From the NCBI RefSeq assembly GCF_008124865.1, contig NZ_VNHY01000002.1:868001-932000 (forward strand): DNA of 64,000 nt, read 5' to 3'. Shown here piece after piece: positions 1 through 64,000 of the stretch. A model generated the notes under the pieces. That model was not told the origin of the DNA. It saw nothing but the letters and a program-made list of their open reading frames with translations, and did no database searches. Made by a program: the position numbers and the translations under genes. This stretch comes from Fodinibius salinus. GTDB taxonomy: Bacteria > Bacteroidota > Rhodothermia > Balneolales > Balneolaceae. Every line of letters begins with the position of its first letter. Within the stretch, counting starts at the first letter, position 1.

Positions 1-216
1 AAAGTAAGCATAAAATTCGGAGGCTCATTTGTGGCAGGAGCTACTTATGGAAGTTCACTGCCGCTGTTCGTAAGAGAAACCGATCTGATTTTATATACCT
101 CTGAAAGTGCTAAGCTTGTAGAGCAGAAAATTCCTGAACGGAGGCGCATCAAGTTGGAGTATCGCATTTCGGAACAGAGCGCAAAAACCATTCGTGCCGA
201 ACTGTGGGACCAGTAA
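1..216 (+). CDS. C-terminal fragment of an unidentified protein
   Basis: The reading frame is open from the first base of the window and ends at a TAA at 214-216, so only the last 71 residues of a longer protein are present and the true start lies upstream. The fragment ends in a basic and acidic helix-like tail (EQKIPERRRIKLEYR, then ELWDQ). I do not recognise a family from this tail, and no catalytic motif is visible. A GTG at 31 could act as a start for a 61-residue product, but in-frame coding continues upstream of it, so a truncated gene is the better reading. It is followed by a 110-base spacer holding a heptamer repeat. Confidence 0.55.
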   Translation, partial: KVSIKFGGSFVAGATYGSSLPLFVRETDLILYTSESAKLVEQKIPERRRIKLEYRISEQSAKTIRAELWDQ

Positions 217-280
217 AAAATTGAGAATTAAAAATGAAGAATTATAAACGAGTTTGATTTTTATCCCCCATCTTCAATTT

Positions 281-327
281 CCAGTAACCAGTAACCAGTA
301 ACCAGTAACCAGTAACCAGTAACCAGT
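281..327. repeat. Heptanucleotide tandem repeat (CCAGTAA), about 6.7 copies
   Basis: Seven-base units of CCAGTAA run without interruption from 281, with the last, incomplete copy ending at 327. The repeat touches the first base of the apparent TTG start codon of the helicase gene and leaves no room for a Shine-Dalgarno sequence. Each unit contains TAA, so a stop recurs through the three frames. The preceding bases (about 220-280) are AT-rich and weakly self-complementary (TTGAGAATT against TCTTCAATT). Confidence 0.9.
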
Positions 328-2312
328 TGTCTGATAAGAAGATCAAAAAAATAATAAATCGAGCTGTTCAGGCGGTGAATGCCGAGATTGAAGCTGTGCG
401 TGAAAAGCCGGCCCGCGATGTGCTATACGATGGAACCCGGCTCGAGGATCATCCGCCCGATACTTTTTACTACCAGTTCGAATCTCAGAACCGTTCTCTT
501 CGGTTTGCGGAAGTGATTACAGCTGATATGGATGAAGAAGATGAGCTGGAATTGTATCCCGTTGAAGTCAATGACAAGAAGGTGGTGCTGGATTTCCCTC
601 ACAATATGGGAGCAAATATTCCAAAAGTGAGTATAGAATGGGAAAACGACTTTGTGCTTCGACGGTTACTTATGGAGCTTAAAAAAATGCTTAGCTCAGA
701 CAATGATGATCCGCGAAAGCGGATGGAACGGCTGTTTTATCCAGATAATGATGCCCATCACGACGAGGATGACCAAATTCGGGTGTTGGATGACAGCCGC
801 CGGAACGATGCCCAGCATGAATCGCTGATCAAAGCACTGCAAAATCAGGTGTTGTATGTTTGGGGACCGCCGGGTACGGGAAAAACATCAACGCTGGGGT
901 TTATGATTGCCAACTATCTTATCAAAGGGAAGCGTGTCCTCTTTGCGGCTAATACCAATCGAGCAGTGGATGTAGGATTATTAAGTGCACTTAAAGCACT
1001 TACATCCGTAGAAAAAGAACATCTGGAAGAAGAGATTACGCGTTTTGGAGAGATAGCGTTAGACAGTGAGCGGCTGGAAGATGTGCTTTTTGAGCAGAAG
1101 ATGCAGAAAAAAGATCGCAAACAAAAAGAGGAAGCTGGTAATCTGGATAACCTGCTGGGCGAATATCAGAAATTGCAGGAAGAGATCGATACGCTCATAG
1201 ATCACGATGAAGAGGTACCAGAGGAACTGGACGAGCGCATTAATATGCTGGGGCAGCGGCTGGATGAGTACGGTGGCGAAGCTGCAGTAGAAGAAAAAAT
1301 AGATCAACTGCGGACTGTCAATGAGCGGGTAGAGCTGGAGCGTATGCAGCTGGTGGCCACGACGTTGGCCAAGGTATGTACGTCGGATCTGTTTAATGGT
1401 CAGCATTTTGATGCAGTGGTTATTGACGAGGCTTCGATGGCAAACTTGCCTTATCTGATGGTGTTGGCGGCCAAAGCGAAATCGCATATCGTGGTAGTGG
1501 GTGATCCTATGCAATTGCCACCCATTGCATTAACGGATGATATTGATGCTCGCAATTTTCTGGAGGAAGATATTTTTACCTTTGCATCCAAAGCTGAAAC
1601 TACTGAAGATTTGTTTGACTGGCACGACCAGCATCGCCCGCTCACTACTTTTTATGATACGCAATATCGGCTTAATGAAGACTTAGCTGAGGTGCTGAGC
1701 ACGGTGTTTTATGAAGGACGGCTGGAGACGGCAAGTCCAGATAAGGAGTCAGATCCGATGATTGGCCAGCAGCAAAGCAGCAATACTACAGTCAATGTTA
1801 TTGACAGTCAAAAATATGGGCCGCGGCTTACCCAAAAAGATGAAGACAAAGGATTTCAGCCAGTCAATGAAGTGCATACTAGAATATTGCTCAAAATACT
1901 CAAACGATTGGTGATAAAAAATCACGTACCTGTGGATGAGATTGGCATTATTGTACCTTTTCGCAGTACAGTGTATGATATCCGTAATGCGCTGTACAAT
2001 AATGATTACGGGATGGTTGAAGTGGGCACCATCCATACTTTTCAGGGGCGTGAAAAAGATGTGGTCATTTTTGATACCGTGATGAGCGGTGAAGAGCAAT
2101 ACGGCCGGCGCCGACATTATTCAGTACGTCCTTTTGATGAAGAAAAAAATGGACTGGCCGTACCTCGGCTGCTCAATGTGGCATTTTCGCGAAGCAAAGA
2201 GCGACTAGTGATTCTAGCTGATATGGATCACATCAACAAGGTATATGCCGATAAGATTTTGGGCAGGTTGTTGCATGATTTCATGGAAAAAGAAAAGGAC
2301 ACGAAAGACTGA
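327..2312 (+). CDS. Superfamily 1 DNA/RNA helicase, DNA2/NAM7 (UPF1-like) type
   Basis: This is a 661-residue ATP-dependent helicase of the UPF1/DNA2-like SF1B group. Walker A (GPPGTGKT) is at residues 180-187 and Walker B is DEAS at 367-370, followed by the Q/P-rich motif III (GDPMQLPP). The C-terminal RecA-like domain has TQYRLNED, TIHTFQGREKD and LNVAFSR. A charged, helix-rich stretch at about 235-340 sits between motifs I and II, where UPF1-like enzymes carry their 1B/stalk insertions. The first usable start is a TTG at 327, right after the heptamer repeat; an in-frame stop at 306-308 excludes an upstream start. The gene stands alone and converges on mnmD. Family assignment is firm; whether it acts on DNA or RNA cannot be read from sequence. 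Confidence 0.88.
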   Translation: MSDKKIKKIINRAVQAVNAEIEAVREKPARDVLYDGTRLEDHPPDTFYYQFESQNRSLRFAEVITADMDEEDELELYPVEVNDKKVVLDFPHNMGANIPKVSIEWENDFVLRRLLMELKKMLSSDNDDPRKRMERLFYPDNDAHHDEDDQIRVLDDSRRNDAQHESLIKALQNQVLYVWGPPGTGKTSTLGFMIANYLIKGKRVLFAANTNRAVDVGLLSALKALTSVEKEHLEEEITRFGEIALDSERLEDVLFEQKMQKKDRKQKEEAGNLDNLLGEYQKLQEEIDTLIDHDEEVPEELDERINMLGQRLDEYGGEAAVEEKIDQLRTVNERVELERMQLVATTLAKVCTSDLFNGQHFDAVVIDEASMANLPYLMVLAAKAKSHIVVVGDPMQLPPIALTDDIDARNFLEEDIFTFASKAETTEDLFDWHDQHRPLTTFYDTQYRLNEDLAEVLSTVFYEGRLETASPDKESDPMIGQQQSSNTTVNVIDSQKYGPRLTQKDEDKGFQPVNEVHTRILLKILKRLVIKNHVPVDEIGIIVPFRSTVYDIRNALYNNDYGMVEVGTIHTFQGREKDVVIFDTVMSGEEQYGRRRHYSVRPFDEEKNGLAVPRLLNVAFSRSKERLVILADMDHINKVYADKILGRLLHDFMEKEKDTKD

Positions 2313-2425
2313 TATTCTAACAGTGGCTGTCATCCTGGAAACCTTATTTCGCTGCTCTGTTTCGGATTAAGACTTGGGATGCTGTGGTTAAGCATTGATG
2401 GGTGCTTGGAAAAGAGACGGCCCGG

Positions 2426-3202
2426 TTAATCAAAATCGCCTTCTTCATAGCGGCGGCTGTAGCGTTGTTCGTTAATTCGTTTGTGACCACTTAACCGCTT
2501 CGGATCAATAGCGCCCAGTATCATTTCGCGTTTGCCCAGTGCCCCCTGTGTTTTGGCAATCTTCCATCCCGCCCACGCCATTGCGCCCTGTACTTTTGAG
2601 GCCGCACAATAGGTGGAAAGAATGACATCACCGGCACTCAGGTTGTAGAGTTTTTCAAACACATTGCCTGTCCATAGGTTTGGGTTCGTATCCGGTGAAA
2701 AGGCATCGTGAAAAATATAGTTTGCTTGAATTCCCTCTTGAGATAGATCAGCAAAAAATCCGTTAAAAAGATGAAAGTCGATATGTTCCCCCATTAAAAA
2801 ATGATTCATACCCAATTGTATATCATCGAAAACAGAAATAACTTCTTGCGCAATTTCGGGATTGTTCAGATGGTTGTTGTAATTTAGGTTTTGGGCAGTG
2901 ATGGGATTCAGGGGATAGGCTTCTACGGAATAATAGTCCACTTTTGTATCCGGGTATTGGCTTTGGCAGTAATCCATCAGCAGCATGAGGTTGAGCCCCG
3001 TGCCGAAGCCTACTTCAAGAATAGTAATGTGGTCATGTTGGGCAAGAGCATCCAGCAGGTTGTTTTGTTTAAAAAAAACATATCGGCTTTCTGCCACAGC
3101 ACCATTGGGGTTGTGAAAATGCTGGTCAAATTGCTTAGAATAAACGGTGTGAGAGCCGTCGCGGGTAGCTTCAAGTCGGTGTTCTGATTTAGAATCGGTC
3201 AT
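2426..3202 (-). CDS. mnmD: tRNA 5-methylaminomethyl-2-thiouridine methyltransferase (stand-alone MnmD)
   Basis: MnmD transfers a methyl group from S-adenosylmethionine in the last step of making mnm5(s2)U at the wobble position of certain tRNAs. The 258-residue protein has the SAM-binding EVGFGTG at 63-69, the family motif HDAFSP at 165-170, STYCA at 196-200 and GKREM at 223-227, all in the order seen in the N-terminal half of MnmC. The FAD-dependent half of MnmC is absent, so this is the single-domain form. ATG at 3200-3202 (complement) fits the family start. A DAO-type flavoenzyme 1.5 kb away is discussed in the findings. Confidence 0.9.
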   Translation of the reverse strand: MTDSKSEHRLEATRDGSHTVYSKQFDQHFHNPNGAVAESRYVFFKQNNLLDALAQHDHITILEVGFGTGLNLMLLMDYCQSQYPDTKVDYYSVEAYPLNPITAQNLNYNNHLNNPEIAQEVISVFDDIQLGMNHFLMGEHIDFHLFNGFFADLSQEGIQANYIFHDAFSPDTNPNLWTGNVFEKLYNLSAGDVILSTYCAASKVQGAMAWAGWKIAKTQGALGKREMILGAIDPKRLSGHKRINEQRYSRRYEEGDFD

Positions 3203-3284
3203 TCAAAGAAGTGGCCAATTTTGATTACATTTACTATCGGATAGCTAAAATAGAGCGAAATTTATAATTACGCACATCCAAAAG

Positions 3285-4493
3285 ATGAAAGATATGGAAG
3301 TTAAAAATATCAGGGAAAAGGCCGAAAAGTATCATCCGGAGATGGTGGAAATGCGCCGGCACCTACACCGCAATCCTGAATTGAGTTTTAAAGAATATGA
3401 GACCACTGATTTTATCATTAATAAACTTAAAGAGCTTGGTATTCCGGTAGATCGTCCGCAGGAGACCGGATGCATTGGTATTATTGAAGGAGGAAAACCT
3501 TCAGACAAAATGGTAGCCCTGCGGGCTGATATTGATGCCCTGCCCATTGCCGAAGAAGGGGATCATAAGCAAGAGTTTATGTCTGAAAATCAGGGTGTGG
3601 CCCATTGCTGTGGGCATGATAGCCACACCGCTAATCTGCTGGGTACGGCTAGCATTTTGTCTGATTTAAAAGAGCATATCGAAGGTACAGTATTGCTGAT
3701 ATTTCAGCCGGCTGAGGAGAAACTGCCGGGCGGCGGCCGTCTGCTTTCTGAGACCGGATATCTGCAAGATAAGGGAGTGGACGTGATTTATGGATTGCAC
3801 TCCGAACCTAATTTGGAGCCAGGCAGAATAGCAACTCGGAAAGGTCCGCTGATGGCGCGTCCTGATGAATTTAAGATTGAAATTATTGGAAAAGGCGGAC
3901 ATGCAGCATCTCCGCATGAGGCAGTAGATCCTATTGTGATGGCTAGTCAGGTGGTAAATCAGCTGCAGACGATTGTGAGCCGTAGCGTAAATCCCACCGA
4001 TCCGGCGGTAGTGACCGTCGGGAAGATCAGCGGGGGATCGGCACATAATATCATCCCCGAAAAAGTAGAGATGATTGGTACTGTGCGGACCTTTGCAGAA
4101 GAAACGGCGAATATGATCAAAGACCGTATTGAAAAAATTGTGAAAGGAGCAACGGAGTCCTCGGGTGGCAGCTATACTTTTGATTTTAATTACGGATATC
4201 CCGCCGTAAACAACACCGACTGGGCAACAGATATTGTAATCAATTCGGCCAGCGATCTGCTTGGTGCTGATAATGTAAATCTTTTGGATGATCCCATCAT
4301 GGCAGGTGAAGATTTTGGGTTTTATCAACAGGAATTCCCCGGCGCTTTTTTCTTCTTGGGCAGTGGACGCCAAGAAAGTGGGTCAACATACAGTTGGCAT
4401 CATCCGCAGTACAATGTTGATGAAGAATGTTTTAAGACCGGGGCAGCGCTGATGGCATCGTTGGTTTTTAAGGAACTTCCTAAAGAGTTGTAA
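3285..4493 (+). CDS. M20 family amidohydrolase (M20D, aminoacylase/N-acyl-amino-acid hydrolase-like)
   Basis: The 402-residue metal-dependent amidohydrolase most resembles the IAA-amino acid hydrolase and hippurate hydrolase branch of M20. The N-terminal signature RRHLHRNPELS is at about 24-34. CGHD at 109-112 followed by H114, the EE pair at 144-145 and GLHSEPN near 170-176 supply metal ligands and the catalytic Glu; a late WHHPQYN near 375 gives the last His. The dimerisation insert starts near residue 190. There is no signal peptide, so it is probably cytoplasmic. An ATG three codons downstream (3294) is an alternative start. It precedes the flavoenzyme and asparaginase genes on the same strand, with a 198-base spacer. 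The exact acyl-amino-acid or peptide substrate is unknown. Confidence 0.88.
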   Translation: MKDMEVKNIREKAEKYHPEMVEMRRHLHRNPELSFKEYETTDFIINKLKELGIPVDRPQETGCIGIIEGGKPSDKMVALRADIDALPIAEEGDHKQEFMSENQGVAHCCGHDSHTANLLGTASILSDLKEHIEGTVLLIFQPAEEKLPGGGRLLSETGYLQDKGVDVIYGLHSEPNLEPGRIATRKGPLMARPDEFKIEIIGKGGHAASPHEAVDPIVMASQVVNQLQTIVSRSVNPTDPAVVTVGKISGGSAHNIIPEKVEMIGTVRTFAEETANMIKDRIEKIVKGATESSGGSYTFDFNYGYPAVNNTDWATDIVINSASDLLGADNVNLLDDPIMAGEDFGFYQQEFPGAFFFLGSGRQESGSTYSWHHPQYNVDEECFKTGAALMASLVFKELPKEL

Positions 4494-4494
4494 C

Positions 4495-4581
4495 CGCAGA
4501 GAATACCGAGGATTCGCTGAAATGACCAAATGATTTAAGTCTATCAGGGTATCGGTGTGGAAGTCCTCTCAGTATCTCTCT
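4495..4581. repeat. Imperfect inverted repeat in spacer, dispersed-repeat-like
   Basis: Just after the M20 stop codon the sequence GCAGAGAATACCGAGGATTC (from 4495) can pair imperfectly with GAAGTCCTCTCAGTATCTCTC (from 4560). The wording resembles the GCAGAG-type intergenic repeats seen in several Bacteroidota genomes (from memory, not searched). It may also serve as a weak 3-prime hairpin for the M20 transcript, but no T tract follows. Confidence 0.35.
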
Positions 4582-4691
4582 TAGATCTGGATATATATTG
4601 TTCATTTGTTTTAATGTAAACGCTGACTTTTCGTAATGCCGGGTATGTAAGCAAATAGAAACATGCCACTAATTTCAGGTTCAAGATTAAG

Positions 4692-5789
4692 ATGGATAAT
4701 GAAGTTTCGTTTTGGGAACAAGATTCTTTCCTCAAACCATATGATTTAATCGTGGTGGGAGCGGGCATTGTAGGGTTGTCATCAGCTCTCTTTTATAAGC
4801 AGTCCCATCCCGATACACGAGTGGCTGTTTTAGAGCGTGGGTTTTTGCCGCAGGGAGCCAGTACGCGTAATGCTGGCTTTGCGTGCGTGGGATCTGTCGG
4901 TGAGCACTTGGCAGACATGGATAAAGAGTCTGAAGCTAATATTAAAAAACGTATCCGTCGGCGGTATGAGGGACTCAAATTACTTAAGTCAACATTAGGC
5001 GAAAAAGAAATTGGGTACGAGCATTGCGGTGGATATGAGTTTTTTCGATCAGAAGAAGATTTTAATAACGTAGCCCCGCATATCGATCAGTTTAATCGCT
5101 GGATGTTTGAATTGGTTGACGAAGAAGAGGTGTATGAAGCGCGGAAGCTCCAAGACTATCCCGTAATTTACAACCGGCTGGAGGGGGCACTTCATCCCGG
5201 AAAGATGATGCAAACCTTAGCTCAAAAGGCCAGCCGGGCCGGAGTGGAGATAAAATGGAATACCACCGTTGACAGCATTGCCAAAGATGGCACGGTCCAT
5301 TTAGAGGGCGATTATAGTTGTGAGGCCAATCAGGTTTTAGTTGCCGCCAACGGTTTTGTGCCGAAGCTTTTGCCGGAGATTGATATCCGGCCGGCACGAG
5401 GGTTATTATTTGTTACAGATAATATTCCAAACCTGAAATGGAAGGGCATTTTTCATCATGACAGGGGGTATGTCTACTTTCGAAATATAGATGATCGTTT
5501 GCTTATTGGCGGAGCACGTAATCTGGATAAAAGTGCCGAGCAGACTGATAAATTTGGTGAGAATACCACGATAAAAAATTACTTGACTAACTTTGCATCC
5601 AATGTTTTGAAGTTGCCTGATGATTGGCAAATTGACAGGCAGTGGTCGGGCATTATGGGGTTTACATCTACCAAGACGCCCGTTATTACACAGCTTGATA
5701 CTCACCGTTTTGTGGCGGCCGGCCTTAGCGGTATGGGTATTGCCATTGGGATGGATGTGGGACGGAAGGCGGCCGGAAAACTTCAGTAA
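4692..5789 (+). CDS. FAD-dependent oxidoreductase, D-amino-acid-oxidase (DAO) fold
   Basis: A 365-residue flavoprotein of the glycine oxidase/gamma-glutamylputrescine oxidase type. The dinucleotide-binding GAGIVG is at 23-28, with the acidic end of strand two at E48 (VLERG), followed by the isoalloxazine-loop motif GASTRNAGF at 55-63. The C-terminal AAGLSGMGIAIG matches the second FAD contact of DAO-fold enzymes. Members oxidise amines of amino acids or related compounds and release peroxide; the substrate here cannot be told. The gene is 22 bases upstream of the asparaginase gene, so the two are probably co-transcribed. Confidence 0.85.
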   Translation: MDNEVSFWEQDSFLKPYDLIVVGAGIVGLSSALFYKQSHPDTRVAVLERGFLPQGASTRNAGFACVGSVGEHLADMDKESEANIKKRIRRRYEGLKLLKSTLGEKEIGYEHCGGYEFFRSEEDFNNVAPHIDQFNRWMFELVDEEEVYEARKLQDYPVIYNRLEGALHPGKMMQTLAQKASRAGVEIKWNTTVDSIAKDGTVHLEGDYSCEANQVLVAANGFVPKLLPEIDIRPARGLLFVTDNIPNLKWKGIFHHDRGYVYFRNIDDRLLIGGARNLDKSAEQTDKFGENTTIKNYLTNFASNVLKLPDDWQIDRQWSGIMGFTSTKTPVITQLDTHRFVAAGLSGMGIAIGMDVGRKAAGKLQ

Positions 5790-5811
5790 ATATTCACAAA
5801 ACCTATCTACC

Positions 5812-6780
5812 ATGATTAGTCGAAAAAACTTTCTAAAGCTCACTGCTTTAGGAGGGTTTGCTCCCTTTCAACGTTTTTCATCTAGTTCATTCATGTCATT
5901 TTCCGGTACCGTAAATAAGCCTCTTGTGATCTCCACGTGGAGACATGGTGTTGCGGCGAACGAAGCTGCCTGGAAGGTGCTGGCTGATACTGGTTCGGCC
6001 CTGGATGCGGTTGAGGCCGGAGTGCGTGTGACCGAGGCCGATCCTGATGTACGGACGGTGGGATACGGCGGGCGTCCGGATCGTGATGGATATGTAACCC
6101 TCGATGCCTGTATCATGGATGAGCAAAACCGTTGTGGATCGGTTGGAGCGCTGCAGCATATTATGCATCCGATATCAGTGGCACGAAAAGTTAAAGAAGA
6201 AACACCCCACGTGATGCTGGTGGGGGAGGGCGCTCTGGATTTTGCCCTGGAGCAGGGATTTGAAAAGCAGGACCTGTTGACTGAAAAGTCCAGAAAAGAT
6301 TGGGAGCAGTGGAAAGAAAATGCCGAATATCAGCCTGAGGTCAATATCGAAAATCACGATACCATTGGCTTATTGGCCATCGATAAGCAAGGCGATCTTT
6401 CGGGAGCTTGCACTACGAGTGGTACCGCCTGGAAAATGCACGGTCGAGTAGGTGATTCTCCGCTTATCGGCAATGGGTTGTTCGTGGATAATGAGGTAGG
6501 CGCTGCTGCGGCAACCGGATTGGGTGAAGAGATTATCCGCACCTGCGGGAGCCATGCCGTAGTTGAAAATATGAGGCGCGGCGATGATCCGAAAACCGCG
6601 TGCAAAAAAGCGACCCAACGCATCGCTAATAATAATGAGTCGCTTGAAAATGTTCAGGTGGGATTTATAGCGCTCAACAAACGGGGTCAATTCGGGGGCT
6701 ATAGTGTACAACAGGGGTTTGATTATGCGGTTCACAGCTCAAATGACAATCAGCTAATAAAATCTCAGCACCTAATTTGA
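5812..6780 (+). CDS. N4-(beta-N-acetylglucosaminyl)-L-asparaginase / isoaspartyl peptidase (Ntn hydrolase)
   Basis: The precursor of 322 residues is expected to cleave itself at D183-T184 in HDTIG, exposing Thr184 as the N-terminal nucleophile. GRVGDSP (211-217) and GLGEE (236-240) are the usual substrate-pocket motifs of aspartylglucosaminidases. The ATG at 5812 is chosen because the protein then starts with SRKNFLK and a hydrophobic stretch, a Tat-like signal; this agrees with export of bacterial relatives. The frame stays open upstream to 5620, but that part overlaps the flavoenzyme gene and is not family-like. It would remove the asparagine linked to GlcNAc in glycopeptides, or hydrolyse isoaspartyl peptides. 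It converges on the next gene with only 2 bases between. Confidence 0.87.
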   Translation: MISRKNFLKLTALGGFAPFQRFSSSSFMSFSGTVNKPLVISTWRHGVAANEAAWKVLADTGSALDAVEAGVRVTEADPDVRTVGYGGRPDRDGYVTLDACIMDEQNRCGSVGALQHIMHPISVARKVKEETPHVMLVGEGALDFALEQGFEKQDLLTEKSRKDWEQWKENAEYQPEVNIENHDTIGLLAIDKQGDLSGACTTSGTAWKMHGRVGDSPLIGNGLFVDNEVGAAAATGLGEEIIRTCGSHAVVENMRRGDDPKTACKKATQRIANNNESLENVQVGFIALNKRGQFGGYSVQQGFDYAVHSSNDNQLIKSQHLI

Positions 6781-6782
6781 TA

Positions 6783-7454
6783 TTAAAGGATAGGACTGAT
6801 AAATGGGATTCCGAGCCTGAGCCCCCGCAAAATAAGGATGATGCCTACGATAGCGATAAAGTAAGGAGACCAGTTTTTCAACTTTTGTCGGGTACTTACT
6901 GGTATTAAGTTGCCCGCCAGACTGATACTCAGCATGGCCGGAATGGTCCCCATCCCAAAACCTGCCATGAATAGGGTGCTGTTTTCAACTGCTCCAAACG
7001 TTATGGCTGTGGCCAAAGCCATATAGACAAATCCGCAGGGCAACAACCCGTTCAATATTCCAACCACAAATAGAGAACGTATCCCCCCGCGACTAAATAG
7101 GCGTTTGACCAAATTTGTGCCACGACTGATAAATTTGCCCGGAAGTGATTCCATCTTTTGAAGAAGAGCTCGAAACTGGTTCCAGATCAGCGCCAGCAGC
7201 AGTACGGTTCCCATCCCGATGGAGAGTCCTTGTTGGTAGCCGCTAATAGAGACCATCCTGCTAAGCCAGCCGACGATTACTCCGAGAATGGTATAGGTTA
7301 CCACTCGTCCGGCATTGTAAGTGAGACGTGATAAGAAAAACCTGGTTTGCTTATTGGATTGTTGCGGCAATGCCAGGGCAATTGGTCCACACATACCTAC
7401 ACAGTGGAAGCTGCCTAAAAACCCAAATGTAATGCCTGCTAGTATCCACTCCAT
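6783..7454 (-). CDS. SafE/TauE-UreH-like membrane protein (metal-transport type, oxidase-associated)
   Basis: The 223-residue membrane protein has about six hydrophobic segments. Its signature GSFHCVGMCGP at residues 14-24, with Cys and His in the first membrane helix, marks the UreH_2 / sulfite-exporter-like family that is often found beside heme-copper oxidase assembly genes. The motif can bind a soft metal, so a role in copper or other metal handling for the divergent ba3 oxidase is plausible (inference). GLLPCGFVYMAL near 135 is the second half-repeat of the same motif. The start ATG is at 7452-7454 (complement). Confidence 0.8.
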   Translation of the reverse strand: MEWILAGITFGFLGSFHCVGMCGPIALALPQQSNKQTRFFLSRLTYNAGRVVTYTILGVIVGWLSRMVSISGYQQGLSIGMGTVLLLALIWNQFRALLQKMESLPGKFISRGTNLVKRLFSRGGIRSLFVVGILNGLLPCGFVYMALATAITFGAVENSTLFMAGFGMGTIPAMLSISLAGNLIPVSTRQKLKNWSPYFIAIVGIILILRGLRLGIPFISPIL

Positions 7455-7570
7455 TATGTCAGTTAATTGTAAAAAACTGATCTAAATTAACAAAAGTATT
7501 TGACCTTAACTCGAGTAAATATTTAATTGACCGTGTTCGAAAAATTGGTGAAATAATAAAATTTTGGTTT

Positions 7571-7786
7571 ATGACTGAGGGAACAGCAAGCTCTTCCGAT
7601 TCCAAAAGCCCATCAAAAAGTTGGGAACAAAGAAATCCGGAGATTGAACGAGAAATTACCATTGATGAGTATAATCCCAAAGGCACGCTCACATTGACAC
7701 TGCTATACCTCGCTATTATAGTGTTGATGTGGGTCTTCATGTTTTTCGTTGAATTTGGTGGTAATGCTCCATCTATTATTGGGTAA
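7571..7786 (+). CDS. Cytochrome c oxidase subunit IIa (ba3 type)
   Basis: This 71-residue protein has a polar Ser/Glu-rich N-terminus, then NPKGTLTLTLLYL leading into one membrane helix (about 42-62), and a short outer tail. Size, single helix and position directly before subunit II match subunit IIa of ba3-type heme-copper oxidases, which supplies a helix that subunit II lacks in this family. It is the first gene of a set of three, 20 bases ahead of subunit II. The opposite strand is also open here but is not gene-like. Confidence 0.82.
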   Translation: MTEGTASSSDSKSPSKSWEQRNPEIEREITIDEYNPKGTLTLTLLYLAIIVLMWVFMFFVEFGGNAPSIIG

Positions 7787-7806
7787 CAAAATAAAGAATA
7801 ATTCTT

Positions 7807-8325
7807 ATGCACATTCACAAATTTGAGCGTTTTTGGATTAAGCTTTCGTTTGGTTTAATCGCCTTTTTTATTGCAAGTGTGATCTACGGTTTTGTATCTA
7901 TGGATCTGAAGGTTGTCGGCGATTATCAAACGATCGATCCCCAGAATTTAGGGGAAACTGAATTTGCAAAAACCGGAGTAAGGGAGGTGACTAAAAATGG
8001 GCAAACGGAGTATGAGGTATATGTAAAAACTATGCAATTTGCTTTTCAGCCCGGCACTGCCAGTCCAATTGTCGTACCTGCTAATACGCGTGTAACATTT
8101 TACATCACCAGTCCTGATGTCCTGCATGGTTTCGACTTGGCAGGCACGAATATAAACACTATGGCTATTCCGGGACAGGTTGCTAAGTTGACTACGATTT
8201 TCCCGGAACCTCGTGAATATGGAATCGTTTGTAATGAGTATTGTGGACCTGCCCATCATATAATGGAAGGCAAAGTTAAGGTAGTACCTAAATCTGAGTT
8301 CGATAAAAGTAATCTCGTTCAATGA
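7807..8325 (+). CDS. cbaB: Cytochrome c oxidase subunit II, ba3 type (CuA protein)
   Basis: This subunit takes electrons from cytochrome c at its binuclear CuA site. The 172-residue protein has one N-terminal membrane helix (about 13-31) and a cupredoxin domain. CuA ligands are visible: H107 in DVLHGF, then C142, E144, C146, H150 and M153 in CNEYCGPAHHIM. It is far shorter than aa3-type subunit II and has no cytochrome c domain, as expected for ba3. Its stop overlaps the subunit I start by four bases (ATGA), which suggests translational coupling. Confidence 0.92.
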   Translation: MHIHKFERFWIKLSFGLIAFFIASVIYGFVSMDLKVVGDYQTIDPQNLGETEFAKTGVREVTKNGQTEYEVYVKTMQFAFQPGTASPIVVPANTRVTFYITSPDVLHGFDLAGTNINTMAIPGQVAKLTTIFPEPREYGIVCNEYCGPAHHIMEGKVKVVPKSEFDKSNLVQ

Positions 8326-10004
8326 CATTTATACATAAGTATCCTAAAGCGGCTAAAGTATCCAAAGCAAATTTTATTGTAGCCTTTATAGCCTTGGCTA
8401 TTGGTGGCTTTTTTGGTTTTATCCAGGCATTACACCGTACGGATGTGTTTCGTGGGTTTGTTAATTCTGGTGAATACTATACGCTGCTTACCGGTCACGG
8501 TGTATTGCTGGCACTTATCTTTACCACCTTCTTTATCGCGGGTTTGTTTGTATGGGGCGTGACACGTAGCCTGGACCGAGAACCCGAAAATATGGCCTAC
8601 ACTTGGTCGTGGTTTTGGCTGATGGTCATTGGAACGGTGATGGCAGCTTTTACCATTCTCGGTGGGTTAGTACCTGACAGCTCCATCCGGGCAGCGGTAT
8701 TGTACACTTTTTATCCACCGTTACAGGCACATCCGGCATTTTATATAGGTTTGGCCATGGTTGTGGTAGGATCATGGATGGCCGCTGCAGATTGGTTTTG
8801 GTCCTATAGCAAATGGCGTGATGATAATCCCACAGAGCGAATACCCATCCTGTCTTTCATGACATTGTTTACCATGCTTATGTGGTATGTTTGTACTATT
8901 GGGTTGGCTATTGAAGTGGTCGGGCTGTTAATCCCCTGGTCGCTGGGATGGGTTGTAGAAATTGAACCACTCTTGCCCCGAACGCTCTTCTGGTTTTTCG
9001 GACATGCTGTTGTCTATTTTTGGCTGTTGCCGGCGTATTATGTATGGTATGCTATTTTGCCAAAGCTTTCGGGAGGTCGGCTTTTTAGTGATTCAATGAC
9101 TCGTATTGTATTTATTATTTTCCTCCTTTTATCAACACCCGTGGGATACCATCACCAGTATGCTGATGCGGGTATTTCGGTTGGATTTAAATTTTATGCC
9201 ATGGCAACAACCATGATGCTCTTGCTGCCCAGTTTGATGACGCTCTTTACTGTAATAGCTAGTATGGAACACGGGGCGAAGCAGCGGGGTGGTAAAGGTT
9301 ATTTTGCATGGATCAGTAAGTTACCATGGAATAATCCTGCTTTTGTAGGGTGTGCATTGGCGGGCATTATGTTCGCCGCCGGTGGATTCAGTGGTATGAT
9401 TAATGCCGGGATGAATATAAACCTGTTGATCCATAATACGATCTGGATACCCGGGCACTTCCACTTAACTGTGGGAACTGCGGTTGCCCTTACCTTTATG
9501 GCTGTTACGTACTGGCTGTTGCCCCAGCTTACAGGACGAAAACTCAAATTCAAAACCTTAGCCCTGATACAACCTTATTCATGGTTCTTGGGTATGACAC
9601 TGATGTCTAACGCAATGCACCGTGCAGGTTTGGCAGGTGTGCCACGTCGTACGGCCGAACCGGAATTTAATACCAATGCGATGAACTTTGAGCCCATTTT
9701 TGGGACCATGAGTGAAATGAAGTGGCAAATTGCTATTGGAGGGACAATCCTTTTGATTTCATTGATCCTGTTCCTCTGGGTGGTAATATCTTCATGGATG
9801 GCTGGACAGAAATCCGAAAAACCAGTCGATGATCATATTCCTGAGCCACTTTCCGGCGTTGAACATACACCGGCCATCTTGGATAATATGAAACTCTGGT
9901 TTGCATTGGCCTTGATACTTGTCGTGTTGGCATATTCGTTCCCACTCTGGGAGATGATACAGGACGGTATCTTTTCACCGGGTGCACTGCCTCGGCCATC
10001 CTAA
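8322..10004 (+). CDS. cbaA: Cytochrome c oxidase subunit I, ba3 type (heme-copper catalytic subunit)
   Basis: This is the catalytic subunit that reduces oxygen to water and pumps protons in the inner membrane. The 560-residue protein carries H59 (GHGVLLAL) as one low-spin heme ligand. For CuB it has H228 in GHAVVY with Tyr232 spaced for the His-Tyr cross-link, plus H277-H278 in GYHHQY. H379 and H381 in GHFH serve as heme ligands. About 13 membrane helices are visible. The YHHQY form and the paired subunit IIa place it in the B (ba3) family, which typically has high oxygen affinity. It starts inside the stop of subunit II. Confidence 0.93.
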   Translation: MTFIHKYPKAAKVSKANFIVAFIALAIGGFFGFIQALHRTDVFRGFVNSGEYYTLLTGHGVLLALIFTTFFIAGLFVWGVTRSLDREPENMAYTWSWFWLMVIGTVMAAFTILGGLVPDSSIRAAVLYTFYPPLQAHPAFYIGLAMVVVGSWMAAADWFWSYSKWRDDNPTERIPILSFMTLFTMLMWYVCTIGLAIEVVGLLIPWSLGWVVEIEPLLPRTLFWFFGHAVVYFWLLPAYYVWYAILPKLSGGRLFSDSMTRIVFIIFLLLSTPVGYHHQYADAGISVGFKFYAMATTMMLLLPSLMTLFTVIASMEHGAKQRGGKGYFAWISKLPWNNPAFVGCALAGIMFAAGGFSGMINAGMNINLLIHNTIWIPGHFHLTVGTAVALTFMAVTYWLLPQLTGRKLKFKTLALIQPYSWFLGMTLMSNAMHRAGLAGVPRRTAEPEFNTNAMNFEPIFGTMSEMKWQIAIGGTILLISLILFLWVVISSWMAGQKSEKPVDDHIPEPLSGVEHTPAILDNMKLWFALALILVVLAYSFPLWEMIQDGIFSPGALPRPS

Positions 10005-10112
10005 CATAGAGACATTTTGATTGCCGATGCGATGGGCTTCCCATATCTTTAGGGATGGATACGCATTAATGTCTAATGTCAGACAAATACATTTTTTGAT
10101 TGTAGGCAATTT

Positions 10113-10685
10113 ATGACTAATCAACCGGAAAAGTCCAGTGATGAAGAATCAAACAAAACCCTTGTTCGTGTTTTAGTTATTGTTGGTATAGGCATTCCCG
10201 TGCTTGTTGAGCTGTTGACCCTCTTTAACCTGATTAACGTTCAGCTTTTTGAGGATGAGAAAGTGGTCAAGCAGCACGCCCAGCCCGTTGAAGTACAAGA
10301 GTATATGATTGGTGATACTCTTTTTGCAGATACAGCTGTTCCCATCACTATTGCTGATATGTTGATTAAAGTTAGTACTCAATCCTGGAAATTTGAGCTG
10401 GCGCTTAGCCGATCTAGAAGAATAGCTTCTGCGGGATCTTCAGTTGCAATAGATAGCTTAAAATTAAAGAGCGGAGAGGTGTTATCCGACGCCCAGAAGT
10501 GGAAGATGGATAAGGCTTCCAAAGCAGATACAACAACATTCAACTGGTTGCTACCATCAGGAGATATGCCAACCATGTTGTATATGAGCGCCCAACAATC
10601 TTTGCCAAAAGATTCTACAAACAATCTGCAGCAGCAAGTACAGCTTGGTAAAATCCCGGTTCGTTATTCTCAGGATAGCGATTAG
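10113..10685 (+). CDS. Uncharacterised membrane-anchored protein linked to the ba3 cluster
   Basis: I do not recognise this 190-residue protein. It has an acidic N-terminus, one strongly hydrophobic helix at about 19-42, and a polar domain that should lie outside the membrane. The outer part has a few acidic strands and a Ser/Gln-rich tail but no cysteine motif, CxxxC or His cluster, which argues against a Sco-like copper chaperone. It lies 108 bases after subunit I in the same direction and ends 5 bases from the convergent copper ATPase gene. That position suggests an oxidase accessory or extra subunit (inference). Confidence 0.7.
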   Translation: MTNQPEKSSDEESNKTLVRVLVIVGIGIPVLVELLTLFNLINVQLFEDEKVVKQHAQPVEVQEYMIGDTLFADTAVPITIADMLIKVSTQSWKFELALSRSRRIASAGSSVAIDSLKLKSGEVLSDAQKWKMDKASKADTTTFNWLLPSGDMPTMLYMSAQQSLPKDSTNNLQQQVQLGKIPVRYSQDSD

Positions 10686-10690
10686 GTTTC

Positions 10691-13048
10691 TTAAGTTTTG
10701 ATCTCCATCTTACGCGATGAATTGCTTACCACAAGCAGGCTGCTTGCAGCCATAGCTACTGCAGCAAAAAGAGGATTAATAATGCCTGCAATAGCCAGTG
10801 GGATGGTTATAATATTATAGAGGAATGCCCATCCTAGGTTCTGACGAATGCGATTTTTTGTTTTTTGAATAGTTGTAAATGCAGCTGGTATCAAAGATAG
10901 GTTGCTGCTTGGAATGACAACTTGTGCAGAGTCGGCCGCAATTGCCGTTAAATTTCCAAATGCAATACCCAGATCGGCCTTTGCCAAGGCCGGTGCATCG
11001 TTACTACCATCACCGGCCATAGCTACTATCCCCATCTGCCGAAGGTTACTAATAATATTCGATTTTGATTCCGGCTTGGCTTCGGTGAATAAAAAGTCTG
11101 GCTTTAATTGTTTCTTAATATATTCCCCCGCTTGCGAACTATCACCGGTTATTAGGGCAATTTTTTTGTCCTGTCGTTGCAAAGAAGCTATCACACTCGG
11201 AGCTTCTTCTCGAAGACGATCACCTACGATCAGTATACTCCGGATGTTATCATCCCAACCAATGCCGACTGGAATGTTGCCCTGCTGGCGACTTTCCTCA
11301 ATTTTTGAAGAATGGAATTCATTAAGGGCAATCCCCTGTTCTTCGAGCCACTCAGGCTGACCCACATAAATCTTTTTGTCATCAATATATCCGCTTACAC
11401 CTGATGTGAAGCTTTCAAAATTCTGGACTTCAATCTCATTATTCGAGTTTAATTCCGCAATAGGAGCTGCAACAGGATGAGAAGAGAAAGTCTCCAGACC
11501 GGCTGCATATTCCAGCGCTTGCTGGTTGGAACCGCGATCGAGTAGATGCATCTTGCCGGTTGTTAAAGTTCCCGTTTTGTCGAAGGCTACGATATCTGCT
11601 TCGGTTTCTTCTTCAAAAAGTGCAGCTGATTTAAAGATGATGTCATTCTCTAGCCCAGTTCTCATGCCAGAAGCAATGGCAAGCGGAGTAGCAAGTCCCA
11701 GGGCACAGGGACAAGAAACAATTAGTACAGCCAGAGCGGCAAGCATGGCGTTAGTTGCTGTACTTCCGCTAAACAGGTGATATCCAAAGGTACCGATACC
11801 CAAAAATATGACTACAGGTACAAAATAAGCCGCGATGCGATCTGCCAGACGCTGTTTGCCGGATCGGGAAGATTGAATATTCCACATTAGCTTCATCAGC
11901 TGATCGATAGTGCGCTGAGTATTGATATCCGGTTTAATAGTAAGCGCATTTTGTGTGAGTATGGTACCGCTCAATACATGATTGCCCGTTTGCTTGGACA
12001 CGGGTTGCGATTCACCGGTTATTAGCGCCTCATTGACGACGCCTTCTCCATCTATGATGGTACCGTCGACGGGGATGCGTTCACCGGCTTTTACAATCAC
12101 TTTATCATCGTGAGTTATATCTGCAATCGAGACTTTTTCCAGATGTCCATTTCTTTGCACAAAAGCGTGATCTAGTTTTTGCTCAGATAGTTTAGTGAGC
12201 AGACTTTGTTTGTTCGATTTGATACGTCTTTCATAGAAATTTCCGATGGATACTACCAGCACGATCGCCATTGTTACATCAAAGTAAATTTCGGCCGATC
12301 CCGTTAAAAGAGCCCCAAAGCTGTATAGGTAGGCACTGACTGCCGCTATAGCAATCAGAAGATCCATATTTGGTTTTAAGACCAATATCGAAACCCAGGC
12401 ACCGCGGAGGATGGGGTAACCTGTATAAAAAAGTACAAAGGAGGTCATGACAAAGATATTGGAAATGAAAAAGTACTGTTCTGCATTAGTGAGTGGAACT
12501 AGTCCTTCGCCACCGATATATGTTGGATAAAAGAATAAGCTGTACAACAGTAGCCCGATGATGCCAAAAAATCCACCGATCATAATACGTACTACATCAT
12601 TCCCATTATCTTCATCAGCTTGGGTATCAAGGTCTCGCAGGTTGTATCCCATCTTACTCAAGCGATCTGAGAAGTCCTCAAGGCCTATTTGCTCTTGATC
12701 ATAGTAGATCTTAATCATTTCCGAAGTGTAGCTTGCCTCGCTTTTATAAATACCGTTCTGACGTTTTGCTATAGACTCGAGGAACGATTCGCAGGTAGCG
12801 CAGTGCATCCCGTCAACTTTAAAGAAGGCTTCTTCATACGATTCGGGGAGAGGCGTTTTTGTTTGTCCTTCTTTTCTGAGTTCAATAGTTTGGTTTTTCA
12901 GCTGCCGGGCTTTGTCCTCTTCCATATCCTGCAGAAGCTTGTACACGTGCAGGCAACCGTGGCAACAAAACACCCCGTCGATGTTATTTTCTTCAATCGG
13001 TGGATCTGGTGTTTCCAGTTCACATAATGTACATTTCTGAGAACTCAT
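10691..13048 (-). CDS. Heavy-metal P1B-type ATPase (CopA/CcoI-like) with N-terminal double metal-binding region
   Basis: A 785-residue ATP-driven pump for Cu(I) or a similar soft metal. It begins with a cysteine-rich segment (C6xxC9, then C28, C29 and C32 in FCCHGC) typical of the DUF2318/CcoI-like metal domain. An HMA domain with GMHCATC (Cys83 and Cys86) follows. The membrane core has the CPC motif (SCPCALGLATP), the phosphorylation site DKTGTLT and the hinge GDGSNDAPAL. This N-terminal pairing is seen in CcoI/FixI pumps that supply copper to heme-copper oxidases, and the oxidase genes are next to it. Only 10 bases separate it from the upstream Nudix gene, so the two are likely co-transcribed. 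Confidence 0.9.
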   Translation of the reverse strand: MSSQKCTLCELETPDPPIEENNIDGVFCCHGCLHVYKLLQDMEEDKARQLKNQTIELRKEGQTKTPLPESYEEAFFKVDGMHCATCESFLESIAKRQNGIYKSEASYTSEMIKIYYDQEQIGLEDFSDRLSKMGYNLRDLDTQADEDNGNDVVRIMIGGFFGIIGLLLYSLFFYPTYIGGEGLVPLTNAEQYFFISNIFVMTSFVLFYTGYPILRGAWVSILVLKPNMDLLIAIAAVSAYLYSFGALLTGSAEIYFDVTMAIVLVVSIGNFYERRIKSNKQSLLTKLSEQKLDHAFVQRNGHLEKVSIADITHDDKVIVKAGERIPVDGTIIDGEGVVNEALITGESQPVSKQTGNHVLSGTILTQNALTIKPDINTQRTIDQLMKLMWNIQSSRSGKQRLADRIAAYFVPVVIFLGIGTFGYHLFSGSTATNAMLAALAVLIVSCPCALGLATPLAIASGMRTGLENDIIFKSAALFEEETEADIVAFDKTGTLTTGKMHLLDRGSNQQALEYAAGLETFSSHPVAAPIAELNSNNEIEVQNFESFTSGVSGYIDDKKIYVGQPEWLEEQGIALNEFHSSKIEESRQQGNIPVGIGWDDNIRSILIVGDRLREEAPSVIASLQRQDKKIALITGDSSQAGEYIKKQLKPDFLFTEAKPESKSNIISNLRQMGIVAMAGDGSNDAPALAKADLGIAFGNLTAIAADSAQVVIPSSNLSLIPAAFTTIQKTKNRIRQNLGWAFLYNIITIPLAIAGIINPLFAAVAMAASSLLVVSNSSRKMEIKT

Positions 13049-13058
13049 AGCTGAGCAG

Positions 13059-13691
13059 TTAATCTTCAGTAAATTCTTTTCTCAATTCTAAAAGTTCGTT
13101 CAACATCATTGCCGTAGCTCCCCACAGGGGCACGCGGTGTACATCCCAATAAGGTACTTCGTAGGTGTGTTGACCGAGCTCCCAATCTTCGACAACGAGA
13201 TTTTCTTTGTGAGCGAGTGAATTGAGTTCTACAGCAAAAACTTCCTCCACCTCGGCGCGATTCAGGTTGAATACCGGGCGTTGATTCATAAATCCTACGA
13301 CAGGAGTAACCCGATTTTCGGAATGGCTGACATACAGTTCACTAAGTTGTCCAATAGTAGTAACTGATTCGGGAGTAATGCCAATTTCTTCATGAGCTTC
13401 ACGTAATGCAGTTTCTTCGGGCGATTCGCCTGATTCGGCACGTCCGCCGGGAAAGCTAATTTGTCCACCATGATCGATATCTCCGCTTCGCAGGGTGAGT
13501 ACCAGTTCGAGTTCTTCTTGCTCGTTTGGAAAAAGAAGAACCAGTACGCTGCTTTGGTGAGCTTGTTCGGAGGGAGTCATTTTTCGACGCTGCCCGTCAT
13601 TTTTTTGAGCGGGTGCCATTTTTAGCTGTGAAGGCCGGCCGGGCAGATTTTTAATCAATCGTTGTTTTAAAAATTTAACCAGCGGTTGCAT
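13059..13691 (-). CDS. Nudix hydrolase, CoA pyrophosphatase (NudL-like)
   Basis: It would cleave coenzyme A or acyl-CoA to 4-phosphopantetheine and adenosine 3,5-bisphosphate. The 210-residue protein has a complete Nudix box from G83 (E89, R97, E98, E101, E102 and G104), directly preceded by the CoA-specific stretch LTLRS with FPGG. The N-terminal 45 residues are basic. It is the first gene of a two-gene unit with the copper ATPase; no functional link is evident. Confidence 0.88.
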   Translation of the reverse strand: MQPLVKFLKQRLIKNLPGRPSQLKMAPAQKNDGQRRKMTPSEQAHQSSVLVLLFPNEQEELELVLTLRSGDIDHGGQISFPGGRAESGESPEETALREAHEEIGITPESVTTIGQLSELYVSHSENRVTPVVGFMNQRPVFNLNRAEVEEVFAVELNSLAHKENLVVEDWELGQHTYEVPYWDVHRVPLWGATAMMLNELLELRKEFTED

Positions 13692-14043
13692 GCAAAAGAT
13701 TCATGATTGATTACATAGTGTTGTCTCGAAGGTATAATATAATTAGTTCATTGCCCAGTCCTGTTTTTAGAAGCCGTATTTTATTGGACTAATGTTTTTA
13801 AAAATTGTAAACCGGATAGTGATAGCTTGGTAATATAATGAGGCCTCCTGATGCTTTAAGCAACGATTTATAAATTATTTTGTAACATTTGGCTTGCCCG
13901 ATAATCCTGTATAGTGATGGGACACAAAATTTTACAAAATAATGCCGAAAAATTTGGCTTTAGTTGGCAAAAACTCCAACTGTTTTTGTGTCCTCATTAA
14001 CTGCCTGTGACAGGGCAAAATTTTAAATAAACACATACTATCT
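13692..14043. other. Divergent spacer between Nudix and subtilase genes
   Basis: This 352-base spacer holds no gene. The half nearest the subtilase contains a strongly self-complementary element at 13920-13993, listed separately. A small hairpin (CCTG-TGA-CAGG, 14004-14014) follows before the ATG. No clear promoter consensus could be fixed. Confidence 0.6.
13920..13993 (+). ncRNA. Candidate structured 5-prime leader with a three-helix junction
   Basis: A perfect 10-base-pair outer helix joins GGACACAAAA (13920-13929) with TTTTGTGTCC (13984-13993). Two hairpins sit between the arms. One is GCCGAA-AAA-TTTGGC (13944-13958, six pairs including one G-U). The other is AGTTGG/CCAACT with an 8-base loop (13962-13981). 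The element ends 50 bases before the subtilase start codon. It matches no riboswitch class I can recall. It may be a regulatory leader, a stabilising 5-prime end, or simply a DNA inverted repeat. Confidence 0.45.
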
Positions 14044-15282
14044 ATGTTTAGTAGAACATTAAACAAGGTAAGCGCAATCTTTGTTGTTGCTCTTCTGGTA
14101 ATAACAGCTTGCGATCAACCGGCAAACGTTCAACAGGAACAAGAAAAACCCAGTGATGCAAAGCTTGAAAAGCTTATGGACCGAATGGGTGATCCCATCG
14201 ACGGGCAGTTTATTGTGGTCTTTGATAACAGTGCTGCTCAAAGTAAAGCGGCGCTTCAAAAGCGGTCGCAGAAAATAAATACTATGATGGGGAAATACAG
14301 TATTAGCAAGGATGCTGTAAAGAGCCGGTATAAAAATGTACTCGGAGGTTTTACGGCTAAACTTTCCAATGAACAACTTGCAGAACTACGTAATGACAAA
14401 AGCGTAGAATATGTCGAACAAGATCGTATTGTAATGCTTTCTCCTCCTAAAACTAATGACCATGCGCCGTGGTGGTGCTACTACTATGGTATTGGTTGCC
14501 ATGATGACGGAGGTGGAAGTGAACAGGTTACTCCATATGGTATTGACCGTGTAGGTGGTGCAACGGCTAGTTCCGGCACGGCCTGGGTTATAGATACCGG
14601 GATTGATCTGGATCATGATGATCTGAATGTCGATCAGTCGCGAAGTGCCACTTTTGTATCTGGCACATCTTCGCCTAATGATGGGAATGGTCATGGTACA
14701 CACGTAGCCGGGACCATTGCTGCTCTGGATAATGATATCGATGTTGTAGGCGTTGCTGCCGGTGCTTCGGTAGTAGCTGTTCGGGTACTTGATAGCAACG
14801 GAAGTGGAAGCTATTCGGGAGTTATTGATGGCATTGATTATGTAGCGGCCAATGCCTCACCCGGTGATGTTGCCAATATGAGTCTTGGCGGCGGTACTTC
14901 TACCTCCGTTGACAATGCAGTTTCAAATGCTGCAGGCAATGGTATTTACTTTGCACTTGCTGCCGGTAATGACGGTGCAGATGCCAATAACTCATCTCCG
15001 GCGCGTGTAAATGGTGCTAATATTTATACTATTTCGGCTATTGATTCCAATGACAATTTTGCGTCGTTCTCAAATTACGGGAACCCACCGGTTGACTATG
15101 CTGCACCGGGTGTTGACGTAGAGTCACTATGGATAAATAATAGTACTAATACCATTAGCGGTACTTCGATGGCTAGCCCGCATGCGGCAGGAGTACTGTT
15201 GGTTACAGGTGGTAACCCTACCAGTGACGGTACGGCCAATGGTGATCCTGATGGCACCGCTGATCCAATTATTCACCAATAA
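14044..15282 (+). CDS. Subtilisin-like serine protease (S8) with I9 propeptide, putative lipoprotein
   Basis: A secreted endopeptidase precursor of 412 residues. The signal peptide ends at a lipobox (VITAC, Cys23), so the protein is probably lipid-anchored. The inhibitor I9 propeptide spans about 50-138 (QFIVVF through VEYVEQDR). The catalytic triad is Asp184 (IDTGID), His217 (GHGTHVAG) and Ser375 (GTSMASPHAAG); the oxyanion Asn lies in AAGNDG. The protein stops 38 residues after the catalytic Ser with a Gly/Asp-rich tail and no C-terminal sorting domain. It stands alone behind a structured leader and ends in a clear terminator. Confidence 0.92.
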   Translation: MFSRTLNKVSAIFVVALLVITACDQPANVQQEQEKPSDAKLEKLMDRMGDPIDGQFIVVFDNSAAQSKAALQKRSQKINTMMGKYSISKDAVKSRYKNVLGGFTAKLSNEQLAELRNDKSVEYVEQDRIVMLSPPKTNDHAPWWCYYYGIGCHDDGGGSEQVTPYGIDRVGGATASSGTAWVIDTGIDLDHDDLNVDQSRSATFVSGTSSPNDGNGHGTHVAGTIAALDNDIDVVGVAAGASVVAVRVLDSNGSGSYSGVIDGIDYVAANASPGDVANMSLGGGTSTSVDNAVSNAAGNGIYFALAAGNDGADANNSSPARVNGANIYTISAIDSNDNFASFSNYGNPPVDYAAPGVDVESLWINNSTNTISGTSMASPHAAGVLLVTGGNPTSDGTANGDPDGTADPIIHQ

Positions 15283-15305
15283 GTAGTAACACTTTTATTG
15301 GTCTT

Positions 15306-15337
15306 GGCACCTGTCTGAAAAGGCAGGTGCCTTTTTT
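15306..15337 (+). terminator. Rho-independent terminator after the subtilase gene
   Basis: GGCACCTG (15306-15313) pairs perfectly with CAGGTGCC (15324-15331), and the stem extends by a C-G and a wobble pair. Six T bases follow at 15332-15337. It lies 24 bases after the subtilase stop codon. Confidence 0.92.
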
Positions 15338-15419
15338 ATTTTATGGATTCACTTTATTACAGCAGCCATAGTTCGTATTTTCTGCACTTTATTACTTACA
15401 ATCACAGATTTTATTATTT

Positions 15420-16424
15420 ATGGACAAAAAGTACGACGTTTATGGTATCGGCAATGCCTTGGTAGATATGGAATTTGAAGTAGCAGAAGACTTCCTCGAA
15501 AAGCATAACGTTACAAAGGGTGTGATGACATTGGTTGATGAGGATACCCAAGCTCGGCTTATAGACGAAATCAATCACGAAGAAACCATTGAAAAGCCGG
15601 GCGGTTCGGCTGCGAACACAATCTTTGCTGTAAGTCAGTTTGGCGGCAAAGGGTTTTATTCCTGCAAGGTGGCAAATGATCGATTTGGTGATATCTATCT
15701 GGAGGATATGAATGAGGCCGGTATTGATACGAATTTTAAGCGCCAAGAGCGCGAAGATGGTATTACCGGTAAATGTTTGGTGATGGTTACCGATGATGCT
15801 GAGCGTACTATGAATACGTATCTGGGTATAACCTCTAACTTGTCGACAAAAGAGATTGACGAGCAGGCTATTCAAAATTCCGAATATGTTTATATTGAAG
15901 GATATTTGGTGGCTTCAGACAAGGGCTATGAAGCAATGAAAAAAACCAAAGAAATTGCCGAGCAGAGTAACGTTAAGACAACTCTTACGCTTTCCGATCC
16001 GGCGATTGTCGAGGGATTTAAAGGTCGGTTTGAAGAAATAGTCGGAGCTTCGGTAGATCTGTTATTTTGTAATGAAGAGGAAGCAAAAATATATACTGGC
16101 AAAGATGATCTGATGGAAGCGCGCGAAGCTCTTAAAAAAGAGGCTAAGCGTTTTGTTATTACACAAGGGAAGAATGGGGCTATGATTTACGACGGCGATA
16201 CCTTTGTAGATATTGAACCCTATGATGTAAATGCTATTGATACGAATGGTGCGGGAGATATGTATGCCGGTGCTTTTTTGTACGGTATCACGAATGGAAT
16301 GGGATATGCTGGCGCCGGAAAACTGGCCAGTCTAGCGGGATCCCGCATTGTTTCACAGTTTGGTCCGCGATTGAAATGGCACGAAGTACAGGAAATAAAA
16401 AATGAGGCGACTTCTACAAAGTAA
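15420..16424 (+). CDS. PfkB-family sugar kinase, probable adenosine kinase
   Basis: A 334-residue ribokinase-fold kinase. The N-terminal GIGNALVDM and the GGSAANT motif near 60-66 bind the nucleoside or sugar; the C-terminal DTNGAGDMYAGAF holds the anion hole and the catalytic Asp of the GAGD signature. The GNALVD start is typical of the adenosine kinase branch found in Bacteroidota and plants, so phosphorylation of adenosine to AMP (purine salvage) is the likely reaction; another PfkB substrate cannot be ruled out. Only 13 bases separate it from rdgB, consistent with a shared nucleotide-metabolism transcript. Confidence 0.85.
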   Translation: MDKKYDVYGIGNALVDMEFEVAEDFLEKHNVTKGVMTLVDEDTQARLIDEINHEETIEKPGGSAANTIFAVSQFGGKGFYSCKVANDRFGDIYLEDMNEAGIDTNFKRQEREDGITGKCLVMVTDDAERTMNTYLGITSNLSTKEIDEQAIQNSEYVYIEGYLVASDKGYEAMKKTKEIAEQSNVKTTLTLSDPAIVEGFKGRFEEIVGASVDLLFCNEEEAKIYTGKDDLMEAREALKKEAKRFVITQGKNGAMIYDGDTFVDIEPYDVNAIDTNGAGDMYAGAFLYGITNGMGYAGAGKLASLAGSRIVSQFGPRLKWHEVQEIKNEATSTK

Positions 16425-16437
16425 ATAAGCATTTTTT

Positions 16438-17025
16438 ATGGGAACCATTGTTTTAGCATCGCGCAACAAAGATAAGATTGAGGAGTTACGGACAACACTG
16501 AAACCGCTGGGTATTACACTCAAATCAACCTATGATTTTCCGAAACTGGAAGAAGTAGTAGAAGATCGGGAAACGCTTAAAGGTAATGCGATAAAAAAAG
16601 CTCAGTATGTTTTTGAGGAGACAGGTATTGCTGCTCTTTCGGATGATACCGGACTCGAAGTTGATGCCCTCGATGGTCGGCCTGGCGTATATTCAGCACG
16701 TTATGCTGGCGAAGAATCGGACTATCAGGATAATGTGGACAAACTGCTGGATGAGTTAGAAAGTGTACCGGCAAAGAAACGTGGCGCACAATTTCGCACG
16801 GTGGTGGCATTTGTTACTGCTGATAACACCTATACTTTTGAGGGTATTTGCCGCGGTATCATTTTAACAAAAAAGTTCGGAGATGGTGGTTTTGGCTATG
16901 ATCCCGTTTTCCGTCCCGACGATTACGACCATACTTTTGCTGAATTGGATCCGGAAATAAAAAATAGAATTAGTCACCGGGCAAAAGCGATCCAAAAATT
17001 TTACAACTGGGTGAAGCAACAGTAG
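16438..17025 (+). CDS. rdgB: XTP/dITP diphosphatase (RdgB/HAM1 family)
   Basis: A house-cleaning enzyme that hydrolyses dITP, ITP and XTP to monophosphates so they are not built into DNA or RNA. The 195-residue protein begins LASRNKDKIEEL (the family's SxNxxK motif), has SDDTGLEVDAL with the catalytic acidic pair near 65-71, RPGVYSARYAG, GFGYDPVF and the closing SHRAKA. All conserved blocks are in order and the length is usual. It lies directly downstream of adenosine kinase. Confidence 0.94.
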   Translation: MGTIVLASRNKDKIEELRTTLKPLGITLKSTYDFPKLEEVVEDRETLKGNAIKKAQYVFEETGIAALSDDTGLEVDALDGRPGVYSARYAGEESDYQDNVDKLLDELESVPAKKRGAQFRTVVAFVTADNTYTFEGICRGIILTKKFGDGGFGYDPVFRPDDYDHTFAELDPEIKNRISHRAKAIQKFYNWVKQQ

Positions 17026-17119
17026 GTTTTTGTTCTTAATCTGTTTAATAAGTGGATTTCAATTTGTTCAAGCTTCTACTCCTGAATGAAGAGATTGGAA
17101 TGACTTTTCTGCGTGCAGT

Positions 17120-18316
17120 CTAATCTGGGAAAGATATCTTTCCAAAGGTTATTTTTTCTGAGGAATCCGGATCTATCATAAATCCATCACCCGACAGTGT
17201 TTCATTTGCTAATACTGCAAATACGACCGCCTCTTTGGCATCGGGATTGCATCCAATGGATGCAAAATTTTTGATCTGACAATTTGGAAGTTGTTCGGCA
17301 AGCCCATTCATTAACACAGGGTTGTGAAGCCCACCACCACTGATATATAATGTTGGAGGTGAATTTTTGCTGATGACTTTTTGAATGCTTTCACTGATTG
17401 TTTTAATCGTCAGTTGAGTCAGGGTTGCAATCAGATCTTTGGGAGCCAGGTTGTCAATTCCTTTTTGATCCAATTTTTTGTTTATCCAGCTGAGATTAAA
17501 CTGTTCGGGTCCTGTTGTTTTAGGCAGTGGTTGTTGGAAATAGGGATCTGTTAATAGTGCTTGTAGAGCTTCGGATTGTACAGATCCCTGCTGGGCAATT
17601 TCGCCGTCAGTGTCAAAAGGCTTATTAAAATATTTATTGACTGCCGTATCTATAAGGGTGTTACCGGGGCCAGTATCGATTGTTGCTGTTTTTTGATGGG
17701 TATTTGACGGTGCGGGTAGATAAGTGAAGTTGGCGATACCACCGATATTCAGCAATATACGCTCCTCATTGTTATGAGCATAAAGTATCTGATCGACCAG
17801 TGCAGCCATGGGGGCTCCTTGGCCACCGCACGCCGTATGTTTTTGACGAAAGTCACTGAGTGTGATAATACCCGTCTTTTGCGCAATATGATCGCCATCT
17901 CCGATTTGGAGTGTAGCGTTGGGCATATCAGCTTGCCCGTGTTGTAATTTTGGGGCGTGATAAATAGTTTGTCCGTGACTGGCAATGCAGTCAATTTCTG
18001 TTGGATTAACGCCCCATTCATCAAGAACTTCTAAAACCAACTCTCCGTGGAGGTCACCAAGCCAGCTGTGCTGCAGACAAACATTTTTCAGTGAAACTTC
18101 TGGTACGGATACTATTTTTTGAAGGTACCTTTTGGTGTGCTCGTCGTACGATTTTGTAATAAACTCTTCTAAAGATACCGTTGTTTCCCGGCCATTGCCG
18201 GATATTTCACATAACGCTATATCTAATCCATCCAGTGAAGTGCCTGACATTAAGCCGATGATCTTGCTACTCGGTTTTTGAGCTACATGATGTAGTTTTT
18301 GAACGGATGAATTCAT
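17120..18316 (-). CDS. anmK: Anhydro-N-acetylmuramic acid kinase
   Basis: AnmK cleaves the 1,6-anhydro ring of anhydroMurNAc while phosphorylating it to MurNAc-6-phosphate, a step in recycling the organism's own wall. The 398-residue protein starts with the ATP-binding GLMSGTSLDG at 21-30, has ASHGQTIYH, the GGQGAPMAAL and NIGGIANFT blocks, TGPGNTLID and the late SGGGLHNP, as expected for the family. It is transcribed away from a sodium:solute symporter and a serine hydrolase, a neighbourhood that fits wall-sugar recovery (inference). Confidence 0.94.
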   Translation of the reverse strand: MNSSVQKLHHVAQKPSSKIIGLMSGTSLDGLDIALCEISGNGRETTVSLEEFITKSYDEHTKRYLQKIVSVPEVSLKNVCLQHSWLGDLHGELVLEVLDEWGVNPTEIDCIASHGQTIYHAPKLQHGQADMPNATLQIGDGDHIAQKTGIITLSDFRQKHTACGGQGAPMAALVDQILYAHNNEERILLNIGGIANFTYLPAPSNTHQKTATIDTGPGNTLIDTAVNKYFNKPFDTDGEIAQQGSVQSEALQALLTDPYFQQPLPKTTGPEQFNLSWINKKLDQKGIDNLAPKDLIATLTQLTIKTISESIQKVISKNSPPTLYISGGGLHNPVLMNGLAEQLPNCQIKNFASIGCNPDAKEAVVFAVLANETLSGDGFMIDPDSSEKITFGKISFPD

Positions 18317-18511
18317 ATATCATAAAGTTATTTGAGGGTTATAGATGCTTTAATCAACAGTATTTGAATCGTTAGTGCAATCAGAATATGTCTTAATTTT
18401 AATAAGGAAGTGTGTATAAAGTTATAGGAGTAGGTTCAGAAATCTCCAACTGTAATCATAGAAATAAATTACTATAATGGGATCTCTTAAAAATTAAATC
18501 AATTTACATCT

Positions 18512-20053
18512 TTGGAATTTTCTGTAGTAGATTACATCGTTATCGTTCTATACTTAGTTGGAGTGGCTGGGTTGGGAATTTATGCAGCCGGCCGACAGTC
18601 ATCGACTGATGATTATTTTATGGGTGGCAACGACCTGCCATGGTGGGCTGTTATGTTTTCGGTGGTAGCGACCGAGACCAGTACACTTACATTTATTAGT
18701 ATTCCGGCGGTGGCTTATGGGGGCAACCTTACCTTTTTGCAGATTACCTTGGGTTATATAGTGGGACGTATTATAGTCAGTAAGCTTTTTTTGCCAGCCT
18801 ATGTCAACGGGAATCTCTCAACAGCGTACCAGTTTTTGGCCCAGCGATTTGGTGGCTCTATGCGGAATGCCGCCAGTACGGTCTTTATGATTACGCGCCT
18901 GCTTGCGGATGGTGTTCGCCTCTTTGCCACAGCTATTCCGCTGGCTATTATTCTGCGATTGGGTGGGGCCTTTACCGGTTGGGGCAACCTGGAGCTGTAT
19001 CTGCTTGCTATCGCCGTCATTTCAATCATTACACTTATTTATACTCTTATCGGCGGTATTAAAGCGGTGGTTTGGATGGATGTGATGCAGATGGGTGTAT
19101 ATGTGGGAGGTGCCGCCTTAGCTATTGCTATTATCGTTATAGATTTGCCAAATGGATTAAGTGGCGCAATGCAGATGGCTTCAGAAGCTGATAAATTGCA
19201 TATATTCGATTTCGGTTTTGATCTATCTTTTACGGACTTCATAGCTCAGCCCTATACCTTTTTCACAGCCTTAATTGGTGGTGCTGTTTTCTCCATTGCG
19301 TCTCACGGCACCGACCAGCTGATTGTACAGCGTTTGCTGACTACGCGAAACGTTAAAGACAGCCAGCGCGCGCTGGTATGGAGCGGAGTGGTAGTAGCTT
19401 TGCAATTTGGACTGTTTTTGTTCATCGGCCTGCTACTGTATGCTTTTTATGATACGCAAACGGCCGCACAGCTTGGGTTGGCAAATAATGACGAAATTTT
19501 CGCCAAGTTTATTGTCGAACAGTTGCCGGTGGGGCTCTCGGGATTGGTTATTGCTTCTCTTTTTGCTGCGGCCATGAGCAGTCTCAGCTCTTCACTCAAT
19601 TCGCTGGCGTCATCGACCACGTTGGATCTGTATAAACCGTATTTTGGCGGGGGCGGTACCAAAGCCGAAGAACTTAAAATATCGCGTATCATCACTGTTA
19701 TTTGGGCATTTATTTTAACGGGATCGGCTTTTTTCTTTGCCTATTTACAGTTACAAGAGGGAGAACAGCCTGCGGTAGTAGAATTAGGTTTGGGCATTGC
19801 ATCCTACACTTACGGCGGATTACTGGGAGTTTTCTTATTGGGACGCTTGTTTGAGGGGCCGAATAAAACAGATGCTATGATTAGCTTTTTTGTGGGGCTG
19901 GCTGCGTTACTGTATATGGTTAAAGGTCCCATTCAAAACCTACTGCCTGGCGAACCGTTGGCTATTGCCTGGCCGCTCTATACAGTAGTAGGTAGTATTA
20001 TTGTAATTGTAGTGGGTAATATCTCACGGTGGATAAGAAACAGTAATCAATAA
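18512..20053 (+). CDS. Sodium:solute symporter (SSS family)
   Basis: A 513-residue inner-membrane transporter with about 13 hydrophobic helices. The family signatures YAAGRQSSTDDYFMGG near the N-terminus (SSS loop), ETSTLTF, SHGTDQLIVQRLL and AAAMSSLSSSLNSL (sodium-site serines) are all present. A TTG at 18512 is used as start because the first helix (YIVIVLYLVGVAGLG) begins ten residues later; no strong ribosome site is seen. The substrate is unknown. Its divergent placement next to anmK suggests an amino sugar or muropeptide sugar (inference). Confidence 0.88.
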   Translation: MEFSVVDYIVIVLYLVGVAGLGIYAAGRQSSTDDYFMGGNDLPWWAVMFSVVATETSTLTFISIPAVAYGGNLTFLQITLGYIVGRIIVSKLFLPAYVNGNLSTAYQFLAQRFGGSMRNAASTVFMITRLLADGVRLFATAIPLAIILRLGGAFTGWGNLELYLLAIAVISIITLIYTLIGGIKAVVWMDVMQMGVYVGGAALAIAIIVIDLPNGLSGAMQMASEADKLHIFDFGFDLSFTDFIAQPYTFFTALIGGAVFSIASHGTDQLIVQRLLTTRNVKDSQRALVWSGVVVALQFGLFLFIGLLLYAFYDTQTAAQLGLANNDEIFAKFIVEQLPVGLSGLVIASLFAAAMSSLSSSLNSLASSTTLDLYKPYFGGGGTKAEELKISRIITVIWAFILTGSAFFFAYLQLQEGEQPAVVELGLGIASYTYGGLLGVFLLGRLFEGPNKTDAMISFFVGLAALLYMVKGPIQNLLPGEPLAIAWPLYTVVGSIIVIVVGNISRWIRNSNQ

Positions 20054-20362
20054 TAGGTAGATTTTATAAGTAGATATACTAACAAGATTGTATTCCTGTT
20101 TTTACCTTCAGATGTATTTGAAATATAGTAGTTAGTTTGATTTAGAAATTTTTCAATCCGGCATAAGAATGCTAGTTCCGTATGTTATGAGATGGGTGAT
20201 AATTTCATACCGGTACATCCATAGAAATAAGCAGGGTTGTGATGGACCATTGAAATTATCTTCTCAAAACATTCGAAGCTGTTTAGCATTCGCAGACGGT
20301 GATTTTTTTGATTCGTTTTTTCATCATTGAAAAAATGAATAGATAAATAAGAAAGGATAGTA
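20054..20362. other. Spacer between symporter and serine hydrolase genes
   Basis: The 309 bases hold no gene. The only structure noted is an AT-only hairpin, TTTTTTCA (20316-20323) with TGAAAAAA (20328-20335) and a 4-base loop, shortly before the next start codon. It could be a weak terminator on either strand. Confidence 0.5.
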
Positions 20363-21601
20363 ATGGATATAGTTAAAACAGTTATCATTTGTGTTTTTTG
20401 GGTTGCCTTTGTTGGTTGTTCTAATGAGAATGAAGTCGAACAAGTTAGGGTGGAAAAAATCCCTGCCATTGACAGCCTCATCCAGAAAGAGATAGCCGCT
20501 GATCATATTCCCGGGGCGGTAATACAGGTAAAAAAAGGGGATTCGATATTACATCATGCGGCTTACGGTTTTGCTCAAAAGTACAGTTTTAATATGCAGC
20601 CGATGCAAAACCCCGAACCGATGAGCGCTGAGCATCTATTTGATTTAGCTTCGCTTACCAAAGTAACAGCTACCACTTTCGGTATTATGAAGCTGGTTGA
20701 TGAAGACAAAATTCAGCTTGAGGATCCTATCTATACCTATCTTCCGGAATTTAAAAAAGGGCGAAAATCTAAAATTACTATTCGCCATTTGGTGTCACAT
20801 ACATCCGGACTGCCGCAGTGGAAGTCAATCTATTATCATGTTTCAAACCCCGATGAAATAACGAAATATATTTCTGATCAATCTCTTAAATGGGAGGTTG
20901 GCAAAGGTCGTCACTACAGCGATTTGGGATTTATGCTGCTGGCAAAAATTATTGAAGAAGTATCCGGGCAGCGTCTTAATAACTATCTGCAGAAAAAGAT
21001 ATATAAACCCTTAGGATTACAGCATACAGTATTTAATCCGACCAAAAAGGGGTTCAAAAAGATCGCGGCAACATCTCAGGGAAATCCCTTTGAAAAACAG
21101 ATGGTCTATGACAATGACTTTGGCTATAACGTAGATGTAGAGCCAGAATCGTGGGACGAATGGCGGCAGTATACGCTTCGCGGCGAAGTTAACGACGGCA
21201 ATGCGTGGTATGCCAATCGCGGGGTGGCCGGACATGCGGGGCTTTTTTCGACGGTAAAAGAGCTGCAAATATTGATTGATTTACTACTGGATGGGGGACG
21301 GTTTCAGGACAAGCACATTATCTCTGAGGCTGTAATTGATACTTTTTTAACTAAAGATCGTTTCGGTAACGCTCTGGGCTGGGCCATGGATAAAAATTTT
21401 ATATCAGCTAAAGGAAGCCCGAAAAGGACCTTCGGACATACCGGTTTTACGGGCACCAATATTGTAGCTGTGCCACGTGATTCGCTCTCCATCATCCTGC
21501 TAACCAATCGCCAACATGTAGGGCGTCAAGAGAATGGCTATTATTTTGATCTGGATTCCCTCCGCCAGACCATATTTGATGTGGTACAACAGAGAAAATA
21601 G
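20363..21601 (+). CDS. Serine hydrolase, class C beta-lactamase / PBP4B-like lipoprotein
   Basis: A 412-residue serine hydrolase of the S12 beta-lactamase family. The N-terminal signal ends in a lipobox (FVGC, Cys19), so it is probably anchored in an envelope membrane. The catalytic SxxK is S97-L-T-K100, the second motif is Y185-S-D187 in place of the usual YxN, and a late HTGFTG provides the third box. An AGYRGVAGHAGLFST-like stretch (NRGVAGHAGLFST) is typical of YfeW/YbbE-like proteins. Likely substrates are peptidoglycan peptides or esters. The upstream symporter and anmK support a link to wall recycling. Confidence 0.86.
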   Translation: MDIVKTVIICVFWVAFVGCSNENEVEQVRVEKIPAIDSLIQKEIAADHIPGAVIQVKKGDSILHHAAYGFAQKYSFNMQPMQNPEPMSAEHLFDLASLTKVTATTFGIMKLVDEDKIQLEDPIYTYLPEFKKGRKSKITIRHLVSHTSGLPQWKSIYYHVSNPDEITKYISDQSLKWEVGKGRHYSDLGFMLLAKIIEEVSGQRLNNYLQKKIYKPLGLQHTVFNPTKKGFKKIAATSQGNPFEKQMVYDNDFGYNVDVEPESWDEWRQYTLRGEVNDGNAWYANRGVAGHAGLFSTVKELQILIDLLLDGGRFQDKHIISEAVIDTFLTKDRFGNALGWAMDKNFISAKGSPKRTFGHTGFTGTNIVAVPRDSLSIILLTNRQHVGRQENGYYFDLDSLRQTIFDVVQQRK

Positions 21602-21690
21602 CACGAGCCCAAAAAAGTCTGTAAGAATTTTACTGATAGTAGTCTAAAATAATAGAAGACACAACATCATCAGTAAAAACAGCAAACATT

Positions 21691-22632
21691 ATGCAGCGAA
21701 GAATACCAGTAACCCCTTTAAGAACTATTTTCCCGGTCGAATTATTAAAATATATGCTTTTTTTATGGATGCTGATTGCCATACCACTGATAGTGAGTGG
21801 GCAAACGCAGGATCCCTCAAAAAATCAAAAAAAGCCGGCATTTACGGTTGAAGTATATGGTTCAGGTGCACCTGTTTATATGATTCCGGGATTGGCAAGC
21901 AGCGGAGATGTATGGCAAGGTACTGTAGAGCGATTAAAGGATCGCTACGAGTGCCACGTTTTTACCCTGGCCGGTTTTGCCGGTAAGGAGCCGATTAGCC
22001 GCACACCTTATCTTAAGACCATGCGAAAAGAGCTCATGGATTACATCGATGCCCATGGATCAGGTATAGTCATGGGACACAGTCTGGGCGGATTTTTGAG
22101 CCTGTGGATAGCTATTGCAAATGATAGTCTTGTAGAAAAGTCGATAATTGTAGATTCCTATCCTTTTTTAGCAGCCTTGCGTCAACCGGGAGCTACAGAA
22201 GAAACAGTACAATTTTCCCGGGAGAGGATGATTCAGCAGATGACCCAAATGGATTCTGTTCAATTTCGCAGACAGCAGAAAAATACCTTATCTACGATGA
22301 TTTCAGATGAGCAAAATATTCAGAAAGCCTTAAAGTGGTCTATGATGTCTGATCGTGCTACTATTGTGAATGCAATGGGAGGTCTCATGCAAACCGATCT
22401 GCGGGATGAAATCAGTAAAATCCAAACACCGACCTATATTATGGTAGCCGGTAATATTTCGATGAATGGCCAGCGGTTGTACAGTACAAAGCAGGTACAA
22501 CAGCTGGCGCAAGAACAGTACAAGAATCTCTCAGAAAAAACGATCAGTGTAGCAGAAGATGCCAAGCATTTTATTATGATGGATGATCCCCAGTGGTTCT
22601 ATCAAACGCTTGAACAGTATTTGGATGAATAA
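21691..22632 (+). CDS. Exported alpha/beta hydrolase
   Basis: The 313-residue protein has a long N-terminal region with a hydrophobic segment at about 20-36 ending near VSGQ, so it is likely exported. An internal ATG at 21754 would give a more ordinary signal peptide. The fold markers are YMIPGLASSGDVW (oxyanion loop) and the nucleophile elbow GHSLGG with Ser131; the catalytic His is likely in EDAKHFIMMDDP near the end. The substrate is unknown. Its last 8 bases overlap the start of the sigma factor gene, so the three genes to 23738 probably form one operon. Confidence 0.83.
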   Translation: MQRRIPVTPLRTIFPVELLKYMLFLWMLIAIPLIVSGQTQDPSKNQKKPAFTVEVYGSGAPVYMIPGLASSGDVWQGTVERLKDRYECHVFTLAGFAGKEPISRTPYLKTMRKELMDYIDAHGSGIVMGHSLGGFLSLWIAIANDSLVEKSIIVDSYPFLAALRQPGATEETVQFSRERMIQQMTQMDSVQFRRQQKNTLSTMISDEQNIQKALKWSMMSDRATIVNAMGGLMQTDLRDEISKIQTPTYIMVAGNISMNGQRLYSTKQVQQLAQEQYKNLSEKTISVAEDAKHFIMMDDPQWFYQTLEQYLDE

Positions 22633-23149
22633 TAGTGATCAAGAAAGGGAACAATTTGAAAGCCTTTATCAGTCACACAGCGATAAAGTATATCGCTTAT
22701 GTGTGGGGTATTTGCAGGATGAGTCTGAGGTGAAGGATCTATTTCAGCAGGTGATGCTGAATATCTGGAACAATATTGATTCTTTTCGGGGCGAATCAAA
22801 AATATCAACGTGGATATATCGCATTACAGTCAACACAGCAATTACATATTCAAAGAATCAGCAAAAGCTTGATCAACGATTTAAACTGGAGACGGATTTT
22901 GGCGACGTTGAATATAGTCAAGCAGGCAAACCGTCGTTGGATCCACTGCCCCAACTCAGAGAGCTTCACGATTGTATCCATAATCTTGAAAAGCAAAATC
23001 GCCTGATTATTACACTTTACCTGGAGGGGCTGAGCTATAAAAAAATTGGAGAAGTGGTAGGGATTTCTGAGAACTATGTAGGCGTAAAAATCAATCGCAT
23101 TAAAAAGAAACTTGAAAAGCTAATGAGGTCAACCAATGAATTTGAATGA
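22625..23149 (+). CDS. ECF-type RNA polymerase sigma factor
   Basis: A 174-residue extracytoplasmic-function sigma factor. Region 2 spans about 10-80 (LYQSHSDKVYRL, DLFQQVMLNIW, STWIYRITVNTA) and region 4 about 105-165 (ENQNRLIITLYLEG-like helix, then SYKKIGEVVGISENYVGVKINR as the recognition helix-turn-helix). The ATG at 22625 is chosen since it gives the usual ECF N-terminus; the frame stays open further up, but only inside the hydrolase gene. It overlaps the hydrolase by 8 bases and the following gene by 14, a sign of coupled translation. Confidence 0.9.
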   Translation: MNNSDQEREQFESLYQSHSDKVYRLCVGYLQDESEVKDLFQQVMLNIWNNIDSFRGESKISTWIYRITVNTAITYSKNQQKLDQRFKLETDFGDVEYSQAGKPSLDPLPQLRELHDCIHNLEKQNRLIITLYLEGLSYKKIGEVVGISENYVGVKINRIKKKLEKLMRSTNEFE

Positions 23150-23738
23150 TTTTAAATCTGATTGGCAATCGATGGATAAACCGTCATCATTCGACGCTGA
23201 AAATCAGCAATTTGCAACGATGCTTAACAATTTTGAAGATATTCAGCGGAAAACAAGAAAAGAAAATATTGCCATTAGCATAGCGTTTTTACTGACGATT
23301 GCTTTCTTGTGGGGAATGTTTTGGTTTATGGATGATGCTTCGTGGTGGGTTTGGAGCGGGATAATGATTATGACAGTGGAAATGATTGTCGCGGGAATAT
23401 TTGCTTGGTATCGAAATACATCCAAAAAGTGGAGCAATCTTCGTCAAAACAGCCGCCGATATCTGAGTTCGGCTATTCGAAAGCTGAAATGTCGAAAGGT
23501 GCTTATGCTGATAATAATTCCTGTTTATACCCTCTTACTCATTGTTGCTCTTAACCTTATTTATGTGGGCGTACTCAGCGATCTTCGGCTGATGTGGCGT
23601 TGGGTTATCCATATGGGTGTAAGTATTATGATAGCGGGGTTTGTTGCCTTTGAGGTCCGGCGTAGATACAATAAAGAACAACAAACAATTGATCCGCTGA
23701 TTCGTGATTTTGAATCTATGAAAGAAGGATTGGAATGA
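23136..23738 (+). CDS. Four-helix membrane protein, putative anti-sigma partner
   Basis: The 200-residue protein has a cytoplasmic N-terminal part of about 45 residues, then hydrophobic helices at about 46-63, 68-88, 120-143 and 150-170, and a charged C-terminal tail. No zinc-binding HxxxCxxC motif is visible, so it is not a ZAS-type anti-sigma factor. It starts 14 bases inside the sigma factor gene, the usual place for a cognate membrane regulator. Function is inferred from position only. Confidence 0.7.
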   Translation: MNLNDFKSDWQSMDKPSSFDAENQQFATMLNNFEDIQRKTRKENIAISIAFLLTIAFLWGMFWFMDDASWWVWSGIMIMTVEMIVAGIFAWYRNTSKKWSNLRQNSRRYLSSAIRKLKCRKVLMLIIIPVYTLLLIVALNLIYVGVLSDLRLMWRWVIHMGVSIMIAGFVAFEVRRRYNKEQQTIDPLIRDFESMKEGLE

Positions 23739-23740
23739 AT

Positions 23741-23775
23741 AGCCGTTGTGGAAAGATTATATAATCAAGACGGCT
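23741..23775. terminator. Possible bidirectional hairpin between convergent genes
   Basis: AGCCGT (23741-23746) pairs with ACGGCT (23770-23775), enclosing a 12-base perfect palindrome GATTATATAATC (23755-23766). It sits between the sigma-operon end and the metH end. No strong T tract follows on either side, so termination is only possible. Confidence 0.35.
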
Positions 23776-23785
23776 GTCTAAAATT

Positions 23786-26700
23786 TTACTCTTCCGGTTC
23801 ATAATTCAGGTTTGGTCCCAACCATTTTTCGACCTCTTCTAGGCTCATATCTTTTCGCTGGGCGTAATCTTCGATCTGATCTTTCCGTAGGTTGCCTACA
23901 TTGAAGTAATCCGATTCGGGATGAGCAAAATACAGTCCACTTACTGAAGCAGCAGGATGCATGGCACATGATTCCGTCAGGGTAATGCCTGTTGTTTCAG
24001 GGGCATCAAGCAGATCAAATAGGATACGTTTTTCGGTATGGTCCGGCTGGGCGGGATAGCCTGCAGCGGGGCGAATACCGTCATATTGTTCTTTGATAAG
24101 TTCTTTATTAGATAAATCCTCATCCGGTGCGTAGCCCCAGATATCTTTTCGTACCTTCTCGTGGAGTAATTCGGTAAATGCCTCAGCCAGGCGATCAGCC
24201 AGTGCTTTGGTGAGGATGGCATTATAATCATCATGATTATCCTCAAACTGCTTAACTAGCTCCGGCGCGCCAATGCCGGCGGTTACTGCAAAGCCGCCCA
24301 TATAATCCTTGATTCCCGATGACTTGGGAGCTACAAAATCAGATAGCGCTTTATTTGGTTGGCCGCGGCGCTTCTGGGCCTGCTGGCGCAGCATGTGAAG
24401 TGTAGTGAGAATTTGATTCCGGTTGTCATCGGTATACAGTTGTACATCGTCACCTACCGAGTTTGCGGGATAAAGTCCCAGCACGGCTTTTGCCTTCAAC
24501 AATTGTTGATCAATAATTCGATCCAGAAGTTCATTGGCGTCATCAAAGAGTTTGCGTGCCTCTTCACCATATTTGTCATCCTCTAGTATATCGGGGAATT
24601 TGCCTTTCATTTGCCAGGCGATAAAAAACGGGCCCCAGTCGATGTAGTTTCTAATCTCTTCGAGCGGATAATTATCAAAGACTCGTTTACCCAGCTTATT
24701 GGGCGTAATGATTTCCGATGATTCCCAGTCGATATCCGTGGCATTGTCGCGAGCCTCTCCTAACGAGAGATATGTTTTACGGCTAGAGCGGCCTTCGTGA
24801 CGTTTGCGAAGTTTTAGATATTCATTTTTTGTCTTTTTGACGAACTCATCACGCAATGTCTTGGAGACAAGGTTACCAGTGACCGAAACGCTGCGTGAAG
24901 CATCAAGCACGTGGATGACCGGTTGCTCGTAATTGGGCTCAATTTTGACCGCTGTATGCATGCGAGAGGTCGTTGCTCCGCCAATCATCAGCGGTTGCTC
25001 AAACTCTTCTCGATCCAGTTCCTTAGCTACATGCACCATTTCATCAAGCGAAGGAGTAATGAGTCCACTGAGACCGATAATATCTACCTCTTCTTTACGT
25101 GCTTCTTCCAGTATTTTATCGGCCGGCACCATTACCCCCAGATCAATAACATCAAAATTATTACAGCGCAGTACGACCGAGACAATATTTTTGCCAATAT
25201 CGTGCACGTCTCCTTTGACAGTAGCCAACAGTACCTTGGCTTTGGGCTCACTATTATCATTTTTCTTTTTTTCTTCCTCAATAAAAGGTACGAGGTGAGC
25301 AACCCCCTTCTTCATTACGCGGGCACTTTTTACCACCTGCGGCAAAAACATCTTGCCCGATCCAAACAGGTCGCCCACTACATCCATACCGTTCATCATG
25401 GGGCCTTCGATTACTTCGATTGGCTGGTCGTATTGCTGGCGGGCTTCCTCTACATCATCTACAATATGGTCCACAATACCTTTGATCAAGGCATGTTTGA
25501 TACGGTCTTCAACAGGATCTTCGCGCCACTCTTCAGTCTTTTCTTCTGTTTCCGTATCCTCATCTTTAATATCTTCGGCGTAATCGACCAAGCGTTCTGT
25601 GGCGTCATCGCGGCGGTTGAACAGCACGTCTTCTACCAGTTTACGTAGCTTTTGGGGGATTTCTTCATACACTTCAAGCTGCCCCGCATTGACAATAGCC
25701 ATATCGAGTCCGGCTTGGATGGCGTGATACAGAAAAGCCGCGTGCATAGCTTCACGTACTTTATTATTGCCGCGGAAGGAAAACGAAATATTGCTGAGTC
25801 CACCGCTGACCTGTGCCAGTGGCAGGTTGTCCTTAATCCATTCAGTAGCTTCAATAAAATCGATAGCATAAGTACGATGTTCTTCAATACCGGTAGCTAC
25901 TGTTAAGATATTAGGGTCTAAGATAATATCCTGTGGCGCAAAACCGACTTCATCAGTAAGGATATTGTAGGCACGTTCGGCAATTTCGATACGACGCTCA
26001 TAACTGTCGGCCTGTCCTTTCTCGTCGAAGCCCATTACAACAACTGCTCCGCCAAAGTTCAGGATTTCTTGTGCCCGTTCTTTGAATTGTTCTTCTCCTT
26101 CCTTTAGTGAAATGGAGTTCACCACGCATTTCCCTTGGGCCGTTTTGAGACCCGCTTTGAGTACTGACCACTTGGAAGAATCAATCATGATGGGAACGCG
26201 CGAAATATCGGGCTCTGCTGCTATCAGCTGCATAAAGTCCACCATCACTTCTTCCGATTCCAGCATGCCCTCATCCATATTGATATCGATAATTTGGGCG
26301 CCGTTTTCGACCTGCTGGCGTGCTACTGACAAGGCTTCCTCATACTTTTCATTTTTGATGAGCCGCTTGAATTTGCGGGATCCCATCACATTCGTGCGTT
26401 CGCCGATATTTACAAAATTAGTGGTGGGACGAACAACCAGTGGCTCTAGTCCACTGAGTCGTAGATAGGGTTCTTGTTCGGGAATATCACGTGGAGAACA
26501 CTCTTTTGCCGCTTCGGCAATGGCCTCGATATGTTCGGGAGTAGTACCGCAGCAGCCGCCCACTATATTCACAAAATCCGATTCAGCATATTCCCGCAGC
26601 TGATCGGCCATAAACTCTGGCGTCTCATTATATTCTCCCATCTCATCGGGCAGGCCGGCATTAGGGTAGAGGCTGGTGTGGCAAGTAGCCACATTTGCTA

Positions 26701-27481
26701 ATTCTTCAATATATGGACGCATTTGTTCGGAGCCCAGGGAACAATTGAGACCTACACTTATCAAATTTTTGGTATGAGATACCGAGATCCAGAAAGCCTC
26801 GGTTGTCTGTCCCGATAGCGTACGACCGCTCTGGTCAACAATGGTACCCGAAATCATCACCGGAATTTCTTTACCAGTTTCTTCCTGGAATTTATGGATG
26901 GCATAAATAGCTGCTTTGGCGTTCAGTGTATCAAAGATTGTTTCCACGAGCAGGATATCCACGCCACCTTCAACGAGTCCTCGTATTTGTTCGGAATATG
27001 CTTCTTTAAGCTGATCAAATGTGATGTCGCGGTAGCCGGGATCTTCCACATCCGGCGAAAGAGACAACGTTTTATTGGTGGGACCAATGGCACCGGCCAC
27101 AAGCCGGGGCTTGTTGGGATTTTTTTCAGTAAACGTATCTGCTACTTCACGGGCATTTTTTGCCGCCGCCACATTCAGCTCATAGGCCAGATCCTGCATT
27201 TCGTAATCAGCCTGCGAAATAGAAGTGCTGTTAAAAGTGTTGGTTTCAATAATATCAGAGCCCGCGGCCAAGAATTGGCGGTGAATATCTTTGATGATAT
27301 CCGGCTGGGTGAGGCTGAGTAGGTCATTATTGCCTTGTAGGTCAGCGTTTTTAAAGTCGGCAAAACGTTCGCCGCGGTAATCTTCTTCGGAGAGGTCTTG
27401 ATTTTGGATCATGGTACCCATCGCACCATCCATAACGAGAATGCGATCCTGTAGCTGATCCTTTATTTGTTCAAATGTCAT
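23786..27481 (-). CDS. metH: Cobalamin-dependent methionine synthase
   Basis: MetH transfers the methyl of 5-methyltetrahydrofolate to homocysteine through bound cobalamin. The 1231-residue protein has all four modules. The homocysteine domain (about 1-330) has the zinc ligands Cys in GLNCSLGS and the CC pair in [10 protein letters not shown]. The pterin domain (about 350-620) has NIGERTNV. The cobalamin domain has [11 protein letters not shown], with the cobalt-binding His near residue 759. The reactivation domain runs to the end ([17 protein letters not shown]). Length matches the full MetH of other bacteria. It is divergent from metF, which makes its methyl donor. Confidence 0.96.
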
Positions 27482-27825
27482 AAGATTTTTTTTAAAATCA
27501 GATAATGTATCAACTGTTCAAGTAGATCCTCTTGTTCTCCTTTTTCGCCAAATAGTTTGGGGAAGTAAGGAGGGAGTCTTGAAGTTTAGACTGTTAGAAA
27601 ATCCTCTTAGAAAAGAGGGGGGCTAAAAGAGATTGATCAGTTATAAATGGTACTTAAAGCATCAACATTATCAGGTAATTAATTATAAGGTACTTGTGGT
27701 TGCGCAAAAACTTTTCAACTAAGCTGCGAAGTGCTTACCTTAGACACCGTTAGATTCTCGTTGGAAAACAGCACAGCAAGCTGAAATGTTTAAGGATCCC
27801 AAAGATACAAAGAATAGCAGAGTAA
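27482..27825. other. Divergent metH-metF spacer
   Basis: The 344 bases hold no gene. Two small hairpins are visible: CCTCTT/AAGAGG (27603-27618, 4-base loop) inside a dispersed-repeat-like C/G-rich stretch, and TAAGC/GCTTA (27720-27737, 8-base loop) about 90 bases ahead of metF. I looked for SAM-I, SAH and cobalamin riboswitch cores and did not find them. Regulation of the pair remains open. Confidence 0.5.
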
Positions 27826-28794
27826 ATGAAAGTTATTGAACACTACGATCAAGCAGATGAACCACTGATTTCATTTGAAATTATCCCTCCGAAGCGCGGA
27901 GGGTCGGTGGACAAGGTTTTTAGGTCACTCGATAAGGTAATGAAGTACAATCCACCCTTTATTGATGTAACCTATCATGCAGCCGAGTCATATTATGAGG
28001 AACTGGGCGACGGTACCGTCAAGCGCCATATCAAGCGAAAACGGCCTGGTACTATTGGGCTTTGCGCAGCCATCAAGCATAAATATGATGTGGACCCTGT
28101 GCCGCACCTCATTTGTGAAGGTTTTACTAAAGAGGAGACCGAAGATGCCCTGATTGAGCTTAACTATCTGGGGATTGATAATGTACTTACCGTTCGCGGG
28201 GATTCACCCGATGATTCAGTGCCGCGCTATAAAAATGGCACTTTTAACAACTATGCACTCAACCTTGTTGAGCAAGTTGCAGATATGAATCGGGGACAGT
28301 ATCTCGAAGATATCGTCAACGCACAGGAGACAGACTTTTGTGTTGGAGTGGCCGGTTATCCCGAAAAACATTTTGAGGCGCCCAATCTTGATTTTGATAT
28401 CCAACAGCTCAAAAAGAAGGTAGATGCCGGCGGGGATTATATTGTAACGCAGATGTTTTTTGATAACGAGGCATACTTCAACTTTGTAGAAAAATGCCGG
28501 GAGGCGGGCATTGAATGTCCCATTGTGCCGGGACTTAAGGTGCTTACACGCGAACGCCATCTCAATTTTCTACCTAAGTATTTTCACCTCAATATTCCGG
28601 AGGAGTTGTCCGAAGAAGTTCAGGCCGATGTTGATAACGTCCGTGAAATTGGTATAGAATGGGCAGCTCAGCAGTGTACCGAGCTGCTCGAAGGCGGCGT
28701 GCCCGGTATCCATTTTTATATAATGGGAGATCCTACGCCCGCACTGGATGCCATTGACAAGCTGCCGCTGGGGCACGAAGTAGCAAGTCGGTAG
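27826..28794 (+). CDS. metF: 5,10-methylenetetrahydrofolate reductase
   Basis: MetF reduces 5,10-methylene-THF to 5-methyl-THF with FAD and NAD(P)H. The 322-residue protein has the N-terminal substrate Glu in SFEIIPPK, DVTYHAAES, the loop NVLTVRGDSP near 125-134, FCVGVAGYPEKH, and YIVTQMFFDNEAYF, all diagnostic of the TIM-barrel enzyme. It pairs with the divergent metH; together they form the methylation branch of methionine synthesis. Confidence 0.95.
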   Translation: MKVIEHYDQADEPLISFEIIPPKRGGSVDKVFRSLDKVMKYNPPFIDVTYHAAESYYEELGDGTVKRHIKRKRPGTIGLCAAIKHKYDVDPVPHLICEGFTKEETEDALIELNYLGIDNVLTVRGDSPDDSVPRYKNGTFNNYALNLVEQVADMNRGQYLEDIVNAQETDFCVGVAGYPEKHFEAPNLDFDIQQLKKKVDAGGDYIVTQMFFDNEAYFNFVEKCREAGIECPIVPGLKVLTRERHLNFLPKYFHLNIPEELSEEVQADVDNVREIGIEWAAQQCTELLEGGVPGIHFYIMGDPTPALDAIDKLPLGHEVASR

Positions 28795-28889
28795 ATTGAA
28801 CGCTGTTTATCTCAATGGATGTTTAAAATTATTATAAGGGGCTTTCAGACCCTTCAGTTACTGTGAGTGAGGTGGAGGAGATGAGGTAG

Positions 28890-28965
28890 TCTGGTAACCG
28901 CTTTACGAATGGAGATCGCCAAGCCTTGGATCCATGGGGGTCACGACGGCAGTTATTGAGATGGT
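28890..28965. repeat. Repeat-like GC-rich relic in the metF-lipoprotein spacer
   Basis: Between metF and the next gene, the stretch with GGAGATCGCCAAGCC and GGGGGTCACGACGGCAG has base use and wording unlike its AT-rich surroundings. It resembles the GATCGCC...GTCACGACG intergenic repeats I know from other genomes. No copy of it was noticed elsewhere in this window. Confidence 0.25.
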
Positions 28966-29017
28966 TTTTCACAGTCCACCAATTAACTATAATCTTGGAT
29001 TTGTATTTCTTTCCGCT

Positions 29018-29770
29018 ATGAAAAAAATCATTATTTCCTCAGCAGTACTTGCCGCTATCTTTTTGTTTAGCTACTGTTCCAAGCCGCATGATGGGCAATC
29101 CATCATCAATAAAGCCATAGAAACTCACGGCGGTGATGCTTACAGCCATTCTGTTATTTCATTTGATTTCCGAGGTACTCAATATACGGTTAAGCAAAAC
29201 GGCAATAGTTTTACTTACCGCCGAACGATCAGCGATTCCACAGGCACTTTTACCGACCGGCTTACCAACGACGGCTTTCGCCGCACAGCTAATGATACAC
29301 TTGTAGCACTGTCAAAAGAAGATTCCACCGCATATGCCAATGGATTAAACTCTGTGGTTTATTTTGCATTGCTGCCCTATAAGTTGAATGATGCTGCCGT
29401 AAACAAGAAGTTATTGGGCCACACTAAAATTAGGGAAGAGCCATACTACGAAATTGAAGTAACTTTTGACCAGCAGGGTGGGGGCACCGACTACCAGGAT
29501 CGGTATATTTATTGGATCCACCAAACAGAATACACCATGGATTACCTGGCATATCGCTTTCATACCGGTGACGGGGGTACGCGTTTTCGAGAGGCCTATA
29601 ATGTACGCAACGTGGAAGGCATCCTATTTGCCGACTACCATAACTATGGCGGACCGGATATGGAGCGCCCCCTCGAAAATTACGAGACGTATTTCCAAGC
29701 TGACACTCTTAATAAAGTCTCTGAGGTTAACCTCGATAGTGTTACGGTTGATATTTTAGATCGCAACTAA
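29018..29770 (+). CDS. Lipoprotein of the DUF6503-like family
   Basis: The ATG at 29018 is preferred over an in-frame ATG at 28934 because it puts a proper signal directly at the start: KKIIISSAVLAAIFLF with lipobox SYCS (Cys20 region). The mature part of the 250-residue protein begins with a helix ending in ETHGGD and then alternates strands (FRGTQYTV, YRRTISD, GFRRTAND), as in LolA-like half-barrel lipoproteins. This pattern fits DUF6503 proteins of Bacteroidota; no function is known. It stands alone. Confidence 0.75.
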   Translation: MKKIIISSAVLAAIFLFSYCSKPHDGQSIINKAIETHGGDAYSHSVISFDFRGTQYTVKQNGNSFTYRRTISDSTGTFTDRLTNDGFRRTANDTLVALSKEDSTAYANGLNSVVYFALLPYKLNDAAVNKKLLGHTKIREEPYYEIEVTFDQQGGGTDYQDRYIYWIHQTEYTMDYLAYRFHTGDGGTRFREAYNVRNVEGILFADYHNYGGPDMERPLENYETYFQADTLNKVSEVNLDSVTVDILDRN

Positions 29771-29954
29771 CCAAAAAGTGCGCTCAGGATATCACAGAGT
29801 TTCCAACGAAAGAGCAAAGATCCTTAGCTTAAACCAAATTAGATATACGGGCTGGATGGATTAGAATTTTTTTTATAATAGCACTTTATAGGAGTTGAAA
29901 TAACTTTCAACTTCCAACCTTTCAAACCGCCTTTCCTTAGGAAGGTAAGAGTTA

Positions 29955-29982
29955 GTAGGGGCGTATTGTAATACGCCCCTAC
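29955..29982. repeat. Perfect palindromic intergenic element (13-bp arms)
   Basis: GTAGGGGCGTATT (29955-29967) is followed after two bases by its exact reverse complement (29970-29982). It is GC-rich against its surroundings, lies between the lipoprotein and yaaA ends, and is of the kind that occurs in many copies in some bacterial genomes (REP-like). It could also stop transcription from both sides, though no T tract is attached. Confidence 0.75.
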
Positions 29983-29991
29983 GGTGATCTT

Positions 29992-30753
29992 TTACCGTAC
30001 AAAAACCGGCTTATTCCTGTCTTCAGTATGCTCTTCGCTATAGCTGTAGTCATTGCCGTTAAATCCCAGCAGACCTTCGTATGTGTCAACCTCATGTTCG
30101 ACTAGGTAACGGCTCATAGTTCCGCGGTTCTTTTTAGCATAGAAGCCGATGACTTTTAAATCACCATTTTTGTAGTCTTTGAATTTTGGTTTTATGACGT
30201 CCACATTCAGCTTGTCTGCATCCAATGCCTTGAAATATTCTTTGCTGGCTAGGTTGACAAACAGTTCATCATCGTCAAGTTCATCATTTAGCGCCTCGGT
30301 GATACTATCGCCCCAAAATTCGTACAGCTTATCATGGCCGTTAACCTGCATTTTGGTCCCCATCTCCAGACGGTAGGGTTGCATCAGGTCCAGCGGACGT
30401 AGTACTCCGTACATGCCCGACAATATGCGGAGGCTGTTTTGAAGGGTATCCAAATGTGAATCATCGATAGTATAAGCATCCAGCTCTTTGAAAGCCGATC
30501 CGTTAAAAGCATAAATGCAGGGACGTGCATTATCTTTGGTAAAAGGTGTGGAAAATTTTTGATACCGTTCGTAGTTCAAGTCGGCCAGGTTTTGGCTGAT
30601 GTCCATAAGGTCCTTTAGTTCGTCTTTCGATATCTGTGCCAGTTTGTTGTTCAGTGTTTCAGCTTCATCCAAAAAACGAGGTTGTGTAGCGCGATCGGTC
30701 GGCAATTCTCGGTCATAGTCCAATGATTTGGCAGGAGATAAAACGATTTTCAT
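29992..30753 (-). CDS. yaaA: Peroxide stress protein YaaA (DUF328)
   Basis: The 253-residue protein starts with the family signature LSPAKSLDY and has ISQNLADLNYERYQ, AFNGSAFKELDAY, LSGMYGVLRPLDLMQPYRLEMG and NLASKEYFKAL in order. YaaA binds DNA and lowers free iron damage during peroxide stress in Escherichia coli; the same role here is inferred. The C-terminal end reaches the palindromic element. Confidence 0.93.
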   Translation of the reverse strand: MKIVLSPAKSLDYDRELPTDRATQPRFLDEAETLNNKLAQISKDELKDLMDISQNLADLNYERYQKFSTPFTKDNARPCIYAFNGSAFKELDAYTIDDSHLDTLQNSLRILSGMYGVLRPLDLMQPYRLEMGTKMQVNGHDKLYEFWGDSITEALNDELDDDELFVNLASKEYFKALDADKLNVDVIKPKFKDYKNGDLKVIGFYAKKNRGTMSRYLVEHEVDTYEGLLGFNGNDYSYSEEHTEDRNKPVFVR

Positions 30754-30988
30754 AAGCTGGAGATGTTAATGGTAAGTTCTTGTTTTTATTAGGTTATATA
30801 ACTCTTTTTAGAAATGATTTCATTCCATATATAATGTTGAAAATCAGCAGGAATGATCATAAATAAAAATACAACTGCAATCAGTTTAGGTGTTGTAGTA
30901 CCGACGGTGCAATTTTTCTTTTAGGTACGAGGATTGGTGTGGCCCGCGAAGCACTTAGCATTACACTTGATGATATCATGAGTGAATT

Positions 30989-31450
30989 TTACTTATTGCT
31001 CATTGCCGGAATATTGCCCCTTATTTCCCCGGTTTGGTGCTCAAAAGAGCTTATCATAATGTAAAGACTACCTTCTTTAATCAGCTTTTGTTCGGCTTTT
31101 GAAAGTTGAAACCGGTTTTGTTCGGTAGAAAAAGTACCTGACCTTTTGTTTTCATTTACATCCGCCGTTAAAGAAAACAGCTGGTTGTCAGGTCGTTTCT
31201 TAATATCATACATGATATATGCGCCCGAATAGTTGCCGGTTAAATATTCAAAATCACCTTCTACCGTTAGGCTATCATCTTTAAGGGTAACAGTAACCAT
31301 GCCCGAACCGCTGGTTTGTACCTTGGGCTGCATCTTGTGTCCTCCCAGGTAGACATCCGCAGATTGCTGGGCACTAGTTGCCAATGGACCTGCCAAGGTC
31401 ACTAAAAGAGCAGCGATAAAAATGTACGTAATATTATATGAGGTGTTCAT
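30989..31450 (-). CDS. CHRD-domain exported protein
   Basis: The 153-residue protein has a signal peptide (hydrophobic 8-25, cleavage near TSAQQ) followed by a single CHRD-type domain: LGGHKMQPKVQTSGSG, an LTVEGDFEYL strand, the SGAYIMYD motif and the terminal HQTGEIRGNI that marks the fold. CHRD domains occur in extracellular bacterial proteins of unknown role. It has no close operon partner. Confidence 0.82.
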   Translation of the reverse strand: MNTSYNITYIFIAALLVTLAGPLATSAQQSADVYLGGHKMQPKVQTSGSGMVTVTLKDDSLTVEGDFEYLTGNYSGAYIMYDIKKRPDNQLFSLTADVNENKRSGTFSTEQNRFQLSKAEQKLIKEGSLYIMISSFEHQTGEIRGNIPAMSNK

Positions 31451-31535
31451 AAGTCAGCTATTATTCAAAACAGGATTTTAACAGATCAAATATATAAACT
31501 ACTCGTATATAAAACTTCGTACAAAGGTAAATATT

Positions 31536-33287
31536 TTATGATGATGCAAACCACTTTGCTACTTCATCCTTACTTTTGGTGTTGAGGATACGCTCCTTTT
31601 CAAATTTGGCTTTACGGGCAATATGCACACCGTAGGGGATGTGATCAATACCTTTTTTGCTGTGTGCATCAGGATTGATTGATGACATGAGCCCCACCTC
31701 TTTAGCCTTGTTGCCATGGCGCCAGTCGAGATCCAGCCGGTGGGGGTTAGCATTAATTTCGATAGCTGTATTGTGCTTGGCTGCCAGCTCAATAAGCTCA
31801 TTCATGTCCAGGTCACTGCCGTCGCGTTTCAGCAACAGGCGCCCGGTCGGGTGGCCCACAATACTGGTGAAAGGATTTTTGATGGCTGTACGGAAACGGT
31901 TCATCATTTTTGGGCGATTCATACCCAGTCCGTTGTGGACGCTGGCAATCACAAAGTCGAAACTTTCTAGAATTTCATTCTCATAATCGAGACTCCCGTC
32001 ACTAAGGATATCTGATTCTATGCCTTTGAAGATGCGAAAATCAGATCCGTATTCTTCGTTAAGCTGATCTACTTCTTCCCATTGTTCTTTGATTTTATCT
32101 ACCGAAAGTCCGCCCGCATAGGCCGCCGTTTGGGAATGGTCAGTAATGCCCAAATACTCATAGCCGCGTTCTATACAGGCTTCGGCCATTTCTTTAATTG
32201 AAAACTTGCCGTCGCTATAAGTACTGTGTGCGTGGATGACGCCGCGAATGTCACCTTCTTCGACAAGATTCATAGACTCATTTTCTTCATAAAAAGTAAT
32301 TTCACCGTGATCTTCGCGCAGTTCAGGCGGGATAAAGTTTAGGTCCAGATGTTGATAGATATCACTTTCAGAATCGTAATCAATGGGCTTCTCAAAATTG
32401 GTATCGCCTTCATCATTTAACTTAAAGAGACCATATTCGTTGAGTGAAAGTCCCCGTTCGCGAGCACGCTGGCGTAGCACAACGTTATGTTCTTTGCTGC
32501 CGGTAAAGTACATGAGAGCGGCTGCAAATTGTTCGGGTTTAACGATGCGTAGATCTACCTGACGGCCATTTTCGGTGCGGATGGAGCTTTTGGTTTCTCC
32601 GCGGCCCAGCACTTCTACTACCAGTTCGTGGTCAACAAAGGCGTCAAATAGCTGGTCAATATCTTCTTCTTTAGCACCAATCAGGATATCCACATCGCCG
32701 ATGGTTTCTTTGTACCGGCGCAGCGAGCCGGCAACATCAATAGCTTCAACGCCTTCTAACTTTTTAAGAAAATCATAGATAGGCCCGGCAATATCCAGTG
32801 CTTCGTCAAGTCGGCATCGTTGGTCAAACTGTTGCATCCACTCAATAGATTTAGCAATTTTCTGAGCTGACTTTTCCCCCAGTCCGTCGAGGGAGGCCAC
32901 CCGTCCGTCTTGGCAGGCTTCTTTGAGTTCATCTAGTTCTGTAATATCCAGCTGCTGGTGTATTTTGGCAATATTCTTGGGCCCCAGGCCAGATATCTCC
33001 AGCCATTTGATGATACCCTCCGGAATTTGCTCGCGCAGGCTTTCAAGTACTTCAATAGTGCCTGTTTTAGCATAAGAGGTGATATCCTCAGCAATAGAAT
33101 CGCCAATACCTTTGATGTTAGTTAGCGTATCATTTTCAATATATTCATTGATATCGTCATTGAGAGATTCGATTGTTTGGGCGGCGCGATCAAAGGCAAT
33201 GGCGCGAAAACGATTTTCACCGGCCAGCTGCATCAGCTGATAAATTTCGCGTAACCGATCGGCAATTTCAGCATTAGTTATGGACAT
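31536..33287 (-). CDS. polX: DNA polymerase X with C-terminal PHP domain
   Basis: This is a family X repair polymerase of 583 residues, as in Bacillus PolX. The N-terminal helix-hairpin-helix region (about 1-150; [37 protein letters not shown]) binds DNA. The polymerase core has [16 protein letters not shown], where the D-V-D pair holds the metal-binding Asp residues. The PHP domain begins at about 345 ([10 protein letters not shown] and GITDHSQ) with the His residues for its nuclease metals. Repair gap filling coupled to 3-prime exonuclease activity is the known role of the family. Confidence 0.93.
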
Positions 33288-33418
33288 AAGATGTAGTTCA
33301 GTTATTTTTGAAAGAAATTATTGGATTCGGTGGAAAAGTTCTAAAAGATAACTGTTCTAGTTTTGGGAATTAAGAACCATTTAGTACCATTAAAAATTCA
33401 AATAACCCAATATTTACT

Positions 33419-33925
33419 ATGAAAAAATACTTGATATTGTTCGTCGTGCTTTGCGCTGTTTCTTGTACAGGATCCTTAGATAGAGTGCCCTCAACAGATA
33501 AAGTTAATCAGGTGCTGGATGACTGGCACAATGCGGCTGAAGATGCAGATTTTGGACGTTATTTTAATCATTTTGCAAGTGACAGTGCCATTTTTATGGG
33601 TACAGATGCTACTGAGCGGTGGACGGTCGCGGAATTCCGTCCTTGGGCCAAGCCCTATTTTGACCGCGGAAAAGCATGGAATTTCACCCCCGTTGAACGG
33701 CATGTTTCTTTTTCTGATAACGGTCGCACAGCCTGGTTTGATGAGTCTTTGGATACCCCCAACCTGGGCCCGGCTCGCGGTAGCGGCGTATTGATCTATC
33801 AAAAAGGAGAATGGAAGATTGCGCACTATAATTTGTCTATTCCCATTCCCAATACTATTGCCGATACGGTGGTAGCCCAAGTTGAAAAGGCGCTGCAAGA
33901 ACAATCTTCGAATAATTCTAACTGA
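33419..33925 (+). CDS. NTF2/SnoaL-like lipoprotein
   Basis: The 168-residue protein has a lipobox signal (CAVSC, Cys16) and one NTF2-like cone domain: LDDWHNAAEDADFGRYF, SDSAIFMGTDATERW, FSDNGRTAWFDESLD and GVLIYQKGEWKIAHYNLS. Such DUF4440/SnoaL-like domains bind small molecules or act as simple enzymes; no catalytic residue can be assigned. It lies 13 bases ahead of the M14 peptidase gene, so the two probably share a transcript. Confidence 0.8.
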   Translation: MKKYLILFVVLCAVSCTGSLDRVPSTDKVNQVLDDWHNAAEDADFGRYFNHFASDSAIFMGTDATERWTVAEFRPWAKPYFDRGKAWNFTPVERHVSFSDNGRTAWFDESLDTPNLGPARGSGVLIYQKGEWKIAHYNLSIPIPNTIADTVVAQVEKALQEQSSNNSN

Positions 33926-33938
33926 CGAGTAATAAGTA

Positions 33939-36461
33939 ATGACTAAGCTACGATTTCTATACCCTCTGTTTTTTCTACTCTTCATTTCGACTGGCTTAAA
34001 AGCACAATCCGGGTTGCAAGCACCCTCTGAATTTCTTGGTTATGAGTTGGGCAGTCAGTGGACCCCTCACCACAAAGTTATGGACTATTTCTGGCATGTG
34101 GCTGAGCAATCGCCACAGGTGAAAACGAATCAGTATGGAACTACAAACGAGGGACGGCAACTTATGCTTGCCTATATTTCAGCTAGGAAGAATATGGATA
34201 AGCTGCAAGAAATCCGTACTAACAACCTAAAGCGCACCGGTTTGCGTGATGGTACCCCCACCGGCGACAGTACCGCCATTGTGTGGCTCAGTTATAATGT
34301 GCATGGTAATGAGACCTCCAGCAGTGAGGCGGCCATGAAGACGATTTACGAACTTGTGCGTCCTGATAATGCGCGCACAAAAAAATGGCTGCAGAATACA
34401 GTGGTTATTATAGATCCCATGCTCAATCCCGACGGGCGCGACCGCTACGTTTATTGGTACAAGCAGACCGTGGGAACCCAGCCGAATGTACATCTCAATG
34501 CTCGCGAACATCACGAGCCGTGGCCCGGTGGACGTACGAATCACTATTATTTTGATCTGAACCGTGACTGGGCGTGGCTTACTCAGAAGGAGAGCCGTCA
34601 TCGTATTGCAGAGTATCAAAAATGGATGCCTCATATTCATGTTGATTTCCATGAGCAGGAATATGATTCTCCCTATTATTTTGCGCCGGCAGCCAAGCCG
34701 TTTCATAATGCGATTACCGATTGGCAGTCGGAATTCCAATTTACCATTGGTCAAAATCATGCAAAGTACTTTAATAAAAACAATTGGCTCTACTTTACGC
34801 GCGAAGTGTTCGATCTTTTTTATCCCAGCTATGGGGATACCTATCCCATTTTTAATGGTGCAATCGGCATGACTTACGAGCAAGCCGGTCACAGCCTGGC
34901 AGGACTCGGCATCCTTAAAACCGAGGGGGATACGCTTACGCTTAACGATCGGTTGACCCATCATCATACAACGGGATTATCAACAGTAGAGATCAGCTCG
35001 AAAAATGCGGGCAGGCTGGTCAGTGAGTTTAGCAGTTACTATGACAGGGCTCAAAATAACCCCCAGGGAGAATACGAGACGTTTGTGATTAAAGGCGATA
35101 ACAATCCGGATAAGCTGCAGGCACTGTTTGATTTATTAGATAAACACAAGGTAAAGTATGGGCAGCCCACGCAGTCACAATCGTTGAGGGGATATAACTA
35201 CGAGACCGGAGAGAGCGAAGAAGTTTCAGTTAGTAAGGATGACTACCTGGTGAGCGTTTATCAGCCCAAATCTGTAATGGCGCGCATTTTGTTTGAGCCC
35301 AAGCCAGAGCTTTCTGATTCCGTAACTTATGATATTACAGCTTGGGGACAGCATTATGCTTATGGTCTGGACGGTTATGCGCTGAAGCAACGTTTGGATG
35401 TAGAACAGGCATCGGCCCCAAAGAAAGAGTTGGAAAATGAGATTTCTGGCAAACCGTATGCCTATCTGGCTAAGTGGCAAGATTTGGAAGATATAGGTTT
35501 ACTCAGTGATCTACTCAAGCAAGAGATCAGAGTTCGTTTTGCGCAAAAGTCTTTTACTGTGGATGGGCAGTCGTATGATCGTGGAACGTTAATTATTACA
35601 CGTTCTGATAATAAGATTTTCACTAAGGATTTTGACAGCACTGTACAAGAGATTGCGAACAAGCATAACCAGCAGCTGTATGCAGCCTCAACGGGATTTG
35701 TAGAGTCAGGGCCCGACTTTGGCTCATCGTCGGTGCGCTATTTGGAACCTCCGCGGGTAGCACTGCTTTCGGGCAGCGGTACAGATGCAGGTATGGTCGG
35801 CGAAATTTGGCACTATTTTGACAAGCAGATTAACTATCCGCTGACGATGCTGGATACTAATTATTTCGGTGATGTTGATCTTAGTAAATATGATGTGCTG
35901 ATTCTGCCGTCTTATTATGGTGACGAGCTGGATAGTGATCGGCTTGGCGAAATTAAAGAGTGGATTTCTTCAGGTGGCAAGCTAATTGCCGTGCAGGGTG
36001 GTAATAATTTGCTGGCCGGCAAAGAGAGATTTGCTTTGAAGCGGAAGAAAGATGATGAAAGTGAAAGTGCAGAAGTGGCTAACCAATTAGACAAATACGG
36101 TGAGCAGCAGCGCGAAAGTATTTCCAGTTTTAATCCGGGATCCATTTTCAAGGTTACGATGGATAACACGCATCCACTGGCTTTCGGCTACAAAGGTAAC
36201 TACTTTTCGTTGAAGCTCAATACCAGTAGCTACCAATATCTGGAGAATGGCTGGAATGTGGGTGTTACCAAAGAAGGAGCACACATGAGCGGTTTTTTGG
36301 GTCATGAGGCAAAAGAGGGTATTCAAAACAGCCTGACTTTTGGCGTGCAGAATATGGGTTCTGGATCGGTAGTTTACATGATTGATAACCCCCTGTTCCG
36401 CGCTTTCTGGTATAATGGCAAGCAGCTGTTTGGCAATGCCGTGTTTTTGGTAGGACAGTAA
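33939..36461 (+). CDS. Exported M14-family zinc carboxypeptidase
   Basis: An 840-residue exported peptidase. A signal peptide (about 1-22, ending near LKAQ) is followed by the M14 catalytic domain. Zinc ligands are His122 and Glu125 in HGNE and His238 in VDFHEQE; the substrate-binding NPDGRDR and NAREHHEP lie between. The C-terminal half (about 450-840) contains a glutamine-amidotransferase-like fold (LILPSYYGDELD, WISSGGKLIAVQGG), as found in the large M14 proteins of Bacteroidota. It would digest peptides outside the inner membrane. A hairpin terminator follows. Confidence 0.9.
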   Translation: MTKLRFLYPLFFLLFISTGLKAQSGLQAPSEFLGYELGSQWTPHHKVMDYFWHVAEQSPQVKTNQYGTTNEGRQLMLAYISARKNMDKLQEIRTNNLKRTGLRDGTPTGDSTAIVWLSYNVHGNETSSSEAAMKTIYELVRPDNARTKKWLQNTVVIIDPMLNPDGRDRYVYWYKQTVGTQPNVHLNAREHHEPWPGGRTNHYYFDLNRDWAWLTQKESRHRIAEYQKWMPHIHVDFHEQEYDSPYYFAPAAKPFHNAITDWQSEFQFTIGQNHAKYFNKNNWLYFTREVFDLFYPSYGDTYPIFNGAIGMTYEQAGHSLAGLGILKTEGDTLTLNDRLTHHHTTGLSTVEISSKNAGRLVSEFSSYYDRAQNNPQGEYETFVIKGDNNPDKLQALFDLLDKHKVKYGQPTQSQSLRGYNYETGESEEVSVSKDDYLVSVYQPKSVMARILFEPKPELSDSVTYDITAWGQHYAYGLDGYALKQRLDVEQASAPKKELENEISGKPYAYLAKWQDLEDIGLLSDLLKQEIRVRFAQKSFTVDGQSYDRGTLIITRSDNKIFTKDFDSTVQEIANKHNQQLYAASTGFVESGPDFGSSSVRYLEPPRVALLSGSGTDAGMVGEIWHYFDKQINYPLTMLDTNYFGDVDLSKYDVLILPSYYGDELDSDRLGEIKEWISSGGKLIAVQGGNNLLAGKERFALKRKKDDESESAEVANQLDKYGEQQRESISSFNPGSIFKVTMDNTHPLAFGYKGNYFSLKLNTSSYQYLENGWNVGVTKEGAHMSGFLGHEAKEGIQNSLTFGVQNMGSGSVVYMIDNPLFRAFWYNGKQLFGNAVFLVGQ

Positions 36462-36490
36462 GCTGTTATCACAAATGATGTAATTGTATC

Positions 36491-36525
36491 TGGCTCCTAT
36501 GCTTTGCGTAGGAGCCAATTTATTT
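36491..36525 (+). terminator. Transcription terminator after the M14 peptidase gene
   Basis: TGGCTCCTA (36491-36499) pairs with TAGGAGCCA (36509-36517), and three more pairs extend the stem to a TTT loop. It is followed by ATTTATTT, a weak U-rich tract. Confidence 0.8.
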
Positions 36526-36746
36526 AAATGCTAGGATCGATCACGATCTGGTTCCAATACTTGGTCCTAGAACCAGCAAATCGCGGCCTATTTTAGGTGG
36601 TAATTTTTGTTTTCTCTCTACCTACGTCTTTATCATCAAAATGAGGAGAATGTTTCCAGCTGCGCTGGGAGCTATCAGTATTTATTTAGCCTTATCTTTT
36701 GAAACTTCCCCCTGATGCCTGTATCTTAGGGCGCATTCTAACTATA

Positions 36747-36836
36747 CCCAAGGTTGGGGGTGCTTGCAACAGCAGGCTGAGATCATACCCTAAGAACCTG
36801 AACCGGGTAAAACCGGCGTAGGGAAACCAGGTTGGC
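36747..36836 (+). promoter_or_regulatory. TPP (thiamin pyrophosphate) riboswitch, THI element
   Basis: The conserved core is plainly readable: GGGGGTGC near 36756-36763, GCTGAGA at 36776-36782 with ATACCC after it, GAACCTGAACCGGGT at 36794-36808, and CCGGCGTAGGGAA at 36813-36825. P1 is formed by CCAAGGTT on the 5-prime side and AACC-TTGG on the 3-prime side with a small bulge. When TPP binds, downstream gene expression is expected to drop. It precedes a TonB-dependent receptor, so the receptor most likely imports thiamin or a precursor. Confidence 0.95.
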
Positions 36837-36877
36837 AGGGATTTATCCTTGCTGCCGGATTGATCAGCATTTCTTGC

Positions 36878-36922
36878 AAGTTCATCTCCCGCTCTTATAA
36901 ATCTAATAAGACGGAGGAACTT
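36878..36922 (+). promoter_or_regulatory. Predicted ribosome-site sequestering helix (riboswitch expression platform)
   Basis: AAGTTC (36878-36883) and CTCC (36886-36889) are complementary to GAACTT (36917-36922) and GGAG (36913-36916). Together they give a 10-pair helix with a 2-base bulge. It buries the GGAGG ribosome site and ends directly at the ATG at 36923. No terminator-type T tract is seen between aptamer and gene, so control of translation is the better model. Confidence 0.6.
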
Positions 36923-39361
36923 ATGTTTTTTAAGATTATTCGAAGCACAGCCATTCTGTGTTTTTTCATGGCAATGAGTACTATGCTCTTTGCCCAAACA
37001 ATAAGCGGAACTGTAACAGACGGGCAGACCGGCAAAACGCTGGCCGGGGCTAATATTATCCAGTTGCAAACATCAAATGGTGTTTCGACGGATGAGAATG
37101 GATCATTTTCACTGACGCTTACCGATGATGCGCCTCAAAAAATAAAAGTGACGTTTGTTGGCTATAAAGCTAAAATCGTTCGGCTTGACGGAGCTGAAAG
37201 CTCGTTAACTATCACGCTCACACCTTCTACTATGATGAGTAATGAGGTATTTGTGAAGGCACTTCGCGTAGATAAAGCTACGCCCATGGCTTATGAAAAT
37301 ATCAGCAAAGCCAGTATTGAACAGAAAAATCTGGGTCAGGACATGCCCTATATGATTGGGAGCAGTCCTTCGGTTACTACCACATCAGATGCCGGAGCAG
37401 GCATCGGCTATACCTCTATGCGTATCCGCGGTGTCGATCAGGGTCGCATTAATGTGACGGTTAACGGTATTCCCATTAATGATGCCGAATCGCATGGTGT
37501 ATTCTGGGTGAATATGCCTGATTTAGCTTCTTCAGTTGAAAATATACAGGTGCAGCGAGGAGCTGGCACATCCACCAATGGAGCTGCCGCTTTTGGAGCA
37601 ACGATGAATATTCAAACGTCGGAAATGAAATCCGAGGCCTATGGAGAAGTAAATACAGCTATTGGATCATTTAACACCCGCAAAGCTAATGTAATGCTGG
37701 GTTCCGGATTGATGGATAACGGCTGGCAGTTTGAGGGACGACTCTCGAAGATAGAATCAGATGGATATATTGACCGGGCTTCTTCAGATCTGAAATCATT
37801 TTATCTGTCGGCGGCTAGGCATGGTGATCGCAGCTTGTTGCGTGCAGATGTCTTTTCAGGAAAAGAGAAAACCTACCAAGCGTGGTATGGTGTATCCGAA
37901 AGCCGGCTGCAGAATGGCAATAGAACCTATAATCCCGCAGGAGCCTATACCGATGAAAGCGGGAATACGAAGTATTATGATAATCAGACGGACAATTACC
38001 AGCAGGATCATTATCAGCTGCATTACTCTTATCAGTTTACCGATAACTGGGATGCTCGGGGGTCATTGCATTATACTTATGGGCGCGGTTATTACGAAGA
38101 ATACCAAGAATCCCAGGACCTGACACAGTACAGCATCAGTGATATCCAGCTGCCGGATACTACTATTCAGAAAAGTGATTTGGTGCGACAGCTTTGGCTC
38201 GACAATCACTTTTACGGCGCTGTCTTTTCAACTGAATATGTGCCCTCGGACCGTTGGTCACTCACACTCGGCGGCGGATATAATGAATATGACGGTGACC
38301 ATTTTGGAGAGGTTGTCTGGGCGCGTTTTGCCGGAGATACTAATGCTGATAAACGATACTATCAGAACAATGCGTTGAAGACAGATTTTAATTCCTATAT
38401 CAAAGCCAGCTATCAAATTATCGATGGGCTCACTGCCTATGCAGATGCCCAGATTCGTCATATTACGTACGAATTCTTGGGTAAAGATCGACAGCCGGCT
38501 CAGGGTGGTGGTCAACAGATTGTGGATGTACAACAAAAAGATCGTCTCACTTTCTTTAATCCCAAAGCCGGGTTGACGTATAATATTAATCAGCGCCATC
38601 GGGCCTATGCGTCATTCAGCGTGGCGAACAAAGAGCCCACACGCGACGAATATGTGGATTCTACTCCCGAAAATCGTCCGTCGCATGAAACCCTTTACGA
38701 CTGGGAAGCCGGATATAAAGGATCTTTTGATTGGTTTTCAGTGGGAGCGAATTTCTACTATATGAATTATCAGGACCAGCTTATCTTAACCGGCGAAATT
38801 AATGATGTGGGATCCAACGTGCGGCAGAATGTGCCCAGTAGTTATCGTGCAGGTATAGAGCTACAGGCTGGAGCACAGCTGTTGCCAAGTCTGGAATGGT
38901 CGGCCAATGCAACCTTCAGCCGCAATAAAATTGAGCAATATACGCAGTATGTCGATAATTATGATACTGGATCACAAGAGACGAATGTTTATACAGATAC
39001 TAACATCTCTTTTTCTCCGGATGTTGTTGCAAATACTATGCTTCAATTTTCTAAGAGAGGCTTGTCAGCTCAGTGGTCAGCAAAGTATGTTTCTCGACAA
39101 TACTTGGATAATACACAGACCAAAAGCCGGTCGCTTGATCCGTATGTTGTAAATAATTTGCGTATAAGATACAACTGGGAGACGGTACCGTCGTTACAAG
39201 CTATTAAAATAACGTTTGTGGTTAATAATATGCTTAATGAGATGTATGAGTCCGATGGATATACCTTTGGATATATTTCCGGAGGACAAAAAGAATACAG
39301 CAATTATTATTATCCGCAGGCCGGACGCAATTTTTTGCTACAGCTCTCGTTTAACTTCTAG
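36923..39361 (+). CDS. TonB-dependent outer membrane receptor, probable thiamin (or precursor) transporter
   Basis: ATG at 36923 is chosen because a GGAGG ribosome site lies 5 bases before it and the protein then begins with its signal peptide (cleavage near LFAQ, residue 24). The 812-residue receptor has an N-terminal carboxypeptidase-regulatory-like beta domain (ISGTVTDGQTGKTLAGANI), a plug (MRIRGVDQGRINVTVNGIPIND, VQRGAGTSTNG) and a barrel of about 600 residues ending in the aromatic strand LLQLSFNF. The TPP riboswitch directly upstream gives the substrate assignment; no inner-membrane thiamin permease follows. An intrinsic terminator ends the unit. Confidence 0.9.
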   Translation: MFFKIIRSTAILCFFMAMSTMLFAQTISGTVTDGQTGKTLAGANIIQLQTSNGVSTDENGSFSLTLTDDAPQKIKVTFVGYKAKIVRLDGAESSLTITLTPSTMMSNEVFVKALRVDKATPMAYENISKASIEQKNLGQDMPYMIGSSPSVTTTSDAGAGIGYTSMRIRGVDQGRINVTVNGIPINDAESHGVFWVNMPDLASSVENIQVQRGAGTSTNGAAAFGATMNIQTSEMKSEAYGEVNTAIGSFNTRKANVMLGSGLMDNGWQFEGRLSKIESDGYIDRASSDLKSFYLSAARHGDRSLLRADVFSGKEKTYQAWYGVSESRLQNGNRTYNPAGAYTDESGNTKYYDNQTDNYQQDHYQLHYSYQFTDNWDARGSLHYTYGRGYYEEYQESQDLTQYSISDIQLPDTTIQKSDLVRQLWLDNHFYGAVFSTEYVPSDRWSLTLGGGYNEYDGDHFGEVVWARFAGDTNADKRYYQNNALKTDFNSYIKASYQIIDGLTAYADAQIRHITYEFLGKDRQPAQGGGQQIVDVQQKDRLTFFNPKAGLTYNINQRHRAYASFSVANKEPTRDEYVDSTPENRPSHETLYDWEAGYKGSFDWFSVGANFYYMNYQDQLILTGEINDVGSNVRQNVPSSYRAGIELQAGAQLLPSLEWSANATFSRNKIEQYTQYVDNYDTGSQETNVYTDTNISFSPDVVANTMLQFSKRGLSAQWSAKYVSRQYLDNTQTKSRSLDPYVVNNLRIRYNWETVPSLQAIKITFVVNNMLNEMYESDGYTFGYISGGQKEYSNYYYPQAGRNFLLQLSFNF

Positions 39362-39667
39362 ATAGATATGTATAAACATCGTGATTTAGAAAGGGTCGGC
39401 TGGAAAGTCGGCCCTTTCTTTTTGTAATGTATAGCTCTAAAGTGTGGAAGCTTGACGCAGCTGTTAAGGTTAATTCTTAACGGATAAAGCAGAATTAGAA
39501 GCGGATGGGATTTTATGCATATCGGGGAAGAAAATTGCAATCGGGCAATAACCGGCTACTGATTTTTCGCTGGTTGTTTATATAGCAAATAAAAGATTTA
39601 TGCATTCTGGGGCATGCCTGAAACTTCTACCAAACTGACATCAAAATTCCAACTTGAAAAGCTACAA
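39362..39667. other. Convergent spacer after the TonB receptor
   Basis: The 306-base spacer between the receptor and the convergent EamA gene holds the receptor terminator in its first 65 bases. In the rest, I see no gene or other structure. Confidence 0.55.
39388..39423 (+). terminator. Rho-independent terminator after the TonB-dependent receptor
   Basis: AGAAAGGGTCGGC (39388-39400) pairs with GTCGGCCCTTTCT (39407-39419) through 13 pairs including two G-U, with a TGGAAA loop. Five T bases (39419-39423) follow. It lies 27 bases after the receptor stop codon. Confidence 0.92.
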
Positions 39668-40666
39668 TTATTCTGCATTGGTAAAGAATCGCACATCTTC
39701 ATCATTTGATATTTCTTTTTCATCTGTACTGGCTCGGTCGTCTATTACTTGTATAAAAATGGCGCCGGTAATAATGAATACGGCGGATATAATCTCCAGC
39801 CGGGACGGGTTTTCGCCAATACTGAGCCAGGCAATAAACAAGGCTGCAATGGGCACCATATTACCATAAAGTACCACCTGTGTAGGACCAAGTTTTTTAA
39901 GGGCTCGTACCTTTACCCATTGGCCAACGCCCACGCCAATAGCACCGCCGGCAATGATGGCAATCCAGGTCCATAGTCCAAGTGATTTCCAAGACACAAC
40001 AATAAGATCAGGAGAGGCAATGAGGATATATAACGTACCGCCAATGGCAGTACGAAGAGCGACAATGGGTACGGAACCGTATTTATTAGCTAGGGGTTTA
40101 ATAAGGTGCAGTTCAATAACGGTAAGGATAAGTGCAATAATTAAAATAGCATCTCCTAACCAATATCCCTGCTCAGGTTGTAATCCATCCCAAGCTAAGA
40201 TAATTGTGCCCACAACAGCTAGAACGACGCCTAAGTAACCATAGCCTCCCATTTCTTCGGTGCTAAACATATAACCAAATCCCGTGCTCACCGCAGGGCC
40301 CAGAGCCAGCCAAAGTGATGCCCGTGCGCCGTGGGTTAGTCCTAACCCCTCAATACCAAGCCAGGGAGCCAGCGTCGCACCAATGACCGAGATAAATAAT
40401 AGTCTTGGCCAGTCTTCTTTTTTTATCTGAGGTAAAAAGGAAATTTTATTATTAGTTTGGCGGCATTCCGAACGATATTGCAGGTACATTACCAAAAACA
40501 TAGCAATCCCGCCCATAGCAAACCGTGATACGCTAAATGATATGGGAGACATCTCCAGAAGGGCAATTTCTGCTAGAATGAAATTAGCACCCCAGAGAAA
40601 AACAAAAAATATAAGGATCCCGTGATGGGAGAGTGTCCCACCCCGGGAAAAGGTATTATTGTTCAA
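39668..40666 (-). CDS. EamA-family (DMT) transporter
   Basis: A 332-residue membrane protein with ten predicted helices arranged as two EamA repeats. The first covers FFVFLWGANFILAEIAL to about residue 165; the second starts with WLGDAILIIALILTVIE and includes the conserved AIIAGGAIGVGVGQWVKVRALKKLGPTQVVLYGNMVPIAA region. The family exports or imports small metabolites; the substrate is unknown. It sits 24 bases downstream of the DUF2911 gene on the same strand, so co-transcription is possible. Confidence 0.87.
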   Translation of the reverse strand: MNNNTFSRGGTLSHHGILIFFVFLWGANFILAEIALLEMSPISFSVSRFAMGGIAMFLVMYLQYRSECRQTNNKISFLPQIKKEDWPRLLFISVIGATLAPWLGIEGLGLTHGARASLWLALGPAVSTGFGYMFSTEEMGGYGYLGVVLAVVGTIILAWDGLQPEQGYWLGDAILIIALILTVIELHLIKPLANKYGSVPIVALRTAIGGTLYILIASPDLIVVSWKSLGLWTWIAIIAGGAIGVGVGQWVKVRALKKLGPTQVVLYGNMVPIAALFIAWLSIGENPSRLEIISAVFIITGAIFIQVIDDRASTDEKEISNDEDVRFFTNAE

Positions 40667-40690
40667 CGAATTTGCAATATTGCTTAAATT

Positions 40691-41236
40691 CTATACTTCG
40701 ATTGTGAACGGAACCTTAGTATTCTTCCAGTGAAGCACACATTCCGCCGAACTGTTGGTAACGTTATGGAAAGAAATTAAAAATTGTTCCATGTGCGACG
40801 CTTCTTTAGAAGGAACTTTAACACGCAGTACATCCTTACTTTTATCATATTGCGTGCCCCATGACAATTTAGAATTGAGGATTATAGTCCATGTATCTTT
40901 GCGTGGAATAGTATAAAGTGAATAAGTACCGGCTTCTACTTTTTTTCCTTCAATCATTACATCATCCGAAAAAGTAATAGCCGTAGATTCATTAGCTCCC
41001 GTTCGCCAAACCTCACCATAGGCTTCTAATCCACCAAAAACTTCACGTTCATTAACAGAGGGGCGCCCATAGGTAATAGAAACCTGAGTAGTTCCGATTG
41101 TCTGGCTGACAGATGCATTCGGACTTGTTCGTGCTTTTTTATTTCCGCGATCTTGAGCAGTACCCAAGCTGGTAAAAAGCATAACTCCCAAAAAAGCAAA
41201 TGCCGTGATTTTAAGATATGTTTGAACTGACTTCAT
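40691..41236 (-). CDS. DUF2911 exported protein
   Basis: The 181-residue protein has a signal peptide (about 1-27, ending LGTAQ) and a DUF2911 domain with its typical RPSVNEREVFGG, WRTGANESTAITF, AGTYSLYTIP and WTIILNS blocks. No function is known for the family. It is common in Bacteroidota. It leads the two-gene unit with the EamA permease. Confidence 0.9.
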   Translation of the reverse strand: MKSVQTYLKITAFAFLGVMLFTSLGTAQDRGNKKARTSPNASVSQTIGTTQVSITYGRPSVNEREVFGGLEAYGEVWRTGANESTAITFSDDVMIEGKKVEAGTYSLYTIPRKDTWTIILNSKLSWGTQYDKSKDVLRVKVPSKEASHMEQFLISFHNVTNSSAECVLHWKNTKVPFTIEV

Positions 41237-41332
41237 AACACCGTCGATTTATTTAGGGTTTATTTATTTAGCAAGTTAGTGTAACTAAAAATATTGTTTT
41301 TTCGTTTATTTATAATCTTTGTTTAAGCAGTG

Positions 41333-41378
41333 GCTATGTCGTTTTGAGAATAACTCCGCTTATAAATCATGACATAGC
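41333..41378. promoter_or_regulatory. Inverted repeat upstream of the histidine kinase
   Basis: GCTATGTC (41333-41340) and GACATAGC (41371-41378) are perfect 8-base inverted copies separated by 30 bases, in the 254-base divergent spacer. Such spacing suits a pair of half-sites for a regulator or a long hairpin; no further evidence is available. Confidence 0.3.
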
Positions 41379-41490
41379 ATCAGTATAACAAACTATTACA
41401 TTATGAGAATTAGATTATGGTATTTTTTTTTAATATTTAATAACTAACAATGGGGGTTAGAATAGCGTTAGAGTCATACAATATAATATC

Positions 41491-44400
41491 ATGAGTGAAA
41501 ACAATCGCTATTCGTTTTCTGATGGAACAGGTAAAATTTTAAATAGAGGAACAGTTATTTTATTTGCCTGTGCCTCTACTGATGAATTTCCTTTAGTTTC
41601 AGTAAGCGAAAGTGCAAAAAACATTTTAGGTTTTTCTACTTCCTATCTATTAGAGCGGGAGAATGGGTGGTCTGATCGTATTCACCCCGATGATAAGACA
41701 GCTGTCTTTGAGGGATTCGAAGAAGTAATGTCCCAAGGTATAAGCATTATCAATGAATATCGGTTTAAGCGAAAAGATGGTGTTTATATTTGGTTACGGG
41801 ATGAGCTTACCCTTGCCGAAGATTCCAACGGTAATGAGGTGGTTTATGGATCATCTATTGACATTACCGAGCGAAAGAAAGCAGAATTAGCACTAAAAGA
41901 AAGCCAGCGAAAATATCAGTCTATTGTCAATCACATTAATGATATTGCCTATTCGTTGGATAGCGATGGAAATATTACATTATTAAATAGCTCTTGGACC
42001 GAACGGACGGGTTACTCGATAGATGATTGTATGGGTACGGCTTTTTGGAATTATGTACACCCAGAAGATCGCGAAAGCATTAAAAGTTTTTTTCAATCGC
42101 TTATCAAAAACCAAGGAACTGCAGAAAAGGTTTTTCGTATTGCTACTGCTGATGGTGAATTTTATTGGGCCGAAGTGTATGCCAAATGCTTAACTAATGG
42201 TAAAGAAACCCAAGTGAATGGTACTATTATAGATATTTCCGATAACCTGGCTTATCTTGACAAGAAGGAAAAAATTAATCAGGAGCTTGACGAACGGGTA
42301 GCGCAGCATACGCAAGAGTTACGCAGTGAAATTGAAGAACGGCGGCGAGCGGAAACGAATATCCAGCAGCGACTTTCGTACGAACAGGCAATATCCGAAT
42401 GTTCGAGCTTGCTGCTGGAAAGTTCTTCTCCTAAAGCGCTAAAAGAAACCTTGGAGATTATGCGTGAAGTTACCAATGCCGATCGTGTATATCTCTATAA
42501 AAATTTTAAGGCTGGCGGTGAGTTGCGCATACGACTGGCTGTAGAAGCTTGTGCAGATGGGGTCATTCCAAATACTAAAACTGATACATCTACACAGCTT
42601 GCCTATTCAGAAATACCATGGTGGCATAAGCAGTTGTCCAGTGGTAATATCATTAACACAGATATCGAGGATTTACCTGAAACAGAACGAGAAATTCTTG
42701 GTGCTCAGGGAGTAAAATCAGTTTTGGCCATTCCGATACGAATAGAAGAAGAGTGGTATGGTTATGTTGGTTTTGCGGATATAAAGAACAAGCGTTCATG
42801 GAAGAATAATGAGATTCAGTTTTTAAAAACAGCAGCAAATATTATTTCAGCCCATGAAAAGCGAAAAAAGATTGAAAAATCGTTAGTTCAACAACAAAAC
42901 TATACTGAAGCAATATTAGACAGCCTGCCCAGCATTTATTTGTTAATGGACGAGGACTTTGAGTTCGAGCAATGGAATCACAATGCTGAGGAATATACCG
43001 GTTACAGTACAGAGGAGTTTAGTCAGCTCAATGTTTTTGACCTTGTGATTCCTGAAGATCACGAAGAACTGAAAGAAGGAACAGAGCGTGTCAAAAATCA
43101 TAATAATGACAAAGGGCGGGAGCTTCGTTTACAAACAAAGTCGGGCAATGCTATTCCGTATTATTGGAGGGGACATTATATAGAATTGGATCAGCAAGAA
43201 TATTTTTTGTGTGTTGGTATTGACATTACGCAGCAAAAGGAGACCGAAAAAGCACTTCTTGATGAAAAACGATTTAACGATGCGCTGATTGAAAGTATGC
43301 CTGGTATATTCTATATGATTAATTCTGACAGTAAATTCCATCGGTGGAATCAAAATTTGGAAGACCTGTTGGGCTATTCTTCGGAAGAGTTGAAGTCTAT
43401 AGGACCAGTTGATGTCTTTGATAAAGAAGAATTTGAACAGGTTGATAAAAAAATAAAAGAGGTTTATGAGATAGGCCAGTCCGAATTAGAGGCAGAAATC
43501 GTAGCTAAAGATGGTTCAAAAACTCCATACTACTTTACCGGTAGGCTTTTTTCCAGAGGTGGCGATGAATATCTTGTTGGGGTAGGACAGGATATTTCGG
43601 AGCAAAAGAAGGCTCGGGAACAGCTCAAGAAGAGCGAAGAGCTTTTCCGGAATTTGTTTTTAAAAGCCCCGGCGGCCATAGTAATGGTGGATCCAGACAA
43701 TAATATTCAAGATGTAAACGAAAGTTTTGAACAACTTTTTGGCTACGAGGAAGAAGAAATAGTAGGTAAGGATGTAGATGAGGAACTGGTGCCCGAACAG
43801 CGCATGGAAGAAGCTCCCCAGTTTTTAGATGAAGAATTTATTGAAAAGAAGTTTCATATAGAGTCACAGCGGTTAACAAAGGATGGAGAACTTATAGATG
43901 TTTATGTGGCGCCTATACCGGTTTATGTGGATGGGACCCCCATTGCTGCTTTTGGCATGTATATCGATATTTCTGAGCAGAAAACGTATGAGAAGGAGCT
44001 TCAGAAATCCCTTGAAGAAAAGAAGATGCTGCTTAAAGAAGTTCATCATCGTATAAAGAATAATTTAGCGGTAGTTACGGGGCTCATTCAGCTTCAATTG
44101 TATGAAACCGAGAATCCAGAAGTACGGGCTACACTCGAAGAAAGTGAAAGCAGAATTCAAACGATTGGTTTAATTCACGAAAAAATATATAACTCTCAGA
44201 CATTGTCGGGGGTATCGTGTGAGGCATATATCGGGGATCTTGTTGAAACAATTAGCAAAACCAATAAGATGGATAAGGAAGTTACTATATCGAAAAGCAT
44301 TGATGATATTCATCTAAATACTGGACAGGCTGTCCCCTTTGCGCTTTTGGTGAATGAGATAGTTACCAATTCATATAAATATGCGTTTGAAGATCAGACA

Positions 44401-44640
44401 GAAGGAAAAATTAAGATTGACATAAGCAGGGAAGGAGATGAGCTTCATGCCGAAATCAGAGATAACGGAAAAGGGCTGCCGGACGATTTTGCGGAAGAAA
44501 ATGTTGATAGTTTGGGGATGACGCTGGTTCAAAACTTTATAAATCAGCTGGGAGCCAAGGGGCACTTTAAAAATGACAATGGTACTTGTCTGGAACTTAG
44601 CTTTGAGATTGAAGAACCCACTACAGGTCCGGAGTCATAA
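41491..44640 (+). CDS. Multi-PAS/GAF sensor histidine kinase (HisKA_2 type)
   Basis: A 1049-residue cytoplasmic sensor kinase without membrane helices. PAS domains lie at about 25-135 and 140-255, a coiled coil at 260-295, a GAF domain at 300-455, three more PAS domains at about 465-590, 592-715 and 720-840, then the kinase. The phosphoacceptor box is VHHRIKNNLAV with His852-His853, of the HisKA_2 type. The ATPase domain follows with NEIVTNSYKYAF and DNGKGLPDDF. Several PAS domains end in DITEQK-like linkers (DITERKKAE, DITQQKETE, DISEQKKAR). No response regulator gene is near, so it is an orphan kinase; signals are unknown. Confidence 0.9.
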   Translation: MSENNRYSFSDGTGKILNRGTVILFACASTDEFPLVSVSESAKNILGFSTSYLLERENGWSDRIHPDDKTAVFEGFEEVMSQGISIINEYRFKRKDGVYIWLRDELTLAEDSNGNEVVYGSSIDITERKKAELALKESQRKYQSIVNHINDIAYSLDSDGNITLLNSSWTERTGYSIDDCMGTAFWNYVHPEDRESIKSFFQSLIKNQGTAEKVFRIATADGEFYWAEVYAKCLTNGKETQVNGTIIDISDNLAYLDKKEKINQELDERVAQHTQELRSEIEERRRAETNIQQRLSYEQAISECSSLLLESSSPKALKETLEIMREVTNADRVYLYKNFKAGGELRIRLAVEACADGVIPNTKTDTSTQLAYSEIPWWHKQLSSGNIINTDIEDLPETEREILGAQGVKSVLAIPIRIEEEWYGYVGFADIKNKRSWKNNEIQFLKTAANIISAHEKRKKIEKSLVQQQNYTEAILDSLPSIYLLMDEDFEFEQWNHNAEEYTGYSTEEFSQLNVFDLVIPEDHEELKEGTERVKNHNNDKGRELRLQTKSGNAIPYYWRGHYIELDQQEYFLCVGIDITQQKETEKALLDEKRFNDALIESMPGIFYMINSDSKFHRWNQNLEDLLGYSSEELKSIGPVDVFDKEEFEQVDKKIKEVYEIGQSELEAEIVAKDGSKTPYYFTGRLFSRGGDEYLVGVGQDISEQKKAREQLKKSEELFRNLFLKAPAAIVMVDPDNNIQDVNESFEQLFGYEEEEIVGKDVDEELVPEQRMEEAPQFLDEEFIEKKFHIESQRLTKDGELIDVYVAPIPVYVDGTPIAAFGMYIDISEQKTYEKELQKSLEEKKMLLKEVHHRIKNNLAVVTGLIQLQLYETENPEVRATLEESESRIQTIGLIHEKIYNSQTLSGVSCEAYIGDLVETISKTNKMDKEVTISKSIDDIHLNTGQAVPFALLVNEIVTNSYKYAFEDQTEGKIKIDISREGDELHAEIRDNGKGLPDDFAEENVDSLGMTLVQNFINQLGAKGHFKNDNGTCLELSFEIEEPTTGPES

Positions 44641-44662
44641 GTATTACAGTAACTTCATGAGC

Positions 44663-45220
44663 TTATTCCGTCATTTCTTTTTTAAGAAGATCTGGAAATT
44701 TGTTGTGCAGCTTTCGCAATTTTGGAGCAATAACAGCTGAGCAGTACCCGGCATTAGGATTGCTTTTGTAGTAGTTGTGATGATGATCTTCTGCTTCAGA
44801 AAAATTAGAAAGGGCTTCAATATCCGTAACAATGGGATCATCCCAAAGATTGGAATTATCTGTCTCATCCAGTAACCGTATCGCCACTTTCTTTTGCTGT
44901 TGATTATGATAAAAAATAACCGAGCGATATTGGGTGCCCACATCGGCACCCTGTCGGTTTTTAGTAGTAGGATTGTGCGTGTGCCAAAAAACAGTGAGTA
45001 GCTGCTTGTATGAAATAACATCGGGATTAAAAGTGATACGCGCTACTTCGGCGTGGCCTGTCTTTCCAGAGCAAACTTGTTTATAAGTGGGGTTTTGAAC
45101 TTGTCCGCCGGCATAGCCGGGCACTACCGATGTTACGCCCTTTAGCTGTTGGAATACTGCTTCAACACACCAAAAACAGCCGGCACCCAAAGTTGCTTGT
45201 TCCAGATTTTGGTTATCCAT
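44663..45220 (-). CDS. msrA: Peptide methionine-S-sulfoxide reductase
   Basis: MsrA repairs the S-form of methionine sulfoxide in proteins. The 185-residue protein has the catalytic GAGCFWC at 12-18 (Cys15 nucleophile), VVPGYAGG, YKQVCSGKTGHAE, the HNPTTKNRQGADVGTQYRS block and a late Cys in NAGYCSAV that can serve as a resolving residue. It is the single-domain form with no MsrB fusion. It is 22 bases from the convergent kinase gene. Confidence 0.96.
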   Translation of the reverse strand: MDNQNLEQATLGAGCFWCVEAVFQQLKGVTSVVPGYAGGQVQNPTYKQVCSGKTGHAEVARITFNPDVISYKQLLTVFWHTHNPTTKNRQGADVGTQYRSVIFYHNQQQKKVAIRLLDETDNSNLWDDPIVTDIEALSNFSEAEDHHHNYYKSNPNAGYCSAVIAPKLRKLHNKFPDLLKKEMTE

Positions 45221-45302
45221 ACATTTATAGGATTTGGATCAATTTTACTTGTGCCAAGTCAGCAGTACATTGCTATACTGTGCTTTACGACCTCACATAT
45301 TA

Positions 45303-45746
45303 TTACTTTCGCGTTTCTTCGTATGCGGCAATAAAATCTTCGGGTGTATGTTTGGCAATAATTGTAGCGATGGCATCAAGCGGAAGGTCATTAATATTTT
45401 GGAAACGCAAGCAGGATCGCCCCATATCCATGGGCTTGTTGGCTTCCTCAAACTGTTCTTCCAACCAGTCTTGCAGTTCTTCATCCTGATAAACTGACAT
45501 CAAATACAGCGCATTGTGTTTTTTTTGCGCAGCAAGCCCCAAGTAGTTAAGCGGCTGATTGTTGTAGGTATCGGGATAGGTTTCGAGAGGTATTTCATAG
45601 CTGATCATGCCCCAGTTCATTGTTTCCTCATAGCCATCAGGAAGGTTGTTAAGGATCAACTCTCGTATTTTTTCGATTGTCTCCCGGCGAAATTCAGGAA
45701 GTTCTTGAATATACTCTTCAACAGTTTCTGCAGTACTTTTTGCCAT
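45303..45746 (-). CDS. DUF1801 (YdhG-like) protein
   Basis: A 147-residue cytoplasmic protein with the DUF1801 pattern: TVEEYIQELPEFRRETIEKIRELI, LPDGYEETMNWGMISYEIP and CLRFQNINDLPLDAI. The family has an alpha/beta fold without a known activity. It lies between msrA and osmC on the same strand. Confidence 0.85.
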   Translation of the reverse strand: MAKSTAETVEEYIQELPEFRRETIEKIRELILNNLPDGYEETMNWGMISYEIPLETYPDTYNNQPLNYLGLAAQKKHNALYLMSVYQDEELQDWLEEQFEEANKPMDMGRSCLRFQNINDLPLDAIATIIAKHTPEDFIAAYEETRK

Positions 45747-45797
45747 AATGCGAAGTATAGTTAAAATTGAATGATCATTTTGTAAATAGCCCCAAAG

Positions 45798-46277
45798 TTA
45801 AGAAGATCTATCCATGTTTGCATTAATTGATATCTCCGTTTTTACCGAATGAGCGATATAACAGCGCTCATGGGCTCGGTGATGTAAACTTTCAAAAGTC
45901 TTTGCGTCAGGTTTTTTGTTTTCCTGGAAGCGTACGCTTGGTTGTAATGTAACATTTGTGATGGCTAATTTTCCTTCTTTATTTTTTCCCATTTGTCCTT
46001 CGGCCTCATCAGAATAGCGATTGATAACATATCCTGCATCTGCAGCTATCGACAGGAACCAAAGCATGTGGCAGCTTGCGAGTGATGCTACAAAAGCTTC
46101 TTCGGGGTCCAGAGCATGTCCATCGGTCAAATGCTCGGGGACTACCTCAGCAGAGGCGGCGGCGGGAACGGTTAGTCCTTCATTAAATATCCACTGATGC
46201 TTGCGTGAGTAGTTTTGATCAACAAAGGAAGCCTCCGTTTTTCGCTGCCATGTAATTTTTGCCTGATGTGTACTCAT
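45798..46277 (-). CDS. OsmC/Ohr-family peroxide-reducing protein
   Basis: The 159-residue protein is an OsmC-type thiol peroxidase. The first reactive Cys is in VASLASCHMLWFL near 69, and the second is in RAHERCYIAHSV near 141; the spacing fits the OsmC/Ohr family. PEEAFVASLASC is the family signature. It probably reduces organic peroxides. Next to msrA it suggests a local oxidative repair set (inference). Confidence 0.9.
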   Translation of the reverse strand: MSTHQAKITWQRKTEASFVDQNYSRKHQWIFNEGLTVPAAASAEVVPEHLTDGHALDPEEAFVASLASCHMLWFLSIAADAGYVINRYSDEAEGQMGKNKEGKLAITNVTLQPSVRFQENKKPDAKTFESLHHRAHERCYIAHSVKTEISINANMDRSS

Positions 46278-46421
46278 AATGCTACCTAATCTTTTTAGAC
46301 AAGAGTCGTTGATTGTATCCCCTAAGGGCGAAATATAATATTACCGAGTAAAAACGTACAGAATTCTTTTATTGCAGGGAATCATCTAAAAGCCGCATCC
46401 GGGTTGATTAAAAGTATTTGG

Positions 46422-46760
46422 TTAGCAGAGCTTTTTGCCGTTGGGTAACTTGTCTTCCGGGGTAGCCAGAATTACATCTTCATTTTCATCATAAAAACCC
46501 GTTACCAAGCATTCCGACATAAAGGGACCAATCTGTTTGTCCGGTAGATTTACGACTCCAATTACCTGCTTCCCCACAAGATCTTCGGTAGTATAATGCT
46601 CGGTAATTTGCGCACTGCTTTTCTTGATGCCAATTTCATCCCCAAAATTGACTGTTAGCTTATAGGCAGGCTTTCGCGCTTCAGGGAATTTGTCCGCTTC
46701 AATAATAGTTCCGACCCGTAGATCAACGGCTTGAAACTGCTCCCAACTTATGGTATCCAT
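46422..46760 (-). CDS. csaA: tRNA-binding protein CsaA-like
   Basis: The 112-residue protein is a stand-alone tRNA-binding (EMAP/OB-fold) domain: FQAVDLRVGTIIEADKFPEARKPAYKLTV, then GIKKSSAQIT, GVVNLPDKQIGPFMSE and the closing LATPEDKLPNGKKL. CsaA was described as a secretion-related chaperone in Bacillus; its binding of tRNA is known from structure. The ATG at 46758-46760 (complement) fits the family start; a longer frame exists but adds eleven non-conserved residues. Confidence 0.9.
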   Translation of the reverse strand: MDTISWEQFQAVDLRVGTIIEADKFPEARKPAYKLTVNFGDEIGIKKSSAQITEHYTTEDLVGKQVIGVVNLPDKQIGPFMSECLVTGFYDENEDVILATPEDKLPNGKKLC

Positions 46761-46817
46761 AAAACTTGTGAATTTATATAAAAACCCTTGCAAGCCATAG
46801 ACTTACAAGGGTTTGTG

Positions 46818-46902
46818 TGCCCTGGACTGGAGTCGAACCAGCACTCCCATAATGAGAACTGACCCCTCAAGCCAGCGCGTCTACCAATTCCGCCACCAGG
46901 GC
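46818..46902 (-). tRNA. tRNA-Leu (anticodon GAG)
   Basis: Class II tRNA of 85 bases. The acceptor stem GCCCTGG pairs with CCAGGGC, and the D arm has GGCGGAATTGGTAGACGC. The anticodon stem CTGGC/GTCAG closes a loop TTGAGGG, so the anticodon is GAG (reads CTC and CTT). A long variable arm (TTCTCATTATGGGAG) and the T arm GCTGGTTCGACTCCAGT follow. The 3-prime CCA is not encoded (discriminator A, then CAC). Confidence 0.95.
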
Positions 46903-46987
46903 AAAGGTCAATTTTTAGAGGTTTCGAATATACGATTTAATCCCCAAAAAACGAATATCATTCAGATGAATAATACGGTCTAGGATA

Positions 46988-47533
46988 TTACATCTCAGCA
47001 AGTTGATCCTGTACATACTCATTTTCTGGCGCCATCTTGTTGGCCTGCTCGTAATAGGTTTTTGCTTTAGCCTCTTGCCCGGCTCGCTGCATCAGGTCGC
47101 CCATCAAAATCCAATTTTCTACATCCTTGGGATTCTGCTTGATGCGATCCAGAAGGTAAGTGATAGCTTCATCTCCCTGATCATTCATAATCATATGCAA
47201 CACCTTATTACGGTGAGCAGCTGCAGAATCATCAAGTTCTATAGCTTTGTCAATATCCTTGATGGACTCGTCCATATTTTCTAGCTGCAGGTTGGCAAAT
47301 CCGCGAAGATTGTAGAAGCCACTTTTTTGATCTTCACGTTCAATAGCTTTATCCAGGGCTGTAATACTTTTTTCCCACTGGTTCAGCTTTTGAAATACCA
47401 TCCCCTCCAAGTGATATCCATCGGCGGATTCAGAATCCATTTTCTGTAGCTGATGCGATATGTCGAGGGCATGATCATAATCACCTTCATGCAAAAGGGC
47501 TAATCCTTCTTCAAGCTGTTCTTCAAAATTCAT
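46988..47533 (-). CDS. Tetratricopeptide repeat protein
   Basis: The 181-residue protein is built of about five TPR helices pairs: LALLHEGDYDHALDISHQL, SADGYHLEGMVFQKLNQWEKSI, SGFYNLRGFANLQLENMDESI, and later KDVENWILMGDLMQRAGQEAKA. Such domains mediate protein contacts; a specific partner cannot be told. There is no signal peptide. It lies 88 bases after the DUF4834 gene and may belong to the dnaA transcript. Confidence 0.85.
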   Translation of the reverse strand: MNFEEQLEEGLALLHEGDYDHALDISHQLQKMDSESADGYHLEGMVFQKLNQWEKSITALDKAIEREDQKSGFYNLRGFANLQLENMDESIKDIDKAIELDDSAAAHRNKVLHMIMNDQGDEAITYLLDRIKQNPKDVENWILMGDLMQRAGQEAKAKTYYEQANKMAPENEYVQDQLAEM

Positions 47534-47621
47534 GCGTTATAACTGCTTTTCTCGTTAGTTTTAAATGTAGGATGTTTTATTGCGATCAATAATAACAGTA
47601 AAGATAAGCAAAACTGTGATC

Positions 47622-47882
47622 TTAGTCAGACATTTTGGAAGAGGAATTTTCTTCGTCGGTGATGTCCTCAAATTCGGCTTCTTCAATTTCTTCAAAGTTT
47701 TGCGACTGGTTATTATTCTGCTGGTCTTGTTGCTGTTGTTGAGAAAACTGCTGAAAGTTACGGTAAAAAAAGTTAGCCTTCCGCTGGTTTTTACTCGTGT
47801 TATCAGACGGCAAAAACAGACGACTGATGATCTTCACCAGAAAATACATAACTACTAAAAATAAAAGCGTGCGTAAAAACAT
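47622..47882 (-). CDS. Small membrane-anchored Gln/Glu-rich protein (DUF4834-like)
   Basis: The 86-residue protein has one N-terminal helix (about 3-25), a short basic stretch, a Gln/Asn-rich middle and an acidic tail (EEIEEAEFEDITDEE). The layout matches DUF4834 proteins of Bacteroidota, whose role is unknown. Its ATG shares a base with the stop of the preceding kinase gene (TAATG), so translation is likely coupled. Confidence 0.75.
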   Translation of the reverse strand: MFLRTLLFLVVMYFLVKIISRLFLPSDNTSKNQRKANFFYRNFQQFSQQQQQDQQNNNQSQNFEEIEEAEFEDITDEENSSSKMSD

Positions 47883-48532
47883 TACTGATCGTTGGGAATG
47901 ATATGAATGTGGGTGTTACCGCGTACCGGTTGTTCAAAAATTTGCTCTTCTATATAATCTAAGTGTTTTTTATTACTAACGAAATCAATCTCAGAAGTAT
48001 TAATGGTCATCAGGGGGGATTTATTGTAGTGATGGAAAAAATGATTGTAAGCATCACTGAGATCCTGCAGGTATGAACGAGAAATATGCCGCTCATACTC
48101 CCGATCGCGTTCTCGGATATTTTGCATCAGGCGATCAACATTTGACTGTAGGTAAATGACCAGATCGGGCTTGGCAGATATCCCCGTCATGATATTAAAA
48201 ATAGAATCGTAGAGGGCAAGTTCATCATCCTGCAGGTTAAGCCGCGCAAAAATACGGTCCTTTTCGAAGATATAATCAGAAATGGTCATCTGCTGGAACA
48301 AGTCTTTGCTCAGCATTTTTTGTTGTTGCTTAAAGCGGCTGGCCAAAAAGGACATCTGTGTAGGAAAAGCATACCGTTCGCGGTCTTCATAAAACTTGGG
48401 TAAAAACGGGTTTTCATCAAACTCTTCAAGTACAAGACGGGCATTTCGACGTTCAGTTAACAGCTTGGCCAACGAGGTTTTACCAACGCCTATAACACCT
48501 TCTATTGCAATAAATTCAAATTGGTTCTCCAT
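47882..48532 (-). CDS. Deoxynucleoside kinase (dAK/dGK family)
   Basis: A 216-residue kinase that phosphorylates deoxyribonucleosides with ATP. The P-loop is GVIGVGKTS (12-20), the substrate Glu lies in LEEFDENPFL, EKDRIFA is the ERS/DRS-type motif, and the LID region is NIRERDREYERHIS. The family serves dNTP salvage. It sits two bases after folK and directly precedes the DUF4834 gene in what looks like one operon from dnaA. Confidence 0.9.
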   Translation of the reverse strand: MENQFEFIAIEGVIGVGKTSLAKLLTERRNARLVLEEFDENPFLPKFYEDRERYAFPTQMSFLASRFKQQQKMLSKDLFQQMTISDYIFEKDRIFARLNLQDDELALYDSIFNIMTGISAKPDLVIYLQSNVDRLMQNIRERDREYERHISRSYLQDLSDAYNHFFHHYNKSPLMTINTSEIDFVSNKKHLDYIEEQIFEQPVRGNTHIHIIPNDQ

Positions 48533-48534
48533 GG

Positions 48535-49023
48535 TTACCAGTGCAGATCAGTTTTTTCAACTCGTAAATTGGCAGCCTCATTAATAAGCATGTCGATAGG
48601 CGTCTTTGTTTTGGGATCCTTCCAGTCGGGTATAAGTTCTTTTAGTGGTTCTAGTACAAATAATCGCTTGTGATATTCAGGATGGGGAATTATAAGATTA
48701 TCCGTTTTAATCACCAAGTGACCGTACGAAATAATATCGAGGTCGATGGTGCGGGCACTCCACCGCGGTTGGTCAGCTGATCGCCCATGTGCTTGCTCAA
48801 AATTTTTAAATGCTTGAATAAGCGGAGCGGGATCTTTGGATACTGTGATCTGAACGACAGCATTATAAAAGTCCCGATCTGAGGGGCCTACGGGTTCGGT
48901 AATATAAATTGATGATTTTTGAAATGAGGACTCGGAAATATCCGTCAGAAATTCTTTTGCATCAGTAAGATGCTGTTGCCGGTTGCCTACATTAGAACCC
49001 AGTGCTACTACTGCCGTTGCCAT
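48535..49023 (-). CDS. folK: 2-amino-4-hydroxy-6-hydroxymethyldihydropteridine pyrophosphokinase
   Basis: FolK transfers pyrophosphate from ATP to hydroxymethyl-dihydropterin in folate synthesis. The protein has [14 protein letters not shown] at the start, [20 protein letters not shown], and [12 protein letters not shown] with the metal-binding Asp residues; [15 protein letters not shown] closes the active site. ATG at 49023 gives 162 residues; an ATG at 49032 would add three. It overlaps the end of folB by 16 bases, so the two are translated together. Confidence 0.93.
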
Positions 49024-49370
49024 GTCATGCAAATTTCGGAATGGTCGGTTTTGGTTTGTAGGGGAGGACTGATCTTACGTACTTTTACCTCGAGTTGGTG
49101 GGTCTGATCAAATGTTGCAAAAAGCTTGTCACCTATTTTTTTGGCCAGCGTCTCAATGAGTTTTACAGATGGCCCTTCCATTACGGAATGGACAATTTTT
49201 TCAGCCTGTTGGTAGTCAATTGTTTTATCCAGCTCGTCTGAGCTGCCGGCTTCACGAAGATGGGCAGAAAAGATGAGATCCACTTCAAAATTATTTCCGT
49301 TTTTGCGTTCCTCCTCATAGTATCCGTGGAGGGCGTGAAAGTGGAGGCCTTTGAGCGTTAGGGTTTCCAT
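49008..49370 (-). CDS. folB: Dihydroneopterin aldolase
   Basis: FolB splits dihydroneopterin into hydroxymethyl-dihydropterin and glycolaldehyde, directly ahead of FolK in the pathway. The 120-residue protein begins [19 protein letters not shown] (substrate Glu and the LHGYYEEE motif), has [13 protein letters not shown] and [14 protein letters not shown] with the second catalytic residues. The ATG at 49368-49370 follows the dnaA stop by a single base (TAAGATG), a clear operon link. A longer upstream frame would only run inside dnaA. Confidence 0.93.
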
Positions 49371-49371
49371 C

Positions 49372-50823
49372 TTATAGTGTTGATACCTCAATTTTTTGAT
49401 GGAGTTCCTCAACAATACGCTCGTGCTTAGCCGTTGTTTGCATGCGTTCTTCAACGGTAGAGATAGCATGGATAACGGTTGAGTGATCACGTCCGCCAAA
49501 GTGTAGTCCTATTGTTTTTAAGCTGGAATCGGTAAATTGTTTAGCCAAATACATGGCTATTTGCCGGGCTTCTACAATCTCTTGCTTACGCGTTTTTTCG
49601 CGTACTTTATTGGTATCAATACCAAAATAATCGCACACATAATTTTGAATTTGCTCAATAGAGATTGATGATTGTGATTCTTGGATCATATCCTTCAGCA
49701 CACGCTTGGCCATCTGGGGCTCAATTTCATCTACATGCTGCAGGGAGGCAAAGGCTAGTAACTTGATAATGGCTCCTTCGAGATCCCGCACATTTGATTT
49801 AAAATTATGAGCGATAAACTCAAGCACATCATGATTCAGCTCAATACCGTTGTCGTTGGCTTTTCGTTCCAGGATGGCATAGCGTGTTTCGTACTCAGGA
49901 ACCTGCAGATCAGCACTAAGTCCCCAGCTAAATCGAGAAATAAGTCGTTCTTCGATATCAGGAATCTCTTTGGGTGCGCGATCACTGCTTAGTACAATTT
50001 GTTTCCCATCCTGATGAAGGGCATTAAAAATATGAAAAAATTCCTCCTGTGTTTTCTCCTTGCCGCTAAAAAATTGGATATCATCAACGATAAGCACATC
50101 AATTTGCCGATAGAACATTGTAAATTCGCTGGCCCGGTTATTACGGATAGCCTGTACAAATTCATTGGTAAAACTTTCTGACGATATATATAGCACTGCC
50201 AGATCATCACCGTGTTCTTTTTTTACTTTGTTCCCAATGCTCTGGATGAGGTGGGTTTTGCCGAGTCCCGTCCCCCCATAAATGAAAAAGGGATTGAACG
50301 AGTTACTTCCCGGGTTTTCTGCGATAGCCATCGCTGCCGACCGCGCCAGTCGATTGCAGTCTCCTTCAATGTAGCGATCAAAGACATAGCTAGAGTTGAG
50401 ATTGGAGTCAATCTTTGTTTTTTGGATACCCGGAATCACAAAAGGGTTTTCAATTTTACCGGGGCTATATTCTGAGTATCCGTTCACGTCTTGCGGTTGA
50501 TTATCGTCGGGGGGCATAGGTTGCTGGGGGAGCCGGACAGATTTATTTTCTGTTTCATTATCTGATTTTTCCAGAACTACTGAATATTCCAGTTTGCCGT
50601 CTTCTCCTAAAACTTTTGCGAGTGTAGATCGGAGCATTCCATAATAATGCTCTTCAAGCCACTCGTACCAAAATTGACTCGGAACCTGTATGGTGAGAGT
50701 ATTCTCCTCAACTTTAATTGGTTCAATAGGTTCAAACCAAGACTTATACTTCTGGTAGCTAATATTATCCTTGATAATTTCTAAGCATTGCTCCCACGCA
50801 GCATCGGCAGAAATTGTACTCAA
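49372..50823 (-). CDS. dnaA: Chromosomal replication initiator protein DnaA
   Basis: DnaA opens the origin and loads the replicative helicase. The 483-residue protein has domain I (about 1-85; WEQCLEIIKDNISYQKYKSWF), a linker, and the AAA+ domain with Walker A GGTGLGKTH at about 182-190 and DDIQFFSGK. Domain IV ends in the DNA-binding signature HFGGRDHSTVIHA. The start ATG lies 55 bases left of a perfect DnaA box, which suggests self-control. Downstream it is coupled to folB. Confidence 0.97.
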   Translation of the reverse strand: MSTISADAAWEQCLEIIKDNISYQKYKSWFEPIEPIKVEENTLTIQVPSQFWYEWLEEHYYGMLRSTLAKVLGEDGKLEYSVVLEKSDNETENKSVRLPQQPMPPDDNQPQDVNGYSEYSPGKIENPFVIPGIQKTKIDSNLNSSYVFDRYIEGDCNRLARSAAMAIAENPGSNSFNPFFIYGGTGLGKTHLIQSIGNKVKKEHGDDLAVLYISSESFTNEFVQAIRNNRASEFTMFYRQIDVLIVDDIQFFSGKEKTQEEFFHIFNALHQDGKQIVLSSDRAPKEIPDIEERLISRFSWGLSADLQVPEYETRYAILERKANDNGIELNHDVLEFIAHNFKSNVRDLEGAIIKLLAFASLQHVDEIEPQMAKRVLKDMIQESQSSISIEQIQNYVCDYFGIDTNKVREKTRKQEIVEARQIAMYLAKQFTDSSLKTIGLHFGGRDHSTVIHAISTVEERMQTTAKHERIVEELHQKIEVSTL

Positions 50824-51219
50824 CGTCCCATTACCTCCTCTAAAATTATAAAATTAGATGCACTTAGAATAGTGTAGTTATCCACACCTTCGATACGCTG
50901 TTTCTCACTGGCGTGAAACGAAGATGATAATTTCGAAGGCTGATGTCAAAAAAATATTCGACAGGTTAACAAAAGTTATCCACATTTTACTAAACAGCCT
51001 AACCTCTTGTCCTGCAGTAAGTTAGCTAGTTATCCATATTTCTATCAAATGACCCTTGACAGTACATAATACTCTCCTAACACAGATTTCACCTTAGATT
51101 AACATCCGACCCCCCTATTAAAAAAAGTTTTCAACAAGTTATCCACACCTTATTGTGGATTGGATTTGTCGGCAATCTCTTTAAGAAAATGAAGATTTTT
51201 TAATTTGCGTTGTACTTTT
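50824..51219. other. oriC: Putative origin of replication (oriC) with DnaA boxes
   Basis: The 396-base gap between dnaA and prmC holds no gene but at least four DnaA boxes on the plus strand. Three are perfect TTATCCACA (50878-50886, 50976-50984, 51139-51147) and one differs at one base (TTATCCATA, 51030-51038). All four are preceded by AG. A weaker reverse box (TGTGGATTG, 51154-51162) lies near prmC. An A/T-only run at 50841-50858 could be the unwinding element. The surrounding eno-recF-dciA and dnaA genes fit an origin region. It also serves as the dnaA promoter region. Confidence 0.8.
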
Positions 51220-52080
51220 TTATCGTCGTTTGGCAATAAGGAATCGTTGTTTATTATCGTAGTCTTCTTTAAGCCTTGATTGCCAAGTGTTTTGCTCAAA
51301 AAGTTGGAGGATATTTTCTGCATAGTGCTCATGTAATTCCAGGTAGAGATGTCCATTTTCAGGCAATGTCTGTTCACTAAATGAGATGATTTGTTGATAC
51401 ATATTTAAAATGTCATCAGTGAACAAGGCTTGATGAGGTTCGAAGTCCTTAACTTGTGGTTCTAGCAGTTCTTCTTCATCAGGACGAACATAGGGAGGAT
51501 TAGAAATAATGACTTCCGGAGTGGTGTTATGATCCAACAGCTCAGAAGAAAAGAGGTCTCCCTTAAAAAAATGAATATCAACTTCATTTTGTGCTGCATT
51601 TTCTTTGGCTAGGCTAAGAGCCTCATCCGAAATATCAACACCATGAATGTTCCAGTTGGGGCGTTCCATTTTAAGTGCGATAGGAATACAGCCAGAACCG
51701 GTACCAATATCTAATAGAGTAAGGGCATTGGTGTCGTGGTTGTCTAGCACAATCTCGACTAGCTGCTCAGTTTCAATCCGGGGAATAAGTACTCGCTCAT
51801 CCACCGAAATACGAGCATTTAAAAAATCAGTAAACCCAACAATATATTGCAGTGGTTCGTGGCGAGCTCTTCGTTTTACAAGTGGACGTAGCTCATTTAG
51901 TTCTCCCTCAGAAAGGGGTCGGTCGTATTTCAAATATAAGTTAAGCCGTTTAATTCCCAGCGTCTCTGCCAGCAACCACTCGATACTATGCCGCGGGTCG
52001 GGAATATCATTTTTCTTAAAATAATCTGTAGCCCATTCCATCATGGAAAGGACTGTCCATTCCTCGACCTTGCTGCTCAT
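51220..52080 (-). CDS. prmC: Release factor glutamine methyltransferase
   Basis: PrmC methylates the Gln of the GGQ motif in peptide chain release factors RF1 and RF2. The 286-residue protein has the N-terminal helical region, LIPRIETEQLVE, the SAM-binding LDIGTGSGCIPIAL, and the catalytic NPPY at 194-197. The C-terminus is ordinary (LYLELHEHYAENI and KEDYDNKQRFLIAKRR). It runs toward dnaA and ends at the putative origin, 9 bases after the unknown gene upstream. Confidence 0.94.
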   Translation of the reverse strand: MSSKVEEWTVLSMMEWATDYFKKNDIPDPRHSIEWLLAETLGIKRLNLYLKYDRPLSEGELNELRPLVKRRARHEPLQYIVGFTDFLNARISVDERVLIPRIETEQLVEIVLDNHDTNALTLLDIGTGSGCIPIALKMERPNWNIHGVDISDEALSLAKENAAQNEVDIHFFKGDLFSSELLDHNTTPEVIISNPPYVRPDEEELLEPQVKDFEPHQALFTDDILNMYQQIISFSEQTLPENGHLYLELHEHYAENILQLFEQNTWQSRLKEDYDNKQRFLIAKRR

Positions 52081-52089
52081 CTTGTTTTT

Positions 52090-52482
52090 TTAAGATTCGC
52101 TTTTTTCAGTCTCTTCTTCATTTTCTCGCTGAACAGTAAGACCGAATCGTTTTCCAAAATCCAGTATAAAGTCGGTTACCTCGTCGTCAATTGTTTGTTT
52201 TTCGTCATCAAGGGAGCTTCCGCGAAATCCCATTCTTCCGCCGGTTTTTTGTAGCTCAAAGCGATTTTGTTTACCGGTGAACTCAATAATACAGGTGAGA
52301 GTGACGCTGGCGTTTATCTGTTTTTCATATTTTTCATAAACCGCAACATGTACTTCATCAGAAGTCTCAGACGAAGAATAATTGTACAAGTATTTCGGTT
52401 CGATTTTATCGAATAGTTGGTTCGGCATGCGCCGCAATGTGTCTGCCGGACCATAAACAATATACTTGCTTACCGTAGCCAT
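52090..52482 (-). CDS. Uncharacterised small protein
   Basis: I do not recognise this 130-residue protein. It is cytoplasmic by appearance, with no signal or helix of membrane type. It alternates strands (EVHVAVYEKYEKQI, SVTLTCIIEF) with a GGRMGFRGSS loop and a helical segment (DEVTDFILDFGKRFG) before a highly acidic tail. The ATG at 52480-52482 is used; a TTG two codons upstream gives little. It is 9 bases ahead of prmC on the same strand, so co-transcription is likely. Confidence 0.7.
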   Translation of the reverse strand: MATVSKYIVYGPADTLRRMPNQLFDKIEPKYLYNYSSSETSDEVHVAVYEKYEKQINASVTLTCIIEFTGKQNRFELQKTGGRMGFRGSSLDDEKQTIDDEVTDFILDFGKRFGLTVQRENEEETEKSES

Positions 52483-52684
52483 AATCAATTAATTTCTATT
52501 GGGAAATTGCTAAGTTGTAAAGAGCCTGAATAAAAGTTTTTCTGCAACCATAATCAAGTTTATATAGGCTAATTGTTGGTAATGTTTGACAAATATTTCT
52601 ATATAAACATAATTTTTTGATGTAAGGATTGTTATACTATCGCATGTTGTTACAATGAGTGAATTTGAATGTGGATATAGCCCC

Positions 52685-53548
52685 ATGCTAAATTTTCGAA
52701 CAGTTCTTTCCAGATGCTTTTTGATTGTTATTGTGTCACTTGGCGTTGGATTCAGTCCTGCCATAGCACAATTACAAGAGCCGGAAGTAAAAAAAACTAA
52801 ATTTCCTAAAACTCCGTTATCCGAAGATTTACATAATAGTGTTAGCTTTGATTTTTTTGTAACTAATTTTGGTTTTGGTTTGGGCGGGCACTATACAAGA
52901 GTCGTGGGACCCTATACCGAATTGACCTTTCGCACTGGTATTACCGGTATTCGTAATGTAAGTGAACAAACATTTCAAAATGCTTTCAATGGGCGTCGTG
53001 TTATTCCGAACAAATATAAAAGGGCTTTGGGCTTTCCCTTTATTATTGGTGTTAAACAACGATTGTTTGCTGAACAAATAGCGGATAATTTCCGTTTCTT
53101 TGTGGGCGGAGGAGCAGGTCCAGCAATGGCATTTACCTATCCCTATGTGAAAGATAATAATAATAATGGATTTCGGGATTTTGAAGTTATACCTATACCA
53201 GGTACACAACAGGGTAGATTGAGACCCCGTGAGGATGTAAATGATTTTTTCTCGGGGTGGAGCAAGGGCAATACCCATTGGGGTATGAGCGGTGAAATTA
53301 AGATAGGAGTCGATTTTGGGAAGTCGTTTTCATCGCGAACAACGGTCGAGCTTGGCTACTTTTTCTATTATTTCAAGGAGGGGCTACAAATTTTAGAACC
53401 ATATAAGCCTTTTGGATATACCGCCCCCAGTGGTACTTTGCCAGGCCAGCCTATCGACAAACGAAATGGGAACCGGAATTCCTTTAATCAGCCCCAAAAG
53501 CTTTTTGGCACCCCCCAAATAAAAATTACTTTTGGCGGACTGTGGTAA
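52685..53548 (+). CDS. Putative outer-membrane beta-barrel protein
   Basis: The ATG at 52685 gives a 287-residue protein with a signal peptide right at its start (cleavage near AIAQ); an ATG at 52655 would add ten residues. The mature part has alternating strands with aromatic ends (FGFGLGGHYTRV, TELTFRTGI, RTTVELGYFFYYF) and closes on FGGLW, an aromatic C-terminus. A Asn/Asp-rich loop (VKDNNNNGFRDF) is notable. This suits a small barrel; the family is not identified. Confidence 0.7.
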   Translation: MLNFRTVLSRCFLIVIVSLGVGFSPAIAQLQEPEVKKTKFPKTPLSEDLHNSVSFDFFVTNFGFGLGGHYTRVVGPYTELTFRTGITGIRNVSEQTFQNAFNGRRVIPNKYKRALGFPFIIGVKQRLFAEQIADNFRFFVGGGAGPAMAFTYPYVKDNNNNGFRDFEVIPIPGTQQGRLRPREDVNDFFSGWSKGNTHWGMSGEIKIGVDFGKSFSSRTTVELGYFFYYFKEGLQILEPYKPFGYTAPSGTLPGQPIDKRNGNRNSFNQPQKLFGTPQIKITFGGLW

Positions 53549-53686
53549 TAGTAGTTTTTGAACGTCCTATTCAGACGTTTTTATGATCTTAATTCAAACT
53601 TCCTGAATTCTTTCTATAATTCCCCTTTCTTTTCTCTTTATCGGTAAACGAAATCCTTGTACCTTTATCAAAATTCTACCTTATAA

Positions 53687-54988
<1,302 letters not shown>

Positions 54989-55012
54989 TTTGGCTATTGC
55001 AATCATTATTAC

Positions 55013-56143
55013 ATGCAAAATACGAACCTCAAGCTACAAAACTTTCGGAATCACATAGAGACTACTGTAGAATGGGCACCGCACATGAATGTGATTATTG
55101 GTCAGAACGGGGCGGGTAAAACCAATCTCATAGATGCACTGCACTACTTGTGCATGAGTCGAAGTTTTGTATCAAGCAGTGATCGGTATGTGGTCAATAA
55201 GGATGCCTCTTTTTTTATGATTAAAGGGCATTTTAAAGGAAGAATTCGTTCAAGTTTTGATGTCGGCTGTTCCTATTCGCGTGGGAAGGGAAAAAAGATT
55301 TTTGTGAACGAAAGTCCGCTGGATCGCCTTTCTGACTTAATTGGCATGGTGCCGGTGGTAGTACTTTCGCCAGCAGACAAAAAGCTTACCAGTGAGGGAC
55401 CTAAACAGCGTCGTTCGTTTATAGACTCATTTATCAGTCAGATATCACCTGGTTATCTGCAAGATTTGCTCGATTTTCGCAAGGCGCGTAAACAGCGTAA
55501 CAAATTACTTAAAGAGTTTCGGGGCAGCCGAGAAGTCCTTCAGGCCTACCTGGAGCCGTGGAATGTACAGCTGGCCGAATATGGTTCACGGATTGTTGCC
55601 AAACGGACAGAAGTGCTGAATGTCTTTCAGAGTTATTTAGCGAGTGAATATGAGGAAATTTCCGGGATGTGTCATAAACCGGATCTCGAATATCAAACAT
55701 TCTGTGAGCCAAGTGAAGATGAAGAACTTATTCGAGAGCGGTATATGGCGACTCTTGATGAAGAGGAAGATCATGAAATTGAGCGAGAGGTAACACTGAT
55801 AGGTCCACATCGCGATGAGATTGTATTTTATTTGGATGATTTTGAGCTTCGTAATTTTGGGTCTCAGGGACAGCACCGGTTATTTGCTTTAGCTTTAAAA
55901 CTGGCCCAGCTTTTGTATTTTTCTGATGAACTTGATGATTTACCTATTTTTCTGCTGGATGACGTCTTTGGTGATCTGGATGCACAGCGGACCGAAGTTC
56001 TGTTAAATGCACTGATTGATCATGCAGGACAAACTTTTGTTACTGCTGCAAACCCTATTCCGTTTGATAATTATTTAACATTTGATGGCAAAAAAAATCG
56101 TAAGTTTGAAGTAGAAGATGGAAATATAACACTCATTAATTAA
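55013..56143 (+). CDS. recF: DNA replication and repair protein RecF
   Basis: RecF helps load RecA at single-strand gaps. The 376-residue protein has Walker A GQNGAGKTN (30-38), the ABC-type signature NFGSQGQHRLFALAL and Walker B FLLDDVFGDLD, in the SMC-like order. It sits between eno and the DciA gene, as in a replication-origin neighbourhood. Confidence 0.95.
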   Translation: MQNTNLKLQNFRNHIETTVEWAPHMNVIIGQNGAGKTNLIDALHYLCMSRSFVSSSDRYVVNKDASFFMIKGHFKGRIRSSFDVGCSYSRGKGKKIFVNESPLDRLSDLIGMVPVVVLSPADKKLTSEGPKQRRSFIDSFISQISPGYLQDLLDFRKARKQRNKLLKEFRGSREVLQAYLEPWNVQLAEYGSRIVAKRTEVLNVFQSYLASEYEEISGMCHKPDLEYQTFCEPSEDEELIRERYMATLDEEEDHEIEREVTLIGPHRDEIVFYLDDFELRNFGSQGQHRLFALALKLAQLLYFSDELDDLPIFLLDDVFGDLDAQRTEVLLNALIDHAGQTFVTAANPIPFDNYLTFDGKKNRKFEVEDGNITLIN

Positions 56144-56154
56144 GATAATCTGAT

Positions 56155-56457
56155 TTGGGAAGATTTCGATCAAATAGCCCAAAACCACTGAAGGATGCTC
56201 TGAAGGAGTTTTTGGATAACTATCCCCATCGCAAGCGTATGAAGCGGGGAATGATTTTATCGTTGTGGAATGAAACGGTGGGAAAGCGTATTGCGGAACA
56301 AACAGAAAACGTTCATTTTGAGCATGGGAATTTAGTTGTTCATGTTAAAAATCCTGCATGGCGTCAAGAAATCCATATGAAGCGGTTTAGCATTGCCAAA
56401 CGATTAAATGAGAAGGTTGAAGAGAAAATTATTAAAGAAATAGTTGTGCGTTCATAG
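56155..56457 (+). CDS. DUF721/DciA-like protein
   Basis: The 100-residue basic protein carries the DUF721 pattern: LKDALKEFLDNYPHRKRM, LWNETVGKRIAEQTENVHFEHGNLVVHV and NPAWRQEIHMKR. DciA-type proteins contact the replicative DNA helicase in bacteria lacking DnaC. The start is TTG at 56155, 11 bases after recF; no ATG exists in a better position. Linking to recF and the nearby dnaA supports a role in replication. Confidence 0.88.
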   Translation: MGRFRSNSPKPLKDALKEFLDNYPHRKRMKRGMILSLWNETVGKRIAEQTENVHFEHGNLVVHVKNPAWRQEIHMKRFSIAKRLNEKVEEKIIKEIVVRS

Positions 56458-56515
56458 TGACTATTGGCGTCTGTAAATATTACAGCAAAATGAGTCTATT
56501 AAGATAAACAGTACT

Positions 56516-57523
56516 ATGTCAGTTATTGATAACATAAAAGAAAAGCTTATTGCAGGGTGGCAAACCCTGACAGTCAAATCTGATGAGGATCGTATAGCTG
56601 ATGTAGGTCGTGAGCGATTTATTGTTTTTTTCGTAGCTTTGGTACTGGCATTTTTTCTTTGGCTGATGGTGAATTTGAGCCGGGAGTTTAACCTGACTGT
56701 TGATCTTCCGATAACACTGGCTGGTATGCCCGAAGACCGCGCCTTGGTTGAGAATCTTCCTTCCCATGCTAAGGCAAACGTATCGGCTGAAGGGTGGAAG
56801 CTTATCAATTTATACAATAACCCTCCGGTGATAAATATTGATGTGAGAGACAAAGAAGTTAACCTCTATGACCAGGTTCAAAAGCAGATGAACAGCCTGC
56901 CGGAAATAAGCGTGCAAAAGGTGCAGCCGCTAATTTTAACCGTTGAATTGGAAGAACGTATTTCGAAAAAAGTCCCTGTAAAGTCTCGTATTGCAACCCA
57001 GTTCGACAATCAATATGATTTTGTGGAGCCTCCAGTTATCACACCGGATAGCATTACTTTGAATGGAGCTCGTTCGTTGGTTAGCGATATTGAAATGTGG
57101 CAAACCGATTCTATCACCATTGATGATATCAGTAGTGATATATCAAAGTTGATAGAGTTGGAGGAGCCGGGAAATTTAATTAGTCTTTCGCAATATGAAG
57201 TGCGCTATGAGGGGAAGGTAGCACAATTTACGGAGGGAGAGGTACAGGTCAAAGTAAGTTCCAGGGGTATGCCATCTGGCCAACAAATTTCGTTTAGCCC
57301 TTCTATGGTTACGGTAAAATACGATGTGCCGCTGGATGAATATTCAACTGTTCAGCAGCAGCACTCTTTTGAAGCTTATGTGACCTACAGTCAGGTACTA
57401 AATAATCCATCGGGATTTGTGAGCCCACAAATATCATTTACTGAGAGTAATAATCATATCAAGATAAGTTCAATAACACCTCGCAGCGTAGCCTATTTTA
57501 AAAAGCTGGATACCGGTCAGTAA
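56516..57523 (+). CDS. YbbR-domain membrane-anchored protein
   Basis: A 335-residue protein with one membrane helix (about 34-54, after a basic N-terminus) and about three YbbR-like repeats outside the membrane (VDLPITLAGMPED, VKSRIATQFD, FTEGEVQVKVSSRGMP). In Firmicutes the YbbR protein CdaR regulates c-di-AMP cyclase; no cyclase gene is next to this one, so the partner is unknown. It lies 58 bases after the DciA gene. Confidence 0.85.
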   Translation: MSVIDNIKEKLIAGWQTLTVKSDEDRIADVGRERFIVFFVALVLAFFLWLMVNLSREFNLTVDLPITLAGMPEDRALVENLPSHAKANVSAEGWKLINLYNNPPVINIDVRDKEVNLYDQVQKQMNSLPEISVQKVQPLILTVELEERISKKVPVKSRIATQFDNQYDFVEPPVITPDSITLNGARSLVSDIEMWQTDSITIDDISSDISKLIELEEPGNLISLSQYEVRYEGKVAQFTEGEVQVKVSSRGMPSGQQISFSPSMVTVKYDVPLDEYSTVQQQHSFEAYVTYSQVLNNPSGFVSPQISFTESNNHIKISSITPRSVAYFKKLDTGQ

Positions 57524-57545
57524 AGCCACTTTCTGGTTTGGCAAG

Positions 57546-58793
57546 CTAAGCTACTTCATCAAGCTTATCCTTAAAAGGGGCAATAATCTGTTCTACTGAT
57601 TTTGTATCTTCAAAATAAGAGAGAATTTTCAGAATGACCTCATCGACCAGTACATCAGGACATGAGGCTCCCGAGGTGATGGCTACCGTTACAGGCTCTT
57701 GCTGAGGCAGCCAATCCTTTGTTGTTTTTAGTTCTTTATCCCACTGATTAAAATGCTGGATATTTGACGGTGATTCTATTTCTTCGGCATCTCGCACATG
57801 ATAAGTTGGGAATGCCTCTTCCAAAATTTCTACCAGGTGCATGGTGTTCGACGAGTTATATCCGCCTACAACAATAGATAAATCAGCATTTGATTCGGCT
57901 AATGCCAGCGTGGCTGACTGATTTTCGTTAGTGGCATAGCAGAGTGTGTCAGAGGTATCTGCAAAGTGGTCGAGGATTTCAGCTTCACCATACTTTTCAA
58001 TGGCTGCTTCTTTTAGAATATTCATTACCTCTTCGGTTTCGGTGGCAAGCATTGTTGTTTGGTTGATAACGCCAAACTGTTTCATATCCTCATGGGGATC
58101 AAATCCTTCTGTGCTTTTATGTCCAAAATGTTCTTCAAAATCAGTTTTGGGTCGATCTCCGGTAAGAATGTCTGCCAATATTTGAGCTTCATCTGTGTTA
58201 AGAACGACCACACACTCTGAGTGATCAGCGCTGTGCGAAAAGGTGGCCCGTGTTTCTTCATGACGGTGTTTGCCGTGAATCACTAATGAATATCCTTTTT
58301 TACCCAGCTGTTTGCCACGCTTCCAGACCTTCTCTACAAAGGGACAGGTGGTGTTGTATTCATAGGGATCAATCCCTTGTTTTTTGAGCTTTTGCTGTAT
58401 TTCAATAGTCGTGCCAAAAGCAGGGACAATGACAATATCATCTTCATTGAGTGATTCAATAGGGATGAGTTCCGAGCCGTCTGTCTCAAATAGAAATTCA
58501 ACTCCACGGTCCAGCAGGTCTTCATTAACAGTAGGATTGTGAATCATTTCGCTAAGCAGATAAACATTCTTATCGGGATGCTGCTCAACCGTTTTATATG
58601 CGATGTCTATGGCATTTTCTACGCCATAGCAAAAACCAAAATGCCGGGGAATAAGAAAGCGAACGGGTCCAAAGTCGAGTACAGTGGGGTCCAGATCTTT
58701 CTTGCGCGGATCCATCACCTTATTCGCATCCTTGACCTTGCGAATAATTGGAGATTGATAAATTTCAGGTATGTCGAATTTCTTACGTCCCAT
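57546..58793 (-). CDS. ispH: 4-hydroxy-3-methylbut-2-enyl diphosphate reductase
   Basis: IspH is the last enzyme of the non-mevalonate isoprenoid pathway and carries a 4Fe-4S cluster. The three cluster Cys are in FGFCYGVENA (Cys55), NTTCPFVEK (near 150) and SGASCPDVL (near 375). HGKHRHEET holds the substrate His. At 415 residues it is the long form seen in Bacteroidota and cyanobacteria, with an N-terminal extension before the first Cys. Confidence 0.95.
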   Translation of the reverse strand: MGRKKFDIPEIYQSPIIRKVKDANKVMDPRKKDLDPTVLDFGPVRFLIPRHFGFCYGVENAIDIAYKTVEQHPDKNVYLLSEMIHNPTVNEDLLDRGVEFLFETDGSELIPIESLNEDDIVIVPAFGTTIEIQQKLKKQGIDPYEYNTTCPFVEKVWKRGKQLGKKGYSLVIHGKHRHEETRATFSHSADHSECVVVLNTDEAQILADILTGDRPKTDFEEHFGHKSTEGFDPHEDMKQFGVINQTTMLATETEEVMNILKEAAIEKYGEAEILDHFADTSDTLCYATNENQSATLALAESNADLSIVVGGYNSSNTMHLVEILEEAFPTYHVRDAEEIESPSNIQHFNQWDKELKTTKDWLPQQEPVTVAITSGASCPDVLVDEVILKILSYFEDTKSVEQIIAPFKDKLDEVA

Positions 58794-58935
58794 ATCAAAA
58801 AAGTGGTTTTATATTTAGCCCGTAAATATACGGAGCTTAGGGCGAAACATCAGCATTAATAACAATGGGAAGCAGTAAATCGATCAATGGAAGGGAGGGG
58901 CAAAAAACGATCGAAAGCCAATATTATAGATCGAA

Positions 58936-61900
58936 TTATACTTCGGCTACTTCATCGAGTTTAACGCCCACAAGTTGACTGACGCCTGTTTCGGGCATGG
59001 TAACACCGTACATCATTTCAGCTTTGCTCATGGTTTTCTTGTTGTGGGTAATGATGATGAACTGAGTATCTTCGCTAAACTGTTTAATCATCGCCGAAAA
59101 GCGTTCAATATTGGCATCATCGAGCGGAGCATCCACCTCGTCAAGCACACAAAAGGGCGACGGCTTTACCAAGTAGATGGCAAATAACAGGGCAATAGCC
59201 GTAAGCGTTTTTTCGCCGCCCGAAAGTTGGTTAATGGTAGAGGGACGCTTGCCCTTGGGATTGGCCTCAATTTCGATGGTTGCATCCAGCGGATCTTCGG
59301 CCTCCTCGTCAATTACAAGGTCACAGTAGTCATCGTCATTAAAGAGGGTGTGAAATACTTTTTGAAAGTTCACTCGGATTTTTTCAAAGGTTTTATCAAA
59401 CCGCTCGGTTGCCGTTTTGTTGATCTCTTCAATAGTTTCGCGCAACTCTTCGGCTGCTTGTCGTAGATCCCCAACCTGTTCCTCATAAAAGTCCAGGCGT
59501 TCCTTTTCTTCTTCATATTCTTCAATTGCCAGTGGGTTAACATCGCCGATCTTGTTAAGCTTCTGCTTAAGCCAGCCGATACGTTCTTTAGCTTCATCGG
59601 GTTCGGTATCTTCAGGCAGTTCTTCTTCTACCTGGTCCATGAGTACACCATAGGTTTCCCAGATGTGGTCAGAGAGATTTTCGATCTGCATCTCGTACTT
59701 TTCCTTCGACATCGCCAAGTGATGTACAAGCTCCATATTTACCTCTTTGCGGCGGCGCACCTCCTTGAGTTCTTTTTCTATTTCATTAATGCGCCCGCGC
59801 TGCTTGCCGGCAGATTCTTCAGCCTGTTCAAGTTTTTGATCTGCTTTCTTTTTCTGTTCTTTTAATGATTCGAGCTTGTCTTCGAGCTGGTCAATATTAG
59901 ATTTATGCTTTTCGATCGACTCTTTGGCTTCTTCAGTTTTTTGTGACCGAATTTTTAGCCGCTTCTTGAGATTCTTTATGCCTTCTTCTGCCCGCTGGAT
60001 GTCGCGCTCATGATTTTCAACTTTATTTTTCAGATCCTGATGCTTCAGCTGTGCGTCATTGTACCGTTCTTGTGCAATTGATCGCTCTTCTTCGAGCTCC
60101 TTTAGTACCTGCTTCTTCTCTTCCTGCTGTTCGTGCAGGTTTTTCAGCTTTTGTTGCAGTTCTTCTTGCTTGGGATCCAGTTTGGCTAGTTCTTCTTGCG
60201 ATTGATTTTCATTACTGTTTAGATCATTTTGCCGGTTTTTCAGTTCAGCAATATTTTTCTCGTAGATTTCAATTTTTTGATCAAAACTACTGATCTTGCT
60301 TTCAATGTTGCGTAATTTTTGCTGTCGATCCTCCAGCTTTTGCTCAGCAGCATTTATATCGATAGACTGATATTGTTCCTGAACATTTTGTAGTTCATTT
60401 TTAGAATCTTCAATATCAGTTGTAATTGATTCTGCCTTCTCCTGCAGTGTTTCAATTTTGTCTTGTAGCCCTACTCGGATACCGGCATTTTTATTTTGGC
60501 TTCCACTTTTTAGAAACTGATTGGGGCTAATCACTTCACCATCAAACGTAACGCCTACCACATCGTTATCCGCAACAGCTGAGAATGCCTTATCTATGGA
60601 GTTAAACACCTTAACATTACCCAGCAAAAGCTCAGTCAGCGGCTTAAACTGAGATTTAGAATCAACTGCACTCACCAGCGATCCAGAAATGGTTTCATAG
60701 CTGCTGGCAAGCCTATCAAGGGGGATAAGTGTGGCCTGCCCCATATCATTCTCCTTTAACAATTCAGCTGCTCTATGGGCATTTTCAAGTGTTTCAACGA
60801 CTACGTAATTTAGTGCATCACCAAGTGCAGCCTCCAGGGCTACGGCATGTTCTTGATCTGTTGAAAGTAAATTCGAAACTACATCAAGCAGAGAAAATTG
60901 TTCTGCGTGTTCTTCAAGCAAAAACTGAACACTTGAAGGGAAAGCTTCTTTAGAATCAGCAATATTACGAAGAAGGTCGATTTCAGATTCTACAGAGTCC
61001 AAATTACTTTTTTGACTCCGAATTTGGTCCTTAAGCTCGTTTTCTTTTTCAGAAAGTTCTTTGCGTTTGCTACGTTTTTTTTCCAGAGTTTTTTGTTGTT
61101 CATCCCGTTTAGATTCAGCCTCATCACGTTTCTGAGCTAGTTTCTTTTTCTCTCCCTGAAAGATGGAAATTTCTTCTTTGAGGTCTTTAACTTCCTGCCG
61201 AATACGTTTTATTTCGCCTTCGGTATTTTCCAGCTGTGATTCGATTTTTATGCGTTTTGTTTGCAGCTCATTGAGATCTTCGTTTGCCTGCGAAAAAGCC
61301 TCTTCCAGATTAGTTAGTTCGTTATTTTTTTCAGAATATTTTTGCTGAATTTCAGAATAACGCTCCTTTGATTCTTTAAGATTTTGTTTCGCTTTTTGAA
61401 GGTCACCGTCAAAACTATCCAGCTTTTTTTTGCTGTCTTCGAAAGCTTCGCGCAGATCTTTTAAATCTTCTTTGCTTTGCTCAATATCGCTGGTGTACTG
61501 CTCAATGACGCTCTTTTTATTGCTTATTTTCTCATTTGTAATCTGCAGATTTGTTTCAGCATCCCGAATTTTCGAGTGGATCTGACCAACACGTCGCTGT
61601 GCTTTTGACTGTGCACGTTCTTTCTCATTTAAAATTTTACGAGCAGATTCGGAATCTTCTTCCAGTTTATTAGCTTTTGCCAGTATTTCTTTTTTCTCTT
61701 TGTCCGCATTGTCAATACGTTCTTCAAGCGGTTCTAGTTCTTCTTTGACCTGGGTGTATTCGTGCTTATTGAGTGCCTTATCAAGCTGTTCGAGTTCTTT
61801 CTTGTATTTCTCAGCTTTTTCAGCTTTTTCAGCTTGTTTTTTAAGGGAGTTTGCCTTTTTCCGAACTTCTACTAAAATATCTTCCACGCGCTGCAGATCT

Positions 61901-62457
61901 TCCTGCGTCTGATCTAGCTTACGAAAAGTTTTCTTTCGTTTTTCTTTGTAGCTTGTAATGCCGGCGGCTTCCTCAAAAAGTTTTCGCCGGTCATTGTTTT
62001 TGTCATTGAGTATTTCCTCAACCATCTTCAGTTCAATTACCGAATAAGCATCCGAACTCATACCGGTATCCATAAAAAGTTCGGTTATATCTTTTAACCG
62101 ACAGGTAGTACCATTAATCAGGTATTCACTTTCTCCAGATCGGTACAGGCGACGACTAATGGTTACTTCATTATATTCGGTTGGTAGCAATCCCTTGTTG
62201 TTAACGAAGGTAAGTGAGGCTTCAGCCATGCCAAGGGCGTTCTTTTTGGCAGTACCGTTAAAGATGACGTTGGCCATACTTGATGAGCGAAGCAGGGTAG
62301 GGCGTTGTTCGCCAAGTACCCACCGCATAGCATCAACGATGTTAGATTTGCCACATCCATTGGGTCCAACAATGGCTGTTATACCTTTATCAAAAGATAC
62401 ATTGGTCTTGTTTGCAAAACTCTTAAATCCCTGAAGTTCAAGTTCGGATATATACAT
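58936..62457 (-). CDS. smc: Chromosome segregation protein SMC
   Basis: SMC dimers organise and separate new chromosomes near the origin. The 1173-residue protein has Walker A GPNGCGKSN (31-39) at the N-terminus. Two long coiled coils (about 170-500 and 670-1000) flank a hinge at about 510-670 that includes GVTFDGEVISPNQFLKSGS. The C-terminal ATPase half has LSGGEKTLTAIAL and the Walker B CVLDEVDAPLDD. It is full length with no interruption. Confidence 0.97.
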   Translation of the reverse strand: MYISELELQGFKSFANKTNVSFDKGITAIVGPNGCGKSNIVDAMRWVLGEQRPTLLRSSSMANVIFNGTAKKNALGMAEASLTFVNNKGLLPTEYNEVTISRRLYRSGESEYLINGTTCRLKDITELFMDTGMSSDAYSVIELKMVEEILNDKNNDRRKLFEEAAGITSYKEKRKKTFRKLDQTQEDLQRVEDILVEVRKKANSLKKQAEKAEKAEKYKKELEQLDKALNKHEYTQVKEELEPLEERIDNADKEKKEILAKANKLEEDSESARKILNEKERAQSKAQRRVGQIHSKIRDAETNLQITNEKISNKKSVIEQYTSDIEQSKEDLKDLREAFEDSKKKLDSFDGDLQKAKQNLKESKERYSEIQQKYSEKNNELTNLEEAFSQANEDLNELQTKRIKIESQLENTEGEIKRIRQEVKDLKEEISIFQGEKKKLAQKRDEAESKRDEQQKTLEKKRSKRKELSEKENELKDQIRSQKSNLDSVESEIDLLRNIADSKEAFPSSVQFLLEEHAEQFSLLDVVSNLLSTDQEHAVALEAALGDALNYVVVETLENAHRAAELLKENDMGQATLIPLDRLASSYETISGSLVSAVDSKSQFKPLTELLLGNVKVFNSIDKAFSAVADNDVVGVTFDGEVISPNQFLKSGSQNKNAGIRVGLQDKIETLQEKAESITTDIEDSKNELQNVQEQYQSIDINAAEQKLEDRQQKLRNIESKISSFDQKIEIYEKNIAELKNRQNDLNSNENQSQEELAKLDPKQEELQQKLKNLHEQQEEKKQVLKELEEERSIAQERYNDAQLKHQDLKNKVENHERDIQRAEEGIKNLKKRLKIRSQKTEEAKESIEKHKSNIDQLEDKLESLKEQKKKADQKLEQAEESAGKQRGRINEIEKELKEVRRRKEVNMELVHHLAMSKEKYEMQIENLSDHIWETYGVLMDQVEEELPEDTEPDEAKERIGWLKQKLNKIGDVNPLAIEEYEEEKERLDFYEEQVGDLRQAAEELRETIEEINKTATERFDKTFEKIRVNFQKVFHTLFNDDDYCDLVIDEEAEDPLDATIEIEANPKGKRPSTINQLSGGEKTLTAIALLFAIYLVKPSPFCVLDEVDAPLDDANIERFSAMIKQFSEDTQFIIITHNKKTMSKAEMMYGVTMPETGVSQLVGVKLDEVAEV

Positions 62458-62485
62458 TTACGGGATTCGGGTTGCGAATTAGGAA

Positions 62486-62591
62486 TTGCGGGTTACAAAT
62501 ACGTTATGTAGGATCCAAAATCGGTCCATAAGATGTTTTACGGCGACGACTCCAAACTTTTTAGTAGTAAACATAAATCCGTAACCTGCAA
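62486..62591. repeat. Imperfect inverted pair in the smc-frr spacer
   Basis: TTGCGGGTTAC (62486-62496) and GTAACCTGCAA (62581-62591) are inverse copies with one mismatch, framing most of the 148-base spacer. The wording resembles degenerate intergenic repeats. It could also form a long hairpin in the frr transcript. Confidence 0.4.
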
Positions 62592-62605
62592 CTTATAACT
62601 CGCTT

Positions 62606-63175
62606 TTACACTGTCATGATTTCTTCTTCTTTCTTTTCAGACAATTCCTCAATTTCTTCGGTATGCATATCGGTAAGCTGCTGAATTTCCTCTTCTGCTT
62701 CATAAAGAGAATCTTCAGGAAGTGATTCGTTCTTAACTTTTTTCTCAACTTCGTTATTGGCATCACGACGAGTATTGCGAACAGAAATTCGTGCCTCTTC
62801 TCCTAACTCGTTTACTCGATCTACCAGCTCTTTTCGACGTTCTTCAGACAAAATGGGAAGAGGGATCCGAATAATATTACCGTCATTATTGGGATTTAAG
62901 CCCAGTCCTGCTGACATAATTGCTTTTTCAATATCTTCAAGAGCGGATTGGTCAAAAGGTTGTACTGTTAAGAGTCGAGCCTCTGGAGCACTTACGTTTG
63001 CAAGCTGATTTAAAGGCGTTCGTGACCCGTAATAATCAACTTTAATATCTTCCAAAATAGATGGTTGAGCCTTTCCGGCACGTATGTGGGAAAGCTCTTT
63101 TCGATAGTGTTTGACGGCTTCATCCATCTTTTTGCCGGCAGAAGTAATAATATCTTGTAATGCTGGAGGAATCAT
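62606..63175 (-). CDS. frr: Ribosome recycling factor
   Basis: RRF frees the ribosome after termination together with EF-G. The 189-residue protein has the full family pattern: YRKELSHIRAGKAQPSILEDIKVDYYG, QPFDQSALEDIEKAI, GLGLNPNNDGNIIRIPLP and RREANNEVEKK-type helix (RRDANNEVEKK). It lies 68 bases after pyrH on the same strand. Confidence 0.97.
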   Translation of the reverse strand: MIPPALQDIITSAGKKMDEAVKHYRKELSHIRAGKAQPSILEDIKVDYYGSRTPLNQLANVSAPEARLLTVQPFDQSALEDIEKAIMSAGLGLNPNNDGNIIRIPLPILSEERRKELVDRVNELGEEARISVRNTRRDANNEVEKKVKNESLPEDSLYEAEEEIQQLTDMHTEEIEELSEKKEEEIMTV

Positions 63176-63243
63176 AATGTGCAGGGGTTGTTATTAATGC
63201 TGTTTATATTTCCGAAACATGATCAGAAAAGAAGTTAAAAAAT

Positions 63244-63969
63244 CTAGGAATCATCCCAAACTACCTTTGATCCTACGGAGGTATTACCCATTAGAACTTT
63301 TTTAAGGTTTCCTACTTTATTCATGTCAAAAACAATGATGGGTGTTTCATTTTCTCGACACAAGGTAAAGGCTGTCATATCCATAATATCGAGGCGGCGG
63401 CTGAGGACCTCTTCGCCGGGAATAGTCTGAAACTTTTCGGCATCGGGATTTTTTTCTGGATCAGAATCAAAAATGCCATCCACCCGTGTACCCTTAAGAA
63501 TTACTTCAGCTTCAATTTCTATAGCTCGCAAGGAAGCTGCTGTGTCTGTGGTGAAATAAGGATTACCCGTTCCGGCACCAAAGATAACCACGCGCCCCTT
63601 TTCAAGGTGACGAATAGCGCGTCGGCGGATATAGGGTTCAGCAATTTCTTCCATTCGTATAGCCGACATCAAGCGGGTGTGGACGCCCATCCGTTCGAGA
63701 GCATCTTGTAGGGCCATGCTGTTAATCATCGTAGCAAGCATGCCCATATAGTCACCCTGTACGCGGTCCATGCCTTCAGTTGCACCTTTTACTCCGCGAA
63801 AAATATTACCACCACCTACCACAACGGATGCTTCAAAACCTTCATCATGGATAGATTTTATTTCTTCGGCATACTGAGTAAGAATATCACCATCAATTCC
63901 GTGTCCCTGTTCACCTAAGAGTGCTTCACCACTAAGTTTTAATAAAACGCGATCGTAGTCCTGTGCCAC
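63244..63969 (-). CDS. pyrH: Uridylate kinase
   Basis: PyrH phosphorylates UMP to UDP with ATP. The 241-residue amino-acid-kinase-fold protein has [28 protein letters not shown], the [19 protein letters not shown] helix and [17 protein letters not shown]. The ATG lies 31 bases from the window end. Together with frr it forms the common pyrH-frr pair of translation and nucleotide metabolism. Confidence 0.97.
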
Positions 63970-64000
63970 TTTATATTTGTTAAAATCTTGAGTTTACTAT

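Follow-up and report, generated by a model that had tools for sequence, protein, structure and literature searches.

The analysis indicates that a gene for a TonB-dependent receptor in Fodinibius salinus is very probably controlled by a translational TPP riboswitch that is OFF with ligand, and that the receptor probably imports thiamin or a precursor. The aptamer, a helix over the ribosome-binding site together with its co-variation, a competing pairing together with its co-variation, and a family-wide link between receptor and TPP aptamers are backed by computation. The following elements were located in the window, which is the whole stretch of 64,000 nucleotides that was analysed:

36491-36517, + strand: terminator-like hairpin 3' of the preceding M14 peptidase gene (terminator scan)
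36746-36841, + strand: TPP riboswitch aptamer, RF00059 (cmscan and whole-genome search)
36763-36769, + strand: CTTGCAA, which forms the 5' side of stem P3 in the aptamer and, alternatively, the aptamer strand of the competing anti-sequestering helix (ensemble and constrained folds, cognate versus swapped pairing)
36834-36856, + strand: variable hairpin in the interval between aptamer and conserved leader, varying in sequence and length among congeners (fold, leader comparison)
36861-36890, + strand: near-invariant leader TGATCAGCATTTCTTGCAAGTTCATCTCCC, the anti-sequestering strand (leader comparison, folds, co-variation)
36878-36922, + strand: sequestering helix, 36878-36898 pairing with 36906-36922 (fold, co-variation test)
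36913-36917, + strand: GGAGG ribosome-binding site (sequence)
36923-39361, + strand: TonB-dependent receptor of 812 aa, OMthi/Omr1-like (Pfam PF13715, PF07715 and PF00593; orthologues behind TPP aptamers)

Aptamer and helix over the ribosome-binding site

A covariance search of the window with the TPP model found one complete aptamer. RF00059 matched positions 36746-36841 of the forward strand at full length (model positions 1-105) with 67.8 bits and an E value of 3.4e-11 (cmscan), the gathering cut-off being 54.3 bits. The complete THI-box core that a sequence-only reading of this DNA had reported is therefore present. Stem P1 is formed by GGTT (36752-36755) and AACC (36825-36828). Besides the aptamer, Rfam models matched only one tRNA in the 64-kb window. 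The riboswitch transcript probably begins downstream of 36491-36517, because the terminator-like hairpin at this site follows the M14 peptidase gene.

The sequestering helix is built from three segments, AAGTTC (36878-36883) with GAACTT (36917-36922), CTCC (36886-36889) with GGAG (36913-36916), and TCTTAT (36893-36898) with ATAAGA (36906-36911). This amounts to about 16 pairs (6+4+6), interrupted by an AT bulge and a small internal loop, and the ATG at 36923 follows directly 3'. The sequence-only reading had described a helix of 10 pairs with GGAGG inside it and the ATG at its end. Coverage and position were correct, but the 10 pairs are only the lower part of the helix.

Leaders of receptor orthologues were read across the genus, the family and the order. 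In nearly all relatives read, a CTCC-type strand pairs with a GGAG just 5' of the start codon, while the sequence of the upper stem varies from genus to genus. Bulges and mismatches lie in different registers in different genera, so a pair count over a MAFFT alignment with one fixed structure was abandoned in favour of an arm-swap permutation. For the upper helix in 21 divergent genomes, the cognate arms paired with a mean of -1.82 kcal/mol, versus +0.26 +/- 0.27 kcal/mol for swapped arms, and none of 20,000 permutations paired as well as the cognate combination (z about -7.7). Recurrence before the receptor in nearly all relatives and co-variation of the upper arms argue that the helix is not due to chance. 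Taken together, the leader comparison argues strongly that an RNA helix is conserved here, one that would hide the ribosome-binding site.

A competing pairing between leader and aptamer

We looked for a competitor of the sequestering helix, since a helix of this strength needs one. The TGATCAGCATTTCTTGCAAGTTCATCTCCC stretch is nearly invariant within the genus, and the bases flanking it vary. Within this leader, TTGCAAG (36874-36880) is complementary to CTTGCAA of the aptamer (36763-36769), TGATC to a GATCA adjoining the ligand-binding loop, and UCUCCC to the G run of the aptamer. In other genera, the P3 arm of the aptamer and the leader change jointly, for example GCTTGTAC with TTGTAC. Cognate pairing of P3 arm and leader was better than swapped pairing (z -3.5, 0.02% of permutations, n=22 genomes). 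The signal was weaker with longer segments (0.05-3% of permutations), an earlier genome set gave 0.9%, and in a few genera (L074, L079, L084) the competing pairing is weak.

According to folding energies, which leave Mg2+ and tertiary contacts out, the competing helix of the window RNA is more stable than the unliganded aptamer by 11.1 kcal/mol in a nascent chain that stops just short of the 3' arm, and by 8.0 kcal/mol in the full-length leader. In constrained folds of the window RNA, local pairing of the site was 0.01 with the competing helix forced and 0.92 with the aptamer forced. By computation only, the alternative structure is thus predicted to be incompatible with the aptamer as well as with the sequestering helix. 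Among the sequences compared, that of the window switches best; for most congeners, the ensemble of the full-length leader hides the site even without ligand. The nascent chain was tested because equilibrium folding alone is insufficient in most congeners, and the ON state would therefore have to rely on co-transcriptional folding.

The competing pairing, which the sequence-only reading had missed, suggests a switch instead of a permanently closed site. In the absence of TPP, the leader (36861-36890) would pair with the 5' half of the aptamer, the CUCC strand would be taken up by this pairing, and GGAGG (36913-36917) would remain free, so that the receptor would be translated. With TPP bound, the aptamer stems P1-P3 would form and let go of the leader, and 36878-36898 would pair with 36906-36922, so that the ribosome-binding site would be hidden together with the bases that immediately precede the AUG. 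The earlier proposal that TPP turns the receptor off at translation gains comparative support from the co-variation of helix and competing pairing; the response to TPP itself would follow from this model.

The helix at 36878-36922 might instead be an intrinsic terminator (AUG-UUUUUU 3') acting by transcriptional attenuation, and the window does carry ATGTTTTTT directly 3' of it. However, this T run is missing in congeners (ATGTTTTCC, ATGTATTCC, ATGTTTACG) that keep GGAGG and its helix, the stem beside the T run is A-T rich, and the terminator scan has no entry for the helix. We rejected termination at this site as very improbable, because the T run is not conserved among congeners and the scan calls no terminator there. 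The helix might also be a permanent translation brake, with the aptamer having another target, for example the stability of the transcript or Rho-dependent termination within the untranslated leader. Dominance of the helix in the unconstrained ensemble of most congeners would agree with such a brake, but the leader just 5' of the helix is near-invariant, complementary to the variable stem of the aptamer, and co-varies with it across genera. As a permanent brake would need no co-varying, aptamer-complementary leader, we give it a very small chance compared with the translational switch. The homologous OMthi transcript of B. thetaiotaomicron hardly responds to thiamine (PMC5613172), which fits translational control without proving it. 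A 2017 study considered it uncertain whether TPP riboswitches of Bacteroidetes act at the level of transcription or translation (PMC5613172).

Receptor, thiamin genes and the inner membrane

The receptor has a CarbopepD_reg domain (PF13715), a plug (PF07715) and a barrel (PF00593), the latter two with scores above cut-off, and its N-terminal hydrophobic stretch reads as a putative signal peptide. TPP aptamers directly precede orthologues of 47-73% identity throughout the order, and a profile search identified strong relatives in 36 of 61 genomes spread over the phylum. In 80 further receptor loci, fetched by profile and mostly from other Bacteroidota, a crude motif detected TPP elements in 48, and of 15 locus records sampled, mostly from Bacteroidota outside Balneolota, 12 had an aptamer just 5' of the receptor according to cmscan. 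A PnuT-like gene was present within 3.5 kb at 15 of 80 homologous receptor loci. The TPP linkage across Bacteroidota suggests that the receptor is of the OMthi/Omr1 kind. By a crude scan, leaders had a GGAGG-like site in 5 of 40 homologous receptors outside Balneolota versus 6 of 8 otherwise. The site-hiding platform may be a Balneolota feature, since the outside leaders mostly have no such site.

The source genome (2.86 Mb) contains two TPP sites only, according to a whole-genome search. The thiC gene is absent from this genome and from 58 relatives, in a search whose control responded in 13 of 14. Judged by gene content, this salt-loving Fodinibius is predicted to be unable to make the pyrimidine half of vitamin B1. 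The other TPP site leads the operon thiL-thiD-tenA-ykoE-ykoD-ykoC-thiO-thiS-thiG-thiE, in which YkoE (PF09819), the ECF ATPase, the T component and TenA were assigned by profile, and thiL, thiD, thiO, thiS, thiG and thiE were named by eye from the sequence. The ykoE system was found in 5 of 59 genomes, all of them Fodinibius. PnuT is absent from the source genome, including the receptor locus, and thiamin pyrophosphokinase (TPK) is present, though not linked to the receptor gene.

A receptor cargo that is not related to thiamin, for example a siderophore or cobalamin, with TPP merely reporting general cofactor status, could be read from the NCBIfam matches of the receptor, which are to general models of siderophore, haem and B12 receptors and in every case score far under the cut-off. 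This reading appears most unlikely, as receptors of this family accompany TPP aptamers throughout the order and in other Bacteroidota, sometimes with PnuT close by, and as a genome devoid of thiC cannot make the thiamin pyrimidine. We therefore keep to thiamin or a precursor as the probable cargo, in line with the sequence-only reading, which the linkage of orthologues to TPP aptamers across lineages supports. The cargo cannot be narrowed to HMP because TPK is present, and gene co-occurrence does not fix it, because this receptor type is found both in congeners that have ykoEDC and in congeners that lack it.

It had also been claimed that no inner-membrane permease follows the receptor and that the second transport step must lie elsewhere. 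On the same strand this is true, and the next gene, an EamA-type transporter, is convergent. The search for further TPP elements beside permeases identified one, the operon with ykoEDC, and a second candidate is an SSF symporter beside TPK:

39668-40666, - strand: EamA-type transporter, convergent and not co-transcribed with the receptor, a neighbour kept in much of the genus
L103:6643-8778 (G000:C2:710.6-712.8 kb): SSF symporter behind TPK

YkoEDC is an HMP transporter (PMC5613172), and as a known type of HMP importer it would provide the pyrimidine with an inner-membrane route. The SSF sodium symporter (about 480 residues) is encoded directly behind TPK in 10 of 12 Fodinibius genomes. A genome of a sister genus (G032) has PnuT beside TPK in the same neighbourhood, which makes the SSF gene a good thiamin-permease candidate. 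The EamA transporter is a weaker candidate for the inner-membrane step. We infer that expression of the receptor responds to TPP, that the receptor carries thiamin or its pyrimidine part, and that its inner-membrane partner is YkoEDC and/or the SSF symporter. The genome context would thus provide a concrete two-membrane route, from the receptor to YkoEDC for the pyrimidine or to the SSF symporter for thiamin, with the latter as a new testable candidate permease in the place of PnuT.

Two tandem NMT1-like lipoproteins (L101:5960-8116, G000:C1:184-186 kb) were considered as part of a precursor ABC system and rejected, as their neighbours include no ABC permease or ATPase. They lie beside a membrane protein that resembles a sensor kinase and are possibly a periplasmic sensing pair. 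We also note a TPP-led operon of relatives (L039:860-3885, L040, L047, L059, L083, L085) with a methyltransferase, a ThiL-like protein, ThiE and a Trm112p-like protein, in genomes that lack thiC. Assignments are by Pfam for L039 and by gene order and size for the others, and the ThiL-like protein scores far below the ThiL cut-off. The operon possibly serves an unusual step of thiamin or pyrimidine salvage.

In three congeners, G002, G005 and G009 (L038, L046 and L058), the same slot holds a receptor that is only about 30% identical in protein (compared with L041 and with window 36746-40666). By nucleotide comparison, made for G002 and G005, the stretch spanning aptamer, leader and signal peptide retains 85-90% identity, the downstream neighbours are kept where compared, mostly with 70-88%, and the receptor body has 34-52%. 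A tree built from four housekeeping proteins of the flanks separates the three genomes: G005 falls into a group with G003 and G008 (support 99, with 52 inside the group), both carriers of the common receptor, and G009 is placed elsewhere. This scatter implies at least two receptor exchanges, with limited support. It seems somewhat more probable than the contrary that riboswitch, leader and signal peptide form a fixed control-and-export cassette, and that the receptor body was swapped more than once in the genus. If so, the cassette would suggest that the receptor surface is under selection (by phage, toxin or cargo) with vitamin control kept.

Some TPP aptamers of congeners have no clear gene behind them (L034, L042, L044, L048, L051, L052, L055, L057, L060, L064, L065, L068). 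Their P1 is long (GCCA..TGGC) and is often followed directly by a T run, which gives the aptamer itself the look of a terminator, and three of them (G008, G010, G014) follow the gene of a large RND/MMPL-like membrane protein. The whole-genome TPP search, with its two sites, found no such orphan in the genome of the window.

Comparison with known systems

In the translational TPP riboswitch of E. coli thiM, the bound aptamer frees the site-hiding strand, which pairs with the aptamer in the unbound state. The Fodinibius switch would follow the same two-state logic, but it would control an outer-membrane receptor, whereas thiM encodes a kinase, and its long competing helix would take up the P3 arm of the aptamer and the pyrimidine-binding loop. 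YkoEDC is an ECF-type HMP transporter of Gram-positive bacteria. The Fodinibius system resembles it in having YkoE (PF09819), a T component and a fused double ATPase, all encoded in one TPP-led operon, but in this Gram-negative genus the outer membrane has to be crossed first.

TonB-dependent receptors linked to TPP riboswitches have likewise been proposed for thiamin in the case of OMthi (BT2390) of B. thetaiotaomicron, which is encoded with pnuT-tnr3 (PMC5613172), and of Omr1 of environmental surveys (PMC10881298, PMC12442306). Deletion of OMthi raises the thiamine need of B. thetaiotaomicron if biosynthesis or PnuT is also missing (PMC5613172). Unlike OMthi, the Fodinibius receptor gene stands alone, in a genome that has no PnuT and in a Balneolota host instead of gut Bacteroidetes. 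A further difference is the Fodinibius expression platform, which would hide a GGAGG site. Both mutually exclusive structures are now given base by base with co-variation, in Balneolota, the sister phylum of Bacteroidetes, and the mechanism is therefore directly testable in a short RNA. The kind of control is itself already known, and the Fodinibius switch is a well-supported new example of it.
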